A DNA stretch of 64,000 nucleotides from Micromonospora inyonensis (GTDB taxonomy: Bacteria; Actinomycetota; Actinomycetes; Mycobacteriales; Micromonosporaceae), in the NCBI RefSeq assembly GCF_900091415.1, contig NZ_FMHU01000001.1, forward strand, positions 1,860,001-1,924,000. The letters are read 5' to 3'. How positions within the stretch are numbered: position 1 is the stretch's first letter; each line of letters opens with the position of its first letter. Under the pieces are notes generated by a model. That model saw nothing but the letters and a program-made list of their open reading frames with translations, did no database searches and had not been told where the DNA came from. Position numbers and translations under genes: made by a program. This document shows positions 1 through 64,000 of this stretch, one piece after another.

Positions 1-114
1 GCCGACGGCTGGGGCCCCTCCGGCGGTCGCGACGGCGTGCACACCGAGCACCTGTCGTACCTGCTCGCCGAGATGCAGGTGCTGCACCGCGCACACCCGG
101 GGGCGAAGTGGTGA
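1..114 (+). CDS. paaC: PaaC C-terminus (phenylacetyl-CoA epoxidase structural subunit), partial
   Basis: Only the last 37 codons are present; the gene begins before the window. The fragment reads through DGVHTEHLSYLLAEMQ and ends in GAKW, which matches the C-terminal tail of PaaC, the structural partner of the di-iron subunit PaaA in the ring 1,2-phenylacetyl-CoA epoxidase. The TGA stop at 112-114 overlaps the GTG start of paaD (GTGA), so the genes are translationally coupled. The call rests on the tail sequence and on paaD and paaE following directly. Confidence 0.8.
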   Translation, partial: ADGWGPSGGRDGVHTEHLSYLLAEMQVLHRAHPGAKW

Positions 115-644
115 CCGTGATACGTGCAGCGCAGCGGTTCCCCGCAGCCGCGGAACGGAAGGCGGCACCGTCGGACGCCAGGGCGGCCGTGGCAGCGGTG
201 GTGGACCCGGAGATCCGGGTGGTCACCATCGACGAGCTGGGCATCCTGCGGTCGGTCGACGAGGACCCGGCCACCGGTCAGGTCGTCGTGACGATCACCC
301 CCACCTACACCGGCTGTCCAGCGATGGACGTGATCCGTGCCGACATCCGCCGGGCGCTCACCGCCGCCGGCCACGCCGACGCGGAGGTCCGTACCGTCCT
401 CAGCCCGGCCTGGAGCACCGACTGGATCTCCGACGCGGGTCGGGCCAAGCTCGCCGCCGCCGGCATCGCCCCGCCGGCCCCGGTCCGGGCCGACGGTCCC
501 GTGCCGCTGGCCCTGACGGTCCGCTGCCCACGGTGCGGGTCACCGGAGACCGAGCAGGTCAGCCCGTTCGGCTCCACCGCCTGCAAGGGGTTGTGGCGCT
601 GCCGGTCCTGTCTGGAACCCTTCGACCACCTGAAGGCGCTGTGA
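111..644 (+). CDS. paaD: PaaD, phenylacetyl-CoA epoxidase accessory (MIP18/DUF59 family) protein
   Basis: A protein of 177 residues. The N-terminal half is a MIP18/DUF59 domain (around residues 20-105, with PTYTGCPAMDVI). The C-terminal half ends in a zinc-ribbon-like pair CPRC...CRSC. PaaD (PaaJ) is thought to help maturation or iron-sulphur loading of the phenylacetyl-CoA monooxygenase complex in the aerobic hybrid phenylacetate pathway. The GTG at 111 overlaps the paaC stop; an in-frame GTG at 108 is also possible. The stop overlaps the paaE start in the same GTGA fashion, so paaC-paaD-paaE are one translationally coupled string. Confidence 0.93.
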   Translation: MTVIRAAQRFPAAAERKAAPSDARAAVAAVVDPEIRVVTIDELGILRSVDEDPATGQVVVTITPTYTGCPAMDVIRADIRRALTAAGHADAEVRTVLSPAWSTDWISDAGRAKLAAAGIAPPAPVRADGPVPLALTVRCPRCGSPETEQVSPFGSTACKGLWRCRSCLEPFDHLKAL

Positions 645-1756
645 CTGTCACGATCACCCGCCCGGTCCGTCGCCGGCCGGTTTTCCACCCGCTGCCGGTC
701 GCCGCCGTCGACCGGCTCACCGACGACGCAGTGGCGATCACCTTCGCGGTGCCCGGGGAACTGCGGGACACCTTCGCGTTCCGCGCCGGCCAGCACCTCA
801 CCGTGCGGCTGCCCGACGGCGGGGCCGACGACGCCGACGTGCGCCGGTCGTACTCGATCTGCTCGACCCCGGACGACCTGGCCCGGCACGGGCGGCTGCG
901 GATCGGGGTGCGCGAGGTCCCCGGCGGGGCGTTCTCCACCTTCGCCTGCGGCGCGCTGCGCTCCGGCGACACCGTCGAGGTGCTGCCGCCGCTCGGGCAC
1001 TTCACCACGGCGTTCGCGCCGGACCGGGTCCGCCACTACGGCGCGGTGGTGGCCGGGTCGGGGATCACCCCGGTCCTCGCGCTGGTCGCGACCGCGCTGG
1101 CCGTCGAACCGGCCAGCACGTTCACCCTGGTGTACGGCAACCGCACGGCGAACACCGTGATGTTCGCCGAGGAGCTGGCCGACCTGAAGGACCGTCACCC
1201 CACCCGGCTGCACTTGGTGCACGTGCTCTCCCGGGAGCAGGGCGAGTCGCCCCTGCTCTCCGGGCGGGTCGACGCCGACCGGCTCGGCCGGCTACTCGAC
1301 AGCATCGTGCCTGGCGCGGTGATCGACGAGTGGTTCCTCTGCGGCCCGTACGGCATGGTGGTCGACGCGAAGGCGGTCCTGGCCGACCGGGGCGTCCCGG
1401 CGTCGGCGGTGCACACCGAGCTGTTCCACGTGGACGCACCACCGGAGCCGCCACGCCGGGCGGTCGACGCGCCGGGGACCGGTGCCGAGGTCACCATCCT
1501 GTTGGACGGCCGGGCGTCGACCTTCACCATGGGACGCGAGCAGCGGGTGCTCGACGCCGCCCTGAAGGTGCGGGGCGAACTGCCGTACGCCTGCAAGGGC
1601 GGGGTCTGCTCGACGTGCCGGGCGAAGGTCGTCTCCGGTGAGGTGTCGATGGCCCGCAACTACGCCCTCGAACCGGACGAGGTGGCCGCCGGGTACATCC
1701 TGACCTGCCAGTCGTCCCCGACCACCGACCAGGTCGTCATCGACTACGACGCCTGA
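641..1756 (+). CDS. paaE: PaaE, NADPH-dependent reductase of phenylacetyl-CoA epoxidase
   Basis: A 371-residue ferredoxin-NADP reductase fusion. It has a flavin-binding barrel with RSYSICS near residue 69, an NAD(P)-binding domain (GSGITPVLAL, then FLCGPYGM), and a C-terminal plant-type [2Fe-2S] domain with CKGGVCSTC near 317-325 and the last cysteine in LTCQSS. It passes electrons from NADPH to the PaaA di-iron centre. The GTG at 641 is inside the paaD stop (GTGA); the frame stays open to 533, but the overlap and family length favour 641. It is the last gene of the paa string and its 3' end overlaps the convergent DUF559-type gene by 13 bp. Confidence 0.95.
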   Translation: MTVTITRPVRRRPVFHPLPVAAVDRLTDDAVAITFAVPGELRDTFAFRAGQHLTVRLPDGGADDADVRRSYSICSTPDDLARHGRLRIGVREVPGGAFSTFACGALRSGDTVEVLPPLGHFTTAFAPDRVRHYGAVVAGSGITPVLALVATALAVEPASTFTLVYGNRTANTVMFAEELADLKDRHPTRLHLVHVLSREQGESPLLSGRVDADRLGRLLDSIVPGAVIDEWFLCGPYGMVVDAKAVLADRGVPASAVHTELFHVDAPPEPPRRAVDAPGTGAEVTILLDGRASTFTMGREQRVLDAALKVRGELPYACKGGVCSTCRAKVVSGEVSMARNYALEPDEVAAGYILTCQSSPTTDQVVIDYDA

Positions 1757-2661
1757 CCGGTCGACCACCGCCGGTCCGGTCCCCAGCGCCGGTGGTGGGT
1801 CGCGTCGGCTAGCAAGAGGGTTTGGCGGACCTCTCGGACTATGTGATCCGGGCGGAGGTAGAGGTCCCGATCGGTGAAGTAGCGCATGGTCCAGCCACGG
1901 GCCGACAGCCAGTTCATCCTGGCGCGGTCGCTCCGGAGGCGCTCGCGGGTCAGGTGGGACCCGCCGTCGTACTCGACGCCGACCTGGTGGGCGCGGTAGC
2001 CCAGGTCGAGCCGGAAGGTCCGGCGTCGCCACTCGTCGCTGATCCAGATCTGCGGCTCGGGGGGAGGCAGGCCGCCGTCGACGAGCACGAGACGTAGCTG
2101 GCTCTCCTGCCGGCACTCCGACCTGGCGTCCGCCAGGGGTACGAGTTGTCGGGCCTGACGCACGCCGCGCAACCGGTCGTGTCGCCTCACTTCCCGCTCA
2201 AGGTCACCCAGCCGGCAAGCGCCGGATCGCAGCGCAAGATCGAGGATGGGCAGAGCCTCGATCCGCCGTAGCGTGCGGGCCAGGTCGATGGCGCAGCGGG
2301 CGGCCGGGGCGACCGGTACGCCGGAGACCATCACCGGATCGGGTACCGGCAGCACCACCTCGTGAACGACCACCCCGGTGATTTTCGGGACGACCGACCC
2401 GGCCGGCACGATCACGTGCAGGTCATCCTGCGACACGTCACCGAACCCGTGTAGGTGGGCTCCGGTGTGGAAACCGACCACCGCCCCGGCCGGCAGCCGC
2501 ATGAGCATGGCCCGCAACTGCTCGCCAGGCTCGCGGTTCGAGCCGGTGTAGATCCCCCGGGTCACCCGGCGAAGGCGTCCGGCCTCGACAGCGTGCCGCA
2601 CGGCACCGCGGGTGTTGCCGGCGGAGCGCAACTCCGGATAGCGATACAGGTCATCGGCCAC
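1744..2661 (-). CDS. DUF559/Vsr-fold domain protein with AbiEi-like N-terminus
   Basis: About 305 residues from a GTG at 2661. The N-terminal part (ELRSAGNTRGAVRHAVEAG, then GRLRRVTRGIYTG) looks like the winged-helix domain of AbiEi-type antitoxin-like proteins. The C-terminal part contains VEYDGGSHL and RGWTMRYFTDRDL, typical of the DUF559 nuclease-like (Vsr-related) fold. Such proteins are abundant in actinomycetes and their role is unsettled. No partner toxin gene lies beside it, so an abortive-infection function is not supported. The frame is open up to 2742, but the residues before 2661 are glycine-rich, and a GAGG precedes the GTG. Confidence 0.75.
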   Translation of the reverse strand: MADDLYRYPELRSAGNTRGAVRHAVEAGRLRRVTRGIYTGSNREPGEQLRAMLMRLPAGAVVGFHTGAHLHGFGDVSQDDLHVIVPAGSVVPKITGVVVHEVVLPVPDPVMVSGVPVAPAARCAIDLARTLRRIEALPILDLALRSGACRLGDLEREVRRHDRLRGVRQARQLVPLADARSECRQESQLRLVLVDGGLPPPEPQIWISDEWRRRTFRLDLGYRAHQVGVEYDGGSHLTRERLRSDRARMNWLSARGWTMRYFTDRDLYLRPDHIVREVRQTLLLADATHHRRWGPDRRWSTGQAS

Positions 2662-2754
2662 ACCGCGATCCTCACCGCTCCTCCCACCCCCGACGCCCCA
2701 CCTGTGGACAACTCCGCCCCCTGTGGAAAACCCCCTGATCACCCCCCACCCCTG

Positions 2755-2940
2755 CTACCCCCACCCCACCCCACCCCACCCCCACCCCACCCCCGCCCCA
2801 CCCCCACCCCCACCCCACCCCCACCCCGTCGATCATGGACTTCGGGCACCGCCCAAACCTCACAATTGCCGCTAGTCAGGCGCCACGAATCCATGATCGA
2901 CGGAGTGGGGGGAGGGGGAGGGGGGAGGGGGGTGGGGTGA
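2755..2940. repeat. Low-complexity C/G tract enclosing a 13-bp inverted repeat
   Basis: A run of CCCCA units on the left (about 2755-2826) is mirrored by GGGGAGG units on the right (about 2903-2937). Between them a perfect inverted repeat, CGTCGATCATGGA at 2827-2839 and its complement at 2890-2902, encloses 50 bp. The structure could extrude a cruciform and the G-rich strand has several potential four-run G tracts. It fills the gap between the DUF559 gene and the decayed ATP-grasp gene, and reading frames in it are compositional artefacts. Confidence 0.75.
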
Positions 2941-3772
2941 GGAGCGGGGTGAGGAGGCGGGCCGGGTCGACGGTGGCGGGCCGGTCGCTGACCTGACCGT
3001 CGCCCAGCTCGATTACCCGCCAGACCCCGTCGTAGCGTGGTGCCAGATCGACCGTGACGAACGGCAGCGCCAGCGCGGCGACGAGCGGCGCGACAGTGGC
3101 CAGGTCGGGGTCGGCGACGGGTGGTCGGTCCGGGGTGTCCGGGTGCGGGCCGACCAGTACGCACCGACCGCCCAGCCACCAGGTCCGGACCTCCGCCGAG
3201 GTGAACCGCTCGAAGCGGCGCAGTACGAACCCGCCGACGAAGTCGTCCTCGCGCAGCTCGCGGAACCGGCGGGCCACCGCCCAGGCGGCCTCGGGGTCGT
3301 CCAGGTCGGGGATGAACGCCGCCTCGGCCCAGTGGTGCTTCATCGACTTGCAGTAGTCACGGAGCACCGCCGGGCCGTCGCCCAGCTCGGCGCGGGCCCG
3401 GTCGAAGGCCGCACGCGCGTCGCCTGCGGTCCAGGTCGTCGCGGGGGTCACCGACGCCAGTTCCGGGTACCAGCCGGGCAGTTCGTGCGCCCGCCGGTAC
3501 TGCGCGGCTCCGGTGCGCAGGGTGACGCCCCGGGCGGCCAGCGCCTCCGCGAAGGCCGGCTACCGCTCGGCGCGGAGCATCCAGCCCCGGTAGACCGCCT
3601 CGCCCGCCTCTGGCAGGCGCCGCAGCGCGGCAGACGCGTCGCCCCGGGCGAGCGCGTCGTGGTCCACCACCGCGACCGGTACGCCGGCCTCCTGGGCGGT
3701 CGTCGCCTCCGGCGCGAAGTGCGGGTCGGGACGGTGGGCGCGGAGCGGGTCGGCGGGTACCAGCAGCAGCAT
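2876..3772 (-). pseudogene. ATP-grasp (R2K/DUF4343-like) protein, broken by an in-frame amber codon
   Basis: One continuous minus-strand frame is cut by a single TAG at 3560-3562. Upstream it begins MLLLVPADPLRAHRPDP and runs to GWMLRAER; downstream it resumes with PAFAEALAARGVTLRT and continues through KSMKHHWAEAA, VRTWWLGGRCV and RYDGVWRVIELGDGQVS. The last motif is typical of R2K-type ATP-grasp proteins. No base has been gained or lost, so one substitution (probably TAC to TAG) explains the break. The C-terminus runs into the neighbouring low-complexity repeat, so the original stop may also have gone. An alternative start is the ATG at 3799. A sequencing error cannot be excluded. Confidence 0.75.
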
Positions 3773-3846
3773 CCCGCCATCCTCGCCGGACGCCGCCACC
3801 TCGGAGCGTGGTCACCGGCGGCCGCGTCGCGCCGGAGTCACGCAGG

Positions 3847-4166
3847 TCAGCTGGGGGCCTTGACCTGACCGTCGTAGGCGATGCTGCGCCACAGGTCGAA
3901 CTGACGGTCGTTGCCGACCAGGGGATTGCCGGCCGATGCGACGGCGGCGTGCACCTCCTCGTCGTTGCGCAGTTGCCGGAAGTAGTCGGGGATGTTCAGC
4001 GCGGGGTGCGGGTTGCTGGCACTGGAGGTCGCCGCGGTGTGGTGCCAGAGCACGCCGATCGGGTTGAACGAACTGCCGGCGAGCCGCCGAGCCAGTTGCC
4101 GTGCTCGACCACCTGGACCCCGGCGGTGCGGAGTACGTCGGCGAGCCAGGGAGTGGTGGCCATCAT
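3847..4166 (-). pseudogene. N-acetylmuramoyl-L-alanine amidase fragment, frameshifted
   Basis: The minus strand starts at MMATTPWLADVLRTAGVQVV and reads HGNWLGGSPA. It then needs a frame change near 4070-4085 to continue as NPIGVLWHHTAATSSASNPH, the zinc-binding entry motif of amidase_2-type peptidoglycan amidases. After PHPALN the sequence is no longer amidase-like (IPDYFRQLRNDEEV...) and stops at 3847, far short of a full domain. A frameshift plus an internal deletion fits best. The source could be a prophage or secreted lysin. The family call rests on a short motif. Confidence 0.55.
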
Positions 4167-4254
4167 GCCTCCGGCGGGTCGGCGCGGCGGCCGGTCAGCG
4201 CGCCAGGGTCGGCTGAGGATCTCTCGGCAGGCATGGCGAAGATCGTAAGGGATC

Positions 4255-4467
4255 GATGCGTTGTGGAGAGCGGGCATGTCCACCCGAGAGATCGCGCCCC
4301 GGCTGGTCGTGCCGGTGCGCACCGTCGAGAACCACCTTTACAGGATCAACACCAGACTGGGAATCAGCAGCCGGGCGGAACTCGCCGACGTGCTGGGCGA
4401 CTACCGGGATCGCCCGGATCGCGTGGGCGACGAGGGTACGTCGGAGCTGTCCGGTCCAGCGGGTTGA
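4255..4467 (+). pseudogene. LuxR-type HTH tail, 5'-truncated
   Basis: The peptide GMSTREIAPRLVVPVRTVEN followed by HLYRINTRLGISSRAELADV is the four-helix LuxR/NarL DNA-binding domain. Nothing upstream in this frame supplies a sensor or receiver domain; the DNA before 4255 belongs to the amidase remnant on the other strand. A 68-codon reading frame from an ATG at 4261 exists, but it is best seen as the surviving end of a larger regulator. Together with the two pseudogenes to its left it marks 2.9-4.5 kb as a decaying region. Confidence 0.6.
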
Positions 4468-4549
4468 CCGACTGGGGCCTACGGCGGCCTGGGTCACCCT
4501 GGTCGGAGGGGCGTGCCGGTGATCGAACGACCGACGTAGGCTCGCAGGT

Positions 4550-5740
4550 GTGAGTGTGAGCCGGGAGATCGACGACATCCTGCAGCGCGGCGCGGACGGC
4601 GGGCGGATCACGCCCGAGGAGGCGCTGCTGCTCTACACCGAGGCGCCCTTCCATGCCCTCGGCGAGGCGGCCGACGCGGTACGGCGGCGGCGGTACCCGG
4701 ACAACATCGTCACGTACCTGATCGACCGCAACATCAACTACACCAACGTCTGTGTCACCGCGTGCAAGTTCTGCGCCTTCTACCGCGCGCCGAAGCACCG
4801 CGAGGGGTGGACCCACCCGACCGAGGAGATCCTGCGCCGTTGCGGCGAGGCGGTCGACCTGGGCGCGACGCAGGTGATGCTTCAGGGCGGCCACCACCCC
4901 GACTACGGCGTCGAGTACTACGAGGAGCTGTTCTCCTCGGTGAAGAAGGCGTTCCCGCAGCTCGCCATCCACTCGATCGGGCCGAGCGAGATCCTGCACA
5001 TGGCGAAGGTCTCGGGGGTGAGCCTGGACGAGGCGATCGCCCGGATCAAGGCCGCCGGGCTGGACTCGATCGCCGGGGCCGGGGCGGAGATGCTCCCGGA
5101 GCGACCCCGCAGGGCGATCGCGCCGTTGAAGGAGTCGGGCGAGCGCTGGCTGGAGGTCATGGAGCTGGCGCACCGGCAGGGGGTCGAGTCGACCGCCACC
5201 ATGATGATGGGCACCGGCGAGACCGTCGCCGAGCGGATCGAGCACCTGCGGATGATCCGCGACGTCCAGGACCGGACGCAGGGCTTCCGTGCCTTCATCC
5301 CGTGGACGTACCAGCCGGAGAACAACCACCTGAAGGGGCGCACCCAGGCGACGACCCTGGAGTACCTGCGCCTGGTCGCGGTGGCCCGGCTCTTCTTCGA
5401 GACCGTGCCGCACCTCCAGGCGTCCTGGTTGACCACCGGCAAGGATGTCGGCCAGCTGGCCCTGCACATGGGGGTGGACGACCTCGGCTCGATCATGCTG
5501 GAGGAGAACGTCATCTCCTCGGCCGGCGCGCGACACCGGTCCAACCTGCACGAGCTGATCGGGATGATCCGGTCGGCCGACCGGATCCCGGCGCAGCGGG
5601 ACACCCTCTACCGTCGGTTGACCATTCATCACACTCCGGCGGACGACCCGACCGACGACCGCGTCGTGTCGCATTTCTCGTCGATCGCCATTGCGGGGGG
5701 CGGGGTCGGCCGTCCGCTTCCTCTGGTTGATGCCCAGTGA
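4550..5740 (+). CDS. mqnC: Cyclic dehypoxanthinyl futalosine synthase (radical SAM)
   Basis: A 396-residue radical SAM enzyme. The cluster motif CVTACKFC lies near residues 68-75, preceded by RNINYTNVC and followed by MLQGGHHPDYG and HSIGPSEI, all characteristic of MqnC. The enzyme cyclises dehypoxanthine futalosine, a middle step of the futalosine route to menaquinone. Start is the GTG at 4550; a second in-frame GTG at 4556 is possible. The last 20 or so residues are glycine-rich and less conserved. It stands alone, but menaquinone methylation, reduction, prenyl-tail synthesis and complex I genes follow within 23 kb. Confidence 0.93.
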   Translation: MSVSREIDDILQRGADGGRITPEEALLLYTEAPFHALGEAADAVRRRRYPDNIVTYLIDRNINYTNVCVTACKFCAFYRAPKHREGWTHPTEEILRRCGEAVDLGATQVMLQGGHHPDYGVEYYEELFSSVKKAFPQLAIHSIGPSEILHMAKVSGVSLDEAIARIKAAGLDSIAGAGAEMLPERPRRAIAPLKESGERWLEVMELAHRQGVESTATMMMGTGETVAERIEHLRMIRDVQDRTQGFRAFIPWTYQPENNHLKGRTQATTLEYLRLVAVARLFFETVPHLQASWLTTGKDVGQLALHMGVDDLGSIMLEENVISSAGARHRSNLHELIGMIRSADRIPAQRDTLYRRLTIHHTPADDPTDDRVVSHFSSIAIAGGGVGRPLPLVDAQ

Positions 5741-6023
5741 ACGGTCGGTAATCATCGCCCTTTTCGGGGTCGACCGAACGGGTAGTGGTTGTCCGGCGGG
5801 AGGGTTGATCGCTGTGACCATTGGGACCACTGTGAACTGCGGATCCGTCCGGCAAGCGCATCAATTCGGACAATCCTTAAGTGATTCTTAGGTAAGCAGC
5901 TCACCCCGGTTTCCCGAAGGGGTGGCGGGGGCGATCGTCGACCGATAACGTGCGGTCGGCGGCCCCGGGCGGACGTTGTTCCCGGGCGCATCCTCTTCCC
6001 GTCTTCCATGGGGGAACGTCTTC

Positions 6024-7217
6024 ATGATCTTCCGTAACCGAGCGCTCACGCGGGTCGGCGCTGCCGCGCTCCTGGCCTCCGGCGTGTTCACCGCGCTCGG
6101 CGTTCCGGCCCGGGCCGCCGGCACCGAGACCGACCTCTCCCTGGACGTCGTCGGCACCCGGGTTGCCGCCGGTACCGCCGGGAAGGTGGCCTTCGCCAAG
6201 GTCACCAACAACGGCAAGAACACCCCGAGCGCCCTCTCGATCAACGCGGACCTGTCGAAGCTGGACACCAACAAGGCCGTCCCCGTCCCCGCGATGTCCG
6301 ACTGCGACCTGGACGTCGCCGGCTGGACCTGCGACGTCCCGGCAGAGCTGGTGCCGGGTCCGGGCGAGACGACCGAGATCCCGGTGGTGCTCTTCAAGCA
6401 GGACGACATCGAGGGCACGTACAAGGCGTCGGTCACCTTCACCATCACGTCCACCGACGACACCGACGCCAGCAACAACAGCAGGACCGCCACGATCGAG
6501 CTCACCGACGAGAGCGGCCCGGACCTGCTCGTGCTCGCCGGTGACGTCAAGCAGGCGGTCAAGGTCGGCGAGGGTGGCGAACTCAGCATCGTCGGCGACC
6601 TGCACGCCGGCCAGACCGGGATGCTCCAGTACTTCGTGGTCAACCAGGGCGACCAGGCGACCGCAGGTCTCACCGTCACGGTCAAGCTCCCCAAGGGTGT
6701 GACCTTCCCCGAGGTGGAGCCGGATTGCGAGTACGACGCGGCAAAGACCGAGGCCGTCTGCACCTACCGTCAGCTCCCGTTGGTCCCGGCGGACGAGGAC
6801 ACCGGCGGGAACGACGACGTCATCTCCGGCGGTGACTTCTTCCACCTGCTCTCGGTCGGCGCGGACGTCAAGGCCGGCAGCCTCACCGGCGGCAGCGTGA
6901 CCGTCGAGCCGATCGTGGCGAAGAGCGCCCTGCGGGGCACCGCCCGGGAGGCCACCAAGTTGCCGGAGAACATGACCGGCATCCGGGCCACCGACGTGGA
7001 CGCGAGTGACAACACCGACGGCTACGCGGTCGTCGTCGCCGCCAAGGGCGGTTCCGGTGGCGGCGACGGGGGCAGCCTGCCGGTGACCGGTCCGCAGGCG
7101 GGCCTGATCGGCGGTATCGGCGGCGCGGTCCTGCTCGCCGGTGGCGCCATGTTCCTGGCCGCCCGTCGTCGCCGGGTGGTCCTGGTGACCCCGAGCGACG
7201 AGAAGTCGACCGTCTGA
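6024..7217 (+). CDS. Secreted cell-wall-anchored protein with LPXTG-type sorting signal
   Basis: A 397-residue exported protein. A signal peptide (basic start [10 protein letters not shown], hydrophobic core, ARA-AG cleavage region) is followed by two Ig-like/CARDB-style beta domains ([11 protein letters not shown] and [13 protein letters not shown]). The C-terminus has LPVTG near residues 352-356, a glycine-rich membrane segment and a RRRR tail, the classic sortase signal. No catalytic motif is seen, so a surface structural or adhesive role is an inference. The ATG at 6024 is preferred over an ATG at 5976 because it places the signal peptide at the N-terminus. A perfect hairpin terminator follows. 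The 283-bp gap upstream (5741-6023) is AT-richer and presumably holds the promoter, but no -35/-10 pair is clear. Confidence 0.85.
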
Positions 7218-7263
7218 CGGTCGTCCTCAACCGGCCCGTGCGGGCCGTCTACATAACGCACCG

Positions 7264-7301
7264 CAGTGGGGGCGGGATGGGTGACCATCCCGCCCCCACT
7301 G
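7264..7301 (+). terminator. Perfect 17-bp stem-loop terminator
   Basis: CAGTGGGGGCGGGATGG at 7264-7280 pairs perfectly with 7285-7301 across the loop GTGA, followed by TTT. It ends the LPXTG-protein unit and isolates it from the menG unit. Confidence 0.8.
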
Positions 7302-7378
7302 TTTCCAGGCGCGGTCCCGTCCGGACCGCGGACCATCCCGCCCGGCCTTCGTGTGCACCGGGCTGGCAGAGTGGGGGA

Positions 7379-8089
7379 GTGAGCCGTACCCCGCAGGGCC
7401 ACCGCGCCAGCCTGGACAAGCAGCCGCACGAGGTCGCCGCGATGTTCGACGGCGTGGCCGCCCGTTACGACCTGACCAACACCGTGCTCTCCTTCGGCCA
7501 GGATCGGGGGTGGCGGCGGGCGACCCGGGCCGCGCTGGCGCTGGAGCCCGGCGAACGGGTGCTGGACGTGGGTGCCGGCACCGGGGTGTCCACCGAGGAA
7601 CTGGCCCGCAGTGGGGCCTACGCCGTCGGTGCCGACCTGAGCCTGGGCATGCTCGCCGCCGGTCGGCGGGTGCGGCCGGAGGTGCCGCTGCTCGCCGGGG
7701 ACGCGCTGCGCCTCCCCTTCGCCGACGCCACCTTCGACGCGGTGACCATCTCCTTCGCCCTGCGCAACGTGTCGGATCCGGACGCGGCCCTGGGTGAACT
7801 GGCCCGGGTCACCCGGCCCGGCGGCCGGCTGGTGGTCTGCGAGTTCAGCACCCCCGTCAACCCCGCGTTCCGCACGCTCTACCTGTCGTACCTGATGCGG
7901 TCCCTGCCGGCGGTGGCCCGGACGGTCTCCAGCAACCCGGACGCCTACGTCTACCTGGCCGAGTCGATCCGGGCCTGGCCCGACCAGCCGGCACTGGCCG
8001 CGCGGATCGGTGCTGCGGGGTGGGGCCGCGTGGCGTGGCGCAACCTGACCGGCGGCATCGCGGCGCTGCACCGGGCGGTTCGCAGCTAA
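7379..8089 (+). CDS. menG: Demethylmenaquinone/ubiquinone-type C-methyltransferase
   Basis: A 236-residue class I SAM-dependent methyltransferase of the UbiE/MenG family. It shows [20 protein letters not shown] near residues 22-41, the SAM motif DVGAGTG near 63-69, and [13 protein letters not shown] with [15 protein letters not shown], both UbiE hallmarks. It would add the ring methyl group to demethylmenaquinone, the last step of menaquinone synthesis. The GTG at 7379, preceded by GGGGGA, matches the family start; the frame is open to 7238 but that stretch crosses the upstream terminator. It sits between mqnC and the MenJ-like reductase. Confidence 0.9.
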
Positions 8090-8149
8090 GCGCCCTCGTG
8101 TTCCGTGTTATCCGTTTTAGCTGCTCTTTGTCCCCGTATGCTGTCCGCC

Positions 8150-8380
8150 ATGACGGGAGCAGACGAGGCGTACGGGGTCACCGCGGACGAGGACGACACG
8201 CGTGAACTCGTCGCCCAGCTTCGGCAGCTCGCGGGCGCCGACCCGGCCACCGTCCGGCAGGTGGTGCTGGAGGTGTTGACGGCGCTGGACCGGGTGGCCG
8301 GCGGGGCGCTGCGCGACCAGTTGCCCGAGGCGATCCGGCTCGACGCGGGGCTGGACAGGGCGGCTCCCGGTCATCCCTGA
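8150..8380 (+). CDS. Small hypothetical protein
   Basis: A possible 76-residue protein from ATG 8150 (MTGADEAYGVTADEDDTREL...). It is acidic at the N-terminus, with a predicted helical middle (ELVAQLRQLAGADPATVRQV). No family was recognised. It fills the gap between menG and the MenJ-like gene on the same strand. The frame extends to 8105, but those codons would overlap the likely leader. It could be non-coding; codon third positions are GC-rich as in its neighbours. Confidence 0.4.
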   Translation: MTGADEAYGVTADEDDTRELVAQLRQLAGADPATVRQVVLEVLTALDRVAGGALRDQLPEAIRLDAGLDRAAPGHP

Positions 8381-8416
8381 GCGTTCACTCAGACTCCCGA
8401 CACCCCCCTCCAGGGA

Positions 8417-8434
8417 GGTTAGGGTCACCTAACC
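8417..8434. promoter_or_regulatory. 18-bp inverted repeat, operator candidate
   Basis: GGTTAGG-GTCA-CCTAACC, 7-bp perfect arms, about 83 bp upstream of the MenJ-like start. The half-site TTAGG resembles DtxR/IdeR boxes, but the spacing is shorter than the 19-bp iron-box consensus, so the regulator is unassigned. Confidence 0.45.
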
Positions 8435-8461
8435 CTGGGTGAGGGTAAAGACGGTCATAGA

Positions 8462-8510
8462 CTCCTCCCCGACTGGCTTGTGAAGCGTTTCACGAGCGTA
8501 TGGGGAGGAG
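8462..8510 (+). promoter_or_regulatory. Leader hairpin that would mask the Shine-Dalgarno
   Basis: CTCCTCCCC at 8462-8470 is the exact complement of GGGGAGGAG at 8502-8510, which contains the ribosome-binding site of the gene starting at 8517. The intervening sequence holds a second inverted repeat, GTGAA-GCGT-TTCAC, at 8480-8493. In RNA this could close the RBS in a long stem. If the transcript starts downstream of 8470 the hairpin cannot form. Confidence 0.5.
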
Positions 8511-8516
8511 GCCCGG

Positions 8517-9791
8517 ATGACGGCGGTGGAACACGACGCCGACGTGATCGTCGTGGGCGCCGGTCCAGGCGGCTCGGCGACCGCGTACCACCTGGCGCGG
8601 CACGGGGTCCGGGTGCTGCTGCTCGAGAAGACCGAGTTTCCCCGCGAGAAGGTCTGCGGTGACGGACTGACGCCGCGCGCGGTCCGGCAGCTCATCCGGA
8701 TGGGCGTGGACACCTCGCCGGAGGCCGGCTGGCTCCAGAACAAGGGCCTGCGGGTGATCGGTGGTGGCCTGCGGCTGGAGCTGGACTGGCCCGACCTCGC
8801 CAGCTTCCCCAACTACGGTCTCGTGCGCACCCGGCTGGACTTCGACGACCTGCTCGCCCGGCGTGCCGTCGCGGCCGGCGCCGAGCTGCGCACCGGCGTG
8901 AACGTCATGGGCCCGGTGCTCGACCCCACCGGCCGGGTCACCGGCGTCGAGGCCGAGGTCGGCCCGGACAAGACCCCGGCCACCTTCCACGCCCCGCTGG
9001 TGGTCGCCGCCGACGGCGTCTCCGGCCGGTTCCCCCTCGCGCTCGGCCTGGCCAAGCGGGAGGACCGTCCGATCGGCGTGGCGGTCCGGCGGTACTACCG
9101 GTGCCCGGCCAAGCACGACGACAACTACCTCGAGTCCTGGCTCGAACTGCGGAGCAAGGGCAGCGACGCGTTGCTGCCCGGGTACGGCTGGATCTTCGGC
9201 CTCGGTGACGGCCGGGTCAACGTGGGCTTGGGCGTGCTCAACTCCTCCTCCGCGTTCGGTAAGACGAACTACCGGCGACTGCTCACCGACTGGCTGGCCA
9301 ACACCCCGGCAGACTGGGGCATGACCGACGAGTCGAACGCCGACGGTCCGATCCTCGGCGCGGCGCTGCCGATGGGTTTCAACCGGGTGCCGCACTACAC
9401 CCGGGGTGTGTTGCTGGTCGGCGACTCCGGCGGAATGGTCAACCCCTTCAACGGCGAGGGCATCGCGTACGCGATGGAGTCCGGCGAACTGGCCGCGGAG
9501 ATCGCGGTGCAGGCGCTGGCCCGTCCGGCGGGCGCGGAGCGCGAGCGGGCGCTGACGGCGTACCCGACCGAGCTGAAGGCGCGGTTCGGTGGGTACTACC
9601 GGCTCGGCGGGATCTTCGTGAAGCTGATCGGCCGACCGGAGATCATGCGGATCGCCACCAAGCACGGCATGCCGCACCCGATGCTCATGCGCTTCGTGCT
9701 GAAACTGCTGGCCAACCTGACCGACCCGCGCGGCGGGGACGCGATGGACCGGGTCATCAACGCGATGACGAAGGTGGCTCCAGCGGTCTAG
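8517..9791 (+). CDS. Geranylgeranyl-reductase-family FAD enzyme (menaquinone reductase MenJ-like)
   Basis: A 424-residue flavoprotein. The dinucleotide fold [17 protein letters not shown] is near residue 14, then [14 protein letters not shown] second FAD contact, [19 protein letters not shown], lies near residues 300-318 and is the signature of archaeal and actinobacterial geranylgeranyl reductases. In mycobacteria the homologue MenJ saturates one isoprene unit of menaquinone-9; that substrate is inferred here from the neighbouring menaquinone genes. Cleaner alternatives are lipid or chlorophyll-type prenyl reduction, for which there is no context. The nuo operon starts 90 bp downstream on the same strand. 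Confidence 0.82.
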
Positions 9792-9880
9792 CCACACCCC
9801 GGCGACGGTTGCCGGAGGTGAAGTGAATAGTGTGATTTCGCCATCGACCGAGGGCAGGGAAGGACGAGCAGGAGACAACG

Positions 9881-10246
9881 ATGACGCTCTCGCCTTACGC
9901 ACCCATCATCGGGCTGTTCGCCCTCGCTGCGGGGTTCGCGCTCTTCTCGATCGCGTCCGCACGCCTCGCCGGCCCGCGCCGCTACAACAAGGCCAAGCTC
10001 GAGGCGTACGAGTGCGGCATCGAGCCGAGCCCGCAGCCGGTCGGCGGTGGCCGGTTCCCGATCAAGTTCTATCTGACGGCGATGCTCTTCATCGTCTTCG
10101 ACATCGAGATCATCTTCCTCTACCCCTGGGCGGTTTCGTTCGACGCCCTGCCGATCTTCGGCTTCGTGGAGATGGTCCTGTTCATCGTCGCGGTCTTCGT
10201 CGCGTACGCCTACGTGTGGCGGCGCGGCGGCCTGGACTGGGACTGA
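9881..10246 (+). CDS. nuoA: NADH-quinone oxidoreductase subunit A
   Basis: A 121-residue membrane subunit with three predicted helices and the conserved stretch [15 protein letters not shown], then [17 protein letters not shown], whose acidic residues lie in the quinone/proton channel junction. The ATG at 9881 is preceded by AGGAG. First gene of a complete 14-gene nuoA-N operon reading left to right in canonical order. Confidence 0.97.
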
Positions 10247-10260
10247 GGGAGGAACCTCAC

Positions 10261-10938
10261 ATGGGTATCGAGGAGAAGCTTCCCGCCGGCATCCTGCTGA
10301 CCTCGGTGGAGAAGCTGGTCAACTGGTCGCGGAAGTCGTCGGTCTGGGGCGCCACCTTCGGCCTGGCCTGCTGCGCCATCGAGATGATGGCCGCCGGTGG
10401 CCCGCACTACGACATGGGCCGCTGGGGCATGGAGGTCTTCCGGGCCTCGCCCCGCCAGGCGGACCTGATGATCGTCGCCGGCCGGGTGAGCCAGAAGATG
10501 GCCCCGGTCCTGCGGCAGATCTACGACCAGATGGCCGAGCCCCGGTGGGTGCTCTCGATGGGCGTCTGCGCCAGCAGCGGCGGGATGTTCAACAACTACG
10601 CCATCGTCCAGGGCGTCGACCATGTCGTCCCGGTCGACATGTACCTTCCCGGCTGCCCGCCCCGGCCGGAGATGCTGATCGACGCGGTCCTCAAGCTCCG
10701 CGAGAAGATCGGGCACGAGCCGCTCGGCCCGAACGGCCGCAAGATGCTGGAGGCCCGCCAGGCCCGCGGTGACGTCCCGGTCGTGCCCTACGGCTCCATG
10801 CCGTCCTCGTACCGGGAGGACAAGGCCCGCCGCGCCGAGTGGACCCAGGCGGTCCGGGAGGGGCGCGAGGAGCAGCTCCGGATCGAGAACTGGATGAAGG
10901 CCCAGAACCACCTCCAGCCACCCCGGGGCATCAAGTGA
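10261..10938 (+). CDS. nuoB: NADH-quinone oxidoreductase subunit B
   Basis: A 225-residue peripheral subunit that carries cluster N2, the last iron-sulphur centre before quinone. The ligands are visible in [16 protein letters not shown] and PGCPPRPE. The ATG at 10261 follows GGGAGGAACC; the frame is open far upstream into nuoA, which is a shadow. The stop lies in the first copy of the intra-operon repeat, which separates it from nuoC by 112 bp. The C-terminal 60 residues after PLGPNGRKM are a basic tail common in actinobacteria. Confidence 0.97.
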
Positions 10939-11038
10939 GCGCGAGGAGTGCCGCGGAGCGCAGCCCCGCAGTCGCGAACGGAGGGTGGGTTGCGGTGAGC
11001 GCGAGGAGTGAGTGCGCGAGCCCCGCAGTCGCGAACGG
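10935..11038 (+). repeat. Intra-operon repeat, two copies in the nuoB-nuoC gap
   Basis: Two head-to-tail copies (10935-10981 and 10995-11038) share GTGAGCGCGAGGAGTG at the left and GCCCCGCAGTCGCGAACGGA at the right, with a variable centre. The TGA of nuoB is inside the first copy. Further copies lie at 13107-13210 and 20866-20912. Confidence 0.85.
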
Positions 11039-11050
11039 AAGGTGGGTACG

Positions 11051-11788
11051 GTGACCGCACCGAACGACAAGCCGAACGACGGGGGCGTCCCGGTGCCGGT
11101 GACGCCGGCCGGTGCCAGCAGCACCGCGCCGGCCGAGTACCCGCCGGCCAGCCCGGCCGGCCGGGGCATGTTCGGCATCCATGGTTCCGGTGACACCTCC
11201 GGCTTCGGCGGCCTGGTCCGGCCGCGCCGACCGATCGAGGAGGCCGCCCGGCCGTACGGCAGCTACTTCGACGAGGTCCGCGACGCGCTGGAGGAGGCGT
11301 ACCCGGCCTTCAACGAGGCGATCGAGAAGGTCGTCGTCGACCGGGGCGAGCTGACCCTGCACGTCCGCCCGGAGAAGATCGCCGAGGTCTGCCAGGTGAT
11401 GCGGGACGACCTCGCCCTCCGCTTCGAGCTGTGCTCCTCGGTCTCCGGGGTGGACTACCTCGGCGCGGACGAGCGCCGGCTGCACGTGGTCTATCACCTG
11501 ACCTCGATGACCTACCGCCGTCGGGTACGGCTGGAGGCCGCCGTCGCGGCCGAGGCCCCGCACCTGCCGAGCGTGACCGCCGTCTACCCGACCGCCGACT
11601 GGCAGGAGCGGGAGACGTACGACATGTTCGGCGTCGTCTTCGACGGCCACCCCAACCTGACCCGGATCCTCATGCCGGACGACTGGGAGGGGCACCCGCA
11701 GCGCAAGGACTACCCGCTCGGCGGTGTCCCCGTCGAGTACAAGGGCGCGGAGATCCCACCGCCAGACCAGCGGAGGTCCTACCAGTGA
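11051..11788 (+). CDS. nuoC: NADH-quinone oxidoreductase subunit C
   Basis: A 245-residue peripheral subunit of the 30-kDa family. The core begins after a Pro/Ala-rich N-terminal extension of about 60 residues and includes [16 protein letters not shown] and the signature [20 protein letters not shown] (near 180-200). The GTG at 11051 directly follows the second repeat copy, whose end provides the GGAAGGTGGG ribosome-binding region. Its stop overlaps nuoD (GTGA). Confidence 0.96.
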
Positions 11789-13110
11789 GCACCCCGAGTT
11801 ACGCCACCGAGCGCGAGACGACCGAGGGCAAGGTCTTCACCGTCACCGGCGGGGACTGGGACCAGGTCGTCTCCGGCACCGACCCGATCAACGACGAGCG
11901 GATCGTGGTCAACATGGGTCCGCAGCACCCGTCCACGCACGGGGTGCTGCGGCTGGTCCTCGAACTGGAGGGCGAGACCGTCCGCGAGGCGCGCTCGGTC
12001 GTCGGCTACCTGCACACCGGGATCGAGAAGAACCTCGAGTACCGCAACTGGGTGCAGGGCTCGACCTTCGTGACCCGGATGGACTACCTCGCGCCGATCT
12101 TCAACGAGACGGCGTACGCGCTGGCGGTGGAGAAGCTGCTCGGCATCTCCGAGCAGGTCACCGAGCGGGCCACCACGATCCGGGTCCTGATGATGGAGCT
12201 GAACCGGATCTCCTCGCACCTGGTCTGGCTGGCCACCACCGGCATGGAGCTGGGCGCCATCTCGATCATGCTCTACGGCTTCCGGGAGCGGGAGTACATC
12301 CTCGAGATCTTCGAGATCATCACCGGCCTGCGGATGAACCACGCGTACGTCCGACCGGGCGGCGTCGCCCAGGACGTGCCGGACGAGGCGATCGTCAAGA
12401 TCCGCAAGTTCCTCAAGGAGATGCCGAAGAAGCTCAAGGAGTACGAGGACCTCCTCTCCGGGCAGCCGATCTGGACCGAGCGGACGAAGAACGTCGCCGT
12501 GCTCGACGTGACCGCCTGCGTGGCGCTCGGCGTGACCGGGCCGGTGCTCCGCTCCGCCGGGCTCCCCTGGGACCTGCGCAAGACCATGCCGTACTGCGGC
12601 TACGAGACGTACGAGTTCGACGTGCCGACCCACCCGGACGGCGACGTCTGGGGCCGCTACCAGGTCCGGCTGGCCGAGATCCGGGAGTCGCTCAAGCTGG
12701 TCGAGCAGGCCCTCGACCGGCTGAAGCCGGGCCCGGTGATGGTCGCCGACAAGAAGATCGCCTGGCCGGCGCAGCTCGCCATCGGTGTCGACGGCATGGG
12801 CAACTCGCTGGAGCACGTCGCGAAGATCATGGGTCAGTCGATGGAGTCGCTGATCCACCACTTCAAGCTCGTCACCGAGGGCTTCCGGGTCCCGCCGGGC
12901 CAGGTCTACGTGGCGATCGAGGCGCCCCGCGGCGAGCTGGGCGTGCACGCGGTCTCCGACGGCGGCACCCGGCCGTACCGGGTGCACTACCGGGAGCCGA
13001 GCTTCGTCAACCTCCAGGCGCTCCCGGCCATGGCCGAGGGTGGCCTGATCGCCGACGTGATCGCCGGTGGTGCCTCGCTGGACCCCGTGATGGGTGGTTG
13101 TGACCGGTGA
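11785..13110 (+). CDS. nuoD: NADH-quinone oxidoreductase subunit D
   Basis: A 441-residue 49-kDa subunit that forms the quinone pocket with NuoB. It shows [28 protein letters not shown] and [16 protein letters not shown], all family signatures. The GTG at 11785 overlaps the nuoC stop. The last residues (MGGCDR) are set by the intra-operon repeat: GACCGGTGAGCGCGAGGAGT supplies both the final codons and the stop, the same junction as in nuoJ, and the usual family C-terminus (...DR or similar) is little affected. Confidence 0.97.
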
Positions 13111-13210
13111 GCGCGAGGAGTGAGCTTGCGAGCCCCAGTCGCCCGCGCGAGGAGCGAGCGGAGCGAGCCCCGCAGTCGCGGGCAGAGGACTGCGCAGTCG
13201 CGAACGAAGG
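13107..13210 (+). repeat. Intra-operon repeat, composite copy in the nuoD-nuoE gap
   Basis: Starts GTGAGCGCGAGGAGTGAGC across the nuoD stop, then partial nested copies (GCGAGGAGCGAGCGGAGCGA, GCCCCGCAGTCGCG) and ends GCAGTCGCGAACGAAGG just before the nuoE start. Internal palindromic segments suggest stable RNA hairpins between the two cistrons. Confidence 0.8.
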
Positions 13211-13219
13211 GCGGCACCG

Positions 13220-14268
13220 ATGAGCGTTTTCACCGAAGAGACCCGGGCCCGGGCGCGGGAGATCATCGCCCGTTACCCGGCCGACCGGTCGCGTTCCGCG
13301 CTGCTCCCGCTGCTGCATTTGGTGCAGTCCGAGGAGGGGTACGTCTCCCCGGCCGGGGTCGAGTTCTGTGCCGAGGTGCTCGGCCTGAACAAGGCCCAGG
13401 TCGGCGCGGTCGCCACCTTCTACACCATGTACAAGCGCCGCCCGACCGGTGACTACCTGGTCAGCGTCTGCACCAACACGATGTGCAACGTGCTCGGTGG
13501 TCAGGAGGTCTACGACACCCTCGCCGAGCACCTGGGCGTGGGGCACGACGAGACCACCGCCGACGGGAAGATCACCCTGGAGCACGCCGAGTGCCTCGCG
13601 GCCTGCGACTACGGCCCGGTGATGACGGTCAACTACGACTTCTTCGACGGCGTGGACCCGCAGGCGGCGCTCGGGGTGGTCGAGGAGCTGCGCTCCGGCG
13701 GTCGGCCGATGCCGACCCGGGGCGCCCGCCTCTGCACCCTCAAGGAGATGGCGGTCCAGCTCGCCGGCTTCGCCGACGAGCGGGAGGGCGCGGTCGCCGA
13801 CGGCGGGCCGGGCGAGCCGACCCTGCGCGGGCTGCGCCTGGCGCAGCAGCACGGCATCTCGGTGCCGGGCTTCGACCCGAACACCCCGATCCGCAGCAAG
13901 GCCGAGGCCGACCGGGTCGCCGCCGAGGCGAAGGCCCGGGCCGAGGCCGCGAAGCCGGCCCCGGCGGGCCAGCCGGCCCCGGCGTCGCCGCAGGCGGCCA
14001 CCGGCAGCACCGCGCCCGACGTGAAGGCCCCCGACGCCAAGTCGCCCGAGGTGCGCGCCGCCGAGACCCGGCAGCCGGACGCGAAGACCGCCGTCGCGGA
14101 CGCGCCCGGCGCCAAGGTGCCGGCCGACGGCACCTCGCCGGACACCCGCGGCGCGCGGGCCGCCGAGGCCGAGGGCGCGGCGGCCAACGCACCGGCGGGC
14201 GACGGCAAGCCCGCCGGTGACAACGCCGCTGCGCAGGAGCGCTCGCTCAAGGAAGCGGAGGCCAACAA

Positions 14269-14272
<4 letters not shown>
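13220..14272 (+). CDS. nuoE: NADH-quinone oxidoreductase subunit E with long Ala/Pro tail
   Basis: A 350-residue 24-kDa-type subunit. Residues 1 to about 190 are the normal thioredoxin-like [2Fe-2S] domain with CTNTMC and CLAACDYGP cysteine pairs. After residue about 240 an unusual extension of roughly 110 residues is rich in Ala, Pro, Lys and Asp, with loose repeats such as PDVKAPDAKSPE. It looks disordered. The ATG at 13220 is preceded by GAAGGGCGG from the repeat end. Its stop overlaps the nuoF start (GTGA). Confidence 0.95.
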
Positions 14273-15584
<1,312 letters not shown>

Positions 15585-15585
<1 letters not shown>

Positions 15586-18098
15586 TGACCGACGTAGCGA
15601 AGCAGACCGAGACCGTCACCCTCACCATCGACGGCGTCCAGGTCACCGCCCCGAAGGGGGCGCTGCTGATCCGGGTCGCCGAGCAGATGGGCATCGCGAT
15701 CCCCCGGTTCTGCGATCACCCGCTGCTGGCCCCGGCCGGCGCGTGCCGGCAGTGCCTCGTCGACGTGGAGGGGCAGCGCAAGCCGGTCGCCTCCTGCACC
15801 CAGACGGTGGCCGAGGGCATGGTGGTCCGCACCCAGCTCACCTCCCCGGTCGCGAAGAAGGCGCAGGAGGGGGTGATGGAGCTGCTGCTCCTCAACCACC
15901 CCCTCGACTGCCCGATGTGCGACAAGGGCGGCGAGTGCCCGTTGCAGAACCAGGCGATGTCCACCGGCCGCGCCGACTCCCGCTTCCACGAGCACAAGCG
16001 GGAGTACGAGAAGCCGCTGAACATCTCCACCCAGGTCCTGCTGGACCGCGAGCGGTGCGTCCTCTGCCAGCGGTGCACCCGCTTCTCCGAGGAGATCGCC
16101 GGGGACAAGTTCATCGACCTGATGGGCCGCTCCTCCGCCGAGGAGATCAACATCTACCGGGACGAGGCGTACGGTGCCGCCGACGGCGAGGACGACGGCG
16201 ACGTGCCGTTCAACTCGTACTTCTCCGGCAACACCGTGCAGATCTGCCCGGTCGGCGCGCTCACCGGGGCCCAGTACCGCTTCCGGGCCCGCCCGTTCGA
16301 CCTGGTCTCCACCCCGAGTGTCTGCGAGCACTGCTCGGCCGGGTGCTCCCAGCGCACCGACTGGCGACGGGGCAAGGTGCTGCGCCGGCTGGCCGGTGAC
16401 GACCCGCAGGTCAACGAGGAGTGGAACTGCGACAAGGGCCGTTGGGGCTTCCAGTACGCCCGCGCCTTCGACCGGATCACCACCCCGCTCGTGCGGGACG
16501 CCAAGACCGGTGAGCTGCGCGAGGCGTCCTGGAGCGAGGCGCTCACCGTGGCCGCCGAGGGGCTGGCCGCCGCCCGCGACGGTGGGCAGGGCACCGCGGT
16601 GCTCACCGGTGGCCGGCTGACCGTCGAGGACGCCTACGCGTACGCCAAGTTCGCCCGGGTCGCCCTGAACACCAACGACATCGACTTCCGTGCCCGCCCG
16701 GTCTCCCGCGAGGAGACCGAGTTCCTGGCCAGCAACGTCGCCGGGATCACCGAGGTCACCTACGCCGACGTCGAGAACGCCTCGGCGGTGGTGCTGGCCG
16801 GCCTGGAGCCGGAGGAGGAGTGCCCGATCCTCTTCCTGCGACTGCGCAAGGCGTACCTGAAGAAGAAGCTCAAAATCTACGCGCTGGCGCCGTTCGCCAC
16901 CCGGGGTCTGGAGAAGCTCGGCGCGAAGCTCGCCCGGGTGGTGCCGGGCGAGGAGGCGCCGCTGCTGGCCGACCACGCCACGGTCACCGAGGCGCTGAGC
17001 GCCGAGGGCGCGATCCTGCTCGTCGGCGAGCGGCTGGCCACCGTCCCCGGTGGCCTCTCCGCCGCTGCCGACGTGGCCCGGCGTACCGGTGCGAAGCTGG
17101 CCTGGGTGCCGCGGCGCGCGGGTGACCGGGGCGCGGTGGACACCGGCTGCCTGCCGAACCTGCTGCCCGGCGGGCGCCTGGTCACCGAGCCGGCGGCCCG
17201 CGCCGAGCTGGGCGAGGCGTGGGACATCGCGGCCGGGGTGATCCCGAGCCAGGCCGGTCGGGACACCGACGGCATCATCGCCGCCGCGGCGGCCGGCACG
17301 CTGGGCGCGCTGGTGGTGGCTGGGGTCGACCCGGCCGACCTGGCCGACCCGCGACTGGCCGAGCAGGCCCTCGACGAGGTGCCGTTCCTGGTCAGCCTGG
17401 AGCTGCGGATGAGCGCGGTGGCCCGCCGGGCCGACGTGGTCCTCCCGGTGGCCCCGGTGGTCGAGAAGGCCGGCAGCTTCCTGGACTGGGAGGGGCGGCT
17501 GCGGCCGTTCGACGCGGTGCTCCAGACCCCGGCGATGTCCGACGGCCGGGTGCTCGACGCGATCGCCGACCGGCTCGGGGTCCGACTCGGCACCGGTGAC
17601 GTGCTGAGCGTCCGCCGCGAGCTGGGTTCCCTGCCGGCCACCCGGACCGACCGGCCGTCGGCGCCGTCCGTGGAGCCACAGCCGGCACCCCAGCCGGGCG
17701 CGGGCGAGGCGGTTCTCGCCACCTGGCACCAGCTCGTCGACCTGGGCAGCCTCATCGACGGTGACGAGCACCTGGGCGGCACCGCCCGGACGCCGGTGGT
17801 GCGGCTGGGCAAGGGCACCGCCGAGGCGCTCGGCGTCGCCGACGGTGACGCGGTGACGGTGGGGACCGACCGGGGGGCACTGACCCTGCCGGCGGCCATC
17901 ACCGAGATGCCGGAGGGCGTCGTCTGGCTGCCAACCAATTCACCCGGTTCGACCGTCCGGCGCAGCCTCGGCGCGACGTCCGGCGCGGTGGTACGCGTCT
18001 CCGCTGCGGCGGGGCCGTCCACCTCGCCGGAACGCGTGGCCCTGGACGCCGCCGACCGCCCGGGTCCGCTCCTCAACACCGGGGGTGTATCCCAGTGA
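15585..18098 (+). CDS. nuoG: NADH-quinone oxidoreductase subunit G
   Basis: An 837-residue 75-kDa-type subunit. The N-terminal ferredoxin domain carries [10 protein letters not shown] and the cysteine set [13 protein letters not shown], then [12 protein letters not shown] molybdopterin-oxidoreductase-like body follows ([33 protein letters not shown]). It relays electrons along the peripheral arm. The body contains inactive bis-MGD-fold remnants, as is normal for NuoG. TGATG and GTGA junctions couple it to nuoF and nuoH. Confidence 0.97.
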
Positions 18099-19450
18099 AC
18101 GCGGTCTACCTCGCGCAGGACCCGACGCTGGCCGACTTCGGCAGGGACCCGTGGTGGCTGGTCCTGATCAAGATCGTCTTCGCCTTCGCCTTCGGCCTGC
18201 TCGCCACCCTGCTCGGCGTCTGGTTCGAGCGCCGCGTGGTGGGTTACATGCAGGTCCGGCCGGGCCCGAACCAGATCGGGCCGTTCGGTCTGCTCCAGAC
18301 CCTCGCCGACGGTCTCAAGATGGCCTTCAAGGAGGACATCCTCCCGAAGGCGGCGGACAAGGTCGTCTACTTCTTCGCCCCGGCCGTCTCGGTGATCTGC
18401 GCGGTCACCGCGCTGTCGGTGATCCCGTTCGGCCCGATGGTGAGCATCTTCGGCCACCGGACGCCGCTCCAGGTCACCGACGTGTCGGTGGCGGTGCTGG
18501 TGGTGCTGGCCTGCTCCTCGATGGCGGTCTACGGCATCGTGCTCGGTGGCTGGGCCTCCGGGTCCACGTACCCGCTGCTCGGTGGTCTCCGCTCCAGTGC
18601 CCAGATGATCTCGTACGAGGTCGCGCTCGGACTGAGCATCGTCGCCGTCTTCATGACCGCCGGCACGATGTCCACCAGCGGGATCGTCGCCGCCCAGGCC
18701 AACGGCACCCAGCTGAACGTCTTCGGGCAGGAGTTCTCCGCCCCGGGCTGGTACGCGATCCTGCTCATGCCGAGCTTCATCATCTTCTTCATCGCCACCG
18801 TCGGTGAGACCAACCGGGCACCGTTCGACCTGCCGGAGGCGGAGTCGGAGCTGGTCGCGGGCTTCATGACCGAGTACAGCTCACTGAAGTTCGCGCTCTT
18901 CATGCTCTCCGAGTACGTCGCGATGGTGACCATGTCGGCCTTCACCGTGACGCTGTTCCTCGGCGGCTGGCGGGCGCCCGCGCCGATCACCACCTTCTGG
19001 GCGGGGGCGAACTCCGGCTGGTGGCCGATGCTCTGGTTCTTCGCCAAGGTCGTCATGCTGGTCTTCGTCTTCGTCTGGCTGCGGGGCACCCTGCCCCGGC
19101 TCCGGTACGACCAGTTCATGCGGCTGGGCTGGAAGGTCCTGCTCCCGATCAACCTGGTCTGGATCCTGGTGCTGGCCTGGCTGCGTTCGATCGAGGACTG
19201 GGACACCCGGGGCCGGCTGACCGGCGTCGGTGTGCTGGCCGGAGTGCTGCTCCTGGCCGTGCTGCTCTGGCCGAGTCGCAAGCCGGTGCGCAAGCCCAGT
19301 CTGCAGGAGCAGGTCGACAGCCGGCCGCACGGCAGTTTCCCGGTGCCCCCCATGGACCTGCAGGTGCCACCGAGCCCGCGCACCAAGCGGGTGGTGGCCG
19401 AGCGGGAGCCGGCCAACATCGGCGCCGGCCCGGACTCGAAGGAGGTGTGA
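18095..19450 (+). CDS. nuoH: NADH-quinone oxidoreductase subunit H
   Basis: A 451-residue membrane subunit with about nine helices. Signatures are [20 protein letters not shown] and [20 protein letters not shown], which form the quinone-entry channel. The last 70 residues are a soluble Pro/Lys-rich tail, longer than in proteobacteria. The GTG at 18095 overlaps the nuoG stop and nuoI begins one base after its stop. Confidence 0.97.
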
Positions 19451-19451
19451 C

Positions 19452-20102
19452 GTGGGCGGGATCACCGGAACGTTCAAGGGCTTCGGCGTCACCTTCTCGC
19501 ACATGTTCAGGAAGGTCGTCACGACCGACTACCCGTTCAAGCCGCCGACCCCGGCGCCGCGCTACCACGGGCGGCACATCCTCAACCGGCATCCGGACGG
19601 GCTGGAAAAGTGCATCGGCTGCGAGCTGTGCGCCTGGGCCTGCCCGGCGGACGCGATCTACGTCGAGGGTGGCGACAACACCGACGAGCAGCGCTTCTCG
19701 CCGGGTGAGCGGTACGCCAGCATCTACCAGATCAACTATGCCCGCTGCATCTTCTGCGGGCTCTGCATCGAGGCCTGCCCGACCCGTTCGCTGACCATGA
19801 GCAACGAGTACGAGCTGGCCCGGGACAACCGGCAGGACCTGATCTTCACCAAGGAGCAGCTGCTCGCGCCGCTGCTCGAGGGGATGGAGCAGCCGCCGCA
19901 CCCGATGCGACTGGGCGACAGCGAGAAGGACTACTACGTCGGCGCGCTGGAGAACCCGGGCACCTCGGCCGGAGCCGAGCGCTCCCCGATGGGGCCCGGC
20001 CGGTACGCGCTCGACGAGACCCCGGGCGTGACGTTCCCCGGCGCCGAGCAGGCGGCCCAGCGGGCCGAGGCGGCCAAGGGCAGCAAGGGAGACAGGGCAT
20101 GA
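19452..20102 (+). CDS. nuoI: NADH-quinone oxidoreductase subunit I
   Basis: A 216-residue subunit with two [4Fe-4S] motifs, [12 protein letters not shown] (near 54-65) and [12 protein letters not shown] (near 99-110). These carry electrons from the NADH arm to NuoB. The GTG at 19452 is chosen because it starts one base after nuoH and gives family length; the open frame back to 19230 overlaps nuoH. ATGA overlap with nuoJ. Confidence 0.97.
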
Positions 20103-20869
20103 CCACGTCTACGGTGCTGGCCGCGGCGGGCGAGGTGTCCGGCGGTGAGGAGATCACCTTCTGGATCCTCGCCCCGCTGGCCCTGCTCGGCGCGATCGGC
20201 ATGCTCTGGGCACGCAACGCGGTGCACTCGGCGCTCTGGCTGGTGCTGACGATGCTCTGCCTGGGTGTGTTCTACGTGCTCCAGGCGGGCCCGTTCATCG
20301 GCATGGTGCAGATCATCGTCTACACCGGCGCGATCATGATGCTGTTCCTGTTCGTGCTGATGCTGGTCGGCCGGGACTCGTCGGACTCGCTGATCGAGAC
20401 GCTGCGCGGCCAGCGCGTCGCGGCGATCCTGCTCGGTCTCGGCTTCGCCGGCCTGGTCGCCGGCGGTCTGGCCCGCGCGCTCGACGGCACCACGCCGGTC
20501 GGCCTCGACGAGGCCAACGCCGAGGGGAACGTGCAGGGCATCGCCCGGCTGCTCTTCACCAAGTACGTCTTCGCCTTCGAGCTGACCTCGGCGCTGCTGA
20601 TCACCGCTGCGGTCGGGGCGATGGTGCTGGCGCACGTCGAGCGGCGCCGGGAGGACAAGATGGACCAGATAGCGACCATGACGGCCCGCTTCGCCCCCGG
20701 CAACTACCCCGGCCCGAAGCCGGGCCCGGGTGTGTTCGCCACCTCCTCGTCGGTGGCCACTCCGGCCCGCCTGCCCGACGGCCGGCTGACCGAGCGCAGC
20801 ATCCCCGAGATCATGCCGGTCCGGGAGCTGAGCGCGGAGGAGACGACGCTGAAGGGAACCGACCGGTGA
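20099..20869 (+). CDS. nuoJ: NADH-quinone oxidoreductase subunit J
   Basis: A 256-residue membrane subunit with five helices, including [20 protein letters not shown], the pi-bulge helix conserved in ND6/NuoJ. A soluble tail of about 60 residues follows the last helix. The ATG overlaps the nuoI stop. The final codons GAC CGG TGA lie at the start of an intra-operon repeat copy, identical to the nuoD junction. Confidence 0.96.
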
Positions 20870-20912
20870 GCGCGAGGAGTGCAGCGGAGCGGAGCCCCGC
20901 AGTCGCGAACGA
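20866..20912 (+). repeat. Intra-operon repeat, copy in the nuoJ-nuoK gap
   Basis: GTGAGCGCGAGGAGTGCAGC, variable centre, then GCCCCGCAGTCGCGAACGA. Single copy; supplies the nuoJ stop. nuoK starts 15 bp beyond its end. Confidence 0.85.
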
Positions 20913-20927
20913 AAGGCAGGCTCAGGG

Positions 20928-21227
20928 ATGACTCCGGACTACTACCTGATCCTGGCCGCGGTGCTCTTCACCATCGGCGCGGTCGGGGTGCTCATCCGAC
21001 GCAACGCGATCGTGCTGTTCATGTGCATCGAGCTGATGCTCAACGCGGCCAACCTGACCCTGGTCACCTTCGCCCGGATCAACGGTGACCTGAACGGGCA
21101 GATCATGGCCTTCTTCGTGATGGTGGTGGCCGCCGCCGAGGTCGTGGTCGGACTCGCGATCATCATGTCGATCTTCCGGACTCGACGCTCGGCGAGCGTC
21201 GACGACGCCAACCTGCTCAAGTACTAG
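20928..21227 (+). CDS. nuoK: NADH-quinone oxidoreductase subunit K
   Basis: A 99-residue subunit with three helices. The conserved glutamates lie in [15 protein letters not shown] and [14 protein letters not shown]. It is the smallest Mrp-related proton-channel subunit. The ATG at 20928 follows the intra-operon repeat. Confidence 0.97.
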
Positions 21228-21240
21228 AGGGGCCGACGCA

Positions 21241-23166
21241 GTGGAAGAAACTGTGCGTTACGCAGAGGCCACGGGTTTGCTCGGCAGCGTCTGGCTGCTG
21301 GTGGCCATCCCCCTGGTCAGCGCGGCGATCCTGCTGCTGCTGGGCCGGCGGGCCGACCGCTGGGGGCACTGGCTCGGCGTGGCCGCCATCGGTGCCGCGT
21401 TCGTCCTCGGCCTCACCTACTTCTTCCAGCTGCGTGGCCTGGAGAACAAGTCGGTCGAGCGAAGCCTCTGGGACTTCATCGCCGTCGGGGATTTCCGGGT
21501 GGACTTCGGCCTGCTCTTCGACCCGCTGGCCGCGGTCTTCGTCCTGCTGATCACCGGCGTGGGCTTCCTGATCCACCTGTACGCGGTGGAGTACATGTCG
21601 CACGACGCGGGTCGGCGGCGGTTCTTCGCGTACTTCAACCTGTTCGTCGCCGCCATGCTCCTGCTGGTGCTCGGCAACAACTACGTGATGCTCTACTTCG
21701 GCTGGGAGGGCGTCGGTCTGGCGTCGTACCTGCTGATCTCCTTCTGGTACGACCGGCCGAGCGCGGCCACCGCCGGCAAGAAGGCGTTCCTGATGAACCG
21801 GGTCGGCGACGCCGGCCTGGCCATCGGCATCTTCATCATGTTCGCCACCCTCGGCACCACCCAGTACGACGAGGTGTTCAACGGGGTGGGCGGCCTCGCC
21901 GGCGGGACCGTCCTGCTCCTCGGCCTGCTGCTGCTGCTCGGCGCGACCGGCAAGTCCGGCCAGTTCCCGCTCCAGGCGTGGCTCCCGGACGCGATGGAGG
22001 GCCCGACCCCGGTGTCCGCGCTCATCCACGCGGCCACCATGGTCACCGCGGGCGTCTACCTGATCGCCCGCTCCAACCCGATCTACTCGGCCAACGAGAC
22101 CCTCCAGCTCGTGGTGGTCAGCGTCGGTGCGCTCACCCTGCTGATCGGCTGCGTCATCGGCGCGGCCAAGGACGACATCAAGCGGGTGCTGGCCTGGTCG
22201 ACGGTGAGCCAGATCGGCTACATGTTCCTCGGCGTGGGGCTCGGCGGCGCGGCGTACGCGCTGGCCATCGTGCACCTGCTGGCGCACGGCTTCTTCAAGG
22301 CCAACATGTTCCTCGGGGCCGGCTCGGTCATGCACGGCATGCGCGACCAGGTGGACATCCGCCGCTTCGGCGGGCTGTCGAAGTACATGAAGATCACCTG
22401 GATCACCTTCATGATGGGCTGGCTCGCCATCATCGGCATGTTCCCGTTCTCCGGCTTCTTCTCCAAGGAGCCGATCATCGTGGCCGCGTTCGAGCGGGAC
22501 GACTGGACGGCCTGGCTGTTCGGTGGCGCGGCGCTGCTCGGCGCGGGGCTGACCGCCTTCTACATGACCCGGCTCTTCGTGCTCACCTTCCACAGCCCGA
22601 AGCGGTGGACCGAGGACATCGAGCACCCGCACGAGTCGCCGGCCCTGATGACCATCCCGCTGATCCTCTTGGCCGCCGGCTCGGTCGGTGCCGGTTTCCT
22701 CCTCTCCACCTCCGTGCCGGACTGGCTGACCGCCACCGCCGGCCTGGGCGGCGAGGAAGGGCACCACGAGGCGGTCCTGTCGCACACCGTCATCACGGTG
22801 CTCTCGCTCCTGGTCACGGTGCTCGGTGCCGGGTTGGCCTGGATGCTGTTCCGCAACGGCACCGCCACCGCGCCACAGCCGGCCGGGGTGCTGGTCACCG
22901 CCGCCCGGCGCAACCTCTACACCGACGCGTTCAACGAGGCGGTCTTCGAGAAGCCGGGCATCTTCCTCACCCGGGCGCTCGTCTACCTCGACAACCGTGG
23001 CGTCGACGGGCTGGTCAACGGTCTCGCCGCAGCGGTCGGCGGGGGTTCCGGCCGGCTCCGGCGGCTCCAGACCGGCTTCGTCCGGTCGTACGCGACGTCG
23101 ATCCTGACCGGCGCGCTGCTGGTGGTGGCGGCGTTCCTGGCCGTACAGGCGGGGTGGTTGGCGTGA
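21241..23166 (+). CDS. nuoL: NADH-quinone oxidoreductase subunit L
   Basis: A 641-residue antiporter-like subunit. It contains GWEGVGLASYLLISFWYDRP, KSGQFPLQAWLPDAMEGPTP and VSALIHAATMVTAGVYLI, all ND5/NuoL signatures, with channel lysines and a long lateral helix region near the C-terminus. The GTG at 21241 follows nuoK by 13 bp. A 67-bp gap to nuoM contains no repeat copy. Confidence 0.97.
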   Translation: MEETVRYAEATGLLGSVWLLVAIPLVSAAILLLLGRRADRWGHWLGVAAIGAAFVLGLTYFFQLRGLENKSVERSLWDFIAVGDFRVDFGLLFDPLAAVFVLLITGVGFLIHLYAVEYMSHDAGRRRFFAYFNLFVAAMLLLVLGNNYVMLYFGWEGVGLASYLLISFWYDRPSAATAGKKAFLMNRVGDAGLAIGIFIMFATLGTTQYDEVFNGVGGLAGGTVLLLGLLLLLGATGKSGQFPLQAWLPDAMEGPTPVSALIHAATMVTAGVYLIARSNPIYSANETLQLVVVSVGALTLLIGCVIGAAKDDIKRVLAWSTVSQIGYMFLGVGLGGAAYALAIVHLLAHGFFKANMFLGAGSVMHGMRDQVDIRRFGGLSKYMKITWITFMMGWLAIIGMFPFSGFFSKEPIIVAAFERDDWTAWLFGGAALLGAGLTAFYMTRLFVLTFHSPKRWTEDIEHPHESPALMTIPLILLAAGSVGAGFLLSTSVPDWLTATAGLGGEEGHHEAVLSHTVITVLSLLVTVLGAGLAWMLFRNGTATAPQPAGVLVTAARRNLYTDAFNEAVFEKPGIFLTRALVYLDNRGVDGLVNGLAAAVGGGSGRLRRLQTGFVRSYATSILTGALLVVAAFLAVQAGWLA

Positions 23167-23233
23167 TCGACCTCTTCCCGGCGGTCGCCGCCGCCGGCGG
23201 ACCGCGCAGTCACGACGGAGGTAAGGCCGCATA

Positions 23234-24766
23234 ATGTCCGACTTCCCCTTCCTCTCGGTGCTGACCGTGGCGCCGCTGGTCGGCGCCCTGATCGTGGCCT
23301 TCCTGCCGCGTAGCCGACCGGAGTTCGCCAAGCAGGTGGCCTTCGTCTGGTCCCTGGCGGTGCTGGCGCTGACCGTCGGCATGTGGGTGGCGTTCAAGGC
23401 CGGTGGCGAGCGGTTCCAGTTCCGCGAGTCCTACACCTGGATCCCGCAGTGGGACGCCCGGTTCACCTTCGCCGCCGACGGCATCGCCCTGGTGATGCTG
23501 ATGCTGATCGCGGTGCTGGTGCCGCTGGTGATCCTGGCCTCCTGGCACGACGCGGACGCCTCGAAGCGGTCGGTGCCGGCCTACTTCGCCCTGCTGCTGG
23601 TGCTCGAGAGCACGATGATCGGCGTCTTCGCCGCCGCCGACGTCTTCCTGTTCTACGTGTTCTTCGAAGTCATGCTGGTGCCGATGTACTTCCTCATCGG
23701 CAGCTACGGCGGCCACCAGCGCCAGTACGCCGCGGTGAAGTTCTTCCTCTACTCGCTGGTCGGCGGCCTGTTCATGCTGGCCGCGGTGATCGGCCTCTGG
23801 GTCGTCGGCGGGAAGACCTTCGACTGGCAGGCGCTGGTGCAGGCGGACATCTCCGCCGGCACCGAGCGCTGGCTCTTCCTCGGCTTCTTCGTCGCCTTCG
23901 CGATCAAGGCGCCGTTCTTCCCGTTCCACACCTGGCTCCCGGACGCCGGTGGCGCCGCTCCGGCCGGTTCCGCCGCGCTGCTGGTCGGCGTCATGGACAA
24001 GGTCGGCACCTTCGGCATCCTGCGGTACTGCCTGCCGATGTTCCCGGAGGCGTCGAAGTGGTTCGCGCCGTGGGCGCTGGCGCTGGGCCTGATCGGCATC
24101 GTCTACGCCGCGCTGCTGGCGGTCGGGCAGAACGACCTGAAGCGGCTGGTGTCGTACACGTCGATCGCCCACTTCGGCTTCATCGGGGTCGGCATCTTCG
24201 CCTTCACCACCCAGGCCGGCACCGGCGCGGTGCTCTACATGGTCAACCACGGGCTCGCCACCGGCCTGCTCTTCCTGGTGGTGGGTATGCTGATCGCCCG
24301 TCGTGGCTCTGCCCTGATCAGCGACTTCGGCGGTGCGGGCAAGCTGGTCCCGGTCCTGGCCGGGGTGCTCTTCTTCGCCGGTCTCGCCTCGCTGGCACTG
24401 CCCGGCACCGCGCCGTTCATCTCCGAGTTCCTGGTGCTGGTCGGCACCTTCACGGTGAACAAGCCGGTCGCGGTGATCGCCACGCTCGGCATCATCCTGG
24501 CCGCCGCGTACGTGCTCTGGATGGTGCAGCGCACCACGCAGGGCACGCTGAACCCGGCGCTGACCGAGGTCGAGGGCATGCGGCGTGACCTGAACCTGCG
24601 CGAGAAGGTCGTGGTCGCCCCGCTGATCGCGCTGATCGTGCTGCTCGGCTTCTATCCCAAGCCGCTCACCGATGTCATCAACCCCGCCGTCCAGGCGACC
24701 ATGCAGGACGTCGGCAAGACCGACCCCGCCCCGACGGTCGGCAGCGTCCAGGAGGCCGCAAAGTGA
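23234..24766 (+). CDS. nuoM: NADH-quinone oxidoreductase subunit M
   Basis: A 510-residue antiporter-like subunit of the ND4 family. Conserved stretches are FFEVMLVPMYFLIGSYGG, KAPFFPFHTWLPDA and LKRLVSYTSIAHFGFI. It forms one of the proton channels of the membrane arm. The ATG at 23234 follows GGAGGTAAGG. GTGA overlap with nuoN. Confidence 0.97.
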   Translation: MSDFPFLSVLTVAPLVGALIVAFLPRSRPEFAKQVAFVWSLAVLALTVGMWVAFKAGGERFQFRESYTWIPQWDARFTFAADGIALVMLMLIAVLVPLVILASWHDADASKRSVPAYFALLLVLESTMIGVFAAADVFLFYVFFEVMLVPMYFLIGSYGGHQRQYAAVKFFLYSLVGGLFMLAAVIGLWVVGGKTFDWQALVQADISAGTERWLFLGFFVAFAIKAPFFPFHTWLPDAGGAAPAGSAALLVGVMDKVGTFGILRYCLPMFPEASKWFAPWALALGLIGIVYAALLAVGQNDLKRLVSYTSIAHFGFIGVGIFAFTTQAGTGAVLYMVNHGLATGLLFLVVGMLIARRGSALISDFGGAGKLVPVLAGVLFFAGLASLALPGTAPFISEFLVLVGTFTVNKPVAVIATLGIILAAAYVLWMVQRTTQGTLNPALTEVEGMRRDLNLREKVVVAPLIALIVLLGFYPKPLTDVINPAVQATMQDVGKTDPAPTVGSVQEAAK

Positions 24767-26316
24767 CCGAACTCGAGTTGCCCTCGATCGACTATCGGGC
24801 GCTCCTGCCGATTCTGATCATGCTGGGCGCGGCCCTGCTCGGCGTCCTGGTCGAGGCGTTCGTGCCGCGCCGGGGTCGCCACCCGGTCCAGCTCCTGCTC
24901 GCCCTGGCGGCCGTGGTGGCCGCCTTCGTGGCGGTGGTCCTCGCCGACGACCGGCGCGGCATCACCGCCGGCGGGGCGATCGCGGTGGACGGGCCGACCC
25001 TGTTCCTCCAGGGCGGCATCCTGCTCCTCGCCGCGGTGGCGCTGCTGCTGATCGGCGAGCGGACCGTCGAGCGGGGCGGGGCGTTCGTGGCCCAGGCCGC
25101 GGTCCGGGCCGAGTCGACCGAGGACCGGCGGCAGGCGGACGGGCAGAACGGGGCGACCGAGGTCTTCCCGCTGACCACCTTCGCCATCGCCGGCATGCTG
25201 ATCTTCGTGGCGGCGAACGACCTGCTGACCATGTTCATCGCCCTCGAGGTCTTCTCGCTGCCGCTCTACCTGCTCTGCGCGCTGGCCCGCCGGCGCCGGC
25301 TGCTGAGCCAGGAAGCCGCCCTGAAGTACTTCATGCTCGGCGCGTACGCCTCGGCGTTCTTCCTGTTCGGTGTGGCGCTGATCTACGGCTTCACCTCCGG
25401 CACGCCGGGCCGGGACGCCGGGGTCGACCTGGACACGGTGGCTGCGGCGGTGGGCGAGTCGACCTCCAGTCGGGTGCTGCTCTTCGCCGGTATCGCCCTG
25501 CTCTCCATCGGCCTGCTGTTCAAGGCCGCGGCGGCCCCCTTCCACGTCTGGACCCCGGACGTGTACCAGGGCGCGCCGACCCCGATCACCGGCTTCATGG
25601 CCGCCTGCACCAAGGTCGCCGCCTTCGGCGCGCTGCTGCGGATCTTCCACGTCGCCTTCGGCGGGGCCGCCTGGGACTTCACCCCGGTGCTCGGCGCGGT
25701 GGCGGTGCTCACCATGCTGATCGGCGCGGTGCTGGCGGTCACCCAGACCGACATCAAGCGGCTGCTGGCGTACTCGTCCATCGCGAACGCCGGCTACCTG
25801 CTGGTCGGGGTGCTCGCCCCGGGTCGGGACGGTCTCTCCGGCACGATGTTCTACCTGGTCGCGTACGGCTTCTCGGTGCTCGCCGCGTTCGCCGTGGTGA
25901 CCCTGGTGCGCGACGCCGACGGTGAGGCCACCCACCTGTCCCGCTGGGCGGGCCTGGGGCGACGGTCGCCGTTCTACGCCGCCCTTTTCACCCTCATCCT
26001 GCTGGCATTCGCCGGTATCCCGCTGACCAGCGGCTTCATGAGCAAGGTCGCGGTCTTCGGTCCGGCCCTGGACGGCGGGCAGGCGTGGCTGGTGATCGCC
26101 GGTGTGCTGACCAGCATGGTGCTCGCCTTCCCGTACCTGCGGGTCGTGGTGATGATGTGGCTCTCCGAGCCGGGTGACTCCACCCCGACGGTCACCGTGC
26201 CCGGTGGGCTGACCGCCGCCGCCCTGATGATCGGTGTGGCCGCCACCGTGCTCCTCGGGGTGGCCCCGGCTCCGCTGCTCGACCTGGCAGACGGTGCCGC
26301 CCAGTTCCTTCGATGA
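24763..26316 (+). CDS. nuoN: NADH-quinone oxidoreductase subunit N
   Basis: A 517-residue antiporter-like subunit of the ND2 family, with FIALEVFSLPLYLLCALARR, KAAAAPFHVWTPDVYQGAPT and DIKRLLAYSSIANAGYLL. The GTG at 24763 overlaps nuoM. It is the last gene of the operon; a large inverted repeat follows 8 bp after the stop. Confidence 0.97.
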   Translation: MTELELPSIDYRALLPILIMLGAALLGVLVEAFVPRRGRHPVQLLLALAAVVAAFVAVVLADDRRGITAGGAIAVDGPTLFLQGGILLLAAVALLLIGERTVERGGAFVAQAAVRAESTEDRRQADGQNGATEVFPLTTFAIAGMLIFVAANDLLTMFIALEVFSLPLYLLCALARRRRLLSQEAALKYFMLGAYASAFFLFGVALIYGFTSGTPGRDAGVDLDTVAAAVGESTSSRVLLFAGIALLSIGLLFKAAAAPFHVWTPDVYQGAPTPITGFMAACTKVAAFGALLRIFHVAFGGAAWDFTPVLGAVAVLTMLIGAVLAVTQTDIKRLLAYSSIANAGYLLVGVLAPGRDGLSGTMFYLVAYGFSVLAAFAVVTLVRDADGEATHLSRWAGLGRRSPFYAALFTLILLAFAGIPLTSGFMSKVAVFGPALDGGQAWLVIAGVLTSMVLAFPYLRVVVMMWLSEPGDSTPTVTVPGGLTAAALMIGVAATVLLGVAPAPLLDLADGAAQFLR

Positions 26317-26323
26317 TCCGTCC

Positions 26324-26397
26324 GGCCGGCCGGTCCCGGCCACCGTCGTCGCCTCCGGTCCACCGGACGCCACGGCAGTGGCCGGGACCGGCCGGCC
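26324..26397 (+). terminator. 20-bp perfect inverted repeat ending the nuo operon
   Basis: GGCCGGCCGGTCCCGGCCAC at 26324-26343 is repeated in exact inverse at 26378-26397, followed by GTTTCG. The 34-nt loop contains a small hairpin, TCCGG-TCCA-CCGGA, at 26354-26367. The weak T run suggests either an I-shaped actinobacterial terminator or an mRNA 3'-end stabiliser. Confidence 0.7.
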
Positions 26398-26556
26398 GTT
26401 TCGTACGCCCCTTCCCGCCCCTGAGTCCCGTCCGGCCGGTTCTGACCGGTCGGCAGCCCCGGCGGGTCTCCGAGGTGGCGGCCGGGACGGTCGCGCCGAT
26501 GGTCGGCCGGGTGCCGCCGGGACCGCCCCGACCGGACCTGGTCGAGCGGGTGTGGC

Positions 26557-27642
26557 ATGGTTGAGGGCGTGGAGACAGCGGCTGGCCAGCGAACAGGTGC
26601 CCCCGGCTCCGGCGGTCGTCGGAGCCGGCCGGGAACGGGGCAATTCGACTCGCTCGGTCTCTACCTCGCGGACGCCAGGGTCGAGGCGTCCGTCCTCGGA
26701 CTGCTGGAGACGGTCGAGGCCGAGCTGAGGTCGAGCGTGGCAAGTGCCAACCCGCTCGTCACCGAGGCCGCCCGGCACCTGGTGGAGGCCGGCGGCAAGC
26801 GGTTCCGGCCGCTGCTGGTGGCGCTCGGTGCGCAGTTCGGCGACCCGACCGGCCCGCAGGTGGTCCCGGCGGCGGTGGTGATGGAACTCACCCACCTGGC
26901 CACGCTCTACCACGACGACGTGATGGACGAGGCCGCGGTGCGCCGGGGCGCGCCCAGCGCCAACTCCCGGTGGACCAACTCGATCGCCATCCTGGTCGGC
27001 GACTACCTCTTCGCCCGCGCCGCGGACATCGCGGCCGACCTGGGCGTCGAGGCCGTCCGCCTCCAGGCGCGCACGTTCGCCCGCCTAGTGCACGGCCAGA
27101 TCGCCGAGACGGTGGGCCCGCGCCCCGGGGACGATCCGGTGCAGCACTACCTTCAGGTGATCGCGGAGAAGACCGGGTCACTGATCGCGACCTCGGCCCG
27201 GTTCGGCGGCATGTTCGGCGGTGCCCCGGCGGCCCACGTCGAGGCGCTCGCCGGGTACGGCGAGACCATCGGCCTGGCCTTCCAGCTCTCCGACGACCTG
27301 CTCGACATCTCGTCGGAGTCGGTGCAGTCGGGCAAGACCCCGGGTACGGACCTGCGCGAGGGTGTCCCCACCCTGCCGGTGCTCTACGCGCTGGCCTCGG
27401 ACGACGCCGACGCCGCGTCGGTGCGGCTGCGGGAGATCCTGGCCACCGGCCCCCTCACCGACGACGACCTGCACGCCGAGGCGCTCGGCCTCCTGCGGGA
27501 GAGTCCGGCTCTGAAGCGGGCCAGGGAGACGGTGCGCAGCTACGCCGAGGAGGCCCGGGAGCAGCTCTCACCGCTCCCCGACGGTCCTGCCCGCCGGGCC
27601 CTCGAGTCCCTCTGCGACTTCGTGGCCGACCGCACCAGCTGA
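26557..27642 (+). CDS. Long-chain polyprenyl diphosphate synthase
   Basis: A 361-residue trans-isoprenyl diphosphate synthase. The first aspartate-rich motif is LYHDDVMDEAAVRRG, near residue 120; the second is QLSDDLLDISSE, near residue 245. Also GGKRFRPLLV and KTGSLIATSARFG. The residues before the first DDxxD (THLATLYH) are small, as in long-chain (C35-C50) enzymes that make the menaquinone tail. About 35 N-terminal residues look disordered. It is read from the strand of the nuo operon but separated by the terminator. Its last 75 bp overlap the convergent MFS gene. Chain length cannot be read from sequence. Confidence 0.88.
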   Translation: MVEGVETAAGQRTGAPGSGGRRSRPGTGQFDSLGLYLADARVEASVLGLLETVEAELRSSVASANPLVTEAARHLVEAGGKRFRPLLVALGAQFGDPTGPQVVPAAVVMELTHLATLYHDDVMDEAAVRRGAPSANSRWTNSIAILVGDYLFARAADIAADLGVEAVRLQARTFARLVHGQIAETVGPRPGDDPVQHYLQVIAEKTGSLIATSARFGGMFGGAPAAHVEALAGYGETIGLAFQLSDDLLDISSESVQSGKTPGTDLREGVPTLPVLYALASDDADAASVRLREILATGPLTDDDLHAEALGLLRESPALKRARETVRSYAEEAREQLSPLPDGPARRALESLCDFVADRTS

Positions 27643-28902
27643 CCCACCCGCCGCGGCGGCGTTCCCGGTCACCGATCGCCCCGCCACCGTCGTGGTCGAC
27701 GGGCCTGGGGGCTCGCTGGTCGACGGGCGGGGGAGCGTACGGGTGGCGGTGAGCATGAGGGCGGCGGCCAGCAGCATCGCCACCGCGCCGGTGGCCCACA
27801 TGACGTGGTAGCCGAACCGGTCGGCCAGCAGGCCGAGCACCAGCGGGCCGAGGCAGCCGCCGGCGTACACGCCGGTCTGGGTGATCGAGGTGGCGGCGGC
27901 CGGGGCCGGCGGGTAGAGCCGGACCACGGCGAAGGTCATCACCCCGGGCCACGCCCAACCCAGACCGAAGCCGAGCACCACGCCGGCCACCAGCGGGACC
28001 GTGCCGGCCACGGCGAGCAGCGCCAGCCCCACCGCGCCCACGCCCAGCATCCCGGCGATGACCGCCACGTGACTGCCGGTGCGCCGGTCGGCGAGCCAAC
28101 CGGCCGACACCCGGGCCAGGACGCAGACCGCGCTGCCCAGGGTCAGCGTCAGACCGGCCAGCCCCGGATCCAGTCCACGGGCGGCGGCGGAGTCGACGAG
28201 GAAGGTGCCGAGCGCGTTCGCGGCGGCGGCGGCGAGCGTCGCGGCCACCCCGACCAGCACCAGCGGCGCCGGGGCCCGGCTCCACCGGCCGGTGCCGTCA
28301 CGCCGTACCGGGCCGGCCTCCCCACCCGGTACGGCGAACAACGCGGCCACGGCCGCGCCCGCCGCGACGACGAACGCCCAGCGCCAGCCGACGGTCAACG
28401 CGACCGCCGGTACGGCGGCACCGGCCAGCAGGGTGGCGACCGGTACGGCGGCCTGTTTCACGCCGAACGACAGCCCCTGCCGGCGGGTGGGCACGTGCCG
28501 GGCCAGGGCGGCGTTGCTGGCGAGCTGGCCGAGCGCGTTCGCGGCGGCGCTCACCGCCAGCAGAGCCACCAGAACCGGGTACGATCGCGCGGCCGTGGCC
28601 ACGGCAAGCAGCGACCCGGCGGCGAGCAGGATGCCGGCCCGGGCGATCCGGGCGGGGCCGTACCGCTCGACCAGCGCCCCCGAGGGGACCGAGGCGAGCG
28701 CGCTCACCCCGAAGTAGACGGCGACGGCCATGCCCAGCCCGGTGGCGGAGAAGCCCAGCTCGGAGCCCATCTGCACGGCCAGGCCGCCGACCAGGAAGAC
28801 AGGCAGCACGCAGGCGACGGTGGTGGTGACCGCGCCGACGCCGACGCGTACCGGTCGGGCCGGGGCCGGGTGGACGGCAGCGGCGGGGACGGTGTCGGTC
28901 AT
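27568..28902 (-). CDS. MFS transporter
   Basis: A 444-residue major facilitator with about twelve hydrophobic helices. Motif A-like loops are seen in SGALVERYGPARIARAG and GLLADRFGYHVMWATG. The family members nearest by eye are CynX/NimT-like and other drug or metabolite exporters; substrate is unknown. About 60 residues at the C-terminus are Pro/Ser/Gly-rich and overlap the 3' end of the polyprenyl synthase, so they may be little constrained. It is divergent from the IclR regulator at 29089, with which it shares a 186-bp intergenic region, so control by that regulator is likely. Confidence 0.85.
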   Translation of the reverse strand: MTDTVPAAAVHPAPARPVRVGVGAVTTTVACVLPVFLVGGLAVQMGSELGFSATGLGMAVAVYFGVSALASVPSGALVERYGPARIARAGILLAAGSLLAVATAARSYPVLVALLAVSAAANALGQLASNAALARHVPTRRQGLSFGVKQAAVPVATLLAGAAVPAVALTVGWRWAFVVAAGAAVAALFAVPGGEAGPVRRDGTGRWSRAPAPLVLVGVAATLAAAAANALGTFLVDSAAARGLDPGLAGLTLTLGSAVCVLARVSAGWLADRRTGSHVAVIAGMLGVGAVGLALLAVAGTVPLVAGVVLGFGLGWAWPGVMTFAVVRLYPPAPAAATSITQTGVYAGGCLGPLVLGLLADRFGYHVMWATGAVAMLLAAALMLTATRTLPRPSTSEPPGPSTTTVAGRSVTGNAAAAGGSAGAVGHEVAEGLEGPAGRTVGER

Positions 28903-28957
28903 GGTGCGGCCAACCTACCCAGCGGGGGTCAACTCCCGATGAATTCGCCGGGCGGAT

Positions 28958-29003
28958 CACAGTCGATCAACCCACGGTGTCTGTCGGTGCACACACAGTC
29001 GAT
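28958..29003. promoter_or_regulatory. Pair of 10-bp direct repeats in the MFS/iclR divergent promoter
   Basis: CACAGTCGAT occurs at 28958-28967 and 28994-29003, 36 bp apart. The placement between the two divergent starts suits an operator pair for the IclR-type regulator. Confidence 0.4.
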
Positions 29004-29088
29004 GGATATCTGGCATCCTCGATCGGGCAGGCATTTCCTACGAGGCCTGTTTTTCATATGGTGTAGATCCCCGGCGGCGGAGGTGGTT

Positions 29089-29871
29089 GTGCGCGACCCC
29101 TTGGCGGAACCTTCCGATCTCATCCGGAGCGTGTCCCGCGCGCTACGAGTGCTCGAGGCGGTCGGTCGCGCCCCAAAGGGCCTGACCGTCAAGCAGATCG
29201 CCCGGCGCTGCGAGTTGACGGTGGCCACCACCTACCATCTCGTCCGGACCCTCGCCTACGAGGGATACGTGATCAGGCGGGAGGACGGCACGTACATCGT
29301 CGGGCTGGAGATCGCTGACCGGTACCGGGAACTGGTGACCGCCTTCCGCGGCCCCAGCGTGGTCGGTGAGACGCTGCGCCGGGCGGCCCTGGACAGCGGC
29401 TACAGCCACTTCCTCGGCCGGTTCGTGGGCGGCCAGGTGGCGGTCACGGCGGTGGCCGAGGGGGCGCGCTCGCCGTACCTGGAGGATCTGATGCCCGGGT
29501 TCGACGAGGCCGCCCACGCCACGGCGCTCGGCAAGGCCATGCTGGCCACCCTCACCGCCGAGCAACGCTTCCGCTACCTGCGGGAGTACGGCATGCGTCC
29601 GTTCACCGCCGCCACGCTGACCACGGTCGAGGCGTTCGAGGCCGACCTGACCGCCGGTGACCGGCGCGGCATGCAGATGGAACTGGGCCAGTTCCGGCAG
29701 GGGGTGGCCTGCGCGGCGGTCCTCGTCGCGCCGGACAAGGACATCGAGCGTCGGGTGGTGCTCGCCTGTGCCATGCCGGCCGGTGAGCTGATGACCTCCG
29801 CCCGGGTGGTCCGCGCCAAGCTGCTCACCGTTGCCCGGACCGTCGCCGAGGGCCTCACCGCCGAACACTGA
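29089..29871 (+). CDS. IclR-family transcriptional regulator
   Basis: A 260-residue regulator. Residues about 8-70 are a winged HTH (SVSRALRVLEAVGRAPKG, LTVKQIARRCELTVATTYHL). The rest is an IclR effector domain, including FDEAAHATALGKAMLATL and VACAAVLVAPDKD. The GTG at 29089 with GGAGG five bases upstream gives the usual family length; the frame remains open for more than 1.2 kb upstream only as an antisense shadow of the MFS gene. Divergent arrangement suggests it controls the MFS gene. Effector unknown. Confidence 0.88.
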   Translation: MRDPLAEPSDLIRSVSRALRVLEAVGRAPKGLTVKQIARRCELTVATTYHLVRTLAYEGYVIRREDGTYIVGLEIADRYRELVTAFRGPSVVGETLRRAALDSGYSHFLGRFVGGQVAVTAVAEGARSPYLEDLMPGFDEAAHATALGKAMLATLTAEQRFRYLREYGMRPFTAATLTTVEAFEADLTAGDRRGMQMELGQFRQGVACAAVLVAPDKDIERRVVLACAMPAGELMTSARVVRAKLLTVARTVAEGLTAEH

Positions 29872-29932
29872 GCCCTCGGCCCGCCCCACCCTGCCCTCCG
29901 CCGCCGGTCCGCCCCGCCCTCGGCTGCTTGGT

Positions 29933-29980
29933 AGCAGGGGTCCCCTGTTACCGCTTTTTGTGTAACAAGGGACCCCTGCT
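29933..29980. repeat. AGCAGGGG hairpin repeat, copy 1
   Basis: Arms of 18 bp (AGCAGGGGTCCCCTGTTA and inverse, one mismatch) around a 12-nt loop, CCGCTTTTTGTG. It lies between the convergent 3' ends of the IclR gene and phoX, so it could serve as a bidirectional terminator. Copies 2 and 3 are at 50687-50746 and 52929-52996. Confidence 0.8.
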
Positions 29981-29986
29981 TCCACC

Positions 29987-32107
29987 TCAGGCGCCGATGT
30001 GGCCGCCGTCGAGGCGCCAGGTCACGACCACGCCCGGCTTGGCGAAGTCGCCGTCCGGCCAGTTCGACGCCGGGTTCTCGATCGAGGCACCGCTGATCTC
30101 ACCGGGGTGCTGGACGGCGACGAAGACCGAGCGGTCGTCGGTGGTGATGAACGGGCCACAGGCCTCCGCGCCGAGGGGCACGGTGAGGAACTGCTTCAGG
30201 TGACCCCGCTCCGGGCCCTCGACCGGCGTGGCGAAGAGACCGTCGTTGCTGCCCAGCGCGTTGCCGTCGGTGGAGATCCAGAGGTTGCCGACGCTGTCGA
30301 AGGCGACGTTGTCCGGGCAGGAGATCGGCGAGACCTTCGTCTTGTCGTACCCGGCGAAGTAGGTCGACGGGTCGGTCGGGTCGCCGCAGACGATCGGCAG
30401 CGACCAGGCGAACGTCTCGGCCGTGTTGTCTCCCCGGTCCTCCACCAGTTCCAGGACGTGCCCGTGCTTGTTGGCGGTACGCGGGTTGGCCTCGTCCGCC
30501 TTCGGGTTGCTGCCGACGCCCCGGTTGGAGTTGTTGGTCAGCGCGACGTACACCTTGCCGGTGGCGAGGCTCGGCTCGACGTCCTCCGGGCGGTCCATCT
30601 TGGTGGCCCCGACCCGGTCACCGGCGAGCCGGGTGAAGGTCAGCACGTCGGCGGCGGTCATCCCGTCGACGTACGAGCGGTTGCCGCTGACCAGCTTGAT
30701 CCACCGGCCCCGGCCGTCGAACGCGCCGTCGGTGGGGAGCTTGCCGGAGCCGTCGACCTCGTCGGCGCTGGTGTACTCCAGCTTCGCGACGTAGAGCGTG
30801 CCCGACTCGAGCAGCGTCAGGTTGTGCCGGCGGGCGTGCCAGGAGTTGCCCTTCAGGTACTTCTTGTCCGCGACGAACTTGTACAGGTAGTCGAACCGCT
30901 CGTCGTCGCCCATGTACGCCACCACGTGGCCGTCCTTGGCGACGATCACGTTCGCGCCCTCGTGCTTGAACCGGCCGAGCGCGGTGTGCTTGCGCGGCCG
31001 ACCGTCCGGGTCGAACGGGTCGACCTCGACGATCCAGCCGTGCCGGTTCGCCTCGTTCGGGTGCCTGGCCAGGTCGAACCGCTCGTCGGCGCGTTCCCAC
31101 TTCCGGCTGCCGGACGGGTACCGCTTGGCGGTGTCGATGCCGTACCGGGCCAGCTTCGGCCTGAGTTCCTCCGACACGGCGTCCCCGCCGACGAAGTACT
31201 GGTTGAAGTTCTCCTCGCCGGAGAGCACGGTGCCCCACGGGGTGATCCCGCCGGCGCAGTTGTTCAGCGTGCCGACGACGGTCCGCCCCGACGGGTCGGC
31301 GGCGGTCCTCAGCCACGCCGAGCCGGCGGCCGGGCCGGTCACGTCGAACTTCGTCGCCAGCGCGGTGATCCGCCGGTTGTACGGGCGGGCACCCCGGGCC
31401 ACCGGCTGCCACCGGCCGGTGTCGCCGACCCGCTCGATCTCGACGACCGACAGGCCGTGTGCGGCCATCGCGGCCCGCACCTGCTCCACGGTGAGCGCGT
31501 CCTGGCTGGTGAAGCCGGGGAACATCAGGTCCTCGTTGGTGTACTCGTGGTTGACCACGAGCAGCGCGCGCCGGCCGCGCCGGTCCAGCGGGAGCACCCC
31601 GACGAAGTCGTTGTTGTAGCCGAACTGCTTCGACTGGCTGGCCCCGGTCTGGTGGTGCACGTCCAGCTCGGGCGCGCCCGGCACGACCTCGTCGCCCCAG
31701 CGGATCACCACCGCGTGGTCGTAGCCGTTCGGCACGACGAAGGTGTCCAGCTTGTTCGGCGGGACGGCCCGGAAGGTCAGCGCGCCGTTGCCGGTCCGCT
31801 GGCGGGCGGCGAAGTTCTCCACCTCGGGTAGTGCGGGAGCGGCGGCACCGGCCGGGGCGGCGGAGGCCACGCCGGCTCGGACGAGCGTGCCGCCGACCCC
31901 GAGGACGAGCGCGCCGACCGCGCCGGCCCGGACGACCCCGCGCCGGGACACCTCGGCGTTGACCATGTCGCCGAGGTACGGGTTGTCGGAGGTGTTGGGG
32001 ACCGGGTGGTCGCAGGCGTTGCCGCACCGGTACAGACAGGTCATCGAGTCGCGGTTGCCGTGGCGTTTCGCGCCCAGCAGGGGAAGCAGCCGGCGTCGGT
32101 CGCTCAT
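29987..32107 (-). CDS. phoX: PhoX-family phosphatase (DUF839), Tat-exported
   Basis: A 706-residue protein. Near residue 54 a twin-arginine signal (SRRGVVRAGAVGALVLGVGG) precedes the mature domain; the 53 residues before it carry TCLYRCGNACDHPVPNTS, a cysteine-rich lead conserved in this family. The body is a DUF839 propeller with NCAGGITPWGTVLSGEENF and DGRGRWIKL. PhoX enzymes are calcium/iron-dependent alkaline phosphatases that free phosphate from esters outside the cell; activity here is inferred. The gene is divergent from the sigL-like operon. No pho box was recognised upstream. Confidence 0.85.
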   Translation of the reverse strand: MSDRRRLLPLLGAKRHGNRDSMTCLYRCGNACDHPVPNTSDNPYLGDMVNAEVSRRGVVRAGAVGALVLGVGGTLVRAGVASAAPAGAAAPALPEVENFAARQRTGNGALTFRAVPPNKLDTFVVPNGYDHAVVIRWGDEVVPGAPELDVHHQTGASQSKQFGYNNDFVGVLPLDRRGRRALLVVNHEYTNEDLMFPGFTSQDALTVEQVRAAMAAHGLSVVEIERVGDTGRWQPVARGARPYNRRITALATKFDVTGPAAGSAWLRTAADPSGRTVVGTLNNCAGGITPWGTVLSGEENFNQYFVGGDAVSEELRPKLARYGIDTAKRYPSGSRKWERADERFDLARHPNEANRHGWIVEVDPFDPDGRPRKHTALGRFKHEGANVIVAKDGHVVAYMGDDERFDYLYKFVADKKYLKGNSWHARRHNLTLLESGTLYVAKLEYTSADEVDGSGKLPTDGAFDGRGRWIKLVSGNRSYVDGMTAADVLTFTRLAGDRVGATKMDRPEDVEPSLATGKVYVALTNNSNRGVGSNPKADEANPRTANKHGHVLELVEDRGDNTAETFAWSLPIVCGDPTDPSTYFAGYDKTKVSPISCPDNVAFDSVGNLWISTDGNALGSNDGLFATPVEGPERGHLKQFLTVPLGAEACGPFITTDDRSVFVAVQHPGEISGASIENPASNWPDGDFAKPGVVVTWRLDGGHIGA

Positions 32108-32238
32108 GGGGAGGAGCCTCCTGGAGGGTGGGTGCGCGCGCAGGACGACTCTGGGCGCGTGTCCTGCCGGACGCTAGGAGGGCTGGTTGAGCGGACGTCG
32201 GCCTCGGCGTGAACCGGACATGAACACCTCCAGCTCAG

Positions 32239-32266
32239 TGAACCGGTCCGGCCGGTGGCGCGTATG
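32239..32266 (+). promoter_or_regulatory. SigL-type ECF promoter (autoregulatory candidate)
   Basis: TGAACC at 32239-32244, a 16-bp spacer, then CGTATG at 32261-32266. This agrees with the TGAACC-N16-CGT consensus reported for M. tuberculosis SigL. A second GTGAACCGG at 32209-32217 lacks a matching -10. A start near 32272 would put both upstream ATG codons outside the transcript. Confidence 0.6.
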
Positions 32267-32824
32267 TTGCGGCGTACGCCCCGCTGCGGCGACTGCGAGG
32301 AGACCGCCATCAGCGACCACGACGCCCACCTGCTCCGCGCCCTGCACGACGAGCACGCCGACGCGCTCCACGCGTACGCCCTGCGCCTGGTCGACGGCGA
32401 CCGGCAACGGGCCGAGGACCTGGTGCAGGAGACCCTGCTCCGGGCCTGGCGCAGTCCCGCGTCCCTGGACCCGGAACGTGGTTCGGTGCGGGCCTGGCTC
32501 TTCACCACCGCCCGCAACCTGGCCATCGACGCGTGGCGGCGGCGGTCGACCCGGGTGGGTGAGGTGGTCACCCACGCGCTGCCCGAACCACCGCCGACGG
32601 TCGACGAGGCCGAGCGGGCGGTGGAGGCGTGGACGATCGCCGAGGCGCTCTCCCGGCTCAGCCCGACCCACCGGGAGGTGCTGGTCGAGTGCTTCTACCA
32701 GGGGCGTTCGGTGGCCGAGGCGGCGGCCCGGCTCGGTGTGCCGCCCGGGACGGTCAAGTCCCGCACCCACTACGCGTTGCGGTCACTACGGTTGGTGCTG
32801 GCCGAGATGGGGGTGACGAAGTGA
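32264..32824 (+). CDS. ECF sigma factor, SigL-like
   Basis: Group 4 sigma-70 factor. Region 2 reads LLRALHDEHADALHAYALRL, AEDLVQETLLRAWR and ARNLAIDAWRRR; region 4 reads LSRLSPTHREVLVECFYQGR and SVAEAAARLGVPPGTVKSRT. Coordinates use the ATG at 32264. However, the SigL-like promoter overlaps that codon, and the first RBS-like GAGGAG in the frame (about 32297-32302) lies six bases before an ATC at 32309, giving a 171-residue protein like other SigL proteins. The true start is therefore uncertain and may be non-canonical. GTGA overlap with the zinc anti-sigma gene; both genes are probably autoregulated. Confidence 0.85.
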   Translation: MLRRTPRCGDCEETAISDHDAHLLRALHDEHADALHAYALRLVDGDRQRAEDLVQETLLRAWRSPASLDPERGSVRAWLFTTARNLAIDAWRRRSTRVGEVVTHALPEPPPTVDEAERAVEAWTIAEALSRLSPTHREVLVECFYQGRSVAEAAARLGVPPGTVKSRTHYALRSLRLVLAEMGVTK

Positions 32825-33504
32825 GGGGCTGCGAGTTCGCGTACGACGACGGCCCGTACGTGCTCGGTGCCCTCGCTCCCGCCGAGCGGGCCGCGTACGA
32901 ACGGCACCTGGCCGGCTGCGCGGACTGCCGGACGGCGGTGGCCGAGGTGGCCGCCCTGCCCGGCCTGCTCGGCCGCCTCGACGCGGCCGAGGTGGAGCAC
33001 CTGGTGCCGACGCCGGAACAACCCCGGGTGCCGGCGCTGCTCGCCGCCGCCGACGAGCAGCGTCGCCGCGAGCGACGGCGGAACCGCTGGCGGTATGCCG
33101 TGACCGTGCTGACCGCTGCCGTGTTCACGCTGGTCGTGGGCTTCGGCGTGGCCGCGTTGCGCCCCGCCGGGCAGCCCGACGACCGGGTCCGGATGGTGGC
33201 GATGCGGCCGGTCGCCGGGGCTGCCCCGGTGCGCGCCGAGATCGGGCTGACCGACACCGAGTGGGGCACCGAGATCACCATGCGCTGCGGGTACGACCCG
33301 CGTCCCGACTACGTCAAGGCGTACGTCTTCCGGCTGGTGGCGTACGGGCCGGGCGGGGCGTCGGAGCAGGTCGGGTCCTGGGTGGCCGCCCCTGGCGACG
33401 AGGTCCGGTTCACCGGGGCGACCCGGTTCACCGACGCGGAACTGGTCCGGCTGGAACTGCTGCGCGCCGACGGCACCCCCGTGCTCGGCTACGACGTCCG
33501 CTGA
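32821..33504 (+). CDS. Membrane anti-sigma factor (zinc-finger ZAS domain), RslA-like
   Basis: A 227-residue protein. The cytosolic ZAS domain carries the H-x3-C-x2-C motif in HLAGCADC (near residues 29-36), so zinc and redox may govern sigma release. One membrane helix (YAVTVLTAAVFTLVVGFGVA) is near residues 95-115. The extracytoplasmic half (SerB-like beta-rich, IGLTDTEWGTEITMRC) resembles the RskA/RslA sensor domain. The GTG at 32821 overlaps the sigma stop, the standard sigma/anti-sigma layout. Its 3' end overlaps convergent rarD by 16 bp. Confidence 0.88.
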   Translation: MRGCEFAYDDGPYVLGALAPAERAAYERHLAGCADCRTAVAEVAALPGLLGRLDAAEVEHLVPTPEQPRVPALLAAADEQRRRERRRNRWRYAVTVLTAAVFTLVVGFGVAALRPAGQPDDRVRMVAMRPVAGAAPVRAEIGLTDTEWGTEITMRCGYDPRPDYVKAYVFRLVAYGPGGASEQVGSWVAAPGDEVRFTGATRFTDAELVRLELLRADGTPVLGYDVR

Positions 33505-34472
33505 GCCGGGCGGGGCGGGGACACGTCGCGCGAGCCGCCGGTCGCGTCCACGTCGGCCGGACCGACGGCGGGACCGTCCGGTGCCGCCGTAGCGCGGCGT
33601 CGGCGGGCGTGCCGGAGAGCATCCACGGTGAACACCACCAGGGCCGCCCAGACCAGCCCGAAGCCGGCCAGCCGGGCCGGCGGCATCGGCTCGTGCAGGA
33701 TCAGCACGCCGCAGGCGAGCTGGAGGGTCGGCGTGAGGTACTGCATCATGCCGAGCGCGGTCAGCGGCAGCCGGTTGGCCGCCCCGGCGAAGCAGAGCAG
33801 CGGGACGGCGGTCGCCGCGCCGGTCAGCACCAGCAGGGCGGTGTGGCCGGCCGAGATCCGGCCGAAGGTGAGCCCACCGGCGGACCAGAGCCAGGCCAGG
33901 TAGCCGACGGCGGGCAGCAGCAGCACCGCCGACTCCACGAACAGGCCCTCGGCGGCGGGCAGCCCGAGTCGCTTCTTGACCAGGCCGTACCCGCCGAAGC
34001 TGAGCGCGAGGATCAGCGCCAGGTACGGCGGGCGGCCGTAGTCGACGGTGAGCACGGCGACCGCCAGCCCGCCGACGCCCACCGCCACCCACTGCGCGGG
34101 CCGCATCCGCTCCCGCAGCACGGTCACCCCGAGCAGCACCGACACCAGCGGGTTGACGAAGTACCCGAGCGCGGTCTCCACCACCTGGTCGGTGTCGACC
34201 CCGTAGGTGTAGACGCCCCAGTTCACCGCGATCAGCGAGGCGGCGAGCGCGACCCCGGCAAGGGTGCGGGGGCGGCGCAGCAGGTCCCGCAGGACGGCGA
34301 TCCGGCGCAGCGCGGCCAGCAGCAACGCGACAACGACCGCCGACCAGACGATCCGGTGGGCGAGCACCTCGACCGGTCCGGCCGGGCGCAGCAGGCGCAG
34401 GTAGAGCGGGAAGAAGCCCCACACCAGGTACGCCCCGAGGGCGTACAGGTAGCCCAGCCGCAGGGGCGTCAC
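33489..34472 (-). CDS. rarD: RarD-type EamA transporter
   Basis: A 327-residue DMT-superfamily permease with ten hydrophobic segments. The N-terminus (GYLYALGAYLVWGFFPLYLR) and AHRIVWSAVVVALLLA are typical of RarD, and the two EamA repeats are complete. Substrates of RarD proteins are unproven. The last 40 residues are hydrophilic and Pro-rich. The start overlaps the stop of the GNAT gene by 4 bp, so the two form a small operon. Confidence 0.88.
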   Translation of the reverse strand: MTPLRLGYLYALGAYLVWGFFPLYLRLLRPAGPVEVLAHRIVWSAVVVALLLAALRRIAVLRDLLRRPRTLAGVALAASLIAVNWGVYTYGVDTDQVVETALGYFVNPLVSVLLGVTVLRERMRPAQWVAVGVGGLAVAVLTVDYGRPPYLALILALSFGGYGLVKKRLGLPAAEGLFVESAVLLLPAVGYLAWLWSAGGLTFGRISAGHTALLVLTGAATAVPLLCFAGAANRLPLTALGMMQYLTPTLQLACGVLILHEPMPPARLAGFGLVWAALVVFTVDALRHARRRRATAAPDGPAVGPADVDATGGSRDVSPPRPAQRTS

Positions 34473-34912
34473 GACCCGGCGCGCCGGGCGAGCTGCATCC
34501 AGCGGTCCGGGCGGTCCAGCGGCCCGAACCCGACCTTCGCGTACACCCCGTGCGCGTCGTTCGTGGCCAGCACCAGCCGGCGCACGCCGAACCCGCTGAC
34601 GTGGTCGCGGACCGCGCCGGCCAGCCAGGTGCCCAGCCCGCTGCCCCGCTCCGCCGGGTCGACGTAGACGTCGGCGAGCCAGGCGAAGGTGGCCCGGTCG
34701 GTGACCACCCGGGCCACCGCCACCTGGACGCCGTCGCCCGGCCGGTACACCCCGAACGGCAGCGAGTTGGCGAACGCGCGGACCACCGTCTCCCGGTCCC
34801 GCCCCAGCGCCCAGTACGCGTCGGTGGAGAGCCAGTGGTGTACGCGGTCCAGGTCGAGGCGGGCCGGGTCGGTGGAGAGTTGGTAGCCGTCGGCGCGGGT
34901 CAGGTTCAGCAC
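34469..34912 (-). CDS. GNAT-family N-acetyltransferase
   Basis: A 147-residue single-domain acyltransferase. The acetyl-CoA pyrophosphate loop reads DPAERGSGLGTWLAGAV, preceded by FAWLADVYV and followed by RRLVLATNDAHGVYAKVGF. Substrate unknown; small GNATs of this kind act on amino groups of metabolites or proteins. GTG start at 34912. First gene of a two-gene unit with rarD. Confidence 0.88.
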   Translation of the reverse strand: MLNLTRADGYQLSTDPARLDLDRVHHWLSTDAYWALGRDRETVVRAFANSLPFGVYRPGDGVQVAVARVVTDRATFAWLADVYVDPAERGSGLGTWLAGAVRDHVSGFGVRRLVLATNDAHGVYAKVGFGPLDRPDRWMQLARRAGS

Positions 34913-34992
34913 GTGGCGAGGCTAACCCCGACGACCAGGGGGTGGAACAGCCACTTCCCGGGATGCGGCTCGCGCCACCCGGGGCGGCGGGC

Positions 34993-35370
34993 TCACTCCC
35001 GGTCGAGGAGGGCGCCGAGGAGCCAGGTGACCACGCTGACCAGGAGCGCGCCGAGCACCGCCGCCGGCCAGAAGTTCGCCACCTCGAACGGCAGCCCGGC
35101 CTGGCCGGCGATCCAGCTGGTGAGCAGGAAGAGCAGTCCGTTGACGACCAGCGCGATGAGACCGAGCGTCAGCAGGTAGAAGCCGCAGCCCACGGTCTTG
35201 ATGATCGGCTGGAGCACGGCGTTGACCACGCCGAAGATCACCGAGACGAGGACCAGCGTGGTGACCGTCTCGGTGGTCGAGTCGGAGTTGAGGGCGATCC
35301 CGGGAATCAGGAGGGTGGCCAGCCAGAGAGCCACCACCGTGCTTCCCAACCGGATCAGCAGAGACGTCAT
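34993..35370 (-). CDS. Small integral membrane protein (YvlD/phage-holin-4 family)
   Basis: A 125-residue protein with four hydrophobic helices (VVALWLATLLIPGIALNS, FGVVNAVLQPIIKTVGCGFY, ALVVNGLLFLLTSWIAG, FWPAAVLGALLVSVVTWLLG). The motif NAVLQPIIK and the loop LLTLGLIALVVN match the YvlD-type family once named phage holin 4_2. Its role is unknown and no phage gene is nearby. An ATG at 35397 is also possible. Confidence 0.8.
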   Translation of the reverse strand: MTSLLIRLGSTVVALWLATLLIPGIALNSDSTTETVTTLVLVSVIFGVVNAVLQPIIKTVGCGFYLLTLGLIALVVNGLLFLLTSWIAGQAGLPFEVANFWPAAVLGALLVSVVTWLLGALLDRE

Positions 35371-35424
35371 GGCGGCGATGGTGCCACGCCCGGCCAACCG
35401 ACGGAACCCGTGCGGTACGGGCCG

Positions 35425-35493
35425 GCGGCGACTGGGCGGGCCGGTCAGCGGTCACTGGGTGGACCGGTCAGCGGCGACTGGGCGGGCCGATCA
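35425..35493. repeat. Three tandem 23-bp units across the eccE stop
   Basis: Units begin at 35425, 35448 and 35471; the first reads GCGGCGACTGGGCGGGCCGG followed by TCA and the others differ at three to four bases. The eccE stop (35468-35470) lies at the edge of unit 2, so copy number could change the protein end. Confidence 0.8.
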
Positions 35494-37363
35494 GCTGCGC
35501 CTCGATCGGGGTCGGAGCGATCAGCGCCCAGCGCAGCGCCCGCCGGTTCACCACCGCCACCATGTCCTCCCGGATCCGGGTCAGCCACTCTGCGGAGCCG
35601 CCCAGCCCGAGCGCGGTGCCGGCCACGGCGGCCTCGGCCGGATTCAGCGGTTGCAGCACCGCCAGGTCGGCCCGGGCGAGGGCGTCACCGTCGGCCGGGG
35701 TCAGCTCGTCCCGTACGACGAGGGTGGTCTGCCAGCCCGGACCGGGCGCGGCGTCGGCGGTCACCGGGCCGGCGTCCACCACCACCAGCAGCGGGTGCAG
35801 CGGCGAGCCGGGCACCCCGCCCGGCGGCCGTCCGGGCGGGAGCATCGCGACCGCGCCGCCCGGCACGCCCACCCCCCGGACGAACGGTTCCCAGGCCCGG
35901 GGGCGCGCGGTCTGCACCACGACCCGGGCCCCGAGCGCCATCGCCCGCAGAGCGACCAGTTGGGCGGCGCGTACCCCGCCGGCCAGGACGATCCGGGTGG
36001 CCTCGGGGCGGAACACCCGCAGGGTGACCGGGCCACCGTGCCGGTTCGCGCCGATCACCAGACCGGCGGTACCGAGCGGCAGTACCACCCCGTCGAGGGG
36101 CCCGGTGGCGGTCGGCCCCCCGACCCCGGCGCGGGCGAGCGGCAGCGTGGCGGTCAACCCGGGGAGCTGGTCCCCGTCGAGCCGGCGTACCTCCCCGCCC
36201 AGGCCGTCCACCAGTCGACGCAGCGCCTGCTCGGCGACGGAGAGGTCACCGGGGGTGTCGGCGGCCACGCGTACCGACAGCTCGACCGGCAGCGCCGTCT
36301 GACCGCCGCCGCGCGGACCGGCGCAGAGCGAGACGGTGATTGCCGAGGCGGGCAGTCCCAGCAGCCGTGGCACCAGCTGCCGACCGCCCTCGGTGCGCAG
36401 GTCGGGCCAGCGCCGCAGCCGGTGGGTGGACTGGAACAGGCCGCCCAGGCGGAGCACCTGCCAGCTCTCCCGGCCCGGCTGGCCGCCGTCGTGGTGGGCC
36501 AGTTCACCGAGTACGCGCAGCGCGGCCTCCGGGCCCAGCGGGCGGGCGGTGACCGGCGAGAGACGGCGGACCACCTTGCGTACCGCACCGGAGAGGGCCC
36601 GGCGCAGCTCCTCGTCGGACCAGCCGTCCACCCGCAACGCCCGCACGGCCAGCACCGCCCGCTCATAGCCGGGCACCCGCCCCTCGGTGAGCTGGCGGTA
36701 GGAGGCCGCCACCTGGCTGCCCCCCGCCCCCGGGCCGGGGGCGGGCGTGCCGGCGAGCAGCAGCTGGATCCGCAGCGGCGGCGTGTCCGGGCCGGCCGGG
36801 GGGAGCAGCGCCGCCGGATCGGGCAGGTTCCGCTCGCCGTCACCGAGCATGCCGCCCGGGTCGGTCAGTTCGAGCAGGGCGGTCAGCCCTTCGGGATCAC
36901 TTACCACCGCAGCGGGGTCGCCGGCCAGTTCGGCACCGTGGACCGAGGCGTCCGGCGCGACCAGGGCGAGCAGTGCGGGCGGGGCGGTGGCCGGCGGCAG
37001 GACCCGGCGTCGGGTCAGGTGACCGGTGGCGGTGCCCAGCCATTCGAAGAGCCACCGTCGTCGGATCCGCAGCCAGGCGACCGCCAGCAGCAGCACCGCG
37101 ACCAGCACCGCACCGGCGGTGGCCGGGACACCCCGGCCGAGGGCGGCGCCGACCAGGGCGAGCGCCACCTGGGCGGCGACGACCTGTCCGGCCCGGACCC
37201 CGCGTGCGGGGCGGGACCGGCGTACGGTCCACCGGGCCGGCCGCGGTGGCCGGGACGCGGATCCGGTGCCCGGCGTGGTGGGCGTCCCGCTCCGGTCCGC
37301 CGGCCCGGTCGGGGCCGGAACGCCGGCTGCCGGGGTCGGCCGGCGGGTCGTCGCCACCGTCAC
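35468..37363 (-). CDS. eccE: Type VII secretion protein EccE
   Basis: A 631-residue ESX component. A Pro-rich N-terminus (about 65 residues) precedes two membrane helices (AGQVVAAQVALALVGAALGR and AGAVLVAVLLLAVAWLR, near residues 58-100) and a large cytosolic domain with the EccE pattern of a Val-rich beta core (SLCAGPRGGGQTALPVELSV). EccE lies at the edge of the ESX membrane complex. The GTG at 37363 is preceded by GGAGGAGG. It is divergent from the two WXG100 genes. EccB, EccC and EccD are not in this window. Confidence 0.85.
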   Translation of the reverse strand: MTVATTRRPTPAAGVPAPTGPADRSGTPTTPGTGSASRPPRPARWTVRRSRPARGVRAGQVVAAQVALALVGAALGRGVPATAGAVLVAVLLLAVAWLRIRRRWLFEWLGTATGHLTRRRVLPPATAPPALLALVAPDASVHGAELAGDPAAVVSDPEGLTALLELTDPGGMLGDGERNLPDPAALLPPAGPDTPPLRIQLLLAGTPAPGPGAGGSQVAASYRQLTEGRVPGYERAVLAVRALRVDGWSDEELRRALSGAVRKVVRRLSPVTARPLGPEAALRVLGELAHHDGGQPGRESWQVLRLGGLFQSTHRLRRWPDLRTEGGRQLVPRLLGLPASAITVSLCAGPRGGGQTALPVELSVRVAADTPGDLSVAEQALRRLVDGLGGEVRRLDGDQLPGLTATLPLARAGVGGPTATGPLDGVVLPLGTAGLVIGANRHGGPVTLRVFRPEATRIVLAGGVRAAQLVALRAMALGARVVVQTARPRAWEPFVRGVGVPGGAVAMLPPGRPPGGVPGSPLHPLLVVVDAGPVTADAAPGPGWQTTLVVRDELTPADGDALARADLAVLQPLNPAEAAVAGTALGLGGSAEWLTRIREDMVAVVNRRALRWALIAPTPIEAQLIGPPSRR

Positions 37364-37614
37364 CGTGCGCCTCCTCCGCCGTCACGATTACGTGGTACAG
37401 CGGCCCATGGTAGGGGTTCGGACGACCGGGTGGAGACAGCGCACTGTCCACAGGCGACCGGGGCGGGGTAGCAGTAGCAGATGACACCCGCTACCGTCAG
37501 CGACGAGTTCCGCTGGCCCGATCCACCATGGCCCGTCACCACGGCGGGCGGCCGACGCGTCCGCACCGGGCGTCGGCGGGCAGCCACGACCACACGAGAC
37601 GAGGTGACGTCCGG

Positions 37615-37932
37615 GTGTCCCAGACCCAGGCAGAAGCCGCGGTGATGCAGCAGACCGCCGCGAAGTTCGAGCAGGTCGACCAGTCGTTGCAGACCATGCT
37701 GACCCAGCTCATGGCCGAGCTGGAGGTGTTGCAGCAGGCCTGGCGCGGGGCCGGGGGCCGGTCGTTCGAGCAGGTCCGGCAGCAGTGGTCGCAGGACCAG
37801 GCGGCGTTGCAGCGGGCCCTGCGGGAGACCGCCCAGGCCATCCGTACCGCCGGTACGCAGTACGACACGTCGGACGCCGAGGCGGCCAGCCGGGTGGCCG
37901 GCACCAACCGTGGCATCCAGCTGCCGCTCTGA
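37615..37932 (+). CDS. WXG100-family ESX substrate 1
   Basis: A 105-residue helical hairpin protein. The turn motif WRGAGG is near residue 42, flanked by helices QQTAAKFEQVDQSLQTMLTQ and QWSQDQAALQRALRETAQAI. A YxxxD-like tail (YDTSDAEAA) stands where the secretion signal usually lies. WXG100 proteins are secreted as dimers by type VII systems. The GTG at 37615 is preferred to the ATG at 37528 because the added residues are basic and unlike the family. It lies 27 bp before its partner. Confidence 0.88.
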   Translation: MSQTQAEAAVMQQTAAKFEQVDQSLQTMLTQLMAELEVLQQAWRGAGGRSFEQVRQQWSQDQAALQRALRETAQAIRTAGTQYDTSDAEAASRVAGTNRGIQLPL

Positions 37933-37959
37933 CCGATCCGCGACTGAGGGGAAGAACTG

Positions 37960-38253
37960 ATGGACAACGGTGTGCTGGTCGTCAACTTCGCCGCGCTCCA
38001 GCAGGCGGGCGCGGACATCCAGCGGGCGCTGAACACGCTCGACTCGCAGCTCGGCCAGTTGGAGCGGGACGCCGCCCCGCTCGTGGCGAGCTGGACCGGC
38101 GAGGCGCGGGAGGCGTACTCGGTGCGTCAGACCCGGTGGCGTTCCGCCTCGCAGGATCTCCAGGCGATGCTGCGGGACATCAAGGTCGCCGTGGACGACT
38201 CCGCCGCCGACTACCTCAACACGGAGAAGCGCAACGTCAACCTCTTCCAGTAG
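37960..38253 (+). CDS. WXG100-family ESX substrate 2
   Basis: A 97-residue partner. WTG (ASWTGEAREAY) is at residue 45 and the C-terminus has YLNTE, matching the YxxxD/E type VII secretion signal. ATG at 37960 after GGGGAAG. Together with the gene upstream it would form an EsxB-EsxA-like heterodimer secreted by the locus. Confidence 0.9.
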   Translation: MDNGVLVVNFAALQQAGADIQRALNTLDSQLGQLERDAAPLVASWTGEAREAYSVRQTRWRSASQDLQAMLRDIKVAVDDSAADYLNTEKRNVNLFQ

Positions 38254-38315
38254 GACCGGGCGGTCCCGGCGGGGTGCCCCGGCCGGGACCGCGCCCGCCG
38301 GTGACGCGGTCCGGG

Positions 38316-39506
38316 TCAGCCCGGCCGCCAGCCACGGCGGGAACCGCGCGGCACGACCACCGCGAGCAGCAGGGCGGTGACGGCTAGGGCGGCGGTCACG
38401 GCGGCGACCAGCAGGGCCCGCTCGCGGGTGTCGGCCCGCCGGGCGTCCCGCGCCAGCCGCGCCGGGTCCACCCGCTCGGCGGGGAGCGCGTCGGCCCGGC
38501 GGGACGTGCCGGTCGTCCCGGCCCCGGTCCCGGTGACCGCCCGGTACGGGTTGAGCACCCCCGCGCCGTACCCGGCCCCCCGCCCGGGAGCGGGGTCGGC
38601 GGTGGCCACGATCCGCTGCGCGATCTGGGCGGCGGTCAGCTCCGGCCGGTAGTCGCGCAGGAGGGCGGCGGTCGCCGCCACGAACGGTGTGGCGTAGCTG
38701 GTCCCCTCCGCGCGCCGGTGGCCCCGGCCGGGCGCGGCCATCAGCACGTCGCTGCCCGGGGCGACCACATCGACATGGCCACCGACCTGCGAGAAGTCGG
38801 CCCGGAGCCCGTTCGCGGAGATCGCGCCGACCCCGATCACACCGTCGTAGGCAGCCGGGTACGGGCGAGGGTCGCCCTCGGCGTGCAGGTTGCCGGCGGC
38901 GGCCACGACCACCACGTCCCGTTCCACCGCGTACGCGACGGCAGCGCGGACGGCCGGGTCGTCGGCGTACAGCACGACGGAGAGGTTGAGCACGTCCGCG
39001 CCCCGGTCGACGGCCCACCGGATCGCCCGGGCGAAGACCGCCGCGCTGACCGTGCGCCCCGACTCGCGGCCGTCGACGACCTGCTGCTCGCTGACGCGTA
39101 CCGGCAGGATGCGGGCCCCCGGGGCCAACCCGCGGAAGGCGACCCCCGCCCGTGGCGCGGCGGCGATGACGCTCGCCACCCCGGTCCCGTGCCCGGCGCA
39201 GTCCCGCCCGCCGTCGTCGCCCGGGTCGAGGTAGTCCGTACCGTCGAGCACCCGGCCGGCGAGCTGCGGGTGCCGGCGGTCCACCCCCGAGTCGATCACC
39301 GCGACGACGGTTCCCGCACCGGTCGCCAACGGGGTCAGCCGGTCGGGGGCGTACCGTAACTGTGGCCAAGGTGCCTCGGCGACCGGTCGGGTCGGCGCGA
39401 GCGGGGCGGTGCAGCCCGGTGCGGCCGAGCCCGGTGCGGCCGGGAGCGCGGCCGCCAGGATGGCGACCAGCGCGGCGGCGGCCGGACGTGGAGTCGATCG
39501 CGGCAT
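38316..39506 (-). CDS. mycP: Mycosin (type VII secretion subtilisin-like protease) MycP
   Basis: A 396-residue S8 protease anchored at the C-terminus. A signal peptide (AAAALVAILAAALPAAPGSA) starts at the ATG 39506. The triad is visible: Asp72 (VIDSGVDRRH), His106 (CAGHGTGVAS) and Ser in GTSYATPFVAATAALLR near residue 300. A final helix (ALLVAAVTAALAVTALLLAV) and RRGWRP tail follow. Mycosins stabilise the ESX channel and cleave substrates. Frames continuing upstream of 39506 lack a signal peptide. Convergent with the Esx genes. Confidence 0.92.
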   Translation of the reverse strand: MPRSTPRPAAAALVAILAAALPAAPGSAAPGCTAPLAPTRPVAEAPWPQLRYAPDRLTPLATGAGTVVAVIDSGVDRRHPQLAGRVLDGTDYLDPGDDGGRDCAGHGTGVASVIAAAPRAGVAFRGLAPGARILPVRVSEQQVVDGRESGRTVSAAVFARAIRWAVDRGADVLNLSVVLYADDPAVRAAVAYAVERDVVVVAAAGNLHAEGDPRPYPAAYDGVIGVGAISANGLRADFSQVGGHVDVVAPGSDVLMAAPGRGHRRAEGTSYATPFVAATAALLRDYRPELTAAQIAQRIVATADPAPGRGAGYGAGVLNPYRAVTGTGAGTTGTSRRADALPAERVDPARLARDARRADTRERALLVAAVTAALAVTALLLAVVVPRGSRRGWRPG

Positions 39507-39652
39507 TCGTCGCCTCCGTATCGTGTCGGCTCCGGGACGGCATGTTATCGCCCCCGAAGTCATCGACGCGGATCGCACCGGCCAGACATTGTGATCTTGT
39601 TACTACCTTGTAGGTTGTACGCGATGCCTATGGCCTGTTCACGGGAGGAGAG

Positions 39653-42124
39653 GTGGCCGTGACCGACTGGGAGCCGGCTACCGAGGCCGAGGCGGCGATG
39701 CGGGACGCGCTTCGCTCCAACGACCAGGAACTCTACTTCCGGATCCTGGCCCGCACGGACCTGCTGCTGCCGATCTCCGCGGAAGCCCTGGCGGGGCAGG
39801 CCCCGATGGGCTGGGGCACCTGGACCACCAACGGCCGGACGCACGTGCTGGCCTTCACCTCCGACGCCGCCCTCCGGGCCTGCCTGGGTTCCACCGGCGG
39901 GTCGAGCCGGCGCTGCGCCTACCACGACCTGGCGGCGGGCTGGCCCAACCACGAGTGGTGGCTGGCGGTCAACCCCGGCCTGCCCATCGAGGGCTACCTG
40001 CCGGCCTGGTTCGTGTCGCAGCTCTCCCGGGGCGACGTCCGGCTACCCGGCCGCACCCTGGGCGCGCGGGCGCGCCTGGAGCAGATGGAACAGCTCGCCC
40101 GCAGCCGGGCGACCGGTGGCGAGCCGCCCGCGCCGGAGCCGCCCCGGGCGTCGTCGGCCCCGGAGCCGCCCCGGGCGTCGCCGCCGGCCCCGCCGTACGG
40201 AGCCAACCGGCAGCCCGTCGCGACGCCGCCCCGCCGGGATCTGCCCGACCAGTCCGACGAGGCCACGGAGGCGCTCCGCACGGGGCAGCCCGACCCGCGC
40301 GGTGCGGCCGAACCCCCGTCGTCGAACGGGGCCACCGAGCCGACCTCGAGCTGGTTGACCAACCCACGCCGCCAGCTCCGCCCGGAGCAGGCACCCCCTG
40401 ACCCGGGAGCGACCCCACCGTCCAACGGCCACCCCGCCGGCCGGAGTTCGTTCTTCGATCCGGCACCGCCGGGTCGCGGCACCGGCCCGGCACCGATCTC
40501 CCCGCTGCGGGCGCAGGACCGGGCCGTTCCCCCGTCCCGGCTGGGCGAACCGGGCCGCGCCTTCCCCCGGCGGCGGCCCTACCGACCGGACCAGGCCGGG
40601 GACGAGCCCACCCGGGCGTTCCGGTTCGCCGAGTCGGCTCCGGCCGAGCAGCCCGCCCCACCGCCGGACCGGTTCCCGACTCAGACCCCGGCGGCCGAAC
40701 AGACCCAGGCGTTGCCCCGGCGCCAGCCGCGACCGGACCCGGCCGTCGGTGAGCCGACCCAGGCCCTGCCCCGCCGGGTGCCGCCCCAGCCGGCAGCCGA
40801 GCCCACCCAGCTGTTGCCCCGACGGGTGCCACCGGGCGGCAGTGAGATGGCGGGTCAGGAGCCGACCCAGCCGATCCCGCAGCCTTCCGGACCGGTGCAC
40901 CCCGCCGACCCGCCGCCGGCCGAGCCGGTCAGCCACGCCGAGGTCGGGCAGCCCACCGCGTCGAGCACCTACGCCGACGTCGGGACCGCCGAACCGGCGG
41001 GGTACGCCGGGCCCGAGCCGGCCCGGTCGCCGTCGCCGCTGGTCATCGAGGGGACCGTCGTCGAGTCCCACGACCTCGTCGACCCGGTACCGGCGGACCC
41101 GGACGCCGGTGCCGGGGTGGTCGGTCCGCCTCCTCCGGTGTCCCCGGCGCTCGACTTCCGTCCCGCCAACGACGTCGAGGAGGAACTGCTCTCCGCCGCC
41201 GGCACCGGCAGCACCGACACGTTCCTGTCCACCCTTCTCCTGGCCCGCGTGCTGCTGCCCGTCGCCCCCGACTCCGCGCCGGGTGCCCGCCCCGGCGAGA
41301 GTGGCTTCGTGTGGCGGACCGAGCAGCTCGACGGCGAGCCGTACGTGGTCGTCTACACCTCGCCGGAGCGGCTGGCCGACCATGTCGACACGCCGGTCGA
41401 GACGGTCCTGGTCAAGTTCGTCCAGCTCATCCGGCGGTGGCCGGACGAACAGTGGTCGTTCGCCGTCAACCCGGGCACCCCGGTCGGCGCGAAGCTGCCC
41501 GGTGAGCAGATCGTCGCGCTGGCCAACTGGGCCGCCGAGGTCGGGTTGGGCGACGACGTGGAGCCGGAACCGGTCACCGCCCCGCCGGCCGAGGAGCCGG
41601 CCAGCCCCGCCCGGTACGCCACCACGCCGGAGGACCCGAACCGTCCGCCGATGATGCAGAAGGCGGTCGCCCCCAGCCAGCTCGCCTACTACCTGGATCG
41701 GGGCTACGACCGGGTCTCCGGCTTCGTGCACCGGGCCGGCGAGGTCGCCCATCTGAACACCCCGGCGAAGCTGCACGCGGCGCTCGGTCTCGCGTACCCC
41801 GACTCCCCGTTCTCCCCCGACGCGGAGGAGATCTACGTGCTGCGCTGGCCGGCGTACCGGCCGAGCCTCTACCGGATTCCGTACGGCGGGCAGAACGAGA
41901 GCGCGATGCGGGCCATGGAGGGCTGGGTGATCGAGCGGCCACCGTTCCGGGGCAACGGTTTCGCCCCGGGAGAGAGCAGCGACGTGGTGGCCGAGTTCAA
42001 GGTGGACAGCGCCCGGCTGCCGCACGGGGCGCAGCTCTGGCGGATCGGGGCGGACGGCAGCGAGCGGGTGGTCGCCACCCTGGACACCGACGCCCTGCTC
42101 TGGCGACAGGCCGGGGAGCGGTGA
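39653..42124 (+). CDS. Large protein with two SseB-like domains, Pro-rich linker and unassigned C-terminal domain
   Basis: An 823-residue protein. Residues about 8-120 form one SseB-like domain (LRSNDQELYFRILARTDLLL; RRCAYHDLAAGWPNHEWWLA). A 370-residue Pro-rich linker has three TQ(A/L)LPRR repeats near 350-405. A second SseB-like domain covers about 500-620 (LLSAAGTGSTDTFLSTLLLA; RRWPDEQWSFAVNPGTPVG). The last about 160 residues (LDRGYDRVSGFVHRAGEVA; EIYVLRWPAYRPSLYRIPYG; GWVIERPPFRGNGFAPGE) match no family I recognise. It has no signal peptide or membrane helix. It follows mycP divergently and overlaps the next gene by one base, so a type VII-linked role is inferred. Confidence 0.7.
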   Translation: MAVTDWEPATEAEAAMRDALRSNDQELYFRILARTDLLLPISAEALAGQAPMGWGTWTTNGRTHVLAFTSDAALRACLGSTGGSSRRCAYHDLAAGWPNHEWWLAVNPGLPIEGYLPAWFVSQLSRGDVRLPGRTLGARARLEQMEQLARSRATGGEPPAPEPPRASSAPEPPRASPPAPPYGANRQPVATPPRRDLPDQSDEATEALRTGQPDPRGAAEPPSSNGATEPTSSWLTNPRRQLRPEQAPPDPGATPPSNGHPAGRSSFFDPAPPGRGTGPAPISPLRAQDRAVPPSRLGEPGRAFPRRRPYRPDQAGDEPTRAFRFAESAPAEQPAPPPDRFPTQTPAAEQTQALPRRQPRPDPAVGEPTQALPRRVPPQPAAEPTQLLPRRVPPGGSEMAGQEPTQPIPQPSGPVHPADPPPAEPVSHAEVGQPTASSTYADVGTAEPAGYAGPEPARSPSPLVIEGTVVESHDLVDPVPADPDAGAGVVGPPPPVSPALDFRPANDVEEELLSAAGTGSTDTFLSTLLLARVLLPVAPDSAPGARPGESGFVWRTEQLDGEPYVVVYTSPERLADHVDTPVETVLVKFVQLIRRWPDEQWSFAVNPGTPVGAKLPGEQIVALANWAAEVGLGDDVEPEPVTAPPAEEPASPARYATTPEDPNRPPMMQKAVAPSQLAYYLDRGYDRVSGFVHRAGEVAHLNTPAKLHAALGLAYPDSPFSPDAEEIYVLRWPAYRPSLYRIPYGGQNESAMRAMEGWVIERPPFRGNGFAPGESSDVVAEFKVDSARLPHGAQLWRIGADGSERVVATLDTDALLWRQAGER

Positions 42125-42486
42125 TGCGCGACGGCTACGTGGCCCGCTGGCGCGGGCGGGAGTACCAGGCCAGCCCGGACGGCAGCGACGTCCGGATCTA
42201 CCAGCCGGAACCGGGTGACGGCTTCGAGGAGGTCCGTCCCGGCCGCTACGTGCGGGTGTTGCCGGTGGACGAGGTCGACGACCTGGCGTACATCCGGACC
42301 ACCTGCACCTGGCAGGGACAGCCGTTCATCGTCCTCGCCGAGCACGACGGCTGGCTACGGGTGGAGTACACCGGTGGGCGCTGGCCGGTGGCGCAGTCGA
42401 TGGGGCTGGAGGTCTTCGACTTCGGGGTGTACCAGGGCTGGGCCCCGGCCAGTGAGGTCGCCGACCTGCGCGAGCACCGGGTCTGA
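42124..42486 (+). CDS. Hypothetical small protein coupled to the SseB-domain gene
   Basis: A 120-residue protein (ATG 42124; a GTG at 42121 is possible). It is acidic with many aromatic and beta-forming residues (YVARWRGREYQASPDGSDV, RTTCTWQGQPFIVLAEHDG, GVYQGWAPASEV). No family was recognised. Its start overlaps the stop of the SseB-domain gene, the arrangement of an effector with a cognate chaperone or immunity protein. That functional reading is an inference only. Confidence 0.7.
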   Translation: MRDGYVARWRGREYQASPDGSDVRIYQPEPGDGFEEVRPGRYVRVLPVDEVDDLAYIRTTCTWQGQPFIVLAEHDGWLRVEYTGGRWPVAQSMGLEVFDFGVYQGWAPASEVADLREHRV

Positions 42487-42503
42487 CCCGGTATCCGGCC
42501 CGG

Positions 42504-43436
42504 TCAGGACTTCGCCCAGCGGAGGATCTCGCCGAGCACCACGTCCGGTGCCTCCAGGTGCGGGAAGTGCCCGACGCCGTCGAGCAGCCGCCACTCGTAC
42601 GGGGCCAGCACGTAGCGGCCGGAACCCTGGGCGGTGCGCGGCAGCGAGGCGACGTCCTCCGCGCCGTGCAGTTGCAGGGTCGGGGTGACCAACGGCTTCT
42701 GCATCAGCTTGACGAAGCGGTACCCGTGTAGCCGCAGCACCGAGCGGAACGCCCACCGGTACGCCTCCAGGGCGCAGAAGGCGGCCTGCGGGATCCGCAT
42801 CGCCTCCCGGCAACGGGCCGCGTACGGGGCGAAGGAGGGGCTGTCCACCCAGCGCCGGCCGCCCCACCGGCGCAGCATCTCCTCGACCCGGACCGCGTCG
42901 TCCCGGGTGAGCAGGTGCTCGTAGCGGGGGAGCTGGAACTTGAGCGTCGGGGTGGCGGCGCTGAACTGCCCCCGGGGGTCGGCGAAGATGCCCGCCCGCA
43001 GCCGCAGCGGGTGCGGTGCGCCGAGCACCACCAGCCGCCGGACCAGTCGTGGGTGGAACGAGGCGGCGGTCCAGCCGAGCAGCCCGCCGGCCCCGGTGCC
43101 GACCACGGTGGCGGAGCGCTCGCCGAGGGCCCGGATCAGGCCGGCGACGTCGGCAGCGAGGGTGTAGCCGTCGTACCCCCGGGGTGGCTTGTCGGTCGCG
43201 CCGTAGCCGCGCAGGTCCACCGCGACGGCCCGGAAGCCGGCGTCCGCGACGGTGGGCAGCATCTCGTGCCACGCCCACCAGAACTCGGGGAACCCGTGCA
43301 GGAAGAGGACCATCGGGCCGGTGCCGGCCTCGACCACGTGGAACCGGCTGCCGTTCGCCCCGACGAACCGGTGCGTCCACGGCCCGTCGGTCAGGACGCA
43401 GGACTCGTCGATCGGCCCGTCATGCTGGTCGGTCAT
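42504..43436 (-). CDS. Alpha/beta hydrolase (EphE-like) lacking a canonical nucleophile
   Basis: A 310-residue alpha/beta-hydrolase fold. The oxyanion segment FLHGFPEFWWAWHEM and DLRGYGATDKP are epoxide-hydrolase-like, and the C-terminal His is in GVGHFPHLEAP. But the nucleophile elbow, normally GHDWGG or GHADGG, reads GTGAGG, so the Asp/Ser nucleophile is absent. The fold may bind rather than hydrolyse. Start ATG 43436; an ATG at 43466 is less likely. In mycobacteria the EphE gene also lies near acs and a HAD hydrolase, which supports orthology. Confidence 0.8.
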   Translation of the reverse strand: MTDQHDGPIDESCVLTDGPWTHRFVGANGSRFHVVEAGTGPMVLFLHGFPEFWWAWHEMLPTVADAGFRAVAVDLRGYGATDKPPRGYDGYTLAADVAGLIRALGERSATVVGTGAGGLLGWTAASFHPRLVRRLVVLGAPHPLRLRAGIFADPRGQFSAATPTLKFQLPRYEHLLTRDDAVRVEEMLRRWGGRRWVDSPSFAPYAARCREAMRIPQAAFCALEAYRWAFRSVLRLHGYRFVKLMQKPLVTPTLQLHGAEDVASLPRTAQGSGRYVLAPYEWRLLDGVGHFPHLEAPDVVLGEILRWAKS

Positions 43437-43455
43437 GTCGGTAAGCCTAGGGCCC

Positions 43456-43472
43456 GCAGGCATCATGCCTGC
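43456..43472. promoter_or_regulatory. 17-bp palindrome upstream of the hydrolase
   Basis: GCAGGCA-TCA-TGCCTGC, 7-bp perfect arms, 20 bp before the hydrolase start. Operator candidate with unknown binder. Confidence 0.35.
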
Positions 43473-43509
43473 TCGGGCGGGTCGGGCGGATCGGCTGAGG
43501 GGAAAACGG

Positions 43510-43543
43510 GACGGCGCCCGGGGCGGGTGCCCCGGGCGCCGTC
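43510..43543 (-). terminator. 15-bp perfect stem terminator of the M6 protease
   Basis: GACGGCGCCCGGGGC at 43510-43524 pairs with 43529-43543 around GGGT. On the minus strand it is followed by CCCGTTTTCCCC, giving a U run. Ends the gene at 43559. Confidence 0.85.
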
Positions 43544-43558
43544 GATGACCTTCTCGGA

Positions 43559-45964
43559 TCAGGAGAAGCGGACCTTGATGGAGGTTCCGTCCTGCTCCAG
43601 CACCTTGATCTTGGTGCCGGTCGCCGGGAGCTTGACGCCGTGGTTCGGCAGCTCCGGGTACCAGTACTGCAAGGTGTCGTCGAACAGCGGCTGCGCCGCC
43701 TGGCCGCGGATGTACTGCGGCTGGCTGTTGTGGTGCAGCGTGAACGAGTCCGCCTTCTTCAGGCTGAACGGCGCGTCGTAGACCTGGACGCGGGCCCGCC
43801 AGGGCTGCCCGGTCAGGTTGTAGATCGGCCGCGGGTGCGCGTCGATGATCATGTTGCGACCCTCACCCGGGTGCTCGAACGTGTCGTTGTCCGGCCACCG
43901 CAGGTTCCAGTACGAGATCAGCAGACCCTCCTGGTACGCGTAGTGGTCCACGTAGTCCGGGCGGGTGTTCGCGTAGCCGAAGTAGTACGGGCCGGTCTTC
44001 AGGTACTTGTCGTACTGGACGTACGAGCGGTGACCGGCGATGTAGTAGTTGTCGAACGCCCGGGTGTAGGTCGCCTCGACGGCCGACCAGCCGGCGACGG
44101 TCCAGCCGGCGGTGCCGTTCTCGGCGCCGTCGGAGAAGACGGTCGCACCGTCGGCGGTCACGGTGATGGCGTCACCGTAGAAGCCGCCCGAGGAGACACC
44201 GCCGTCGGTCTGGTACCGGAGCCGGAACTGCACCGTCTTGTCGGCGGCGAAGTCCATCGGGATGGCGATGTCGACCCACTGACCGTCGCTGGAGCCGTCC
44301 AGCGCGGGGCGGCCCGGGGCGACCTCGGGAAGCGGCTGCCCGTTCACCGTGCCCGGCAGGGCGGCCCAGGTCTGCCCACCGTCCACCGAGGCCTCGAAGA
44401 ACAGGTAGTCGTACCCGGCCTCGATGTTGTAGCGGCCCTTCATCGACAGCGACGCCGACGACTTCCCGGTCAGGTCGATCGTCCGGGTCATCGTGTTGTT
44501 CAGGTCGTCGTCGTTGCCGGAGAAGAACTGCTTGGTGCCCTCGAACGGCTTGCCGTTGTCGAAGGTGTAGTCCCGCTGCGGGAGGACCACCACGGCGGCC
44601 TGCGGCTTGTCGGAGTTGTACTCCTGTGGGCCGAGGGTCATGGTGCGCTTCTGCCCGGCCACGACCACCTCGTAGTCGAGCCAGCCGAGCTGGAGCTTGT
44701 TCCACGCGCCGAGGTCACCGCCGCGCTCGCCGATGCCCTCGTCACCCTTGGCGCCGAGCCGGCTCTGGGCCATCAGGGTCCAGTGCTCGTTGTTGTTGTC
44801 GCCGCCGTTGTAGAGGTTGTAGTCGTCCGGCAGGCCCAGGTCGTGAGCGTACTCGTGGTAGAAGACGCTCCGGCCGCCGTTCTCCGGCTGGATGGTGTAG
44901 TCGCCGACCCAGATGCCGGTGTTGCCGATCTGGGTACCGCCGGCCGGGAAGTTCGGCGGGCCGGTGACACCCTGGTCGCTGGCGTAGGCGTACCAGCGGT
45001 GGCTCCAGATCGCGTCCTCACCCTGGTACGGGTCGCCGTCGGCCTGGTCGCCACCGGCGTGCACGATCTGGAAGTGGTCGATGTAGCCGTCCGACTCGTT
45101 GAAGTTCCCGTCGCCGTCGTGGTCGTACCGGTCCCACTTGTCGAAGGACTTCATGTCGGCGGCGATCTGCGCGTCGGTGCGGCCGGCGGCCTTCTGGTCG
45201 GCGACCCACTGGTTCGCGGCGTCGCGGACCAGCGCCCAGACGTTGCTACAGGTGGTGTCGTCGCACGGGTAGCCGTTGGACCGGCCGTACCGGGCCTCGT
45301 TGTACTTCACCTTCACCCAGTCGGTGACGGTGCCGTCGACGGTGTACCGACCCGAGGACTGGGCCTCGTAGTACTGCTTGAGCGACTCGTCGCCCTCGCC
45401 GGTACCGAAGTAGAGCTTGCGGAAGTAGTCCGAGCTGTAGTCCGCCTGCCAGACGGTGGAGTTGTCCACCGCGCGGTTCGGCTGGGGGATCTCGTTGCGC
45501 AGCGGACCGTCGAAGCGGGCCGGTCCCGGGGTGTCCGGGTCGGTGTCCTGGTCCGGGTAACTGGGGTGCCGGTCGTTGCCGAACTCGGCGAGGATCACGA
45601 AGATCCGGTCGGTCTGCTCGCGGGCCAGTTCGACGTACTGGTCCCGGGTCTGGCTGGCGCCGGTTGCGGACCGGGCGGACGGGCCGCTGGTGGCCTGGGT
45701 CTTGCCGACCTTGACGACGGTGCTGCCGTTGATCCGCTCGGCCTTGACCCGGCCGGAGAGGACCTCGCTGAGACCCTCCTGGCGCAGCGCGCGCCGCTTG
45801 TTCTCCAGCGGGTTGGGCAGGTCGTGCTCGGCATGGGCGGACTCGGCGGCCGACGGGGCCGCTCCCGGCGTGCCGGCCGGGGGCGCGGCGCTGGCGGTCG
45901 TGCCAACCGTCAAGCCGGTGGCCGTCAGCGTCAACCCGAGCAGACCCACTGCGACTTTGCGCAC
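43559..45964 (-). CDS. Immune inhibitor A-type M6 metalloprotease (paralogue 1)
   Basis: An 801-residue secreted protease. A signal peptide (KVAVGLLGLTLTATGLTVG) is at the start. The zinc motif HEYAHDLGLPD lies near residue 370, the M6 hallmark. The C-terminal half has beta-sandwich domains (FFEASVDGGQTWAALPG; FRLRYQTDGGVSSGGFYGD). In Bacillus, InhA degrades host proteins; in soil actinomycetes such proteases are nutritional. GTG start at 45964 with GGAGG six bases before. Upstream DNA has TCCCAC-GA-GTGGGA, a palindrome at 46024-46037. First of three M6 paralogues. Confidence 0.92.
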   Translation of the reverse strand: MRKVAVGLLGLTLTATGLTVGTTASAAPPAGTPGAAPSAAESAHAEHDLPNPLENKRRALRQEGLSEVLSGRVKAERINGSTVVKVGKTQATSGPSARSATGASQTRDQYVELAREQTDRIFVILAEFGNDRHPSYPDQDTDPDTPGPARFDGPLRNEIPQPNRAVDNSTVWQADYSSDYFRKLYFGTGEGDESLKQYYEAQSSGRYTVDGTVTDWVKVKYNEARYGRSNGYPCDDTTCSNVWALVRDAANQWVADQKAAGRTDAQIAADMKSFDKWDRYDHDGDGNFNESDGYIDHFQIVHAGGDQADGDPYQGEDAIWSHRWYAYASDQGVTGPPNFPAGGTQIGNTGIWVGDYTIQPENGGRSVFYHEYAHDLGLPDDYNLYNGGDNNNEHWTLMAQSRLGAKGDEGIGERGGDLGAWNKLQLGWLDYEVVVAGQKRTMTLGPQEYNSDKPQAAVVVLPQRDYTFDNGKPFEGTKQFFSGNDDDLNNTMTRTIDLTGKSSASLSMKGRYNIEAGYDYLFFEASVDGGQTWAALPGTVNGQPLPEVAPGRPALDGSSDGQWVDIAIPMDFAADKTVQFRLRYQTDGGVSSGGFYGDAITVTADGATVFSDGAENGTAGWTVAGWSAVEATYTRAFDNYYIAGHRSYVQYDKYLKTGPYYFGYANTRPDYVDHYAYQEGLLISYWNLRWPDNDTFEHPGEGRNMIIDAHPRPIYNLTGQPWRARVQVYDAPFSLKKADSFTLHHNSQPQYIRGQAAQPLFDDTLQYWYPELPNHGVKLPATGTKIKVLEQDGTSIKVRFS

Positions 45965-46152
45965 GTGGTACCTCCGGTGTAAGGGAAACCGACCCGATCG
46001 GGGTTCGGGGCCGGTGGAAGAGATCCCACGAGTGGGACCACTGTGAACATAGACACTGCTGGGACCGCGGGGAAGACACTGACGTCGATTTGTTGCACAG
46101 CCCGGTCCTGGATGTAAATGAGTGTCACATTCACCGTGCTCCGCCGGTACGG

Positions 46153-46188
46153 CACGGGGCCGGTGGCGTGATCGCCACCGGCCCCGTG
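46153..46188 (-). terminator. 16-bp perfect stem terminator
   Basis: CACGGGGCCGGTGGCG at 46153-46168 pairs with 46173-46188 around TGAT, just beyond the stop of the truncated M6 gene on the minus strand. Confidence 0.75.
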
Positions 46189-46199
46189 GGGAACCATCG

Positions 46200-47282
46200 T
46201 CAGTTGCCGATCCGCACGACCATGTCGTCGGTCGGGTTGGTGCCCTGCTCGATGATCTCGATGCGGGTGCCGGTGCCGGCCACCTTCACCGAGTTCTGCG
46301 GGTTGTTGGCGTTCCAGTAGCGGTTCGCCCCGCTGTCGCTGAACACCGGGTTCGGCTCCAGCTCCGGCACGGTGACCGGCACCCCGTTGAGGTGGAAGGT
46401 CTGCGCCGGCTTGGCGAACCTGCTGAACGTGGCGTCGTAGCCGCCACGCCGGTTGGTGATGGTGCCCTGCCCCGGGACCTTGATGGCACTCGGGCGGACG
46501 TCCACCGGCAGGTTCAGGCCGTAGCCCGGGTGCTCCGAGGTGTTGTTGTCGCCGTACGCGGTGTTCACGTACCAGACGAGCATGCCCGGCTGGACCGAGA
46601 ACCGCTCCACGAAGTTCGGCCGGGTGTTGTTGAACCCGAAGTTGTAGCCACCGGTGCGGAGGTTGTCGTCGTACCCGACGTAGGTGCGGTTCTCCGCGAT
46701 GTAGTAGCGCGGGTACGAGTCGGTCACCGAACCGGTGCTGCGGGTCCAGCCCCGGGCGGTCCACTCCGCCGCCAGCGTCTCGGCGTCGTCGGTCCAGGCG
46801 GTGGCACCGCCGGAGACCAGCGAGACGTTGTCCAGGAACGCGCCGGCGAGGTGCACGCCGCCGTCGGTCTGGTAGCGGTAGCGGAACTGCACGGTCTGGC
46901 CGGCGTACGCGGACAGGTCGTAGGTCAGGTCGACCCACGCGCCGTTGCTCGAACCGTCGACGCCGGTCTCGCCCGCGTCGATCCCCGCGTTGCCCAGCGC
47001 CATCCAGGAGGAGCCACCGTTGGTGGAGACCTCGGCGTAGAGGTAGTCGTAGTCCTCTTCGATGTCGTACCACGCCTTGGCCGTGATCGACGCGGACGTC
47101 GTCCCGGTCAGGTCCAGCGTGCGGGTCAGCGTGGTGTTGAGGTCGTCCGCGCTGCCGCCCCACCACTCGTACGAGCCCGCGTAGGGGGTGTTGTACGAGG
47201 TGGTCTGGGTCTGCGGGGGCAGGTTGACCACGACCGCCTGGGCCTTCGGCCCGTCGCTGTCACCGGCCGGACCGAGGGTCAC
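46200..47282 (-). pseudogene. M6 protease paralogue 2, N-terminal half missing
   Basis: The 360 codons encode only the post-catalytic part of an immune-inhibitor-A-like protein. MTLGPAGDSDGPKAQAVVVN aligns with the middle of paralogue 1, followed by the same beta-sandwich segments (AEVSTNGGSSWMALG; RYRYQTDGGVHLAGAFLDN). No signal peptide, propeptide or HExxH domain precedes it; ten codons upstream of the GTG the frame meets a TGA. It is a 5'-truncated copy or decayed gene. A translated secreted-domain remnant is possible but would have no signal. Confidence 0.8.
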
Positions 47283-47690
47283 CTGGGTGGTGGTGCCCTT
47301 GCCGTCTCCTCAGAGGTTCTCCCCCTTTGTGGACCTGTTACATGGCAGGGCAGCCTGTGGGGGGCACTGTCACGTGATGCGGCACTCACCCTTGCAGACG
47401 GGATGGTGCTTGTCATCCGCCAAACGTCGATGGATGGGTGTTCTACTGCTGCATCAATCAGGGCAAAAGCGCTCGAAATGAGAGGCGTGCCAGAAAATCT
47501 GTAACGTTACGTTTTGGCCACGATCACTTAAGGTGATCGCGATTATGTGGTTCCCCTAGGGGAGCGTCGAGGCGAGCGAAAACGTCACATGCCGGAACGG
47601 GCGCGGCCCGCCCGGAGCAGACTGCTCCGAGCGGGCCGCTGGCGGGACGGCCGACAGCCACCCACCGGGTTGCCCCTCACGGGGCGGGCG
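47283..47690. other. Intergenic region with two palindromes
   Basis: A 408-bp gap that is less GC-rich than its surroundings. It holds GTAACGTTAC at 47501-47510, within a LacI-family-like TGTAACGTTACG, and CGATCAC-TTAAG-GTGATCG at 47521-47539. These would regulate the truncated M6 gene or its lost 5' part. The terminator of the next M6 gene lies at 47603-47639. No coding sequence was seen. Confidence 0.5.
47603..47639 (-). terminator. Long stem-loop ending M6 paralogue 3
   Basis: GCGGCCCGCCCGGAGCAG and its inverse flank a single A; pairing is perfect except at one to two central positions. No T run. Confidence 0.7.
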
Positions 47691-50483
47691 TCACCTCGTG
47701 GCCGGGGTGACGTACACCGAGGCGTACGTGTTGTCCCGCGCGGTGCGCTTGATGGTGATCGAGACGCCGTAGCTCACGCCCTGGTCGCCGGGGTTGCCCG
47801 TGCCCAGGATGGTGAAGCCGAGGTCCTGTCCGTACAGTCCGGTCGCCGGGGTGCCGTCCGGGTTGACCACCCGGGTCGTGTACGGCGTGCCGTCCCGGGA
47901 CGGCACGACCACCGAGGCGTCGTTGTCCCGGGCGAACAGTTGCGAACCGTTGCGCACCTCGATGCCCGGGTACCAGCCCTTGGCGTCGGTGAAGCCCCGC
48001 ACCGCCGGCTGCGACGGGAAGCTGGTGCAGTACTCGCTGTACGGCTCCCCGGTCGCCTCCAGGCACTCGGTGAACGGGGACGTCGGGCGCAGCCCGAACG
48101 CCGCGTTCGAGGACTGGGGACGGCTCGGCAGGTTGTCCAGCGTCGACGGGTCCTTCACGGCTGCCTCGCCGGTGCGGCGCAGCGGGTCGAAGTGCGAGTC
48201 GACGATGAGCAGCCCGCCCTTGGCGCCGTAGCTGGGCAGCGCGGTCATCTGCGCGGTCACGTGGTTGATGTCTCCCAGGGTGGTGTCCCGGTACCAGACC
48301 AGCATGCCCGGCGCGTTGTACGCGATCCGGTCGACCTTCCAGGCCTCGTTGGAGTACACCGTGTCGTAGGTGTACTTCAGGCCCTTGTCGAAGCCGTCGA
48401 GGTTGCGCCACTCGGCCAGGTAGTAGTGCGCCTGCACCCGGGTGCCGGTGTCGATCCGCCAGCCGCCGCCGGTGGTGTCGGTGAACGAGCCACCCGTCTG
48501 GGTCCAGCCGTTCGCGCCACCCTCGACGTCGTCGCTCCAGGTGGTGGCCCCGCCGCCGGTGACCGAGAAGTCGTCGGCGAACCAGCCACGATCGGCGAAC
48601 GCGGCGTCGGTGGCGTAGCGCAGCCGCACCTGCACGGTGCTGCCCGCGTACGCGGACAGGTCGACGTAGTCGTGCCGCCAGCCGTGCGAGTCACCGTGCA
48701 GGCCGTACTTCTTGCCGCCGTAGTCGGCCATCCGGCCGTTCGGGTCGGCGTAGCCGTCGTTGGTGCTGACCAGGTTGCCGGCCTCGTCGTAGACCTTCAG
48801 CTCGGTCCAGGTGGAGCCACCGTTGGTGGACACCTCGACGAAGCCGTAGTCCCAGTCCTCCTCGATGGTGTAGTTGTTCCACATCCAGAACTTCGCGTCC
48901 GCGGCGGCCGGTACGGCCACCTCGCGGCTGAGCTTGACGTCCGCCCAGTCCTGGTCGCCGCCGCTGTGCCACATGTTCGCCCCGCTGTGCGGGGTGGCCA
49001 GGGTGATCACCTTGTCCGGCAGGTTGACCTTCAGGCCGTCCTTGGCGCCGCGCGGGGTGCGGGAGGTCTGCCCGAGCAGCACCGTCCGGGGGTCCGCGCC
49101 GACCGGGATCTCCAGCGGGTCGGCCCAGCCGAGCACCCACTTGTCCCAGATGCCCATGTGGGTGGGGAGCGCCTGGAACACCTCGCCGGCGTGCGAGCCC
49201 GAGCTCATCAGGTCCCAGAAGTCGACGTCCGAGTCGGCGTTGCCGGAGGTGTCGTAGAGATCCGGCAGGCCCAGGTCGTGGCCGTACTCGTGGGCGAAGA
49301 CGCCGACCCCGGCGTCCTCCGGCTGCACGATGTAGTTCGAGACCTGGAGGTTGGTGCCGGGGATGCGGTAGCCGCCGGCCACCGCCGAGGAGTGCGCCCA
49401 GATGGCGTACGTGCCCTGCGCGCCGCCGCCCCGGGACTTGCCCTGGCCGGCGTGCACCAGCACCAGGTGGTCGATCACGCCGTCCGGCTCGTTGACGTTG
49501 CCGTCACCGTCCCGGTCGCCCTGGTCCTCGATGTCGTAGTCGGCCCAGGGGAAGCTCGGGTCCATCTGCGCCAGCGCGTCCACCGCGTCGGTGGCGAGCC
49601 GGCCCGCGCCGAGCGGGTTGTCCGGGTGCCCGTTGTGCGACTGCTCGCGACCGGCCACCCAGTTGCCGTTCTCGTCCTGGAAGCAGCGGGACGCGGCGTA
49701 CCAGCCCTCCGAGTGCGGCAGCTTGATCCACGGGCTGGCCTGCCCGTCGACCGTGTACGCCCCCTTCGACATCTCCAGGTACATGTTGCGCATGCTGCGG
49801 CCGGAGATGTCGATGCCCGGCTTGCCGTCCGGCCCGGTCAGGTCGGTGCGGACCCGCTGGGTGATGCCCTCCGTGCTGTAGAGCATCTTGTTGTAGTGCT
49901 CGGGCGAGAAGTTCGGCACCCAGAACGAGTTGTTGTCCTCGTTGGCGTACGAGGCCGGGTTCGGGATGTTGTTGTGCAACGGGCCGTTCTGGACTGTTCC
50001 GGGAACGCAGCTCCGGTCACCGAAGACCGTCTTCGGCACCATTGTGCCGGTGAAGTCGTCGTTCGCCTTGTCGTTGAACTCCACCAGCAGGGTCAGCAGC
50101 TTGGCGGTCTGTGTCTGCGGAGCCTTCTTGAACTGCCGTGGGCTCTTGCCGGTACGGATCGCCCGAGCCTCGTTGCGCGCCAGCTCACGGGCGGCCAACG
50201 GGTTGCCCCGGGCGTACTTGCGGTCGTACGCGCGGGCCGAGTCGACCGCCGGCGCGTGGATGCCGCCGGCACCCTTGACCTCCCGACCCTCGCTGTCCGG
50301 CTGGACCGCGGGTTCGGCGTAGTTGATGTAGAACTCGTCCGTGCCGATCTTGGCGCGGATTCCCTCGGCCTGCTCGGCCGAGGCGTTGCCCGGCACGACC
50401 AGTGCCGAGGCGGCGAGCGCGATCGCGGGCAGCGCGACGAGCAGACGTCGCCGCGACCCGCGTTGCGGACCAGTTTGGTGCAT
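47691..50483 (-). CDS. Immune inhibitor A-type M6 metalloprotease (paralogue 3)
   Basis: A 930-residue secreted protease. The signal peptide (RRRLLVALPAIALAASALVV) starts from the ATG at 50483; frames continuing upstream are not signal-like. The zinc motif HEYGHDLGLPD is near residue 394. Calcium-binding acidic loops (DQGDRDGDGNVNEPDG) lie before it. The C-terminal part has MAM/jelly-roll-like domains and a repeated FVEVSTNGGSTW theme shared with paralogues 1 and 2. It differs from paralogue 1 by about 130 extra residues. An extracellular protease; substrate unknown. Confidence 0.92.
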   Translation of the reverse strand: MHQTGPQRGSRRRLLVALPAIALAASALVVPGNASAEQAEGIRAKIGTDEFYINYAEPAVQPDSEGREVKGAGGIHAPAVDSARAYDRKYARGNPLAARELARNEARAIRTGKSPRQFKKAPQTQTAKLLTLLVEFNDKANDDFTGTMVPKTVFGDRSCVPGTVQNGPLHNNIPNPASYANEDNNSFWVPNFSPEHYNKMLYSTEGITQRVRTDLTGPDGKPGIDISGRSMRNMYLEMSKGAYTVDGQASPWIKLPHSEGWYAASRCFQDENGNWVAGREQSHNGHPDNPLGAGRLATDAVDALAQMDPSFPWADYDIEDQGDRDGDGNVNEPDGVIDHLVLVHAGQGKSRGGGAQGTYAIWAHSSAVAGGYRIPGTNLQVSNYIVQPEDAGVGVFAHEYGHDLGLPDLYDTSGNADSDVDFWDLMSSGSHAGEVFQALPTHMGIWDKWVLGWADPLEIPVGADPRTVLLGQTSRTPRGAKDGLKVNLPDKVITLATPHSGANMWHSGGDQDWADVKLSREVAVPAAADAKFWMWNNYTIEEDWDYGFVEVSTNGGSTWTELKVYDEAGNLVSTNDGYADPNGRMADYGGKKYGLHGDSHGWRHDYVDLSAYAGSTVQVRLRYATDAAFADRGWFADDFSVTGGGATTWSDDVEGGANGWTQTGGSFTDTTGGGWRIDTGTRVQAHYYLAEWRNLDGFDKGLKYTYDTVYSNEAWKVDRIAYNAPGMLVWYRDTTLGDINHVTAQMTALPSYGAKGGLLIVDSHFDPLRRTGEAAVKDPSTLDNLPSRPQSSNAAFGLRPTSPFTECLEATGEPYSEYCTSFPSQPAVRGFTDAKGWYPGIEVRNGSQLFARDNDASVVVPSRDGTPYTTRVVNPDGTPATGLYGQDLGFTILGTGNPGDQGVSYGVSITIKRTARDNTYASVYVTPATR

Positions 50484-50686
50484 GCCACTCCAATTCTGGG
50501 CATGGGGAGAGAACGCCGGAATCGTCGACGTCGTGCAACGACCGACGTCAACGGGTCCGACGGCGTGAACGTAATTCAGAAATCGACCGGGGGACAGGTC
50601 CCCGGGCGCTCTCCACCCGATCAGCCCGCCGGGGCTCACCCGACCGTCCGAACCCGACGGTCCACCTGGCTCGGCGCCGGTGCTTT

Positions 50687-50746
50687 GGTGGTTGCAGGGG
50701 TCCCCTGCTACCGCCTTCCGTGTAGCAGGGGACCCCTGCAACCACC
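50687..50746. repeat. AGCAGGGG hairpin repeat, copy 2 (24-bp perfect arms)
   Basis: GGTGGTTGCAGGGGTCCCCT, then GCTA, a 12-nt loop (CCGCCTTCCGTG) and an exact inverse to 50746. It stands upstream of the M6 gene and beyond the acs terminator. It is the best-preserved copy of the family. Confidence 0.85.
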
Positions 50747-50773
50747 CGGAGGGCGTACTCCGGCGAAAAAGAC

Positions 50774-50807
50774 GGTGGGTGACGGCCCGTGCGGACCATC
50801 ACCCACC
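50774..50807 (-). terminator. Terminator of acs
   Basis: GGTGGGTGA at 50774-50782 pairs with 50799-50807. Reading on the minus strand the stem is followed by GTCTTTTTCG, a U run. It lies just beyond the acs stop (50827). Confidence 0.8.
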
Positions 50808-50826
50808 GGAAGGGGTACGCGCAGCG

Positions 50827-52791
<1,965 letters not shown>

Positions 52792-52928
52792 GGGCGTGAC
52801 TCCTCGTCGCTCGGATGACCTGCGTCTCGTTGCAGAGAGGTTAACTTCGCCGGCCAGCCCCCGCGACTGCCATCGTCACCGACGCGCCCAGCGGCCCATC
52901 CGACGCGCCGATCGGCGTGGCCGGCGGG

Positions 52929-52996
52929 CTGGGGTGGTTGCAGGGGTCCCCTGCTACCGCTTTCTGTCGAGGAAGGGCCCCCTGCAACCACCCCAG
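52929..52996. repeat. AGCAGGGG hairpin repeat, copy 3 (diverged inner part)
   Basis: Outer arms CTGGGGTGGTTGCAGGGG at 52929-52946 and inverse at 52979-52996 are perfect; the inner region has decayed. It lies in the 275-bp gap between the divergent acs and Fic-like genes, where nothing else was recognised. Confidence 0.8.
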
Positions 52997-53066
52997 CGCC
53001 GCGCGACGCACCGCAACCCGACCCGTTGCCGGTCGGCCCGTCCGAGCCGGTCGCTAGCGTGGGCGG

Positions 53067-53813
53067 GTGACCTCCGACCCGCTCGCCCCGCTCCTCACGC
53101 TCGCCGACGTCGGACCCGCCGTCGAGCGCGCCCGCGACCACGTCGACCAGGCGATGCGGCACCGCGCGCTGCGCCGGCACGGCGGGCAGGTCGCCGCCGA
53201 GGTGAGCCTGCGGTCCGCGGTGGCCAGCGCCGCCCTCGAGGGGTACGCCCACGAGCGCGAGGCGGTCCGGGCCGGCACGGTCACCGACCCGGTGCTCCAG
53301 GGGGCGCTGCGGGTGGCCGGGGCGCTGCCAGGACTGACCGAACGCTGGTCGAGGGCGCCCAGGCAGGTGCTGGCGAGGCTGCACGTGCTCGCCGCCCGGG
53401 ACGTGGTGGCCGAGGAGGAACTGGGGCGGCCGGTCGCCGACCCGGTGGTCGGGGCCCGGCTGGACGGCCTGGCCGGGTTGGTCGCCGGGGGCACGAAGGC
53501 CCCGCCGCTGCTGCTCGCCGCCGTGGTGCACGGAGAGCTGCTGGCGCTCCGGCCGTTCGCCGGCCCGTCGGGTGTGGTGGCCCGCGCCGCTGCCCGACTG
53601 GTGCTCATGTCGACCGGCCTGGACCCACGTGGCCTGGTGGCGGTGGACGTCGGGCACCGCGAGCGGGAGCCCGAGTACGTCGGCTCGGCCGGAGCCTTCG
53701 CCACCGGCACCCCGGACGGGCTACGGTCCTGGCTGCGCCACTACACGACCGCCATCGAGGTCGCCGCCGACCAGCTCACCCTCGTCGGCGACGAGATCCT
53801 CGCCGCTTCCTGA
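53067..53813 (+). CDS. Degenerate Fic-fold protein
   Basis: A 248-residue protein. A Fic-type inhibitory-helix motif S-x3-E-G (ASAALEGYA) is near residues 52-60, and VVHGELLALRPFAGPSGVVA near residues 153-172 occupies the place of the Fic motif HPFx(D/E)GNGRxxR. The catalytic His is Arg and the GNGR loop is changed to GPSG..AR, so AMPylation is unlikely. Homologues in actinomycetes are often mislabelled as oxidoreductases. GTG start at 53067. It runs towards the HAD hydrolase. Confidence 0.7.
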   Translation: MTSDPLAPLLTLADVGPAVERARDHVDQAMRHRALRRHGGQVAAEVSLRSAVASAALEGYAHEREAVRAGTVTDPVLQGALRVAGALPGLTERWSRAPRQVLARLHVLAARDVVAEEELGRPVADPVVGARLDGLAGLVAGGTKAPPLLLAAVVHGELLALRPFAGPSGVVARAAARLVLMSTGLDPRGLVAVDVGHREREPEYVGSAGAFATGTPDGLRSWLRHYTTAIEVAADQLTLVGDEILAAS

Positions 53814-53881
53814 ACCGCCGTGCCGCCGCCGGCCGGGCCTGAGAAGGTGCGGGTCGCGGGTGTGCGGGGGCGCGTGACCGG

Positions 53882-54685
53882 TCAGGCGACCGGGGCGATG
53901 CGGGTGCGGCGGTGCCGGCCGTACCAGGCGATGCCGATGGCGACCCCCACGCCGACGCCGAGCGCGGCGGCGGCCACCGGAACCCCCGGGCGCTCCCGCA
54001 GGCGGCGGCCCAGCGGGATCGGGTGCCGGAACTCCAGCACCGGCCAGGAGTTCTCGGTGGCCAGCCTGCGCAGCTGTCGGTCGGGGTTCACCACCGTGGG
54101 ATGCCCGACGCACTCCAACAGGGGCCGGTCACTGTACGAGTCGGAGTACGCGTACGACTCGGCCAGGTCGTAGCCCCGCTTCGTGGCCAGCTCGCCGACC
54201 GCGTCGACCTTGCTCGGACCGGCGGCGTAGAACTCGACCTCGCCGCTGTACCGGCCGTCCTGTACCGCCATGCGGGTGGCGATCACGTCGGTGACGCCGA
54301 GCAGTTCCCCGATCGGACGGACCATCTCCTCGCCGGAGGCGGAGACCAGGACGACGTCCCGGCCGGCGGCCTGGTGCTCCTCGATGAGGGCGGCTGCCTC
54401 GGCGTACACGTAAGGATTGATCAGCTCGTGGAGTGTCTCCGCGACGATCTGCCGGACCTGTTCCACCTGCCAGCCCTTGCAGAGGGTCGCCAGGTAGTCC
54501 CGGGTGCGGGCCATGGTCTGCTCGTCGGTGCCGCCGAGCCGGAACATGAGCTGGGCGTACGCGGACTTGACCACGTCCCGACGGGTGATCAGGCCGTCCC
54601 GGTAGAACGGCCGACCGAACGCCAGGGCACTTGACTTGGCGATGACGGTCTTGTCCAGATCGAAGAAAGCGGCACCTCGGCCCAC
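53882..54685 (-). CDS. HAD-IB family hydrolase (SerB-like)
   Basis: A 267-residue HAD phosphatase. Motif I FFDLDKTVI is at residues 7-15, motif II VLVSASGEEM, motif III Lys in PSKVDAV and motif IV AYSDSYSDRPLL. The C-terminal 40 residues contain one hydrophobic helix (PVAAAALGVGVGVAIGIAWY) that may anchor it to the membrane. Related proteins include SerB-like phosphatases and lyso-PA acyltransferase partners; the substrate is not fixed by sequence. It lies at the border of the integrative element. Confidence 0.88.
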   Translation of the reverse strand: MGRGAAFFDLDKTVIAKSSALAFGRPFYRDGLITRRDVVKSAYAQLMFRLGGTDEQTMARTRDYLATLCKGWQVEQVRQIVAETLHELINPYVYAEAAALIEEHQAAGRDVVLVSASGEEMVRPIGELLGVTDVIATRMAVQDGRYSGEVEFYAAGPSKVDAVGELATKRGYDLAESYAYSDSYSDRPLLECVGHPTVVNPDRQLRRLATENSWPVLEFRHPIPLGRRLRERPGVPVAAAALGVGVGVAIGIAWYGRHRRTRIAPVA

Positions 54686-54746
54686 GGCGCGAAAGTCTAG
54701 CCCGATGGTCTAGGGTCGGCGGGTGCCCGGGGGTGGCGAAGCTCAC

Positions 54747-55840
54747 TCACCTGCGAACATGCTTCGAAGCCCCTCGATCGGAGTGATCACGGCCACACCC
54801 CGTAGGCATAATTTCGCAGGGAGTGGAGGTTGCGCCACTCGACGTGAGCAGGTCTGCTACGGCATGCTTGTACTTGCGACGACTTTTCGCATGTGTACAA
54901 CAACACGGACCCTCGGCGGTTGCACCCCCCGTAACCGCTGAGCGAGTTCGGCTCAATCCCCCCCGGAGCCGAACTCCCCGACGACCCCCGTCTCCCCCCG
55001 ACGGGGGTCGTCCCTTTTTCCGCTCCGGTTCACGTTCCTGGTCAGCGCCACCTTCTGCCCCCGATCCACGCTCCTGAGACGGCGTGAGAGGCCGGAAAGT
55101 CAGCAGATCGTCAGCGAAGGTCTGCCGGACCCGGTCGGCGTAGCCGTCGGGCGTGTGGGTGTACCGGTCGAGGGTCGTCGACGCCTGCTCGTGCCCCATC
55201 ACCCGCTGGACGATGTTGATCGGTACCCCGTCGGTAACGAGCCACGTCGCGTACGAGTGCCGCAGGTCGTGGAAGCGCAGCCCGCCATACGCCGCCGCCG
55301 CTACCTGGGCCACGGCCGCCGCCTCGCTGGGAAACTCCGCCTGGTGCTCGGCGCCGGCCCGGTCGGGCCACTGCGCCACCCACCGGCCCGGCCCGATCTC
55401 GGCCACCCGACCGAGCAGCCCCGCCCGCACCAGGGACGGCAACCACACCCGCCGCCGGAAGTTCGACCGGCGTTGTGGCCCGCCGTCCCGATCGGCGAAG
55501 ATCAACGCCCGCCCGTCCGGGTCGGTCGCCCCGCGCCGCTGGCGCAACGCGTCCGCCAGGAACCCCGGCAGCGGCACCGTCCGCAGTCCCGCCCGGCTCT
55601 TCGGGTACGTCCGAAGCATGATCCCGGAGTGTGTCTCGATCGCCACCTGGACGACCCGCAGGACCCCCTGATCCAGGTCGACGGCGGACCAGGCCAGGCC
55701 GGCGCACTCACCCCAGCGCAGTCCCGCCCCGGCGGCGGCGCAGACGATCGCCCGGTGCTCTGCCGGAACAGCGGGAAGCAGCCGACCGAGGAAGGTCTCC
55801 CGACTGATCGTGCTCGGCCGCGCCTCACCTGTGGGGCGAG
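54747..55840 (-). pseudogene. Integrase (tyrosine recombinase) C-terminal part, N-terminus deleted
   Basis: The catalytic domain is intact: Arg in GAGLRWGECAGL, H-x-x-R in FHDLRHSYATWL, GHEQASTTLDRYTH with the Tyr nucleophile. The arm- and core-binding domains before TISRETFLGRLL are missing; upstream of about 55840 the DNA is replication-initiator sequence in another frame. After the Tyr, over 130 further residues are read, Arg/Gly/Pro-rich and containing hairpins, unlike the usual short integrase tail. The integrase is therefore truncated at its N-terminus and probably non-functional. Confidence 0.85.
54944..55012. terminator. Two tandem inverted repeats inside the integrase tail
   Basis: GAGTTCGGCTC at 54944-54954 pairs with 54966-54976. 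Immediately after, GACGACCCCCGT at 54980-54991 pairs with 55001-55012 and is followed by CCTTTTTC on the plus strand, a rho-independent terminator pattern. No plus-strand gene leads into it, so it may mark the former element boundary. Confidence 0.5.
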
Positions 55841-56752
55841 TCGGCGTTGCAGCTCGACCGCTCCGGCGTACTGGACGTTCCAGCCGGCGGCCCGGCGGAC
55901 GTTCTGCCACCACCGGTCGAGGACACGCGCGAAGTGGATCGCGTCGAGAGCGGCGCGACGGTAGTCGTAGCTGGTCGGATCGACCGGGGTGCCGAGGAGG
56001 TCATCGTGTGGCCCATGCCGCTGCCCGCACTCGCACGGCGCGACGTAGGCGCCCCGCCGGATGTGGGAGTGCACCGGCCCGTGCGAGCCGAGCGTCAGCG
56101 TGACCAGCATCGACGGCCGGTGGGTCTTGCCGGACCGCCCGGAGTAGGCCCGGCCGACGGTGCGCGGGTCGACGGGCAGCCGGGGCAGGTCGGGTGAGTC
56201 CTGCCGCCGTCGGGTCGACCGCTTCCGGCGTGGCCGCTCGTCGCGATCCTTCGGCGTCAGGTGACCACGGAGGCTGGTTTCGGCGAGTGCCTCGTCCAGT
56301 TCGGCTATCGCGGCGTCGACGTCGGCGATCTGCGCGGCCCGCTGGTCGGGGTGCATCGGCTGGTAGTTCAACGCCTCACGTTCGAACTCCAGATGCGCCC
56401 GCACGCGGACCAGGGCGAGCGCGTCCTCACCGGGCCGGTCGGGTTGTACGGCGGGTTCGTCGGCGAGGTGCCAGCCTTCCCGGATCTGCTGGATACGCAG
56501 CCGCCGTCCCCGCTCGGCGCAGGGCTTGCACTTCACCGCGAGGGTCGCCCCGCACGGGACCTCCACCACCTCGGTCAGACCGGTGACGGTGTCGATGCGC
56601 CGCAGGGCGAGCGGGCGGACACAGACGCCATGCTGTTCGGCGAGCTGCTTGAGGGCTTCCTTGGCGAGGGGTTGGCGCATCCGGGCCGCCCGCGACCCTG
56701 GCCGAGGCTCCTCGGTGGCCGGGGTCGACGGGATCAGTTCGAGTTGACTCAT
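55830..56752 (-). pseudogene. RepSA-like replication initiator, C-terminus deleted
   Basis: About 305 residues of an AICE replication initiator. A zinc-finger-like pair (VKCKPCAERGRR) and the basic segment RPRRKRSTRRR are followed by THRPSMLVTLTLGSHGPVHS and YDYRRAALDAIHFARVLDRW, which belong to the RepSA family. It then reads QYAGAVELQRRLAP and changes abruptly to integrase DNA in a shifted frame. TGTGGGGCGAG at 55830-55840 is shared by both sides of the join. ATG start 56752 overlaps the DUF2637 stop by 4 bp. Rolling-circle replication should be lost. Confidence 0.85.
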
Positions 56753-57252
56753 CGGCCGCCCTCCGAGGCGAACGACGACCCGTTACGCGGGACGAACGCC
56801 GCCGCCGACACCGGCACCAGACCCGCACGCCGGACCGGCATCACCGGCTGGATCGGTTCGACGGTCACCGCTTGGCCGTCGCCGTCCGGCTGGTCGACCG
56901 TCACGGCCTGGTCGCCACGCTCCCACTGATCAACGGTCGCCGTCCCGTCGGTGTCGGTGTGCGCCTGGTCGTCAACGACCTCGGGAGGTACAGCGGCCCA
57001 ACCGCCGTCGTCGGCCGGCTTGTCTGCCCGGGGTGCGGCGACGGGGGTCGGGGTGCTGGAGAAGACGAGTTTGGTCAGGCCGAGGAACGCCAGCGCGGGC
57101 ACGGCCGAGAGCAGCCACCCGGACAGGCCCGGTTTCGCCACCGCCAGTTGCGCTGCCAAGGAGAGCGCGACAGCAGCGACAAGGAGGAACATGGGGTAGC
57201 CGATCGGTCCGCCGGTGCGGCGTCGACGCCGGATGGTCAACAGCGCCGCTAG
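56749..57252 (-). pseudogene. DUF2637 membrane protein, 3' part
   Basis: The 167 codons from LAALLTIRRRRRTGG onwards encode helices YPMFLLVAAVALSLAAQLAV and GWLLSAVPALAFLGLTKLVF and a long acidic Thr/Val-rich tail. The missing N-terminal 60 codons are at 59919-60102, beyond two insertion sequences. The IS end supplies an ATG (M-T-H-G) in frame before LAALL, so a truncated protein could be made. Stop overlaps rep. Confidence 0.85.
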
Positions 57253-58306
57253 GCCGTGTGTCATAAGTGCCCGTGGTCCTGGCTGTGAGGTAGATCGGCT
57301 GGGCGTGTCGGTGATCGATACGCGGTGAGGTCTCCGGTAGATGGGTTATCGACCAAGACAACCATCTGCACGGAGACCTCGTGGCCAGCGTAGCGGTGAC
57401 GAGGCGGCACGACCTGACTGACGCGCAGTTTGCGGTGTTGGAGCCGCTGCTGCCCAGACCGAAGAAGGCAGGTCGACCGCCGAAGTGGAGCAAGCGGCAG
57501 CTCATTGACGGGATCAGGTGGCGGGTCCGCACGGGTGCGCCGTGGCGGGACGTGCCGGACTGCTACGGGCACTGGCGCACGGTGTACGGGCTGTACCGGC
57601 GCTGGCAGCGGGCCGGTGTGTGGGCGCGGATCCTGGCCGGGTTGCAGGGTAGGGCCGACGCGGTCGGGTTGATCACCTGGGACGTGAGCGTGGACTCCAC
57701 GATCGCCCGGGCGCATCAGCACGCCGCCGGTGCCCGCCGGGACAGTCACACGCAGGTCGAGCCGCCGGGCGGCAGTGACGCCGTCGAGCCGGCCGATCAC
57801 GCGCTGGGCCGCTCGCGTGGCGGTCTGACGACGAAGCTGCACCTGGCCTGCGAGCAGGGCCGCATGGTGCTGGCGTTTGTCATCACCGGTGGGCAGCGCG
57901 GCGACAGCCCGCAGTTCACCACGGTGCTGCACCGCATCCGGGTGCCTCGCCTCGGCGTCGGCCGACCCCGGTGCCGGCCGGACCGGGTCCTGGCCGACAA
58001 GGCGTACAGCAGCAAGGCCAACCGGAGCTACCTGCGCCGGCGCGGCATCGGCTGCGTCATCCCGGTCAAGGCCGACCAGGCCGCGAACCGACGCAAGAAG
58101 GGCTCGGCGGGTGGCCGTCCACCCGCCTTCGACCCCAGCGCATACCGGCAGCGTCACGCCGTGGAGTGCGGCATCAACCTGCTCAAACAGCACCGTGCCG
58201 TGGCCACCCGATACGACAAGCTCGCCGTGCGGTACGAAGCCACCGCCACCATCAGCATGATCGACATCTGGCTCCGACGCCTCGAACGGCACTTATGACA
58301 CACGGC
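57253..58306 (+). mobile_element. IS5-family insertion sequence
   Basis: A 1,054-bp element with 20-bp identical terminal inverted repeats GGCCGTGTGTCATAAGTGCC at 57253-57272 and 58287-58306, flanked by CTAG on both sides. The single transposase gene is intact. It lies inside the DUF2637 gene. Confidence 0.85.
57381..58298 (+). CDS. IS5-family transposase
   Basis: A 305-residue DDE transposase in one frame. N-terminal DUF4096-type helix-turn region ([40 protein letters not shown]) and the catalytic triad region: Asp in [13 protein letters not shown], Asp in [13 protein letters not shown] and Glu in [13 protein letters not shown]. The protein is intact, so the element may be active. The 5' non-coding part within the left IR holds its promoter. 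GTG start at 57381. Confidence 0.92.
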
Positions 58307-58310
58307 CTAG

Positions 58311-59918
58311 CTTGATCTTTAACCTGTGCGGCGCGGCCGGGGATTGGCCGATTTCTTCTTCGAAGAGGTTGTCTTCCTGGTCGCGTTGCTGGTGGCGATG
58401 TGGACGTCGTAGCGGCGGGTGGGATGGCGGTTGGGTCGTCCGGGTGGGCGGCCGGGTCCTGGTCGGGTGGGTTTCGGTGCACCGGCGGGACAGGGGCTGT
58501 TGGCGCGCAGGTGCCGAAATCCGCGGCGGACCCGGGCGGGGGTGAGCCGTTCGGGTGGGGCTGGTCGTTCCCAGGGGCGACGCAGGTCGGAGGCGAGGGG
58601 GCGGGCCAGCCGTAGCTGGGTGTAGGCGGCGATGATCAGCCAGGTCCAGCGGTCGGCGGCGTGCGGGTCGCGCAGTTTCGGCACGCACCAGCCGAGGGTC
58701 TGCTTGAGCAGCCGGAAGGTGTGTTCGATGTCGAAACGGCGTAGGAACGCCTGCCACAGCAGGTCGATCATGGTCGGGTCGGGGTTGTCGCCGCCGGACT
58801 GGTGGCCGAGGCCGGTGAACCACCACAGCCAGACCGGCTTCGCGGTCGCGCCGGAGGGCAGCCGTTGCACGTCCAGGCGGATGAGGGTGCCTTCCAGGAT
58901 GGGCAGCTCAGGGCAGTCGGCCCAGGCGGCGCGGCGGGTCAGCCTGGGGTGCAGCCGGTGCCAGGCACGGGCGGTCGCGGTGCCGTAGAGGCGGGTCTCG
59001 GTCACGGTGGTGACGTCCGGGGTGCCCCAGCTGGCCGGGTCGCCGAAGATGAACTCGCTGCCATGCCGTGGTGGCCGACCGCACTTGGGGCCCGGTATCC
59101 ATGGCCCCGGCGGGCGGCGCAGCACCCGGTCGGATCGCATCCGGGCCAGGACGCGTACCGGCAGGTCCCGTAGCAGCCAGGCCAGCCGGGCCGCGTCGTA
59201 GCCGGCATCCATCACCACCCAGACCGCCGGGTCACCAGGCTGCCAGTGCCCAGCGGTGATCAGTCGGTCCACCACCGCGCGCAGCTGCTCGGCGGTGACC
59301 GCGGCCAGCTCGGTGCCCGGGGCCAGCCGGACCGCGTCCAGCGGCGCGGTCCACGAACTGCGCCCGGACTCCAGGGCCACCACAAACGAGTACGGCCAGC
59401 CCGGCACACCGATGTGCTGGTCTTTGCCACGGCCGTAGGTGTGGCACAGGATCCGCTCCGGCACGGTGTGCGCTTCCGGCCGCAGCCAGCAGGTGACATC
59501 CACGGCCAGGACGATCCGCCCGTCGGCGGCCCGTGGCATCGGCATCGAGGCCACCACGGTCCGCAACCGTTCCACATCGATCCGACCGGCGCCAAGCGCG
59601 TCGTACAACGCGCCGTGACCTCGACGGTGCTCCGCCACCAGGGACAAGGCCGGCAGCGACCGTACCGGCCCGTCCGCGCACAACACCGCGTCGGCCAACT
59701 CGAACAGCGCATCAGCTCTGGCGCTCAGACAGCGATGCAGTTCCGTACGGAACGTCGCGAGGTCCCCAACCGCGCTTCCACGCGCGGCGTCATGCACACT
59801 GATCATCCCGCAGCCCTTGGTCCTGATCTTCTTCCCTAGACAAGAGGAATGATCGATCAAGGGCTGCGGCCATGATCGCCCGGGGGGCGATGCAACCGAC
59901 CCCAGGTTAAAGATCAAG
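58311..59918 (-). mobile_element. CTAG-targeting insertion sequence (IS701-like by target)
   Basis: A 1,608-bp element with 16-bp identical terminal repeats CTTGATCTTTAACCTG, read inwards from 58311 and from 59918. It is flanked by CTAG at 58307-58310 and 59919-59922. The 4-bp CTAG duplication is typical of IS701-type elements; the family is not certain. It abuts the IS5 copy. Confidence 0.8.
58319..59806 (-). CDS. DDE transposase of the CTAG-targeting IS
   Basis: A 495-residue transposase from ATG 59806 (MISVHDAARGSAVGDLATF). Catalytic Asp residues appear in IVLAVDVTCWLRPEAHT and WVVMDAGYDAARLAWLL, with the Glu in FDIEHTFRLLKQTLGW. The C-terminal basic tail (RPGPGRPPGRPNRHPTRRYD) resembles nuclear-style DNA binding. 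It appears intact, with no stop or frameshift. The frame extends to 59956 but across the element end. Confidence 0.88.
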   Translation of the reverse strand: MISVHDAARGSAVGDLATFRTELHRCLSARADALFELADAVLCADGPVRSLPALSLVAEHRRGHGALYDALGAGRIDVERLRTVVASMPMPRAADGRIVLAVDVTCWLRPEAHTVPERILCHTYGRGKDQHIGVPGWPYSFVVALESGRSSWTAPLDAVRLAPGTELAAVTAEQLRAVVDRLITAGHWQPGDPAVWVVMDAGYDAARLAWLLRDLPVRVLARMRSDRVLRRPPGPWIPGPKCGRPPRHGSEFIFGDPASWGTPDVTTVTETRLYGTATARAWHRLHPRLTRRAAWADCPELPILEGTLIRLDVQRLPSGATAKPVWLWWFTGLGHQSGGDNPDPTMIDLLWQAFLRRFDIEHTFRLLKQTLGWCVPKLRDPHAADRWTWLIIAAYTQLRLARPLASDLRRPWERPAPPERLTPARVRRGFRHLRANSPCPAGAPKPTRPGPGRPPGRPNRHPTRRYDVHIATSNATRKTTSSKKKSANPRPRRTG

Positions 59919-60102
59919 CTAGGGGCAGCAGTTCGGAGATCGCGGCGTTGGCCCACCCGAACCAGTCCCCGGTACCGGCTGGGGAGTTCGCCATGGTCCA
60001 GTCGTGGACGTGGGTGAACGACGCCGCCCCGGCGAGCCCGCCGACGACGAGGACGATGAGCACCAGGATTACGTCCTCTACCCGGTCCGCGTGCGTCTTC
60101 AC
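59919..60102 (-). pseudogene. DUF2637 membrane protein, 5' part
   Basis: Sixty codons (MKTHADRVEDVILVLIVLVV, then GLAGAASFTHVHDWTMANSP and GDWFGWANAAISELLP) give the first membrane helix and the conserved loop of DUF2637. After LP the frame reads CTAGCTTGA into the insertion sequence and stops. Joining this to 57252 restores one 227-codon gene without a gap. The start overlaps the FtsK stop (ATGA). Confidence 0.88.
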
Positions 60103-61529
60103 TCGGTCACCTCCTGGTCGTCGTCGTTGCGGTCGTGCCGTTGGTAGTCCCGGCCCAGTTGCCGGATGTCGTCATCCGTGAGGTAGGAAAACCGCACCCG
60201 AGCGGGTTCCCGGACGCCGTCGAGGGCGACGTAGCCGACCCCAGGCAGGGAGTCGGGGATCCGGTCGCAGAGAGCGCCCCGGTCGCGTGCGCCGTCGCCG
60301 AGGACCATGTGCACCTGTTCGGCTTCGGTCAGCCGCAGGCCGATGCGGGTGGGGAACAGGTCCCGGAACGGCAGCACGTCCTTACGCGGGTCCTGCAACG
60401 CCGCGATCACGTGCACTCCGACCGCGCGGCCTTGAGAGAGGAGCAGGCCGAGGGCTTCCTTGATCCGGTCGCGGACCTTCCGATCGGTCAGGTACGCGGT
60501 CAACGCGGCCAGCTCGTCGACCACCAGTACCAGGAGCGGATCCTCCACCGACGGCACATGCTGGCGGGTGACCCCACGCAGCCGGGCGGCCCGTAGCCGC
60601 ATGCGCTTGACGGCCTCTTCCAGGACGCCGGCCATGCCGTCCGGGTCGTCGTAGACGAATCGCGCGAACAGCGGGGCACCGGCGGCGAGTTCCATGCCGC
60701 CCTTGGGGTCGAACGCCCACACCTCCACCAACCCCGACCGGATACCACCGGCCAGAGAGCGGATCAGCGACCAGAGGACCGAGCCCTTCCCCGCATTCGT
60801 CGCCCCGGCGACGAGCACATGACTACCGGCTAGGCGCAGCCGGTACGGCAGCCCGTCCTCCCGCACCCCGAGTGCCAGACCGTCGAGGTCTGGCACGTCG
60901 GGCACGGGCAGCGGATCGATGGTCGTGGCAAGGGGATCGCGGCGTAGGAAGCGGACCACCACCCGATCCGGGCGGCTGGTCGACCGGGCGTGGCCGTCGC
61001 GGAGCCGGAAGGCGTACGCGAGGCGTTCGGCCGCCTGTGCCCAGTCGTCGGGGATCTGGCCGGGCAGCATCCGCACCGTCAGCTCATCGCCGAACCGGTC
61101 GCAGCGCACCCGCAGCAGCCGGGGCACGTACCGGTCACCGCCGAACACCGTCGCCAGACCGCACGTCGCCATCACCGACGCCCACCGGACCCGGTAGATC
61201 AGCAGCGCCCGCACCCGGGCGACCATCGGATACCAGCCGAACCGCAGCCATGACACCGGATGCCACCGCCACCAGGCCAGGCAGACGGCGGCAACGGCCA
61301 GTGCGACGGAGGCGAGGAGCAGGCCGCCATACTCCAACCGAAGCCAGAGAGCGAGCCCGGTCGGGACGGTCAGCCACCAGTACCGCACCGCCAGGACCGT
61401 CACCCGGACCAGGCCGCGTAGGAGCCACCAGAACACCAGCAGCCAACCCGGTACCCGCCACGCCGGCAGGCGCAGGTTCATCGGTGCTACTGGGATCTTG
61501 TCGCCGGGGATGATGTTGATCAGAGGCAC
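60099..61529 (-). CDS. FtsK/SpoIIIE-type DNA translocase (TraB/TraSA-like)
   Basis: A 476-residue translocase. Three membrane helices lie near residues 30-110. The ATPase domain has Walker A AGATNAGKGSVL (near 238-249) and Walker B LLVLVVDELAAL, then the ring-domain motif SQGRAVGVHVIAALQDPRKD. In pSAM2-type elements a single such protein moves double-stranded DNA between hyphae. Intact here, so intermycelial transfer would be blocked upstream by Rep/Int loss instead. GTGC-type overlap with the zinc-ribbon gene and ATGA overlap with DUF2637 place it in one operon. Confidence 0.9.
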   Translation of the reverse strand: MPLINIIPGDKIPVAPMNLRLPAWRVPGWLLVFWWLLRGLVRVTVLAVRYWWLTVPTGLALWLRLEYGGLLLASVALAVAAVCLAWWRWHPVSWLRFGWYPMVARVRALLIYRVRWASVMATCGLATVFGGDRYVPRLLRVRCDRFGDELTVRMLPGQIPDDWAQAAERLAYAFRLRDGHARSTSRPDRVVVRFLRRDPLATTIDPLPVPDVPDLDGLALGVREDGLPYRLRLAGSHVLVAGATNAGKGSVLWSLIRSLAGGIRSGLVEVWAFDPKGGMELAAGAPLFARFVYDDPDGMAGVLEEAVKRMRLRAARLRGVTRQHVPSVEDPLLVLVVDELAALTAYLTDRKVRDRIKEALGLLLSQGRAVGVHVIAALQDPRKDVLPFRDLFPTRIGLRLTEAEQVHMVLGDGARDRGALCDRIPDSLPGVGYVALDGVREPARVRFSYLTDDDIRQLGRDYQRHDRNDDDQEVTE

Positions 61530-61819
61530 AAGTCACCGCCCCGCACCGACCGCGCGCCGAACCGGATGAGGCATCCCCGGCAGGCCATCCGCTGTAGGTC
61601 GAACCGGCGCGGCTTCACCCAACGGCGGCAACGCGGACAGCGGATCGCGCACACCTTCGCCGCAGCCGGCGGCAGCCGCAGCGCCGACCGGACGACCGCC
61701 TCCATCTCCCGGAAGGCGTACCGCAGGGCGACGAGGGGACGGCGGGAGAACACGACCGCCGCCCCGACGAGCAGCAGGAGCGTGAGGGGGATCAGGGCAG
61801 GCTGAACTACGGTGGGCAT
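61520..61819 (-). CDS. Small membrane protein with zinc ribbon
   Basis: A 99-residue protein. One hydrophobic helix (PALIPLTLLLLVGAAVVFS) near residues 8-26 is followed by a four-cysteine ribbon, IRCPRCRRWVKPRRFD and ACRGCLIRFGA. Similar small genes stand before traB in AICEs. ATG at 61819 with AAGGAGG nearby; the open frame to 61999 has no RBS support. Overlaps the FtsK start by 10 bp. Confidence 0.8.
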   Translation of the reverse strand: MPTVVQPALIPLTLLLLVGAAVVFSRRPLVALRYAFREMEAVVRSALRLPPAAAKVCAIRCPRCRRWVKPRRFDLQRMACRGCLIRFGARSVRGGDLCL

Positions 61820-61917
61820 CACGCCCTCCTTCACACGTGAGGGATGGGAGAGCGCGGGACGGGCCGGGACTCTTGGCGGGGAAACGACCCGCCCCGCGCG
61901 CAGAAGAGAGCAGGCAG

Positions 61918-62360
61918 TCAGGCCGCAGCCGAGCCGGTGGCCACCGCCGCCGGACGCATTGCCATCGCCCGCAGCGAGTACGCCATCCGCGACCGGCACT
62001 CACCCGACGAACGCCCCGGCTTGCACCGCTGCGAATCCACGTACGGCGTCAGGGTCAGACCTCGAACTGCACCGCAGGCGGGTAACCCGGCACCGTCGAC
62101 GCCGGAGGCACCGGCTGATGCGCCGCCACCACCTTCACCTTCACCTTCACCTCGGTCGACCGACCGAACTTCCCGGCCTCCGGGTCCAGATCCATCACCC
62201 GCACCACCCACACCCGCTCACCGGTCTCCTTGTCCCGCGCCTGGTTGTCCGCCTCACCCCGACGATCAAAGTCGACCTGCGGCGCCACACCCAGGCACAG
62301 CGCCCCGGCCGGGAAGACGTACTCGAACGGGACCGGCACCTTCAACGTCATCGGAACCAC
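61918..62360 (-). pseudogene. pra: Pra-like replication/integration/excision activator, frameshifted
   Basis: The N-terminal part (VPMTLKVPVPFEYVFPAG; DKETGERVWVVRVMDLDPEA; VVAAHQPVPPAST) matches Pra of pSAM2-type elements and stops at GAG GTC TGA near 62057. In the next frame the text resumes exactly where a Pra protein would: GLTLTPYVDSQRC and RMAYSLRAMAMRPAA, ending at 61918. One missing G (GAGGTC for GAGGGTC) explains it. The GTG at 62360 has GGAGG six bases upstream; ATGs at 62375 and 62351 are alternatives. Pra activates replication, integration and excision, so its loss locks the element. Confidence 0.75.
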
Positions 62361-62398
62361 GGAAAGCCTCCACATTCACTCGCTAACTCAACAACTTG

Positions 62399-62448
62399 AC
62401 TTGTTAAGTTGAGTCAAAGATGGGGCCGTCGAACTCGACTTGTCAAGT
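62399..62448. promoter_or_regulatory. Two ACTTGTNAAGT operators upstream of pra
   Basis: ACTTGTTAAGT at 62399-62409 and ACTTGTCAAGT at 62438-62448 lie 39 bp apart between the KorSA-like gene and pra. KorSA of pSAM2 is known to repress pra. Confidence 0.6.
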
Positions 62449-62464
62449 GAGGTATCTACCTGGA

Positions 62465-63193
62465 TCAGTCGAGGGGGTACACGTCTTCGAGATCGTGCCG
62501 CGATGGCGGAAGGAGCAGGTCCACGCCAAGGAGCGGTTTCCCGGTCCGGTCGCAAACGGACAGTAGGACGGTAAGGACAGGTTCGGCCGCGTCCACCTGC
62601 AACAATCCGGCTTCCTCCGGTGTGGGCAGTCGCGCCGAAATCCGCTCGGTCACGTGGTCGAAGCGCACCCGCTTGCGGGATGCCACGTGCCGGAGCAGCC
62701 CGTCGGGCAGCGCGTCCTTCCCTCCCACGCCGGTACCCTTCGCCAGATCAGCGGGGAGGAACGCCGTACCCAGCTCGACCGGGCCGACTCCATCAACGGT
62801 GATCAGGCGACGACGCGCGACCACCGGCGCACCCGGTTTCAGCCCCAGGGCTGCCGCCGCTCGTGGCGTGGCAGTCGTTGGCCCAGCATCGAGCAGCGTT
62901 GACTCGGCCCGCTCGTCGTCCTCCAGCACCCCGTAGCGGCGTTCCCGCTGACGTTGGCCCCCACCAGGCCGACCGAGCACGAACCGGCCCTTGCCCTGCC
63001 TGCTCTCGATCCAGCCATCCTGCCGGAGCAGGTCTAACGCCCGGACCACAACCGGCCGGGAAGCACCGAACTCCCGGATCAACTCGGTTTCGCTGGGCAG
63101 CATCGTTCCCGATGGGTACGTGCCGTCATCGATGCGCTGTTGCACCGCATTGACGATCATGACGTACTTCGGCGGCGCAACTTCGATCGGCAC
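62465..63193 (-). CDS. GntR/HutC-family repressor (KorSA-like)
   Basis: A 242-residue regulator. Wing-HTH of GntR type at residues about 8-75 (IVNAVQQRIDDGTYPSGTML; SETELIREFGASRPVVVRAL; LLRQDGWIESRQGKGRFVLG) and a HutC effector domain (GTAFLPADLAKGTGVGGKDA; VTERISARLPTPEEAGLLQV). In AICEs KorSA represses pra and itself and so keeps the element quiet; here the gene is intact. Three similar inverted repeats lie beside it, at 62399, 62438 and 63219. Confidence 0.88.
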   Translation of the reverse strand: MPIEVAPPKYVMIVNAVQQRIDDGTYPSGTMLPSETELIREFGASRPVVVRALDLLRQDGWIESRQGKGRFVLGRPGGGQRQRERRYGVLEDDERAESTLLDAGPTTATPRAAAALGLKPGAPVVARRRLITVDGVGPVELGTAFLPADLAKGTGVGGKDALPDGLLRHVASRKRVRFDHVTERISARLPTPEEAGLLQVDAAEPVLTVLLSVCDRTGKPLLGVDLLLPPSRHDLEDVYPLD

Positions 63194-63218
63194 CGTTTCA
63201 CCCCAGACGGCAACTCAG

Positions 63219-63229
63219 CTTGTCAACAG
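63219..63229. promoter_or_regulatory. Possible autoregulatory KorSA operator
   Basis: GCTTGTCAACA, upstream of the KorSA-like start, shares CTTGTCAA with the 62438 operator. The right half diverges. Confidence 0.4.
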
Positions 63230-63257
63230 GCTATCTGTGCTGTTCAGGATTTGTCCA

Positions 63258-63539
63258 TCAGCCCTGGTCAGCCAGGTGGCGCGGCTTCGATCCGTGAAGA
63301 CTCTGCCACTCACGTAAGGCGTTCTTGAGTCGCGCGTTCTCCTCTCGGAGTCCCGCTTCGGCCGCATTCCTGGCGGTCAGCTCGTCGGCGATCCGACGGA
63401 GGAACGCATAGACGTGATCTTCGGCCAAGCCGCGCCGGCCGAGCCCCGTGCGGCGAAAGCGGGTCCTCCTGACCTGGTCAGGGCAGAGCCGTGCCAGCCG
63501 GGAAGATGCCCGAAAAACTCCTACTGCTCGATTCGCCAT
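63258..63539 (-). CDS. Small coiled-coil (DivIVA-like) protein
   Basis: A 93-residue protein. RRTGLGRRGLAEDHVYAFLR resembles the short N-terminal DivIVA motif and is followed by a heptad-rich helix (ARNAAEAGLREENARLKNAL). Common in AICE and phage regions of actinomycetes; the role is unknown. ATG at 63539 with AGGAGGG upstream; the longer frame to 63956 overlaps the next gene and is rejected. Confidence 0.7.
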   Translation of the reverse strand: MANRAVGVFRASSRLARLCPDQVRRTRFRRTGLGRRGLAEDHVYAFLRRIADELTARNAAEAGLREENARLKNALREWQSLHGSKPRHLADQG

Positions 63540-63559
63540 GGGAGCCCTCCTGTCAAAGT

Positions 63560-63868
63560 TCAGGAACCTGTCGTTGCCTTGCGAGCCGGCCTGTTCCGCT
63601 TTGCCGGTGATTCGGGAACGCGCTGCCGGCGTGCCACCGTCTGGAGCGGTGACGTGACTCGGGTCAGTCCCTCGAACTGGACGTAGAGCTCCCGACGGTC
63701 GGTCGCGGTACCGACGTCGTCGAGCACGTAGCCGGTCATCCAGCCCCACCGGTCGTACGGCGGACGCTCCTCCACCTTGATCACGCGGACGACCAGGGCG
63801 CGGGTACCGGCGAACTGCACCGAGGCCCGCGCATCCAAGAGGACGACTTCGCCCGGTTTCGGGTCCAT
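63560..63868 (-). CDS. AICE-associated hypothetical protein
   Basis: A 102-residue protein of beta-rich character (VVLLDARASVQFAGTRALVV; DRWGWMTGYVLDDVGTATDR; RELYVQFEGLTRV) with a basic C-terminus. No family was recognised. ATG at 63868 after GAAGG. The remaining 132 bp to the window edge hold no gene I can support. Confidence 0.65.
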   Translation of the reverse strand: MDPKPGEVVLLDARASVQFAGTRALVVRVIKVEERPPYDRWGWMTGYVLDDVGTATDRRELYVQFEGLTRVTSPLQTVARRQRVPESPAKRNRPARKATTGS

Positions 63869-64000
63869 CGAGGGTCACCTTCGCCGGATGATGTGGATGG
63901 GCACCGAGGCGAGCGGGCTTCACGAGCACGGCCGACACCGCGCTTCCTGCCGGCACCCGCCCCGGTGCCCTGCTTCGAGGGACGTACGCCTACCGCCGTC

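What the first reader, a model, noticed from the sequence alone, without database searches (positions are those of the whole stretch)
56749..60102. Two insertion sequences used the same CTAG and precise removal rebuilds the DUF2637 gene
The sequence shows CTAG at 57249, 58307 and 59919. The IS5 copy fills 57253-58306 and the second IS fills 58311-59918, each flanked by CTAG. Deleting 57253-59922 rejoins GAA CTG CTG CCC CTA GCG GCG CTG, that is ELLPLAALL, with no frame change. The two insertions therefore happened one after the other at one site, and the second probably targeted the duplicated CTAG made by the first.
Basis: seen in the sequence. Interest (0 to 1): 0.7.

Follow-up and report, generated by a model that had tools for sequence, protein, structure and literature searches.

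The report
Two mobile elements, one CTAG site
Two unrelated jumping elements landed one after the other on the same rare four-letter DNA word, CTAG, and split a gene of an old mobile island; other unrelated elements in the same genome use that word in the same way and form trains joined by one CTAG.

Summary
An IS5-family element (IS-A) and an NF041680 (IS701-like) element (IS-B) lie end to end, separated and flanked by CTAG, inside a gene of a decayed actinomycete integrative element. In 29 of 29 examined homologues the gene is unsplit at this codon; none has CTAG there. Corrections: IS-A duplicates TA, not CTAG, and rebuilds CTAG through its own G...C ends; the order of the two insertions cannot be read here.

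This is not a single accident. The census of the genome has 29 full CTAG/YTAR-bounded elements of the IS5, IS630, IS4, IS982, IS701 and NF041680 families. They and some fragments form 10 junctions across a shared CTAG or TTAG (11 with a degraded neighbour). One IS4 copy has a 10-bp duplication spanning the end of one neighbour and the start of the other, so it landed in an existing IS|CTAG|IS junction. A Streptomyces plasmid carries four different IS in a row.

CTAG is about 3.5-fold depleted. The excess over random CTAG use is large, but would vanish if only 5-10% of CTAGs tolerate insertion. In congeners IS-B ends rarely touch an IS end (1 of 31).

The parts
59919..60102 (-). 5' piece (61 codons) of the split DUF2637-like gene
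   Evidence: tblastn to 29 of 29 homologues, contiguous with the other piece
56749..57252 (-). 3' piece of the split DUF2637-like gene
   Evidence: homology starts at residue 5 or 6 of the 171-aa ORF, i.e. at the CTAG; the first 4 residues come from IS-A
57249..57252 (.). left CTAG; its TA is the left target duplication of IS-A
57252..58307 (+).
   Evidence: 6 full copies in the genome, TA duplication
57253..57271 (+). left terminal inverted repeat of IS-A (19 bp perfect)
58288..58306 (-). right terminal inverted repeat of IS-A
57381..58298 (+). IS5-family transposase, 305 aa
   Evidence: NF033580, 256 bits, cut-off 110; PF13340, PF01609
58307..58310 (.). middle CTAG shared by IS-A and IS-B
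58311..59918 (-). IS-B, NF041680 (IS701-like) insertion sequence, 1608 bp, 4-bp duplication
   Evidence: 5 full copies; duplications CTAG x4, TTAG x1
58311..58326 (+). terminal inverted repeat of IS-B (16 bp perfect)
59903..59918 (-). terminal inverted repeat of IS-B
58319..59806 (-). NF041680 transposase, 495 aa
   Evidence: NF041680, 556 bits, cut-off 440; PF13546
59919..59922 (.). right CTAG, target duplication of IS-B
60099..61529 (-). FtsK/TraB-like gene of the host integrative element
   Evidence: PF01580; weak NF041214 TraB, below cut-off
55502..56752 (-). truncated RepSA-type replication initiator of the host element
   Evidence: PF20199, profile 3-219 of 438
54747..55913 (-). tyrosine integrase of the host element, overlapping the RepSA reading frame; probably N-terminally shortened
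   Evidence: PF00589, two stretches, best one profile 126-168 of 172; the shortening is inferred

Best explanation
Two independent transpositions at one CTAG. An IS5-family element that duplicates TA (within YTAR) and an NF041680 element that makes a 4-bp YTAG duplication both chose the same CTAG in a dispensable gene of a decayed integrative element. Each insertion leaves a YTAR at both of its borders, IS-A because its own ends are G...C and IS-B because it duplicates the word, so the next CTAG-seeking element can land there. In this IS-rich genome six transposase families share the word, with cutting geometries of 2, 4 and 10 bp where readable, and IS|CTAG|IS trains grow. Shown: boundaries, duplications of A, B and E, homologue continuity, recurrence in the genome, one resolved order (an IS4 copy landed between two IS). 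Inferred: that rarity of CTAG plus tolerance of insertions beside an IS concentrates the events. Not shown: order in the window, or any active recruitment by IS ends.
For: Other copies fix the ends and duplications. Homologues: 29 of 29 contiguous. Different end pairings (A right|B left in the window, A left|B left at C2:2038932, A right|B right at C1:2232826) exclude one pair copied as a unit for those three. Further junctions A|C, C|B, B|C (two), C|F, D|E, E|F. The IS4 element E has perfect 10-bp NNNCTAGNNN duplications in 3 of 4 copies; at C1:1530041 it is GCACTAGACG, the last 3 bases of D plus CTAG plus the first 3 of F. CTAG: 73 in 441,241 sampled bases against 259 expected from trinucleotides. 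Simulation with 1,146 sites and 33 insertions gives mean 0.89 junctions and 0 of 4,000 runs with 9 or more. A control IS that mostly fits TNA duplications has 0 of 38 termini abutting these elements. The same architecture elsewhere: L138 has IS5-like|IS-B-like|IS630|IS701 in a row.
Against: In a genus sample only 1 of 31 IS-B ends abuts an IS end (L291), and one more (L272) lies inside another IS-B-like element; 0 of 8 resolved IS-A-like relatives abut a panel element. So trains are not the rule for these families. Simulation with 115 usable sites (10% of CTAGs) gives mean 7.2 junctions, with 26% of runs at 9 or more and 2.6% at 12 or more, so plain site limitation can explain the excess without any preference. 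Clustering within 2 kb is only marginally stronger for CTAG-type elements (14 of 27) than for three other IS groups (8 of 32), p=0.058. Two junctions share the same end pairing (C right|B right at C1:2237191 and C2:1070511) and may be copies of one event. Several partners are fragments.
Confidence: 0.85

Rival explanations
1. The pair moved together as one composite unit into the gene.
For: Outer CTAGs flank the pair as they would a unit. In Paractinoplanes atraurantiacus two IS-B-like copies with different left flanks have the same right neighbour sequence (L118, L125).
Against: Within G000 the A|B junction uses three different end pairings and each IS also occurs without the other. IS-A and IS-B have unrelated ends and belong to different transposase models.
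Confidence: 0.06
2. Active end-targeting: the NF041680 transposase prefers YTAR next to IS5/IS630 termini rather than YTAR in general.
For: In G000 4 of 5 full IS-B copies and both fragments abut another element of the census. 9 of 26 loci from named genomes and plasmids have a full or partial IS with transposase sequence directly across the spacer.
Against: 1 of 31 ends in a genus sample. The plasmid loci may come from IS-dense replicons (not measured). The genus targets are mostly TTAG (21 of 31).
Confidence: 0.08
3. Safe haven only: many families share a CTAG preference, but most genomic CTAGs are harmful to hit, so survivors pile up beside existing IS. This is a narrower form of the best explanation, not an exclusive alternative.
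For: Simulation fits with about 57-115 usable CTAGs (means 11.9 and 7.2). Other IS groups also cluster to some extent (8 of 32 within 2 kb).
Against: The insertion studied here is itself inside a gene. Copies of A, C, D, E and F without a census neighbour exist elsewhere.
Confidence: 0.5

Closest known systems
IS630 family targeting of TA in CTAG (Shigella IS630; recalled, the Tenzen papers were not read; ISY100 passages seen in PMC2170065, for TA duplication)
   Same: the 4 full IS-C and 3 full IS-D copies (both IS630) have CTAG on both sides
   Different: Here the word is shared with five other transposase families and reused
IS5 family with CTAG or TAG repeats (passages of PMC10379815, which cites CTAG from earlier studies but itself found 8-bp repeats; passages of PMC10017437)
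   Same: IS5-family element at CTAG
   Different: Several copies here show that only TA is duplicated
IS701 family, in almost all members exactly 4-bp duplications (passages of PMC2266710)
   Same: 4-bp YTAG duplication; weak hits to IS701 models
   Different: IS-B belongs to the separate NCBIfam model NF041680 and scores far below the IS701 cut-offs
[quoted passage not shown]
   Same: IS5 with TAG and IS701 with nTAG repeats lie near each other in a different phylum
   Different: The passages I saw give no shared-target explanation and no multi-family trains
Tandem insertion of ISPsy19 and MITEPsy1 (CTAG or YTAA) in ISPsy17 (passages of PMC3189936)
   Same: Two mobile elements in tandem, one of them CTAG-seeking
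   Different: A single case; ISPsy19 is listed with a different 3-nt target

Membership tests
IS5 family (IS-A) | IS5 transposase model above cut-off | tested here: met
   NF033580, 256 bits against 110
IS5 family (IS-A) | Terminal inverted repeats and a short TA-containing duplication | tested here: met
   19-bp repeats; TA on both sides of 6 of 6 full copies
NF041680 (IS-B) | Score above the curated cut-off | tested here: met
   556 bits against 440
IS701 family (IS-B) | IS701 model above cut-off | tested here: not met
   NF049999 60 bits against 170; NF033540 31 against 150
IS701 family (IS-B) | 4-bp duplication | tested here: met
   CTAG x4, TTAG x1 in 5 of 5 full copies
DUF2637 (split gene) | PF10935 above gathering score | tested here: not met
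   Best but sub-threshold, 15.6-16.7 bits against 22.8, in 3 intact homologues
Actinomycete integrative and conjugative element (host island; definition recalled) | RepSA-type initiator, FtsK/TraB-like transfer gene and tyrosine integrase together | tested here: met
   PF20199, PF01580 and PF00589 within 54747-61529
Actinomycete integrative and conjugative element (host island; definition recalled) | Complete module | tested here: not met
   Initiator is a partial match, profile 3-219 of 438, and one gene is split; att sites not sought; no tRNA in the window

The most novel reading that the evidence does not exclude
CTAG acts as a self-renewing shared docking word in IS-rich actinobacterial replicons: at least six DDE transposase families, with cutting geometries of 2, 4 and 10 bp where readable, converge on it and every insertion regenerates it. 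IS borders thereby become targets for other families and multi-family IS trains accumulate in genomes where the word is otherwise depleted, perhaps because CTAG kinks easily (recalled, not tested).
Probability: 0.5. Interest if true: 0.6.

Novelty: new variant of a known kind. Interest (0 to 1): 0.45.

Why it matters
If the shared-word rule holds, it explains how IS islands and composite arrangements of unrelated IS nucleate without homology, and gives a testable reason why avoiding one tetranucleotide might protect a genome. It also warns annotators: a CTAG on both sides of an IS is not proof of a 4-bp duplication, and adjoining IS that share a spacer can look like one composite element.

Tried and rejected
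Rejected: IS-A duplicating CTAG; a single composite insertion (different end pairings); an 'IS-end-targeting' habit of IS-B, which looked strong on own-genome and plasmid loci but failed in the genus sample (1 of 31). Not settled: insertion order in the window. Unverified neighbours not counted: the IS5-like end beside IS-B at C2:3291205 (no partner end found), and end-like sequences in L118, L123, L124, L125 and L137 (no transposase hit). The neighbour at C2:2040544 matches an IS701 end at 14 of 16 bases but has no transposase hit; I list it apart. G005 L027 has a degenerate ATAG spacer and is not counted. L129 and L130 showed no shared spacer. The viral-contig scan returned no relative of IS-B. 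An intact homologue of the split gene against plasmids: no match.

Rows dropped or limits: 15 of 30 listed plasmid rows (228 records matched) were fetched, leaving out mainly near-duplicate sister records. The census covers places found with two transposase models plus the DNA copies of A, B and C. From the NTAN scan I took into the 29 only element groups that I judged to be CTAG/YTAR-bounded. I left out by judgement a 288-aa-ORF IS (some copies read TTAG/CTAA in that scan, but TNA duplications fit 14 of the 19 copies read), a 426-aa-ORF group with ambiguous ends, and single poor matches. IS families outside the two models were not sought. The neighbour panel has 10 or 11 transposases, so other neighbours could be missed. 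The second IS5-like match in L009 lies over 200 bp from the resolved element and was not counted as abutting. The CTAG density comes from 19 stretches of 20 kb and the window without the pair, not from the whole genome. The simulation's 33 insertions are my tally of 29 full elements and 4 fragments.
Full report
WHAT IS THERE. The window is G000:C1:1860001-1924000 of a 6.92-Mb genome in four contigs. Its name is not given; 4 of the 11 IS-B relatives named are from Micromonospora and others from related genera, so a Micromonospora is my inference. CTAG stands at 57249, 58307 and 59919. Between the first two lies IS-A: one 305-aa IS5-family transposase (NF033580, 256 bits, cut-off 110) and 19-bp perfect inverted repeats. 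Between the last two lies IS-B: a 495-aa NF041680 transposase (556 bits, cut-off 440) and 16-bp perfect repeats. They split a gene next to a truncated RepSA-type initiator, a tyrosine integrase and an FtsK/TraB-like gene, i.e. in a decayed actinomycete integrative element.

THE HOST GENE. I searched the 3' piece against the genus: 123 of 151 genomes have a relative. In the 29 homologous loci examined (L087-L115; 30 were fetched, one being the window's own) the 5' and 3' pieces align side by side, without gap, in 29 of 29. The residue at the join is the leucine of the CTA codon in the window and varies among the homologues. So the gene was once continuous at exactly this place. In 29 of 29 homologues there is no CTAG at the join, so the allele that was hit had the word while the examined relatives do not. 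The DUF2637 label is only the best sub-threshold match (15.6-16.7 bits, cut-off 22.8, in three intact homologues).

BOUNDARIES AND DUPLICATIONS. IS-A has six full copies in G000. Their outer tetranucleotides are CTAG/CTAG (three), CTAG/CTAA (two) and TTAG/CTAA (one). A 4-bp duplication fails in three of six; a TA duplication fits all six if the outermost G and C belong to the IS. A relative in G021 has CTAA/TTAG, which again fits TA with the outermost A and T inside the element (L009). IS-B has five full copies with 4-bp duplications: CTAG four times, TTAG once.

RECURRENCE. IS-A and IS-B abut across a 4-bp spacer in three places in this genome: the window, C2:2038932 and C1:2232826 (the last with TTAG and an IS-A fragment). 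The end pairings differ each time. A third element, IS-C (IS630; NF033545, 279 bits, cut-off 100), lies between an IS-A fragment and IS-B at C1:2236061-2237190 with CTAG on both sides, beside IS-B fragments at C2:1070511 and C2:1958156, and beside an IS982 element at C2:1959289. I then listed IS630 and DDE_Tnp_1 transposases in the genome, fetched the surroundings and looked for inverted-repeat pairs bounded by NTAN. The groups that I judged to be bounded by CTAG/YTAR were A (IS5) 6, B (NF041680) 5, C (IS630) 4, D (IS630) 3, E (IS4) 4, F (IS982) 5, G (IS701) 1 and H (IS982) 1, 29 in all; families are. By my tally, 13 of 29 share a spacer with another of these elements or a fragment of one. There are ten junctions with near-exact neighbour ends (0-1 mismatch in 16), two of which (D|E, E|F) have E's three extra duplicated bases beside the CTAG; one more has a degraded IS701 end (14 of 16; no transposase hit); one is unverified.

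AN ORDER THAT CAN BE READ. Element E makes 10-bp duplications centred on CTAG: CCTCTAGGGG, GCACTAGACG, CGACTAGAGG in three of four copies; the fourth has unequal flanks. The second copy sits at C1:1530041-1531553, and its duplication is the last three bases of D, CTAG, and the first three of F. E therefore landed in a D|CTAG|F junction that already existed. This shows directly that a spacer shared by two IS serves as a target. In the window the two possible orders give identical letters.

OTHER ORGANISMS. Of 26 loci with IS-B relatives (11 named genome loci; 15 plasmid loci), 9 have a full or partial IS with transposase sequence directly across the spacer: L117, L126, L131, L132, L133, L134, L138, L140, L141. 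The L126 junction belongs to a second IS-B end in that contig, not to the transposase match itself, and the IS-B end in L141 is diverged. Five more (L118, L123, L124, L125, L137) show an IS5-like end without a transposase hit and are not counted. L138, a Streptomyces plasmid, holds four elements in a row, IS5-like, IS-B-like, IS630 and IS701, each separated by one CTAG (the IS5-like one scores 122 bits, below the cut-off of 140, with NF033581).

RESULTS AGAINST A SPECIAL HABIT. A pattern search for the IS-B end plus YTAR found it in 59 of 160 genomes of the genus. In the 29 loci held outside G000, one per genome, 31 ends were examined with the 11-transposase panel. One abuts an IS end (L291, IS5-like) and one more (L272) lies inside another IS-B-like element. 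In G000 it is 7 of 12 ends, counting the degraded neighbour (1 of 31 against 7 of 12, Fisher p = 0.0002). Of 19 IS-A-like loci in relatives 8 had resolvable ends, and 0 of 8 abut a panel element. Trains thus are not a habit of these families everywhere; that they follow IS load is my inference.

HOW MUCH IS CHANCE. CTAG occurs 73 times in 441,241 sampled bases against 259 expected from trinucleotides and 1,128 from base composition, or about 1,146 in the genome. Random sequential use of 1,146 sites by 33 insertions gives 0.89 junctions on average, and 0 of 4,000 runs reached 9. With 115 usable sites the mean is 7.2; 26% of runs reach 9 and 2.6% reach 12. With 57 sites the mean is 11.9. So the excess over all CTAGs is strong, but a restriction to 5-10% tolerable sites would suffice. 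As a control, an IS with 21 copies whose flanks fit TNA duplications in 14 of the 19 copies read never abuts these elements (0 of 38 termini). Clustering within 2 kb is 14 of 27 for elements A to F and 8 of 32 for three other groups, p = 0.058.

MECHANISM. The best-supported account is two sequential, independent transpositions that share a target word. IS-A restores the word because its ends are G...C around a duplicated TA; IS-B restores it by duplicating four bases; E by duplicating ten with CTAG in the middle. The rarity of the word and the harmlessness of sites beside an IS would then concentrate later insertions. Active recruitment by IS ends is possible, but the genus sample speaks against it.

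COMPARISON. From passages that I saw: almost all IS701 elements make duplications of exactly four bases and IS4 elements about ten (PMC2266710); ISY100 of the IS630 group duplicates TA (PMC2170065); CTAG is cited as the IS5 repeat by a paper that itself found 8-bp repeats (PMC10379815). In Deinococcus radiopugnans IS5 elements with TAG repeats are, with one exception, 'positioned close to' IS701 elements with nTAG repeats (PMC10017437), an earlier sighting of a similar neighbourhood. In the listings of my ten searches of the open library and the passages I saw, no paper states cross-family sharing of CTAG. I saw passages of nine papers only, and most subscription journals are not held.

VERDICT. 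The individual event is ordinary; the multi-family use of one rare word, with one order proved, is the interesting part.

Noticed in passing
L138 (Streptomyces sp. NBC_01435 plasmid NZ_CP109493.1), about 1986-7326: Four IS of different families (IS5-like, NF041680-like, IS630, IS701) in a row, each joined to the next by a single CTAG.
   Followed up: partly
L211:3878-8040 (G000:C1:1528377-1532539): IS630-D | IS4-E | IS982-F train; the 10-bp duplication of E (GCACTAGACG) spans the ends of D and F. D lies next to the start of an IS701-like transposase relative (54%).
   Followed up: yes
window 54747-56752: RepSA gene truncated (profile 3-219 of 438); its reading frame runs on into another frame of the integrase gene, as if a deletion had fused initiator and integrase.
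   Followed up: no
L042:2822-4378: Group II intron-type reverse transcriptase/maturase ORF whose last codons are the end of an IS-A fragment (968-1054), which itself abuts IS-B across TTAG.
   Followed up: no
L044, flanks of 710-1763 (G000:C1:886709 copy of IS-A): This IS-A copy sits in the loop of a 10-bp perfect inverted repeat (GGCCAGCGAT/ATCGCTGGCC), perhaps a terminator.
   Followed up: no
G000, 21 places, e.g. L207, L231, L253: Abundant 288-aa-ORF IS with ends AGGTCGCGCGGAA; flanks fit TNA duplications in 14 of the 19 copies read; used as control.
   Followed up: partly
L263-L292: In the genus sample the IS-B target is mostly TTAG (21 of 31 ends), in G000 mostly CTAG.
   Followed up: partly
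L272: One IS-B end lies, across TTAA, inside coding sequence of another IS-B-like transposase (residues 421-439).
   Followed up: no
L118 and L125 (Paractinoplanes atraurantiacus): Two IS-B-like copies with different left flanks but the same IS5-like sequence on the right, both near contig ends; might be a pair that moved together or a repeated target.
   Followed up: no
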